Virus record (IMG/VR): IMGVR_UViG_3300043438_001225
Location: 1-20,945 of that record
Origin: a virus
Direction: 5' to 3' (one strand)
Length of the DNA: 20,945 nt
Shown here: positions 1 through 20,945 of the stretch, one piece after another
Layout: every line of letters begins with the position of its first letter
Position numbering within the stretch: the stretch's first letter is position 1
The notes under the pieces: model-generated
Told to the model about the DNA's origin: nothing
Database searches by the model: none
What the model saw: the letters and a program-made list of their open reading frames with translations, nothing else
Position numbers and translations under genes: made by a program

Positions 1-2
1 AA

Positions 3-632
3 TTAGATACTCTAAATTATCCTAACTTCTTACCAGAAGAAATAGATTTAATTCTAAATAATGCTCAAGGTAGATTAGTTAAACAGAGATATGGTTTTAA
101 TAATAACAAAAGACAATCTTTTGAGGAAACTGAAAAACGTACTGAAGATTTAAAGAATATTACTATAAATGCAATATTAACACCTTTACCTTATGCTGTA
201 GATAATATAGATGCACAAGCAAGGTTTTTAACTCTTCCTACAGATCATTGGTTTACTATACAAGAAAGAGCAGGTATTACGTGTAACTATTGTGGTACAA
301 ATATAACTAAAAGAGTTGAAGTTATACCAACAAGTCACGCTGAGATTTCTAAAGTATTAAATGATCCTTTTAAGAAACCTAATAATGAAAAAGCATTAAG
401 GTTGATGTATGATGGAAAAGTTGAGTTAGTGTCTAGTTGTACTATAGTAGATTATCAAATGAGATACTTAAAACAACCTGTAACAATTGATTTAGCTACA
501 GGAGTTACTTGCGAACTATCTGAACACATTCATTCTGAACTAGTTGACTTAGCAGTAAGTATAGCTTTAGAAGGAATAGAAAGTAAACGTAGTCAAACTT
601 TTAATCCTTTGATTAATAACACAAATGAATAA
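3..632 (+). CDS. Virion structural protein, connector/ring-like (5' end missing)
   Basis: The frame is open from base 3 to the stop at 632, giving 209 residues with the true start outside the window; the ATG at 402 is internal. Visible near the left edge is the segment NYPNFLPEEIDLILNNAQ followed by a basic QRYG stretch and an FEETEKRTEDL helix, a pattern I associate with conserved virion proteins of Bacteroidota phages that lie near ring/connector genes. A single CNYC pair sits about 95 residues in, and the rest is mixed alpha/beta. It lies 42 bases upstream of the abundant 423-residue virion protein, in the same direction. I infer a portal-proximal connector or ring role in the mature particle; the exact role cannot be shown without the N-terminus. 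It is not enzyme-like. Certainty is high that it is coding, moderate that it is structural. Confidence 0.7.
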   Translation, partial: LDTLNYPNFLPEEIDLILNNAQGRLVKQRYGFNNNKRQSFEETEKRTEDLKNITINAILTPLPYAVDNIDAQARFLTLPTDHWFTIQERAGITCNYCGTNITKRVEVIPTSHAEISKVLNDPFKKPNNEKALRLMYDGKVELVSSCTIVDYQMRYLKQPVTIDLATGVTCELSEHIHSELVDLAVSIALEGIESKRSQTFNPLINNTNE

Positions 633-674
633 TAAATACAATATCTAATAAATAAATTTTAAAAATTAAAAAAA

Positions 675-1946
675 ATGTCAATTCATAAAGTAACAAACAC
701 TTTTGTAGGAAATGGAACAGCTTTGGAAACAACTGTTAACACATTAACTCCAGGTAAATTAGGATTATTTGGTCAAGACCAAACAATTTTAGCATCAGCT
801 TATTTAGCAGGCGGTGCAGGTGAATCAATTACAGTATCAGAAACTTATGCTGATGGTTCATTCAAAAAATCAATGTCTATTAATGGTAGAAATGTAACTT
901 CTGCTCGTGGTAAACGTTATTCTCCAGCAACTCGTGAAGTATGGGCTATTGGTTATAACCGTAAAACTGCAGCAGGACTTATTGGAGTAGTTAACTCAAC
1001 TGACTACACTTTTAATATCCGTTTTAAAAATGATAAATCTTTATATTCTGAAAGACCAGAAGTATTAAGAGGTTCATTTTTATCTTCAGCAGCAGCTACT
1101 CAATTAACTATCGCTACTCAAATAGCGGCAGTAGTTAACAATGGTGGTTTTAAAACTTTAGTAAAAGCAATTATCGTAGGTAATGGTACAGGTATCCAAG
1201 GATTAACTGGAGCTACTGCTTATGGTGTTGAAATCACTGCTTTAGATATTAATCAATTTCGTAGTTCTACTTACAAAGAAAACCGTGTGTATTTCTCTGT
1301 ATCTGTAGAAGATGCTACAGGATTTGGTGCAACTACAACTTGTGATCAAATTCAAGCTAACTCTTATGGAGAAGGAACTTATAACTATATTTATAACAAA
1401 GAAAACTTTGATTATCAATATGAAGGTTTATCTAACCGTAGATTATGGCCAGCTCAATCTGTAAGTTTTAACTCTGTATCTACAGGTTATTTATCTACTA
1501 CTGTTGGTGGTACAGGTAACGTTGGTGTTACTATTGGTAGTGACATTGTTACATTTGCTACAACTAACGCAATGGTAAGAGTTGGTGAAGCTATATCTTT
1601 AGATGGTACAATGTATGAAGTTAAATATTTAATCGGTACAGGTGCAGCATCAAGTGTAGTATTAACTACTCCTTTTGTTGGAGCAACAAATGCTACAGCA
1701 GTATTATTATTTAAATATTTCTATAGCATTTTAATTCTTGAATTTACTGACAATTCATTTACTTCAGGTGCAGATTTAATTTCTGTAGCTCGTAAATCAG
1801 TTTATATTGCAACTCCAGCTATTGACGCAGGTGCTGCTTATACAGCTATTGCAACTGGTTCAACAGAAGGTGCTTCATTGTTATCTAAGTTAAATACTTG
1901 GTTAGCTACAACACCAGCTGCTCCAGTATTGACTTTTGCAGTTTAG
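675..1946 (+). CDS. Abundant beta-rich virion structural protein (423 aa)
   Basis: A 423-residue protein rich in Gly, Ala, Thr and Val, with no cysteine cluster, no signal peptide and no membrane segment. The segment around residues 75-105 (GKRYSPATREVWAIGYNRK) and the later YSERPEVLRGSF block followed by a Thr/Ala-rich helix resemble phage head or tail building blocks made of repeated beta domains. It uses more C-ending and CGT codons (aac, atc, cgt) than most genes in the window, has an A-rich leader just before ATG and strong hairpins right after the stop, all suggesting high expression. I see no HK97-like N-arm or E-loop pattern, so I do not call it the major capsid protein, though a major head, hub or tube-like component is possible. 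Neighbours are a connector-like protein upstream and the fibre module downstream. The exact role is unresolved. Confidence 0.6.
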   Translation: MSIHKVTNTFVGNGTALETTVNTLTPGKLGLFGQDQTILASAYLAGGAGESITVSETYADGSFKKSMSINGRNVTSARGKRYSPATREVWAIGYNRKTAAGLIGVVNSTDYTFNIRFKNDKSLYSERPEVLRGSFLSSAAATQLTIATQIAAVVNNGGFKTLVKAIIVGNGTGIQGLTGATAYGVEITALDINQFRSSTYKENRVYFSVSVEDATGFGATTTCDQIQANSYGEGTYNYIYNKENFDYQYEGLSNRRLWPAQSVSFNSVSTGYLSTTVGGTGNVGVTIGSDIVTFATTNAMVRVGEAISLDGTMYEVKYLIGTGAASSVVLTTPFVGATNATAVLLFKYFYSILILEFTDNSFTSGADLISVARKSVYIATPAIDAGAAYTAIATGSTEGASLLSKLNTWLATTPAAPVLTFAV

Positions 1947-1958
1947 TCCTTAAACTGC
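1938..1958 (+). other. Perfect hairpin overlapping the stop codon of the 423-aa gene
   Basis: GCAGTTTA (1938-1945) pairs perfectly with TAAACTGC (1951-1958) around a 5-base loop. The TAG stop at 1944-1946 lies at the top of the stem. There is no T-tract, so it is not a classical terminator. It could stabilise the 3' end of an abundant mRNA. Confidence 0.6.
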
Positions 1959-1963
1959 TAAAA

Positions 1964-1980
1964 CACATCATTCTGATGTG
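1964..1980 (+). other. Second perfect hairpin (7-bp stem, 3-base loop)
   Basis: CACATCA (1964-1970) pairs with TGATGTG (1974-1980) around TTC. It sits 5 bases after the first hairpin and 30 bases before the terminator stem. No T-tract follows it directly. It is probably part of a structured 3' untranslated region. Confidence 0.55.
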
Positions 1981-2010
1981 CCAATCTTTAAAGCCTTAAT
2001 TAGTATAATG

Positions 2011-2055
2011 AGCCCCTGGTTTTTCTTCCTTAAAGTTTCCAGGGGCTTTATTTTA
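2011..2055 (+). terminator. Rho-independent terminator after the 423-aa gene
   Basis: AGCCCCTGG (2011-2019) pairs perfectly with CCAGGGGCT (2039-2047), a GC-rich 9-bp stem in very AT-rich surroundings, followed by TTATTTTA. It separates the abundant virion protein from the fibre module and would lower transcription of the downstream genes relative to the 423-residue protein. The loop is long (19 bases), so termination may be partial. Confidence 0.85.
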
Positions 2056-2074
2056 CTCTAAAAATTAATTAAAA

Positions 2075-2638
2075 ATGCTAAGTTTAAACTTTGAAATATG
2101 CCAAGTAGGTGCTTGTAAAAATTTAGTTTTTTCTGAAACTACCGGCAACTATGATGTAACTTATAACCCAACAGGTTATGGTGCTCCAAATATTGAATTA
2201 ACAGATGTTGCTACTGCAACTTTATCTATAACAGATCCTACTGGAACTGTAAGTATTTTAGATATGATGAGTCACGGTTTTCCAACAGATGATCTTACTA
2301 TTGATGGTTATACAATAACTTCAACTACAGTGTTACCTGATGGTCAATGGACTTTTACATATACTATAACTACTAATCTATTACCTTCTGAAACATATGT
2401 TAAAACAATAAATAAATTATTTTATTGTAATGCAGAATGCTGTGTAACTAAAATGTTAACTACAGTAGATACTTGTGATTGTTGTAATGATAATACAGCA
2501 TTAAATAATTATGTTAAAGTATCAACCTTTTTAGAATCATTAAAGAAAGCTGCAACTTGTGGTGATGTATTAAATTTTTCTAATATCTTAAAAATTGTAA
2601 ACAAATTATGTAAAAATAGTGGGTGTAAAACTTGCTAA
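2075..2638 (+). CDS. Cysteine-rich virion/fibre-associated protein (187 aa)
   Basis: Residues 1 to about 115 look like a beta domain (alternating Thr/Ile strands, two early cysteines at 9 and 14). The last third is helical and very cysteine-rich: a C-x3-CC motif near residue 117, a CDCC motif about 15 residues on, and the ending C179, C184, C187. The same plan, a beta domain plus Cys-rich helices, is seen in the 215-residue protein at 3638-4285, and related Cys-rich tails occur in Bacteroidota phage genomes. It starts 20 bases after the terminator, with an A-rich leader (AATTAATTAAAA) in place of a Shine-Dalgarno site. It opens the fibre module and may anchor or crosslink fibre subunits through disulphides or a metal. 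No enzymatic motif is visible and the function is unknown. Confidence 0.6.
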   Translation: MLSLNFEICQVGACKNLVFSETTGNYDVTYNPTGYGAPNIELTDVATATLSITDPTGTVSILDMMSHGFPTDDLTIDGYTITSTTVLPDGQWTFTYTITTNLLPSETYVKTINKLFYCNAECCVTKMLTTVDTCDCCNDNTALNNYVKVSTFLESLKKAATCGDVLNFSNILKIVNKLCKNSGCKTC

Positions 2639-2669
2639 TAATAAATAAAAACCTTATATTATATATACT

Positions 2670-3182
2670 ATGTGTGATTGCTGTAAAAAAATAATAACTA
2701 GAATTGGAGTAGAAGGTCCAACAGGTCCCCAAGGACCTCAAGGTATTCAAGGAATACAAGGAGAAGTAGGACCAATAGGTCCAGAAGGTGTACCAGGACC
2801 AGAAGGTATTTGTGCAATACTTGCTGTATCAGGTTCTTTTGCTAAAGGTGATGCTGATGCAGGATTACTTTTTCAAAGTACATCAATACCTGGTGGTATT
2901 GGAGGTACATTTCTTGTTGAATTAGAATATTATATTCGAGTAGTAGATCCTATGCCTGGACAAATTACTACAACATTAGTAAAAAATGGAATGGTTGCAA
3001 TGATGAATCCAAATACTACTCATGAACAAAATTGGGTAATAACAGTAGATGCAGAAAATCCTTTTTTTACATATACTCATAGTGCAGTTTTAGTTTTAAC
3101 AGCTAGTGATGTTGCAGGATTTATGATAACAACTACTGCAGCAGGAGTTAATGGATTATTAAAAATAACTAAAATATCTTAA
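2670..3182 (+). CDS. Collagen-like fibre protein with N-terminal Cys motif (170 aa)
   Basis: The protein begins MCDCCKK, then from about residue 15 to 47 runs a Gly-X-Y collagen-like stretch (GPTGPQGPQGIQGIQGEVGP and onward), and ends in a ~120-residue beta-rich domain. Collagen-like repeats in phage virions form trimeric shafts, so the likely architecture is an N-terminal Cys anchor, a short triple-helical shaft and a globular C-terminal head that could bind host surface structures. The gene is followed after one base by a paralogue-like gene with the same plan (3184-3633). The leader is AT-rich with no Shine-Dalgarno site. That it is a virion fibre is inferred from the repeat and from its position; the receptor is unknown. 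Confidence 0.7.
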   Translation: MCDCCKKIITRIGVEGPTGPQGPQGIQGIQGEVGPIGPEGVPGPEGICAILAVSGSFAKGDADAGLLFQSTSIPGGIGGTFLVELEYYIRVVDPMPGQITTTLVKNGMVAMMNPNTTHEQNWVITVDAENPFFTYTHSAVLVLTASDVAGFMITTTAAGVNGLLKITKIS

Positions 3183-3183
3183 T

Positions 3184-3633
3184 ATGTGTGGAAATTGTGA
3201 TGGGATAATAATCCCAATAGGTCCTACTGGACCAATAGGTGCTCCTGGTACTAATGGTACAAATGGCACTAACGGTACAAATGGTACTAATGGTATTAAT
3301 GGTCGTAATGCTTTTAAAGTAATTAAACAATATTTTACAGATGATGTTGAACAAACAATTACTATAACACAAACAGAGTTAACAAATTGTGAGGGTATAC
3401 CTGCAGGATGTTTTATTGCTCCAGCAGTAGCAAGTATTGCAGATATACATGTGCAAGCTTGGTTTCTTGTTAATGGTCCATTAACTTATTGGCAACTATT
3501 AACAAACTCAACTACACTAGGTACATATAATTTTAATTGTACAATTGATGCTTCTGGTGGAGTTACAGATGGAAATATTACAATAACTACAGGAGGATCA
3601 ATTGGAATGTTTAGAATTGTAATTTTAGGATAA
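3184..3633 (+). CDS. Collagen-like fibre protein with Gly-Thr-Asn repeats (149 aa)
   Basis: It starts MCGNCDG (a CxxC pair at residues 2 and 5), followed by a Gly-X-Y stretch at about residues 13-42 that becomes a nearly pure Gly-Thr-Asn repeat, and ends in a ~105-residue beta-rich domain (FLVNGPLTYWQLLTNST region). Architecture and position mirror the preceding gene, suggesting a duplicated pair that may form homo- or heterotrimers. It begins only one base after the previous stop, so the two are probably translated together. It is likely a surface fibre or decoration; the repeat length may vary between relatives by slippage. There is no transmembrane or signal segment. Confidence is high for a collagen-like virion protein and low for its exact place on the particle. 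Confidence 0.7.
   Translation: MCGNCDGIIIPIGPTGPIGAPGTNGTNGTNGTNGTNGINGRNAFKVIKQYFTDDVEQTITITQTELTNCEGIPAGCFIAPAVASIADIHVQAWFLVNGPLTYWQLLTNSTTLGTYNFNCTIDASGGVTDGNITITTGGSIGMFRIVILG
3247..3309 (+). repeat. Tandem 9-bp repeat encoding Gly-Thr-Asn
   Basis: Seven consecutive 9-base units of the form GGT-ACT/ACA-AAT, with the last two units changed to Gly-Ile-Asn and Gly-Arg-Asn. It encodes the second half of the collagen-like shaft of the 149-residue protein. Synonymous changes between units show it is not a fresh duplication. Confidence 0.85.
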
Positions 3634-3637
3634 AGAT

Positions 3638-4285
3638 ATGACTGCTGAAAATATAAACTTAGTACTTGCTAATGCAAATTGTTGTATATCAGCTTATGCT
3701 GTAAAGGTATCTAAATTGTTATCTACTAATAGTCTTTGTGCAGAAGCTGAAGTACTAAAATTAAAGATGATGAATGATTACTATGCAGCAGCTAGTTGTT
3801 ATGATACTACACCAATTGTAACAATTGTTGGTACACCTGTTCCTTCAATTATAATGCTTACATCAATAAGTACTTCTCCTTTATATTTAGATAATGTAAG
3901 CGGTCTTACTGATACATATACTTTACTTATTAATGATGTAACAAATATTACAATACTAATACCGGGAGATGGTATTACTAAAATTGGAGATTTAATAGTT
4001 GCTGCATTAATAACAGCAGGTTTATATATTAGTCATACAGTAGTTTTTAACCCTATTCGTGACATAGTTTGTATGTATACTTTTGATTTAGATTGTACAG
4101 TAAGTGGATTAACTTTATCTATTGCTGAACCTTTTACAGAAATAGTTGGAGAAGAATTACAGCCAGGTTTTTGTGGTACAGAGGTAACAACTTATCCAGA
4201 AAATTGTTTAACTTCAGAAGAGTTAGATATAGTAATTAATAAATTAATGTTGGCTTGTGAGATATGTCCTTGCCAATTAACATAA
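3638..4285 (+). CDS. Cysteine-rich fibre-module protein (215 aa)
   Basis: An N-terminal helical segment contains a CC pair (residues 15-16) and further cysteines near 33 and 54. A central beta-rich region (about residues 58-180) includes LLINDVTNITILIPGDGITK. The C-terminus has an Asn-Cys-Leu helix and ends ACEICPCQLT (C207, C210, C212). The helical Cys-rich ends resemble those of the 187-residue protein at 2075-2638, in the order helix-beta-helix. It starts 4 bases after the preceding stop, so it belongs to the same translational run. It probably assembles with the collagen-like proteins, perhaps through disulphides or metal binding by CxxCxC. No known enzyme motif is visible; the function is unknown beyond its membership of the fibre/adhesin module. 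Confidence 0.55.
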   Translation: MTAENINLVLANANCCISAYAVKVSKLLSTNSLCAEAEVLKLKMMNDYYAAASCYDTTPIVTIVGTPVPSIIMLTSISTSPLYLDNVSGLTDTYTLLINDVTNITILIPGDGITKIGDLIVAALITAGLYISHTVVFNPIRDIVCMYTFDLDCTVSGLTLSIAEPFTEIVGEELQPGFCGTEVTTYPENCLTSEELDIVINKLMLACEICPCQLT

Positions 4286-4299
4286 TAAAATAAAACAAA

Positions 4300-4653
4300 A
4301 TGAGTAATTTATTTGGAAATCAAAGCAAGAGTTTTCTTGCAGAATTGGTAAAAATTAATAAGTCTAACTTATTAGCGTTTGGTTATCAAAAATTAACAGT
4401 AGCAGGTACTGTTGTAGGATTAACTATTCCTACTGGAGCTACTTATGCTTTAATAACTGTTGAATCAAGTTTAACTACACCAGCTATTCGTTATTTAGAA
4501 TTAAATTTAGTAACTCCTCCTTCTGCAACTGATGGTATGAGTAGAAGTAACTTAGATACTTTTGATATTACGGGTGCTTCTAATTTAGTAAACTTTAGAG
4601 CTATTCAAATAGCTGCTGGTACACATACTTTACACATACAATATTATAAATAG
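4300..4653 (+). CDS. Small beta-sandwich virion protein (117 aa)
   Basis: A compact protein lacking cysteines. After a short helical N-terminus, residues ~30-117 form predicted beta strands, with the segments VGLTIPTGATYALITVES and TDGMSRSNLDTFDITGASN and an ending AAGTHTLHIQYYK. This pattern recurs in small phage proteins encoded beside tail-fibre genes and looks like a carbohydrate-binding or decoration beta-sandwich. It sits between the Cys-rich module and the long fibre, 14 bases after the former, with a leader of A-rich sequence (AATAAAACAAA). It may be a decoration protein, a fibre tip or a fibre chaperone; these cannot be separated from sequence alone. Confidence 0.55.
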   Translation: MSNLFGNQSKSFLAELVKINKSNLLAFGYQKLTVAGTVVGLTIPTGATYALITVESSLTTPAIRYLELNLVTPPSATDGMSRSNLDTFDITGASNLVNFRAIQIAAGTHTLHIQYYK

Positions 4654-4695
4654 TTATATAATTTATTAACAAACTAATTAATAAATTTAATAATT

Positions 4696-6609
4696 ATGAG
4701 CAGTGTTTTAAAAAATTATCGTAAAATATACACCTCACCAGGTGGTGATCCTTCATTACCTCCTCGTGTAACAATATTAGAAAACAATGAATATAAGGTC
4801 ACATATTATGAGGTTATCCAAGGAGCAAGCGGAACCCTCGTTGTCCCTAGCCAAGGAACAATTAACTCGGATGAGTTTGGTTTATCAGGCAATGCGATAT
4901 TGTCAAAAATTGATGCTAACAATAAGCCAACGTATGAAAGCCCTACTACAGTTTCAGGTGCGGCGGTAACTGCAAGTTTAAATGTAGTTACTGGTGCATG
5001 GGTTGCTTCAGGAGTTTATACTGATCCTAATGTAGCATTAATTTATTCAATTAGAATCAAAGCTATTTATTATAGTAATTTAACTTATGATAATATAATT
5101 GAAACTGCAAATATTAATGGAGCTGGTGGTGGTGGAACTCCAACATTAGCACAAGTATTAGCATCGGGTAATACTACTGCTGGTATTCAAATTCAAAGTG
5201 ATGGTTTTGTATCAGCTTTAAATATTGTAGATTCTAATATTGATTTAATAGGTGATGGTGGAGAAGTTTATATATCTAATGCTAAAACTCTTATTTATAA
5301 TGATAATTTAATTGAATTAAACGCTCCAAGTGTTTTAAAAAATGGAGTTGAAATTGCAACAGTAAATGATATTCCAACTAAAACATCTGAATTAATTAAC
5401 GACGGCGACGATGGCAATCCTTTTATCTCTTTAAATGATTTACCTTCTAATCTTATTTTATATGCTACAAATAAAGCAAGTGATGTTCCTACTTACGTTA
5501 AATTAGTAAGTAGCATTACAGATATAGACTATAATACAACTGCGGTAGATGTAAGTACAGGCTCAATCACAACTACTAATCAATTTATTTCTAGTTTAAT
5601 AACTTCGTCAAATGTAATAGTTGGTAATCCTGGTGTTTTAAATATAACAACAATTGGAAATATTAGAAGGACGGCAGGAACGGGAGATGCTGAATTTTAT
5701 TTTGAAGTTTACAAAAGAACTATCGGTGGAGTTGAAACTTTAATCACTACTTCGGGAAATACTCCTCCTGTTTTTAATGGTGTTTATGCTCAATTTTCAG
5801 CAACTGCATTATGGAATGATGGTATATTTTTAGCAACCGATAGAATTGTATTAAAGTTTTATGGAAGTAGAATAGTAGGAGGTTCTGCCCCTACTTATGA
5901 TTTTCAATTTGGAGGCTCTATTCCAGTACGTTCTTTAGTTCCAATTCCTTTAACTGTATCACCAACTCCATTAAGTGAGTTAATAATAAACAAACAGGAC
6001 TCATTAGCAGTTGATGGAACAGCTACTAAGTACCCTACTGTTGATGCTGTTAATGCTGGGTTAGCAACTAAGGGTGTACTATCATATTTAGATCAATTAG
6101 TATTTAGTGGTTCTTATATGCCAGCTAAAAAAGGATATGGTACAACTACAGGAACCGCTGGATTAAATAGTTATTTAAGTTCTCAAAGAATTGATAATAG
6201 AAAAACTTGTATTATAACTAGCTTATCAGTTTATTGTAATGTTGGAGTTGCTGGCGGAAATGTTAGAATTTCAATATGGTCAGATTTAAATGGGTTACCA
6301 AACACTTTGTTAGTAGATAGTGGGAATATAGCGTGTACAAGTGCTGGGCGTAAAGAGGGGACAATTACTCCATTTACTATGACTGAAAATGTGGTTTATC
6401 ATATTGGCGTTCAGGTTAGTTCAGCAACTATTAATTTAGCTTATTATTCAGTTAGCGAAAAAACTTACTATAATTCAAGTACTAGCAATTATGTACTTTA
6501 TTTATTGGCATCTTATACTTACGGCACTCCTCCTGCAACATTCCCAGCCATTACATTTTACTATGATTCGGTTGGTTTTGCTCCTTACGTTTTACTTAAA
6601 CAACAATAA
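4696..6609 (+). CDS. Long tail fibre / receptor-binding protein (637 aa)
   Basis: A mosaic fibre. The N-terminal ~130 residues form a beta domain (VTILENNEYKVTYYEVIQG, later DEFGLSGNAILSKID) of the type seen at the virion-attached end of Flavobacterium-type fibres. A Gly-rich hinge (GAGGGGTPTLAQVLASGNTT) follows near residues 143-162, then a shaft, the linker TSELINDGDDGNPFISLNDL near residues 229-250, and a beta domain with EFYFEVYKR around residue 335. A second linker (SLAVDGTATKYPTVDAVNAG) at about 435-454 leads into a C-terminal beta domain from about 470 that is the best candidate for host recognition. Such linkers recur in phage fibres as recombination joints. Part of the 5' end (about 4790-4980) is clearly richer in G+C than its surroundings. 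It is followed by a small gene after 5 bases. Confidence 0.75.
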   Translation: MSSVLKNYRKIYTSPGGDPSLPPRVTILENNEYKVTYYEVIQGASGTLVVPSQGTINSDEFGLSGNAILSKIDANNKPTYESPTTVSGAAVTASLNVVTGAWVASGVYTDPNVALIYSIRIKAIYYSNLTYDNIIETANINGAGGGGTPTLAQVLASGNTTAGIQIQSDGFVSALNIVDSNIDLIGDGGEVYISNAKTLIYNDNLIELNAPSVLKNGVEIATVNDIPTKTSELINDGDDGNPFISLNDLPSNLILYATNKASDVPTYVKLVSSITDIDYNTTAVDVSTGSITTTNQFISSLITSSNVIVGNPGVLNITTIGNIRRTAGTGDAEFYFEVYKRTIGGVETLITTSGNTPPVFNGVYAQFSATALWNDGIFLATDRIVLKFYGSRIVGGSAPTYDFQFGGSIPVRSLVPIPLTVSPTPLSELIINKQDSLAVDGTATKYPTVDAVNAGLATKGVLSYLDQLVFSGSYMPAKKGYGTTTGTAGLNSYLSSQRIDNRKTCIITSLSVYCNVGVAGGNVRISIWSDLNGLPNTLLVDSGNIACTSAGRKEGTITPFTMTENVVYHIGVQVSSATINLAYYSVSEKTYYNSSTSNYVLYLLASYTYGTPPATFPAITFYYDSVGFAPYVLLKQQ

Positions 6610-6614
6610 CAATT

Positions 6615-6818
6615 ATGGCATTCAACGAAATATACTCAAAGAAATTAGATAGTGAAGGTAATCCAATCTTAGTAGATGGGGACTTTGTAATGGAGTTAAT
6701 ATCTAGTACTGAAGTACCTGACTTAGTAGTAGAACCAACTGACATAGTAGTAACTGATTTTAATAATAAAGAATCAGTAAATGAATTAATTTTAAAACTT
6801 CAAAATTTAAACTTATAA
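6615..6818 (+). CDS. Small acidic fibre-follower protein (67 aa)
   Basis: A small acidic protein starting MAFNEIYSKKLDSEGNPILV, with a beta-rich first half and a C-terminal leucine-rich helix (VNELILKLQNLNL). It begins 5 bases after the tail-fibre stop, suggesting coupled translation and possibly a fibre chaperone or a small fibre-tip component. It has no cysteine, signal or membrane segment. I do not recognise a family, and the role is inferred only from position. Confidence 0.5.
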   Translation: MAFNEIYSKKLDSEGNPILVDGDFVMELISSTEVPDLVVEPTDIVVTDFNNKESVNELILKLQNLNL

Positions 6819-6824
6819 CGTCCT

Positions 6825-7091
6825 ATGACCGCACCTAAAAACAATTTTACAATACCTAAAGTAATCGGAGTTCTAACAGTAGCAACATTTATAATAACTG
6901 CTTTTAATTGGGCTTCTGATATTAAAACTGATATAGCATTAATTAAACAAAAGATTTATTATGCAAATGATAAATTGGAATACAGAATATCTGAATTAGA
7001 AAATAAACAAAAGCAATCAAAAGAAGTAATATTTAACCAACCAAAGGCTATTTTGCCAAATGCTATTAATTTAGAAAACTATGTTGAATAA
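6825..7091 (+). CDS. Single-TM coiled-coil membrane protein, lysis candidate (88 aa)
   Basis: Residues 13-30 (VIGVLTVATFIITAFNWA) form one membrane helix, preceded by a short basic N-terminus and followed by a charged helix (about residues 40-66, ISELENKQKQSKE) likely to form a coiled coil. One-TM proteins of this plan occur in lysis cassettes as holin-like or spanin-like proteins, or as antiholins. The stop overlaps the start of the DUF5675 gene by one base (TAATG), so translation is probably coupled. It could instead be a small membrane protein unrelated to lysis; the assignment rests on topology and context. Confidence 0.5.
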   Translation: MTAPKNNFTIPKVIGVLTVATFIITAFNWASDIKTDIALIKQKIYYANDKLEYRISELENKQKQSKEVIFNQPKAILPNAINLENYVE

Positions 7092-7531
7092 TGAAAGCAA
7101 TATTAAAATTAAATAGAGATAGTTATACAAGTAAGTCTACTATTGGAAAATTATATGTAAATGATATATTTATATGTGATACTTTAGAAGATACTTGTAG
7201 AGATATCAACAGAGATGGTGATTTATCTGATAAAGGTGAAGTAAAAGTTTATGGTGAAACTGCTATACCTTCAGGTATTTATAAAATGATTATAAATATT
7301 TCTCCTAGATTTAAAAAATTATTACCTAGATTAATAGGTATTGAAGGATATGAAGGAGTTCTTATTCACACAGGTAATATTCCTGCAGATACGCATGGTT
7401 GTATCTTAGTAGGTACTAGAGGATTGAACTGTATTAAAGGTGGTACAAGTACTCCGGCTTTAACTAAGTTAATGACTGAGTTAAAAAAGTATGATGAATA
7501 TGAAATTCAAATAATAGATAAAACTTTATAA
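7091..7531 (+). CDS. DUF5675 family protein, possible peptidoglycan-acting enzyme
   Basis: The 146-residue protein has the hallmarks of DUF5675: an N-terminal segment with FICDTLED (residues 27-34), a central AIPSGIYK block (58-65), and the signature HTGN (93-96) followed by DTHGCILVG (100-108). The T101-H102-G103-C104 run resembles the catalytic motif of YkuD L,D-transpeptidases, and the fold is thought to be related, so it may act on the cell wall. Members of this family are often encoded in phage lysis regions, including those of Bacteroidota phages, where no conventional endolysin is nearby, as here. There is no signal peptide, which fits release through a holin. Enzyme activity of the family is not well established, so the lysis role is inferred. 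It overlaps the preceding gene by one base. Confidence 0.7.
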   Translation: MKAILKLNRDSYTSKSTIGKLYVNDIFICDTLEDTCRDINRDGDLSDKGEVKVYGETAIPSGIYKMIINISPRFKKLLPRLIGIEGYEGVLIHTGNIPADTHGCILVGTRGLNCIKGGTSTPALTKLMTELKKYDEYEIQIIDKTL

Positions 7532-7532
7532 A

Positions 7533-7652
7533 ATGGCAAAAAAAGAATCAAGTATTACTGCTTTAGTTAAAAAAGTAAAAGGTAGTGGTAAAGCTAAGAA
7601 GCACCCTAATAAGAAAGAATGTAAAAAAAAGTATAACTCTCAAGGAAGATAA
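7533..7652 (+). CDS. Small basic protein (39 aa)
   Basis: ATG at 7533 to TAA at 7652 encodes 39 residues, very rich in Lys, with a centre of GSGKAKKHPNKKECKKKY and the ending NSQGR. Short Lys-rich proteins ending in a Q-G-R motif recur in Bacteroidota phages, so this is probably a real gene and not chance. Its charge suggests binding to nucleic acid or to the virion interior, but no domain is recognised. It starts one base after the DUF5675 stop and ends one base before a short reading frame at 7654. The function is unknown. Confidence 0.55.
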   Translation: MAKKESSITALVKKVKGSGKAKKHPNKKECKKKYNSQGR

Positions 7653-7653
7653 T

Positions 7654-7680
7654 ATGAAAAATATATTTAAATATGGTTAA
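7654..7680 (+). pseudogene. Eight-codon remnant, possible original 5' end of the holin gene
   Basis: ATG at 7654 reads MKNIFKYG and then a stop at 7678-7680. The GIY-YIG start (7673) lies inside it. The peptide resembles the first residues of the protein at 8340 (MNKLIKNYWKP), as if the endonuclease gene had been inserted after the first codons of that gene. It is short, so the resemblance could be chance. Confidence 0.35.
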
Positions 7681-8347
7681 AATATACACATTATCTCATC
7701 CAGTAACCAAAGAAGTTAGATATGTGGGCAAAACTATAAATGAACTATCTAAAAGATTATCCCAACACTTGTGTGATAAAAAAATAAATAAAAGAGTAAG
7801 TTGGATTAAATCTTTAAAAAAACAAGGATTAACTCCAGAAATTGAATTGTTAGAAATAATAAATAAAAACAATTGGAAAAATGAAGAGATTTTTTATATT
7901 GGATATTTTAAAATGATAGGTTTTAAATTAGTAAATATGACTGAAGGTGGAGATGGTATAGAAATGACTTCTGAAATAAAGAAAAAAATATCAATAAAAC
8001 ATTTAGGAAAAATTCTTTCTCAAGAAACTAAAGATAAAATAAGTAAATTAAATTTAGATAATAAAATTGGTTATTATAGTAAATTTAATAGTAATGATGC
8101 TAAATTATTAAGAATTAAAAATAAAGAAAAAAGAGATAATAAAAAACCAAAATCTTTTCAATATAAAAAAATAATACAATTAGATTTAAACAATAACAAA
8201 ATAAAGATATGGGATTCAATTTGCAAGTGTTGTACTACTAATAATTGGTCTAAAGGAAATTTAATAAAAGTATGTAAAAATCATATAAGAAAAGATGGTT
8301 CTAAGTGTGTAACAGCCTACGGGTATAAATGGAAATATTATGAATAA
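7673..8347 (+). CDS. GIY-YIG homing endonuclease
   Basis: A 224-residue site-specific DNA endonuclease of the free-standing GIY-YIG type. The N-terminus holds the family motifs in altered form, IYTL (residues 4-7) for 'GIY' and RYVGKT (16-21) for 'YIG', followed by R28 in KRLSQHL. A glutamate/glycine block (NMTEGGDG) lies near residue 90. After it comes a helical DNA-binding motif of NUMOD3 type (the LSQETKDKISKL region, about 118-129), and the C-terminus (IIQLDLNNNKIKIWDSI... and the Trp/Lys-rich GYKWKYY end) matches the NUMOD1/IENR1 pattern. It is more AT- and lysine-rich than its neighbours and splits the lysis cassette, so it is a selfish insertion. Its end overlaps the next gene by 8 bases. 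Confidence 0.85.
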   Translation: MVKIYTLSHPVTKEVRYVGKTINELSKRLSQHLCDKKINKRVSWIKSLKKQGLTPEIELLEIINKNNWKNEEIFYIGYFKMIGFKLVNMTEGGDGIEMTSEIKKKISIKHLGKILSQETKDKISKLNLDNKIGYYSKFNSNDAKLLRIKNKEKRDNKKPKSFQYKKIIQLDLNNNKIKIWDSICKCCTTNNWSKGNLIKVCKNHIRKDGSKCVTAYGYKWKYYE

Positions 8348-8582
8348 ATTAATTAAAAATTACTGGAAACCAACTAGTATTAAAATGCGAAAAATAGGAG
8401 ATTCATTATTAGCTGTTGCTGCTTTATTTGGTGGTGGTGGTTTAATTGCTTTTGATCAATTAAAAGAAGTATATTCTGAACATGAGTTAAAAATATTAAT
8501 TGGATCAGCTATTGTACTTGGAGTAATGGGTAAATTTTTAACAAACTTTTTTACAGAATCTAAAATTGATAAAAATGTATAA
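8340..8582 (+). CDS. Two-TM holin candidate (80 aa)
   Basis: An 80-residue protein with a basic N-terminus, then two membrane helices at about residues 22-42 (LLAVAALFGGGGLIAF) and 51-70 (ILIGSAIVLGVMGKFLTNF), and a short charged tail. This size and topology are typical of class II holins. The KMRKIGDSLLA segment recurs in small membrane proteins of Flavobacterium-type phages. It starts inside the end of the GIY-YIG gene (ATG at 8340), and the first residues may have been rebuilt by that insertion. It overlaps the downstream one-TM protein. The holin role is inferred from topology and position. Confidence 0.65.
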   Translation: MNKLIKNYWKPTSIKMRKIGDSLLAVAALFGGGGLIAFDQLKEVYSEHELKILIGSAIVLGVMGKFLTNFFTESKIDKNV

Positions 8583-9165
8583 AAGATTTTTAGAAAATTC
8601 ATTACTTATATTTGTAATAATAGGAATTGCTATAGTATTTTTACTTGGTAGATCTTGTGGTAAAAATAGAGATAGTAAAGTATTATTACCTAAGATTGAT
8701 ACAGTTGTAACACATACTATTGATACTGTCTTTAATAAGGATACATTATATTTAAATAAGTTTATTTTTAAATATGTACCTAAACATGATACTATGTGGG
8801 TACCTTTAGATTCTGTAGATTGTAATAAAGTACTAACTTATAATGATACTATTATAAAAAAAGAATATGACTTATATACTCAAACAACTATTCAAGGTAT
8901 TTTAAGAAGTCAAATTACTAATGTTAAACTTAAAGTTCCTTTAGTAATTTATGATAATACTAGTACAGTAATTAAGAAAGATAGTATAATATATTTACCA
9001 AGTAAGTATTCATTACATGGTGGTTTATTAGTAAGTACTAAAATGCTTTCTCCAGTAATTATGTTTTCAACAGACAGAGTTACTTACACATTAGGATATG
9101 ATCCATTTAACAAAACCCCTATATTAGGATATTCATTTAGAATATGGGGATCTAAAAAGAAATAA
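8575..9165 (+). CDS. Membrane-anchored periplasmic protein, spanin-like (196 aa)
   Basis: I place the start at ATG 8575, overlapping the holin end by 8 bases; an in-frame TTG at 8566 is less likely. One membrane helix near residues 10-26 (LLIFVIIGIAIVFLLGR) is followed by a ~170-residue part probably located in the periplasm, with repeated Asp-Thr-Val/Asp-Thr-Leu beta strands (KIDTVVTHTIDTV). The C-terminus (LHGGLLVSTKMLSPVIM) has an amphipathic beta character. Such an N-terminal anchor with a long periplasmic arm, placed after a holin, resembles an inner-membrane spanin or a similar envelope-disrupting protein of Bacteroidota phages. I see no lipobox. It ends one base before the first ring protein gene. 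The spanin role is inferred; a structural role is the alternative. Confidence 0.55.
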   Translation: MYKRFLENSLLIFVIIGIAIVFLLGRSCGKNRDSKVLLPKIDTVVTHTIDTVFNKDTLYLNKFIFKYVPKHDTMWVPLDSVDCNKVLTYNDTIIKKEYDLYTQTTIQGILRSQITNVKLKVPLVIYDNTSTVIKKDSIIYLPSKYSLHGGLLVSTKMLSPVIMFSTDRVTYTLGYDPFNKTPILGYSFRIWGSKKK

Positions 9166-9166
9166 T

Positions 9167-9847
9167 ATGTTTACATTAAGACATGCAGTAGCAGATATTA
9201 GAAACATAGCTGACTCAGGTAAGAATAACTATTCATTTAGAATTAGTGATGAACAGATAGCCTTTTGGTTTCATGAGGTTAGGTCTATGCTTATTTCTCA
9301 AGCAATAACTAAACGTCAAGACATTTCAGATGTTTGGGTACAAGATTTATCTTGTATGGAATTAGAATTAGTAGATGCATCAGATTGTTGTTTTATAACA
9401 ACTGATTGTTATATACTTAAGACTAAAGTTCAAATACCTACTACTGTTGAAACTAATAATGACAACTTAATTTTAAGGGTGACTAATCCTTTTGGTAACA
9501 TTATATCTAAATCTAATCCTTTTGAAGTAAAGTATAACAAGTATAATAAGTATACTGGTACTAAACATCAATGGTATTTTAGAGATGGATATATGTACAT
9601 TACTTCAGAATTACTTTTGGAATATATAAATATATTTGCTATCTTTGAAAACCCAGAAGATTTAGCTGGACTTTCCACTTGTGGAGGTTCATCTTGTTTT
9701 AGTTGGGATAGTAAATATCCTTGTTCATTAAAAATGGCTAATGATATTACTAATATTATAATGCAAACTAAGGTGAATCCATTCTTACAAATGCCACATG
9801 ACACAAGTAATGATGGTTTATCGCAAAACCAATTAGGTAAAAAATGA
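9167..9847 (+). CDS. Tail ring/barrel protein, crAss-like (226 aa)
   Basis: The sequence follows a conserved pattern of crAss-like tail ring proteins (earlier labelled P22 gp4-like): an N-terminal helix pair with RISDEQIAFWFHEVRSMLIS, a central beta domain, the YFRDGYMYITSELLLEYI strands, and the C-terminal helix containing DITNIIMQTK then PHDTSNDGLSQ. Several cysteine pairs (CC near residue 73, CGGSSC near 172) are present and may stabilise loops. Ring proteins stack under the portal to form the short tail barrel. The paralogous protein at 10334-11035 is encoded two genes on. The end overlaps the next gene by ATGA, so translation is coupled. Structural assignment is confident; its place in the stack is not known. 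Confidence 0.75.
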   Translation: MFTLRHAVADIRNIADSGKNNYSFRISDEQIAFWFHEVRSMLISQAITKRQDISDVWVQDLSCMELELVDASDCCFITTDCYILKTKVQIPTTVETNNDNLILRVTNPFGNIISKSNPFEVKYNKYNKYTGTKHQWYFRDGYMYITSELLLEYINIFAIFENPEDLAGLSTCGGSSCFSWDSKYPCSLKMANDITNIIMQTKVNPFLQMPHDTSNDGLSQNQLGKK

Positions 9848-10344
9848 TAAATTTTAAAACTGTTAAAAGAACTGAGGGTAAGTTTAAAAAAGATTTAAGT
9901 ACAAAAGATTTTTACAAAGACTACTGCAGAGCATCTTTTAACAACAAAAGAATACCTGTCGACTATTCTGTCTACTATAAAGTAGTTAGAGAATTTAATA
10001 AAGTATTAAAGGATAAAATAGTTAAAGAAGCAGGATCTTTTAAAATGCCTTACAAATTAGGTTACTTAGGAATAGTTAAGTATGATGTTAACTTTGATAT
10101 TGAAAAGATTAAAAGATGGAAAGTTAACTATGGAGAATCTAGAAAGCAAGGAATATTAATTTATTATGACCAGCCATTTAGATATAAATGGAAGTGGGAT
10201 AAAACTAAATTAAAATTAACTGGTAAAAAATATTATAAGTTTACACCCTGCAGAGATGCTTCAAGGTCTATCGCTAAACATATATCTAATACCCCAGGAT
10301 TTGATTATTATGAATTATTAAGCAAGAAACAAAATGATAGTTAG
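9844..10344 (+). CDS. Basic conserved protein between ring genes (166 aa)
   Basis: A strongly basic 166-residue protein with YYKVVREFNKVLKDKIVKEA near residue 45 and a KRWKVNYGESRKQG block followed by aromatic residues (FRYKWKWDKTKLKLTGKKYY). The same kind of protein is found in crAss-like genomes between tail ring genes, so it is likely to be conserved with the tail. Its charge suggests DNA contact, perhaps in the portal/tail channel or in packaging, but no catalytic motif is visible. It overlaps the upstream gene by 4 bases and the downstream ring gene by 11. The function is unknown. Confidence 0.6.
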   Translation: MINFKTVKRTEGKFKKDLSTKDFYKDYCRASFNNKRIPVDYSVYYKVVREFNKVLKDKIVKEAGSFKMPYKLGYLGIVKYDVNFDIEKIKRWKVNYGESRKQGILIYYDQPFRYKWKWDKTKLKLTGKKYYKFTPCRDASRSIAKHISNTPGFDYYELLSKKQNDS

Positions 10345-11035
10345 AAACAAATCAATTAAGTCTATTATAGCAGGTCTATATAGAGATCTAGGTACAAATA
10401 CTGAAATCAATGAACAAGAAATTGTTGAATGGGTAGCAGAAGGATTAAACCTTATAGGATCTTATGCTCAATTAGAAGAAGTATCTTCTATCATTTCTGT
10501 AGCAAATCACAGGGTATTATTACCTTGTGGTTTTTTATATCCTAAAGATATTACATTTAATGGTAGACCATTATCTTGGTCAACTAAATCTGCTGCTAAT
10601 AATTATCAGTGTGAAGATTGTAATAGAATACCATCATGTTGTACAGATTATAATTTCTATATATCAGATGGATATATTCATACATCATTACCAGAAGGTG
10701 ATTTATGTATAGTATATTTAAGTATACCTGTTGATGAAGAAGGTTATCCTTTAGTTCCAGACAATGTATATTTTGATAAAGCTTTAAAAGCTTATTGTAC
10801 TTATATGTTAGATAGAATACAATTTAGAAGAGGGTTAATTCCTGATAAAGTTTATCAAGAATCTAAAGTAGATTGGTTATTTTATGTTAACAGTGCTAGA
10901 GGTTCTGCTAACATGCCTGATAGTGCACAAATGGAGAGAATTAAGAGAGTATGGGTTAGACTTATTCCTAAACAAGGTGAATATGCTAATGGATTTAGAA
11001 ATATAGAATCAGCTGAACGTAGAAACTTAAGATAA
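10334..11035 (+). CDS. Tail ring/barrel protein, crAss-like (233 aa)
   Basis: A second ring-type protein of the P22 gp4-like group of crAss-like phages. It begins with a helical pair (IAGLYRDLGTNTEINEQEIV and onward), then a beta domain (SVANHRVLLPCGFLYPKDIT), the NFYISDGYIHTSLPEGD strands, the conserved DEEGYPLVPDN loop at about residues 135-145, and a C-terminal helix containing DWLFYVNSARGSANMPD. C93-x2-C96-x5-C102-C103 form an exposed cysteine cluster that might bind a metal or make disulphides. It lies one base upstream of the muzzle-type protein, forming the tail module. It probably forms a ring in the tail barrel that contacts the ring protein at 9167-9847 or the muzzle. Confidence 0.75.
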   Translation: MIVRNKSIKSIIAGLYRDLGTNTEINEQEIVEWVAEGLNLIGSYAQLEEVSSIISVANHRVLLPCGFLYPKDITFNGRPLSWSTKSAANNYQCEDCNRIPSCCTDYNFYISDGYIHTSLPEGDLCIVYLSIPVDEEGYPLVPDNVYFDKALKAYCTYMLDRIQFRRGLIPDKVYQESKVDWLFYVNSARGSANMPDSAQMERIKRVWVRLIPKQGEYANGFRNIESAERRNLR

Positions 11036-11036
11036 T

Positions 11037-14000
11037 ATGGAAAGTGTAAACTCATTTTCAGGGGGCATGTCCTCTGATGCATCTAAACTAATACAACAAA
11101 ATGGTACATACTTACAAGCTTTAAACTTTAGAGGTTTAACAGAGTTAGGTGGATCTAATGGTTCATTAGTTAATATTAAAGGTAATGATTGTGGAATAAC
11201 ATTTCCAAACTTACAAGCAGTTTATAAATTAATTGTTATTCCAGGAACTTGGAATGAAGGTACAAACACTGTAATCTTTACAATTAATGGAGTAACAGTA
11301 AGTTCATTAAATATTACAAATTTTACAACAGGTCTTGAGATTTATAATTTTATAGTAAGTAAATATACTAATTGTTATCAAAATCAAACAGTTGCTACAA
11401 AAACATTCTCTATAGCTTATGATAATAATTATATAGTATTTTATCAACAACCTGTATATCAAAGTTGTTCTCCAATAGAGTCAGTGCCTATTATAATAAG
11501 TACTCTTCATTCTGAAACTATTACAGCATTACCAACTTTACAATTTACAAATGGTGCTACTAATACATTAACACAAGATTTAATTAATCCTTATGTTAAA
11601 GGTGTAACTTCAGATTTAATTATACCAATTGGTTCAACATTTATTTTAGATGATATTTATATATTTACTGCTAAAGATGATCCAACTTTTGGTTTAGGTA
11701 ATGGTTTAAATCCATTAGTTGAAAAACCAGAAAATGATTCACTTACTGCTACTGGCACTATTTGGAAATTATCAATAGACGACATTACTAAAAGTCATAC
11801 ATTAACTTTACTTTATTCTAATCGTTTAGATTTTACAAAATATCATCCAATACCACCTTCAGCTACTTCAGGTAGATATGAAAGTGCTACTATTAAACGT
11901 ATTTATTGGTCAGATAATTATAATAAGATTAGAACAGTTAATACTGCTATGCCACAATTAATGGCACTAGATCCAACTATTTTAAATGTAATGCCTAAAG
12001 TAGAATATACTCAAGGTATTTTAAATTCAATTATAACAGGTACTTTACCTGCAGGTTGTTATCAAATGGCTTATAGATTGTCTAAAGTATTAGGTTCAGT
12101 AACTAATTTTTCAGAATTAACTAATCCTGTATATTTAACAGCTAATGCTGAAGGTACACCTTTTCAAGATTACGTTGGTAATTTAGGTGCTTCAACTAAA
12201 GGTATAAAATGGACACTTACAAACTTAGATACTAACTATGATCAAATAGAATTTGTAGTAAGTTATCGTGATTCTTCTTCTGCTATTCCAGTAATAACTT
12301 CTGTAGGTGTTAAAATACTTACAACAGACATGTCTTTATTATATACTACAGAAGCAGATCCTGATTTTACTACAATAACATTAGATGAGTTCTTATTATT
12401 TAATGGAACATTTACACATGCTAAAACATGTGATACAAAAGATAATAGATTATTTTGGGGTAATGTAAGAACACCTCAAAAGTCTTTAGACTCTTTTGAT
12501 GCAAGAGCTTTTAGAGCAAATTTTGCAGGAAATGTTCTTCTTACAAATTTAACAGTACCTCAAATATATTCAACATGGCAAGAAGCTGCTTTAACAGATG
12601 TAACAAATGATTCTATAAATGAATATTATGATATAAATGGTAATTATTCAGCAAATGCTTGTTATTTAAAACCAGGTAGTTCTACAATATTAGGTGGTAA
12701 AGGTACTAATATATCATATGAATTTGGTACTACAAGTTTTAACTCAGATAATGATTTAAGTATTGATAGTTCTGAAAACTGGGATATATCTAGATCTGGT
12801 GCACCATTTAGGATGAATGATTATACAACAGGTAATCCTACAGGTTTTATTTATGACTATCCTCAAAATGGTGGACTTCAAGCAATGAAGCAACCTGAAA
12901 GAACTTCTTTATTTAGAGGATTTCAACATGAAGAAATTTATAGATTTGGTATTCAGTTCTTTGATAAAGAAGGTAATCCTTATTTTACAAATTGGATAGG
13001 TGATATTAAAATGCCTAGTTATGGTGATTACAATAATAATCCAGATACTTTTGCAGCATCTAATGGAATTTCTGATTTTAGATTATCTTTTGCTACTAGT
13101 TATTCTAAACAATATGAACAATCATTATATATTAAATTTACAGTTAATGTAGGTGACGTACAAGAGTTAATTAGTGGTTATGAAATAGTTAGAGTTAAAA
13201 GAACTAATTCTGATAAAACAATTCATGGAGTTGGGATGATAAATCCTGTAGTAACTACAATAATGAATTATGATGGTGGTGAAGTAATGCTTCCTGCAGG
13301 TTGGGATAGTAGAAGAGGAATATATGCACAACCAATAATTCCAGGAGTTCCTTTTGTTAATAAAAGATATTATACACCATATCCTGGTCAAGGTGAAATT
13401 GAAACTTTAAATATTGATTGGGATACTGATAATGCAGTTAATTCTGAAACAGGTAAAATAAAATCATTTGATTGTTGGGACTTTGATGCAGGACTAAGAC
13501 CTTCATTTACTGCTGGTGATAAGATATTAGTTAGAAGTCAATTAAAATGTGTTAATTATAGAGGTGGATCTTATCCTGGTTCTTCTAGTTATAGAATGTA
13601 TTTTGGACCAAAAGGAAATACTTCATCTCCTCCTACTTCTGTAGAAGTACCTTTAAATAATGCAATGATTGATAATGGATTAACTCCTCCATTTAGTATA
13701 GAATCAAATAATGATTCAGTTACTGAACCATTCTTTATTATGAAAATGTTAGATAATACAATGTATTGTAATTATCAAGATTTTTTAAGTACAAGTTCTT
13801 ATGATTATACTGTTACTGAAGGTAAATTTATTGCAGGTAATACTTCAGATACTGTTGGTGGTAGAAATGTATTAAACTATGGTAAAGATATAGATAGTAC
13901 ATCAATAGTGGGTGGAGCAACAGGAAATCCTTGTTTTGGTAAACAGGCTTTATTTGTACATTTAGATAGAGGTTTATATACAAGTGATTATGGATGTGGT

Positions 14001-15803
14001 GCATATGATACAGAATTTAAAAAATTATTAGCTTTATACTATAAACCTAATTATAACATATATGGTGGACCAACTTATGTTGATCGTACTACTAATGAAT
14101 ATATTCCATGTGGAGAATATATAGCTACATCATTTAACAACTTACCTATTAATATAGGAAATATAACTCCATTAACATTTAAGTGTTATGGTGGTGATGT
14201 ATTTACAACAATTTATGATTCAATGAAAACTGTAAAAACAGTTACTAATGGATCAGAATATTGGGTTTACGAATACAATAGTTCTGGTGTACCATCTTTT
14301 CCACCTATTCATGAACGTAAAGCAATGTTTAGTACTATATTTTATTACCCTGGTACTAGTGTATATAATACTGAATTAAGAACTGGATTTCATACTAACA
14401 AAGATTTAACTGCAACTAACGGAGCATTTGGTTGGAATGATGAAGATGGTTACGAATATCAAAGTTATTGTAATGCTGAAAATAATACTAAGGTTTATTT
14501 TCCTAAACCATTAAACTTTGAATCAGCTTATGAGTGGAATAATCGAATATATTTTTCAGAAGTTAAATATAATAATGAATTATTAGATTCTTGGTCACAA
14601 TATCTTACAAATAATTTTTATGATGTAGAAGGTAACTATGGTCCAATTAATGCATTAGTATCTCTTAAAGAAAATATGTATTATATACAACAAAGAGGTG
14701 TAGGTATGTTAATGATTAATCCTGTATCTTTAGTTAAAGATCAATTAGGTACACCTATTAAATTAGGTGGTAGTGATGAAACTATTCAAAAACATTATTA
14801 CAAATCTATTGATTCAGGAACTTCTCATCAATGGTCAGTTTACAGATCTCAAAGTGTTATTACTTTTGTAGATGTTAGACATAAAAAGATTTATCTATTT
14901 GATGGTGAATCAGTTACTCCATTATCTGATTTAAAAGGTCAGAGAAATTTTACTATTAAAAGATTACATTCTGAGTTATTAAAAAATGATAACCCTATTA
15001 TTAACAAGGGTGTATTAGTAACTTATGATTACTATCATAATGAATTCTTATATACATTTAATAATATTAAAGTTTTAAGTAAAGATCCATTTGTATTAAA
15101 TACAACAGATAATGAAAATCTTACTTTAGCTTATTCAGAACCAACTTCTAGTTTTTCAAGTATGTATTCATTTGTACCTAATCTTTATATTAATTCAAAT
15201 AAATATTTAATTAGTACTGTAAATACTTCAAATACTAGAGATGGTATTGAAATACATAATAAGTTATGGTTTCATAATTATGGAAAATATGCAAACTTTT
15301 ATGGTACACAATATCCTAGTACTTTAAAATATATTGTTAATGATAATCCTGTATTTACTAAAGTATATGATGACTTAGTAATGACAACTGAAGCAATAGA
15401 TGACAATGTAGAATGGTCAGATGATTTAAATATTTATCCTGGTTCTCCTACTAATCCTTTATATCCTGATGATGTTAATATTAAAGATTCAACATTTGAT
15501 AAAGTTAGATTTTATAATCAATATCAAAATACTGATTGGACTCCATTAGATCCTTCAATAGGTGGTAATCTTAGAAAAGTTGAACAAGGATTTAATTTAC
15601 AAATACCTAGAAACAAATTTAACTATGATGTTTATCCAGTATCAACATCATCTATCTTTGACCCTTCTAAACTTACAAAGATTAAGTTTGGTGATAGATT
15701 AAGAGATAAGTGGGTAAACATAGACCTAAGTTATAATAATGTCTTAGGATTAAGATTTATAGTACACAATATTAAAACATTATTTAGAATATCTGATCGT
15801 TAA
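11037..15803 (+). CDS. Tail stabilization / muzzle-type protein (1588 aa)
   Basis: The N-terminus MESVNSFSGGMSSDASKLIQ and the following ALNFRGLT...GSLVNIKGND pattern are the recognisable start of the large 'stabilization protein' (compared with P22 gp10, and corresponding to the muzzle of crAss001). Such proteins form the tip of the short tail and close it until infection. Length (1588) is in the usual range. The whole protein is rich in beta strands, Asn, Tyr and Thr; KTCDTKDNRLFWGNV near residue 463 and GVGMLMINPVSLVKDQLGTP near 1221 fit beta-propeller-like blades. It lacks a signal or membrane segment. It follows the ring proteins directly and is followed by a terminator. Function as a tail component is well supported by context; gating is known only from relatives. 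Confidence 0.8.
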   Translation: MESVNSFSGGMSSDASKLIQQNGTYLQALNFRGLTELGGSNGSLVNIKGNDCGITFPNLQAVYKLIVIPGTWNEGTNTVIFTINGVTVSSLNITNFTTGLEIYNFIVSKYTNCYQNQTVATKTFSIAYDNNYIVFYQQPVYQSCSPIESVPIIISTLHSETITALPTLQFTNGATNTLTQDLINPYVKGVTSDLIIPIGSTFILDDIYIFTAKDDPTFGLGNGLNPLVEKPENDSLTATGTIWKLSIDDITKSHTLTLLYSNRLDFTKYHPIPPSATSGRYESATIKRIYWSDNYNKIRTVNTAMPQLMALDPTILNVMPKVEYTQGILNSIITGTLPAGCYQMAYRLSKVLGSVTNFSELTNPVYLTANAEGTPFQDYVGNLGASTKGIKWTLTNLDTNYDQIEFVVSYRDSSSAIPVITSVGVKILTTDMSLLYTTEADPDFTTITLDEFLLFNGTFTHAKTCDTKDNRLFWGNVRTPQKSLDSFDARAFRANFAGNVLLTNLTVPQIYSTWQEAALTDVTNDSINEYYDINGNYSANACYLKPGSSTILGGKGTNISYEFGTTSFNSDNDLSIDSSENWDISRSGAPFRMNDYTTGNPTGFIYDYPQNGGLQAMKQPERTSLFRGFQHEEIYRFGIQFFDKEGNPYFTNWIGDIKMPSYGDYNNNPDTFAASNGISDFRLSFATSYSKQYEQSLYIKFTVNVGDVQELISGYEIVRVKRTNSDKTIHGVGMINPVVTTIMNYDGGEVMLPAGWDSRRGIYAQPIIPGVPFVNKRYYTPYPGQGEIETLNIDWDTDNAVNSETGKIKSFDCWDFDAGLRPSFTAGDKILVRSQLKCVNYRGGSYPGSSSYRMYFGPKGNTSSPPTSVEVPLNNAMIDNGLTPPFSIESNNDSVTEPFFIMKMLDNTMYCNYQDFLSTSSYDYTVTEGKFIAGNTSDTVGGRNVLNYGKDIDSTSIVGGATGNPCFGKQALFVHLDRGLYTSDYGCGAYDTEFKKLLALYYKPNYNIYGGPTYVDRTTNEYIPCGEYIATSFNNLPINIGNITPLTFKCYGGDVFTTIYDSMKTVKTVTNGSEYWVYEYNSSGVPSFPPIHERKAMFSTIFYYPGTSVYNTELRTGFHTNKDLTATNGAFGWNDEDGYEYQSYCNAENNTKVYFPKPLNFESAYEWNNRIYFSEVKYNNELLDSWSQYLTNNFYDVEGNYGPINALVSLKENMYYIQQRGVGMLMINPVSLVKDQLGTPIKLGGSDETIQKHYYKSIDSGTSHQWSVYRSQSVITFVDVRHKKIYLFDGESVTPLSDLKGQRNFTIKRLHSELLKNDNPIINKGVLVTYDYYHNEFLYTFNNIKVLSKDPFVLNTTDNENLTLAYSEPTSSFSSMYSFVPNLYINSNKYLISTVNTSNTRDGIEIHNKLWFHNYGKYANFYGTQYPSTLKYIVNDNPVFTKVYDDLVMTTEAIDDNVEWSDDLNIYPGSPTNPLYPDDVNIKDSTFDKVRFYNQYQNTDWTPLDPSIGGNLRKVEQGFNLQIPRNKFNYDVYPVSTSSIFDPSKLTKIKFGDRLRDKWVNIDLSYNNVLGLRFIVHNIKTLFRISDR

Positions 15804-15833
15804 TTTATATAACAATAAAAATTATGATAATTG

Positions 15834-15872
15834 CCCTAGTTATTGAATATTTTCAAATACTAGGGTTTTTAT
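15834..15872 (+). terminator. Rho-independent terminator after the muzzle gene
   Basis: CCCTAGT (15834-15840) pairs with ACTAGGG (15859-15865); the helix can extend inward with small bulges (ATT/AAT and GA/TC). TTTTTATTTG follows. It ends the tail module and separates it from the cargo genes. The rest of the 129-base gap holds only AT-rich sequence that may include a promoter, but I see no clear one. Confidence 0.85.
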
Positions 15873-15932
15873 TTGTTTATCCCATTTAAAAACACTATAT
15901 TATAGTAGTATATAATTTAAGTAATTATACCC

Positions 15933-18485
15933 ATGAAAAAGACTAATAAAAAACAAATACCTAAAGTAAGAATGCCTAAGTATTCTAAAGGTGGTAAATT
16001 CGGAAAAGGATTAAAAGATACAGGATTATTTTTAGCAGATACAGCATTAGCTGAATGGGCTCCTAACGCAATATCTCAAGATCAATATTCAGATAGTCCT
16101 TACGGAAAAAATTTAGGTAAAGTAGCTTCAATACATGAATCATTTGATTCACAGTCACCTATTAGAAAAAATGTATCTAAATATTGGACAGATAATAAAT
16201 CATCAGGTATGAATGAAGAAGAACAATCTTTATTTAATAGCGTTCAACCAATAGCTAAGACAGGATCTAAGATAGGAGAAATGTGGACAGGTTCTGCATT
16301 AGGAGGAATTGGTGCAGGTGCTGGATCTAAAGCAACTGGGTTTGGAAAAAATCTTGGAAAAGTTAGTGAAATGGGAACTAAAGATTATAATCCAAATGTT
16401 TATAATGAAAATCAAGTTCAAAATCAAGCTCAAATTGAAAGTCAAAATCAAACAGCTATGTCTGGTTTAAATGATGCTAGAAGAAATTCAATGACACCTA
16501 ATGGTAATATGTATGCTAAATATGGTGGACAAATGAAGTTTGCTATGGGTGGTATGAATATGCAACCTAATGCTGAAGTTGAAAATAATGAAATGATTAC
16601 TTCAAATACACCTCCTCAAGTATTTAATAATGGTGGAGTTGAATTAGCTTCTAATAATCCATATGGTACACCTACTTATAAAACTAATGGTGCTAGTCAT
16701 GAAAATGGTGGAATACCTATGAACATGGCACCAGGTTCTATCATTAATGGTAAAACTAGAAATCCTTTAACAGGAAATAAGTTTACTAAAGATGTTGATA
16801 TTATTGCTAAAATGGAAAATAAATATACTAAAAAAGCAGAAAGTGGTGATAGATATTCTAATACAAATGCTAAACTTATATTACCTATTTTAGCACAAAA
16901 GAAAGATTATTTAAATAATTTACAAAATGCAATTATTGTTAACAATGAACAACGTAAAGCATTAAATAGAGGAGAGTTACCTCAACCTTCAATGGATAAT
17001 CAACAAATACCACCTCAAGGTGAAATACCAATGGCAAAACATGGTGGCATAATGAATTATATGGCAATGGGTGGAGTACAACTACCTTATTATAATACAG
17101 ACAGTAATGGTAATCCTAAGTACGGAATGGGTGGTTTTAATGATGAAGAACCTTTAACTTCTGCTACTACATCTACAGTTATACCTACAGATTTTAAAAC
17201 TCAAAGTGCATTTGATACTTATATGAAATCAAATGTAGATTACGCACCTAATCCTCAAACTCTAGGAAAAAATACAACTTATTATCCTAAAAATAAATAT
17301 TTATATGATAAAGATACTAATATATGGTCAAATACAGATGGTACACCAGTACCGTTTAATTCTCCATTAAGTTCTGATTTAATAGGATTTACTCCTAAAA
17401 ATACTGCTACATCAACATCTACTGCAAATTGGCAAACTAATCAATTATTAAGGGGTGGTGGTAATAAATTAACATTTCCAGGAGGAGCTACTCAAATAGT
17501 TGCACCAAAAGAAGTTGTTAAGACAACAGGATATAAATATGGTGGTAAAATGCCTAAGTATGCTTTAGGTGGTGAAGAAGATGATACTACTCCTGTAGGA
17601 AATATACCTACTAACTTTAATTATGAAAGAAATAAAACTTTTAATAAAGAACAAAATCAAAGAAATTTAGCTTTTAATCAAATGACAGGAAATACAAATC
17701 CTGGATATAGTACTTATAATTCTGATTATGAAAAGGCTTTACAACAAACTAGAGATGAAGTTAATGCTCAACAAAATAAAACTAATTTTCCAGAAGAAGA
17801 AGAATTATCTTTAAATAATGCAGCAATTGATAAAGCACACGGATGGAATCATAAAGATATTACTACTAGACCTGGTTATAAAAAAGAAACTAATCCTCTG
17901 AATAATATTGATTGGAGTAAAACTGATAAACTTGGTAACTTAGTTAATTTTTTAGGACAAAATGCAGGTAATATTTATGACTTAACTAGAAAGAATGAAC
18001 CTTTGCAAAGTTATGAAAGAACAACAGGAAAGTATATTACACCTGATTTTAGAGATGCTAATCAAAAATATTTATGGGCTAAAAAAGCGTTAGCTAATGT
18101 TTCTGGTGGAAATGCTAGAACTGCTTTAGCTAATATTCAACAAGCACATGTTAATAATGTTATGAATACAGCTCAAATTCAACAAGCAGCAGATAACACT
18201 AATGCTCAAATTGGTAATCAAGTTAATCAATTTAATACTGAGATTGCTTATCGTGAAGCTGAAGCTAGAGCTAAAGATGCTGCAATGAAAGAAAATGTTA
18301 GAAGTCAAGCTGCTCACAATTTTGCTGAATCAACTGGTAAATTATCTTTATCTAATAAACAAGATTTATCAGATAAAAATAAATTAGATTTGTATAATCA
18401 ATATTATAATACTCCTGAGTTTAAAGCTTTTATGAAAAAAACTACATGGGGATCTAAAAAATCAACTAAAAAATCTGGAAAATAA
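15933..18485 (+). CDS. Internal virion (cargo-type) protein with K(Y/H)GG...GG repeats (850 aa)
   Basis: An 850-residue low-complexity protein rich in Asn, Gly, Gln and Lys, of the type encoded after the muzzle gene in crAss-like phages and packed in the capsid. The N-terminus is basic (KVRMPKYSKGGKFGKGLK). Residues ~215-335 form a recognisable domain, with AEVENNEMI, GASHENGGIPMNMAPGSIIN and MENKYTK. Gly-rich motifs recur at about 194-208 (KYGGQMKFAMGG), 367-381 (KHGGIMNYMAMGG) and 534-548 (KYGGKMPKYALGG). The C-terminal third is helical, with Ala/Gln-rich segments (NARTALANIQQAHVNNVMNT). There is no signal peptide or clear membrane helix. It follows a terminator by 60 bases. By analogy with crAss-like cargo proteins it may be ejected with the DNA; an enzymatic role is not visible. 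Confidence 0.7.
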   Translation: MKKTNKKQIPKVRMPKYSKGGKFGKGLKDTGLFLADTALAEWAPNAISQDQYSDSPYGKNLGKVASIHESFDSQSPIRKNVSKYWTDNKSSGMNEEEQSLFNSVQPIAKTGSKIGEMWTGSALGGIGAGAGSKATGFGKNLGKVSEMGTKDYNPNVYNENQVQNQAQIESQNQTAMSGLNDARRNSMTPNGNMYAKYGGQMKFAMGGMNMQPNAEVENNEMITSNTPPQVFNNGGVELASNNPYGTPTYKTNGASHENGGIPMNMAPGSIINGKTRNPLTGNKFTKDVDIIAKMENKYTKKAESGDRYSNTNAKLILPILAQKKDYLNNLQNAIIVNNEQRKALNRGELPQPSMDNQQIPPQGEIPMAKHGGIMNYMAMGGVQLPYYNTDSNGNPKYGMGGFNDEEPLTSATTSTVIPTDFKTQSAFDTYMKSNVDYAPNPQTLGKNTTYYPKNKYLYDKDTNIWSNTDGTPVPFNSPLSSDLIGFTPKNTATSTSTANWQTNQLLRGGGNKLTFPGGATQIVAPKEVVKTTGYKYGGKMPKYALGGEEDDTTPVGNIPTNFNYERNKTFNKEQNQRNLAFNQMTGNTNPGYSTYNSDYEKALQQTRDEVNAQQNKTNFPEEEELSLNNAAIDKAHGWNHKDITTRPGYKKETNPLNNIDWSKTDKLGNLVNFLGQNAGNIYDLTRKNEPLQSYERTTGKYITPDFRDANQKYLWAKKALANVSGGNARTALANIQQAHVNNVMNTAQIQQAADNTNAQIGNQVNQFNTEIAYREAEARAKDAAMKENVRSQAAHNFAESTGKLSLSNKQDLSDKNKLDLYNQYYNTPEFKAFMKKTTWGSKKSTKKSGK

Positions 18486-18486
18486 T

Positions 18487-18517
18487 TTTATTATTCGGTA
18501 ATTAATTAATATATTTG
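18487..18517 (+). promoter_or_regulatory. Possible Bacteroidota-type promoter (TTTA-N19-TATATTTG)
   Basis: TATATTTG at 18510-18517 fits the -7 box TAnnTTTG of Bacteroidota sigma factors, and TTTA at 18487-18490 lies exactly 19 bases upstream, where TTTG is expected. A start of transcription would fall at or next to the ATG at 18522, giving a leaderless or almost leaderless mRNA. In DNA this AT-rich the match may be chance. Confidence 0.3.
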
Positions 18518-18521
18518 TAAT

Positions 18522-20693
18522 ATGGGATTAAATAGATTTAGTACAGTAGGTACAAGTGAGTATACTCCACAACATGTACCATTACCTTTTGATACAATAT
18601 CAAAATTAGGTGAACAAGTAAAACTTGAGCATGATACTGCTGATGCACAATTAGCTGCAAAAAAAACTGATATTCAAGGTGGATTAGCTACACAAGAACA
18701 TGCTAAAGCGTTAAATGCTAAAAAGAATACTATGTTACAAGAAGCTCAAACTAGAGCTGAAAAAACAGGTAACTATGGTAGATTAACTCAAGATATTGTA
18801 GAAATAGGAAGTGTTGTTCAAAATGATCCTTTATTTCAAGGTATCCAAAGAGATATTGCACAAACAGAAAGAGCAAATAAACAAAGATTTGATCCTAATC
18901 TTCAATATACTGTTCAAGGATTTGCTGATGAAAAAGGTAATGTTAAACAATTAGGTGTTGATCAACCATTTGATGAAAGTTATTATAATGTAGTAGCTCC
19001 TGGAAATACTAATAAAGAATATAATCCTTTATTTGAACAAATAAAACCAATACTTACAAAAGCATATGAAGATCCTGTTACTAAAATTTACACTGACGCA
19101 AATGGTAACACGCATACTGAAATTTTACAAGAAGGTGTTGAAGCAGAAGGATTAAAAAGAGAAAGAGTAAGACAAACATTAGCAGAATATATTAAAAATG
19201 ATCCTAATGCATTAAATCAACCATCTAGATTTTATTCTGATGCTTTAAGTAAAAAACAAAGAGGTATTGGTCTTACTAAAGATGAACACTTAGATGAAAT
19301 TGCAAATTCTTGGTTAGGTGAATATTATAATCAAAAAGATATTCAAAAGTTTTCTGAAAAAATAACTCCTGCAAAAAAAGGTTCAACATCTGATGGTGGA
19401 GGTACTGGTACTGAAGGAGAAGGAATACCAAATGCTTATACTGGAATGTTAGATGCTCCAGTAGTTACTGATGAAAACTTAGATGGTTTATATAGAAAAA
19501 ATGATGATGGTTCACACACAGTTCCTTTAGAAGGATCTATTATGAACTTTGCTGAAGTTTCAAATCTTAGTCCTGAAGAAAATAAAGTAATGACTTTAGG
19601 TCAAACACAAAGTAAATTAAAATCTAAATTTAAAGTTAGTGATGTTGATGATGCTAAAGAAGTTTTAGAAAAACAAAATCCTAAATTTAAATATGATGCA
19701 GGTGTTTCAGGTGAAAGGTATATGACAGAAGATGGAAAAAAAGCTGTACTTATTACTACTTTCCCAAGTATAAATTATACTAAAGAAGAATTAGCTCAAA
19801 CAGGAGTAAAATCATTAGATGAAATAAGTAACATTCTTCTTAAATCAAGTAGTGATTATAGTTTCTTAAAAGAATCTGCAAAAGCAGATGGAATAGATAT
19901 TGAATCTCCTAAGTTTCAAGAAACTTACAAAAAAGGTTTAGGTAAATATACAGAAGAAGTAAATGCTGAATTAGGTAATATTTTAGAAATAGGAGGAGAA
20001 GGTAATTTTGTTGTTGATCAAGGAAATAATAGAATAAATGTTGATGGTAAACCTTTTCTTTCAGGTAAAGTTATTAAGACACATGATCAATTAACCGCAG
20101 CTTTTGATCAAGTAGGTAAAGGACACAATGATTGGGATCCTACTGATCTTAGAGATGATTGGGAAGATATTTATTTAAAACCAAATGGTTCAGGTTATGG
20201 TTTAATTAAACCTTACGGTACAGATAAAGATGGAAAGCAATTATATGCTATAAGTATTAAAAAAGAAATACCTGTTTCTAGAGCAATAAATAAAACATAT
20301 AATAAAAATGTTTATACTTCTGAATATACTAAAAATGCAAATAATTTAGATAAATCATTTGATGAATTTGCAGGAAATAATTTTAGAAGAAGAGAACAAG
20401 AAGTATATGAGTCAATATATACTAATAATAAAAAATCATTTGATGAAAATTTAAATAAACAAATAGAAAGTAATAGTCAATATAAGCCACAATTAACTAC
20501 AATATTAAATGAAATTAATGCTGAAAAAGATCCTAATAAGAAAAAAGAAAAAATAATTAATTTTAGTTTAATTTTAAAACAAGGAGGAGCAGAAGATATA
20601 ATTAAATCTTATACTGAAGCTTCACAACCTACTACAGAGGGAAAGTCACAGGGGGGTTGGTCACAAACACCAGCAACTCCCCTAAGCAAGTAA
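18522..20693 (+). CDS. Internal virion (cargo-type) protein, probably extended by -1 frameshift (723 aa in frame)
   Basis: The N-terminus MGLNRFSTVGTSEYTPQHVP followed by LPFDTISKLGEQ and a long helix (AQLAAKKTDIQGG onward) is a pattern I associate with giant internal virion proteins of crAss-like phages. The body is helical and charged, with a Gly/Ser-rich hinge (KKGSTSDGGGTGTEGEGIPN) near residues 286-305 and a linker near the C-terminus (SQPTTEGKSQGG). It stops at 20693, but the -1 frame is open from 20618 to the window end, with coding character and no ATG near its beginning, and the G6 run at 20651-20656 would allow a shift between them. The 723-residue product is therefore probably only the first part of a larger protein, or the assembly has lost one G. 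It is likely to be stored in the head and ejected. Confidence 0.7.
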   Translation: MGLNRFSTVGTSEYTPQHVPLPFDTISKLGEQVKLEHDTADAQLAAKKTDIQGGLATQEHAKALNAKKNTMLQEAQTRAEKTGNYGRLTQDIVEIGSVVQNDPLFQGIQRDIAQTERANKQRFDPNLQYTVQGFADEKGNVKQLGVDQPFDESYYNVVAPGNTNKEYNPLFEQIKPILTKAYEDPVTKIYTDANGNTHTEILQEGVEAEGLKRERVRQTLAEYIKNDPNALNQPSRFYSDALSKKQRGIGLTKDEHLDEIANSWLGEYYNQKDIQKFSEKITPAKKGSTSDGGGTGTEGEGIPNAYTGMLDAPVVTDENLDGLYRKNDDGSHTVPLEGSIMNFAEVSNLSPEENKVMTLGQTQSKLKSKFKVSDVDDAKEVLEKQNPKFKYDAGVSGERYMTEDGKKAVLITTFPSINYTKEELAQTGVKSLDEISNILLKSSSDYSFLKESAKADGIDIESPKFQETYKKGLGKYTEEVNAELGNILEIGGEGNFVVDQGNNRINVDGKPFLSGKVIKTHDQLTAAFDQVGKGHNDWDPTDLRDDWEDIYLKPNGSGYGLIKPYGTDKDGKQLYAISIKKEIPVSRAINKTYNKNVYTSEYTKNANNLDKSFDEFAGNNFRRREQEVYESIYTNNKKSFDENLNKQIESNSQYKPQLTTILNEINAEKDPNKKKEKIINFSLILKQGGAEDIIKSYTEASQPTTEGKSQGGWSQTPATPLSK

Positions 20694-20945
20694 GTTACAC
20701 TGGTGGTATTAGAGATTTAACAAAAACAGTTGTAGTTGATGGTAAAAAAATAAACCCAATTAAAAGGTTTGATAATCCTGTAGATGCGTATAATGATATT
20801 TATCACGATATACATTTAAAACTTAATGGTGGTTCAAGTTGGGTAAAACCTGAAACTACATTAGAAGGTTATATTTCTAGATTTGCACCTAAAGAAGATA
20901 AGAATGATCCTAAATCATATACTCAACAAATGATTACAAGATTAA
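20618..20945 (+). CDS. Continuation of the cargo protein in the -1 frame (3' end outside window)
   Basis: This frame is open from 20618 (after TGA at 20615) to the window edge. From 20699 it reads TGGIRDLTKTVVVDGKKIN, then FDNPVDAYNDIYHDIHLKLN and KPETTLEGYISRFAPKEDKN, and ends in ITRL. The paired 'F-x-N-P...L-N/G-G' and 'L-x-x-Y-I-x-x-(F/W)-A-P-x-x-D-x-N-D-P' motifs recur in internal virion proteins and lytic-enzyme-bearing phage proteins, so the coding assignment is strong. The first in-frame ATG is only at about 20930; a TTG at 20657 is the only plausible separate start. A fused product via GGGGGGT is more likely, joining SQGG to LVTNTSNSPKQ. Confidence 0.65.
20651..20682 (+). promoter_or_regulatory. 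G-run/C-run hairpin at the presumed slip site
   Basis: GGGGGGTT (20651-20658) can pair with AACTCCCC (20675-20682) over 8 pairs, with one G-T wobble, and GGT/ACC (20659-20661, 20669-20671) can pair inside the loop. It is the strongest GC pairing in this part of the window. It contains the presumed slippery site instead of lying after it, so it does not match the standard -1 stimulator spacing. Confidence 0.5.

Follow-up and report, generated by a model that had tools for sequence, protein, structure and literature searches.

In phage lambda, a short and a long product are made from one start at the G/GT genes, with G_GGA_AAG as the slip site (PMC7618472, PMC5009743), a heptamer at which shifting is very frequent in E. 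coli (PMC5009743). A -1 shift at the end of a structural gene likewise places a C-terminal extension on some copies of the T7/T3 protein (10A/10B) and of the capsid protein in phiEco32-like phages and Privateer (PMC5009743, PMC7881722), and the Privateer capsid gene is annotated with the identical GGGAAAG as its frameshift site (PMC7881722). In certain tailed phages the shift seemingly takes place without a stimulatory signal (PMC5009743). The -1 frameshifts of RNA viruses and of some IS elements are built from a slippery heptamer, a short spacer and an H-type pseudoknot acting as the stimulator. In the crass-like phage phi-crAss001, the muzzle gene is followed by the genes of the cargo proteins C1 (gp45) and C2 (gp46), both detected in the virion, and then by a giant gene (PMC10172136). 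A programmed frameshift in a crassvirus gene was not found in the literature searched, most subscription journals lying outside that scope. Here we describe a cargo-position gene of a crassvirus which very probably carries a -1 programmed frameshift, canonical in build and specific to one lineage.

The window (the whole stretch of DNA analysed, 20,945 bases) is an IMG/VR virus record, and its gene content assigns it to a crass-like phage. The 1588-aa product of 11037-15803 matched virion structural families and the Crassvirales muzzle/stabilization protein (phrog_28748, 2e-94), and the same region also matched 108 phage records, mostly of Crassvirales and other Bacteroidota phages. This muzzle/stabilization gene was followed by an 850-aa gene in the first cargo position and by an ORF of 723 aa (18522-20693; this ORF, its -1 frame and the parts of the signal described below lie on the plus strand), the order seen in phi-crAss001. 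By position alone the 723-aa gene is the second cargo gene (C2, like gp46 of phi-crAss001). The first-pass annotation had called its product the second cargo protein, which the gene order bears out but the sequence does not, for no PHROG or phage tblastn match to the gp46/C2 family was obtained. In 12 other crass-like phages, L010 among them, the C2-position gene was a single unextended ORF with the giant gene directly after it. Elsewhere in the window, an ORF at 7673-8347, inserted in a group of small genes that precede the structural ones, looked by eye like a GIY-YIG homing endonuclease, and two successive ORFs at 2670-3633 carried collagen-like Gly-X-Y repeats (GPTGPQGPQG..., GTNGTNGTNG...).

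The 723-codon frame (0 frame) stops at UAA 20691-20693, and a -1 frame without stops extends from 20618 up to the last base of the window (20945), overlapping it by 76 nt. The only start-like codons (ATG, GTG, TTG or CTG) in this -1 frame are TTG at 20657 and then ATG at 20930. The first-pass annotation had described both frames and the absence of a usable ATG just as we found them, though it gave the overlap as 75 bases. A search with the -1 frame retrieved two IMG/VR contigs, L002 and L003, in which an ORF of 735 and 731 aa, respectively, stops at the equivalent point; beyond it the -1 frame stays open, with a length of about 925 and 590 codons. Since stop-free -1 stretches within the other coding regions of these AT-rich genes averaged 4-5 codons and the longest reached 21-31, frames of such length are not random, and the open -1 frame from 20618 lies far beyond chance. 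Judging from its sequence, it is a conserved coding frame without a usable start of its own.

The upstream protein was 48-49% identical between the window and the two relatives, and the first 96 residues of the extension were about 85% identical. Recent exchange may account for some of this conservation, as the window and its relatives are unusually similar past the signal. Scans of viral sequences and genome contigs with the upstream protein, the tail, the tail C-terminus and DNA patterns gave no relative with the signal other than L002 and L003; L010 has the first 40 residues of the upstream protein in common and lacks the extension. Eleven other IMG/VR matches to the pattern GGGAAAGN{3,7}GGGGGGTTGG were chance matches in which the frame arrangement was absent. 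Because the arrangement was missing from the 12 other crass-like phages, it appears, as far as seen, to be specific to the lineage of the window, L002 and L003.

The overlap contains two in-frame X XXY YYZ heptamers, both conserved in L002 and L003: G_GGA_AAG at 20639-20645 and, 12 nt further on, G_GGG_GGT at 20651-20657. The latter had been proposed as the only good slip site, a view which does not hold in the presence of GGGAAAG, since the 40 nt behind that heptamer folded most stably among the 62 in-frame heptamer sites in the ORFs of the window (-16.4 versus -9.7 kcal/mol). G_GGA_AAG is in frame with the upstream ORF in the window and in both relatives. The codon preceding GGA AAG varies (GAG for Glu in the window, GTG for Val in the relatives) and its uncommon third-position G is kept; GAG has a usage of 9.7% in the window, and GTG one of 0.7% and 1.4% in L002 and L003. 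In view of the heptamer type, the spacing, the structure and the tRNA re-pairing, G_GGA_AAG rather than the G-run is probably the real slip site. The predicted junction then reads ...EGK-VTGGLVTNTSNSPK, continuing as ...TTEGK-VTGGLVTNTSNSPKQVSYTGG..., and the earlier SQGG-LVTNT junction is probably wrong.

An H-type pseudoknot is predicted behind G_GGA_AAG, with a stem 1 of 10 bp, a loop 1 of 8 nt, a stem 2 of 6 bp, no loop 2 and a loop 3 of 16 nt. After a 4-nt spacer (20646-20649), the 5′ arm of stem 1 (AGGGGGGUUG, 20650-20659) takes in the whole G-run; loop 1 (20660-20667) is followed by the 5′ arm of stem 2 (CACCAG, 20668-20673) and directly by the 3′ arm of stem 1 (CAACUCCCCU, 20674-20683); the A-rich loop 3 (20684-20699) holds the 0-frame stop, and the 3′ arm of stem 2 (CUGGUG) occupies 20700-20705. 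The stem 1 hairpin and stem 2 were each recovered separately by ordinary folding. The spacer is slightly below the usual 5-9 nt between heptamer and structure (PMC5009743). GGGAAAG and the block CAGGGGGG...CCCCTAA were identical in the three genomes, and across the stretch that begins with the heptamer and ends with stem 2 only the spacer (three of its four bases) and loop 3 (four bases) differed, leaving the slip site and both stems invariant. The 10+6 bp pseudoknot can form in all three genomes; with L002 and L003 near-identical here and three genomes in all, the stems offer no varying base pair in which covariation could appear.

The strength of this structure was compared with several backgrounds. 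The 246 in-frame heptamers in the ORFs tested from four records were compared by summed stacking; the three copies of the signal scored -30.9 kcal/mol and the next best -15.6 kcal/mol. When the downstream sequence was shuffled 300 times, an equally strong stem 2 appeared in 5 of the shuffles. When the gene was recoded synonymously, with the 0-frame protein kept and codons drawn by usage, GGGAAAG together with an equally stable structure arose in 2 of 4000 trials.

We therefore regard it as highly likely, from the sequence features above, that G_GGA_AAG and the predicted H-type pseudoknot form a -1 programmed ribosomal frameshift signal giving a short and a long protein. Ribosomes translating the 723-codon gene would meet the pseudoknot 4-5 nt beyond the heptamer, and a fraction would slip back by one base, with tRNA-Gly re-pairing on GGG in place of GGA and tRNA-Lys on AAA in place of AAG. 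The shifted ribosomes would read on into the long -1 frame (590-925 codons in the relatives), while the others would stop 15 codons later at the UAA. The suggestion of short and long forms in the first-pass annotation is thereby strongly supported. Its further suggestion, that both belong to the virion at a fixed ratio, draws on gene order: as the upstream gene lies in the cargo block, the likeliest role would be to supply an internal protein in two lengths at such a ratio, in principle like T7 10A/10B or lambda G/GT, with both forms of the cargo-position protein presumably packaged.

A different slip site would give a different junction, and slippage at G_GGG_GGT, leading to SQGG-LVTNTSNSPK, has to be weighed against that at G_GGA_AAG. 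The G-run heptamer is formally X XXY YYZ, unique in each genome and invariant across the three, and the two -1-frame residues just upstream of it are not conserved (VT versus EP) while the 0 frame retains SQ through different serine codons, a pattern that slippage at the G-run would fit as well; a two-residue linker between the two sites may, however, simply vary. The place of the G-run within the 5′ arm of stem 1 speaks against it: a ribosome sitting there has already melted this stem, the region 3-9 nt behind the G-run lacks any stem whose stacking reaches -8 kcal/mol, and the remainder folds at -7.0 to -9.7. By established decoding rules, the A-site tRNA reading GGU would also have to re-pair on GGG, and the spacer and stems are better explained by G_GGA_AAG. 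Slippage at the G-run is thus unlikely, and the two sites differ in their predicted tryptic peptides: VTGGLVTNTSNSPK for G_GGA_AAG in the window ([M+2H]2+ 687.865) and EPGGLVTNTSNSPK in L002 and L003 (700.854), as against SQGGLVTNTSNSPK for the G-run (695.352; all computed masses). The same protein as from ribosomal slippage at the G-run would arise if RNA polymerase slipped on the invariant homopolymer, so that some of the transcripts carried an additional G. Six bases are a short run for productive polymerase slippage, and the conserved upstream GGGAAAG, its spacing and the pseudoknot would be left unexplained, which makes this very improbable.

The two frames might also encode separate proteins, the downstream one starting at TTG 20657 or another non-ATG codon or by re-initiation after the stop. 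TTG 20657 is conserved and overlaps of a few bases between genes are common among these phages, but this codon lies directly behind six Gs and 36 nt ahead of the stop, and the next ATG lies 273 nt on, beyond the best-conserved part. Among about 45 abutting or overlapping gene pairs in -1 register from 16 crass-like loci, only the three loci with the signal combined a long overlap with the lack of an ATG or GTG near the junction, the other pairs having a start codon on or close to the stop of the first gene. A separate start, which also leaves GGGAAAG unexplained, is accordingly a marginal prospect. Homopolymers are a usual place for a base lost in sequencing or assembly, and the first-pass annotation had allowed that a seventh G would restore a single frame and had suggested a comparison of the run in relatives. 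The run has exactly six Gs in the window (20651-20656) and in both relatives; three records, assembled separately and diverged in their upstream genes, thus agree in the six Gs, the early stop and the -1 continuation, and this sharing of run and two-frame layout by L002 and L003 excludes an assembly error, short of one common to all three, as the least probable explanation of all. A slip-occluding hairpin on its own and a dyad serving as a recombination site were set aside, as the frameshift reading also accounts for the heptamer, the spacer and stem 2. In the survey of -1-register gene pairs, the pair at 7197-7838 of phage cr50_1 (L022) had a -1 overlap of 46 nt and, at 7775, the heptamer AAAAAAA, behind which the sequence folds fairly stably (-13.3), with the downstream start annotated at an ATG 48 nt beyond the stop; a further frameshift at this site is possible.

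Frameshifting at G_GGA_AAG in the cargo-position gene would share the heptamer and the single start with lambda G/GT. The lambda products, however, are tail assembly chaperones absent from the mature virion, whereas the present gene lies in the cargo block, has a far longer extension and is predicted to carry a pseudoknot. In T7, T3, the phiEco32-like phages and Privateer the extended protein is the major capsid protein, while here 590-925 codons would be added to an internal-protein gene. The RNA-virus and IS-element signals have the slippery heptamer, the short spacer and the H-type pseudoknot in common with the one proposed here, in which the heptamer is of the bacterial type (AAG in the A site), the genome is that of an AT-rich dsDNA phage and the spacer is only 4-5 nt. 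Frameshifting in a gene at the cargo position would offer an easy means of adjusting how many copies of a large domain are delivered with the virion, and annotation based on ORFs splits such a protein, misplacing or losing the extension.

The extension gave no significant match to Pfam, PHROGs or PDB sequences. AlphaFold models of its N- and C-terminal parts had a mean pLDDT of 44-47, and Foldseek with the low-confidence N-terminal model returned no significant match. Its first 96 residues may resemble a murein-hydrolase-associated phage domain. The extensions of the relatives (L002:8001-10778, L003:8001-9773) were mosaic: their first 204 aligned residues shared 92% identity, the following part was unrelated, and both ended in a common, diverged C-terminal domain (28% identical). 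As a tentative suggestion, the pseudoknot-driven frameshift might give this lineage, as a minority among its ejected cargo proteins, very long ones of about 1,300-1,650 aa with exchangeable C-terminal modules, in which case the frameshift rate would set the per-virion dose of the delivered domain. At 20760-20860 (-1-frame codons 36-68, RFDNPVDAYNDIYHDIHLKLNGGSSWVKPETT), the window and L002 showed zero synonymous differences, while about 21% of the conserved codons of the upstream gene differed synonymously between them; this points to either recent exchange or a further constraint at the nucleotide level.
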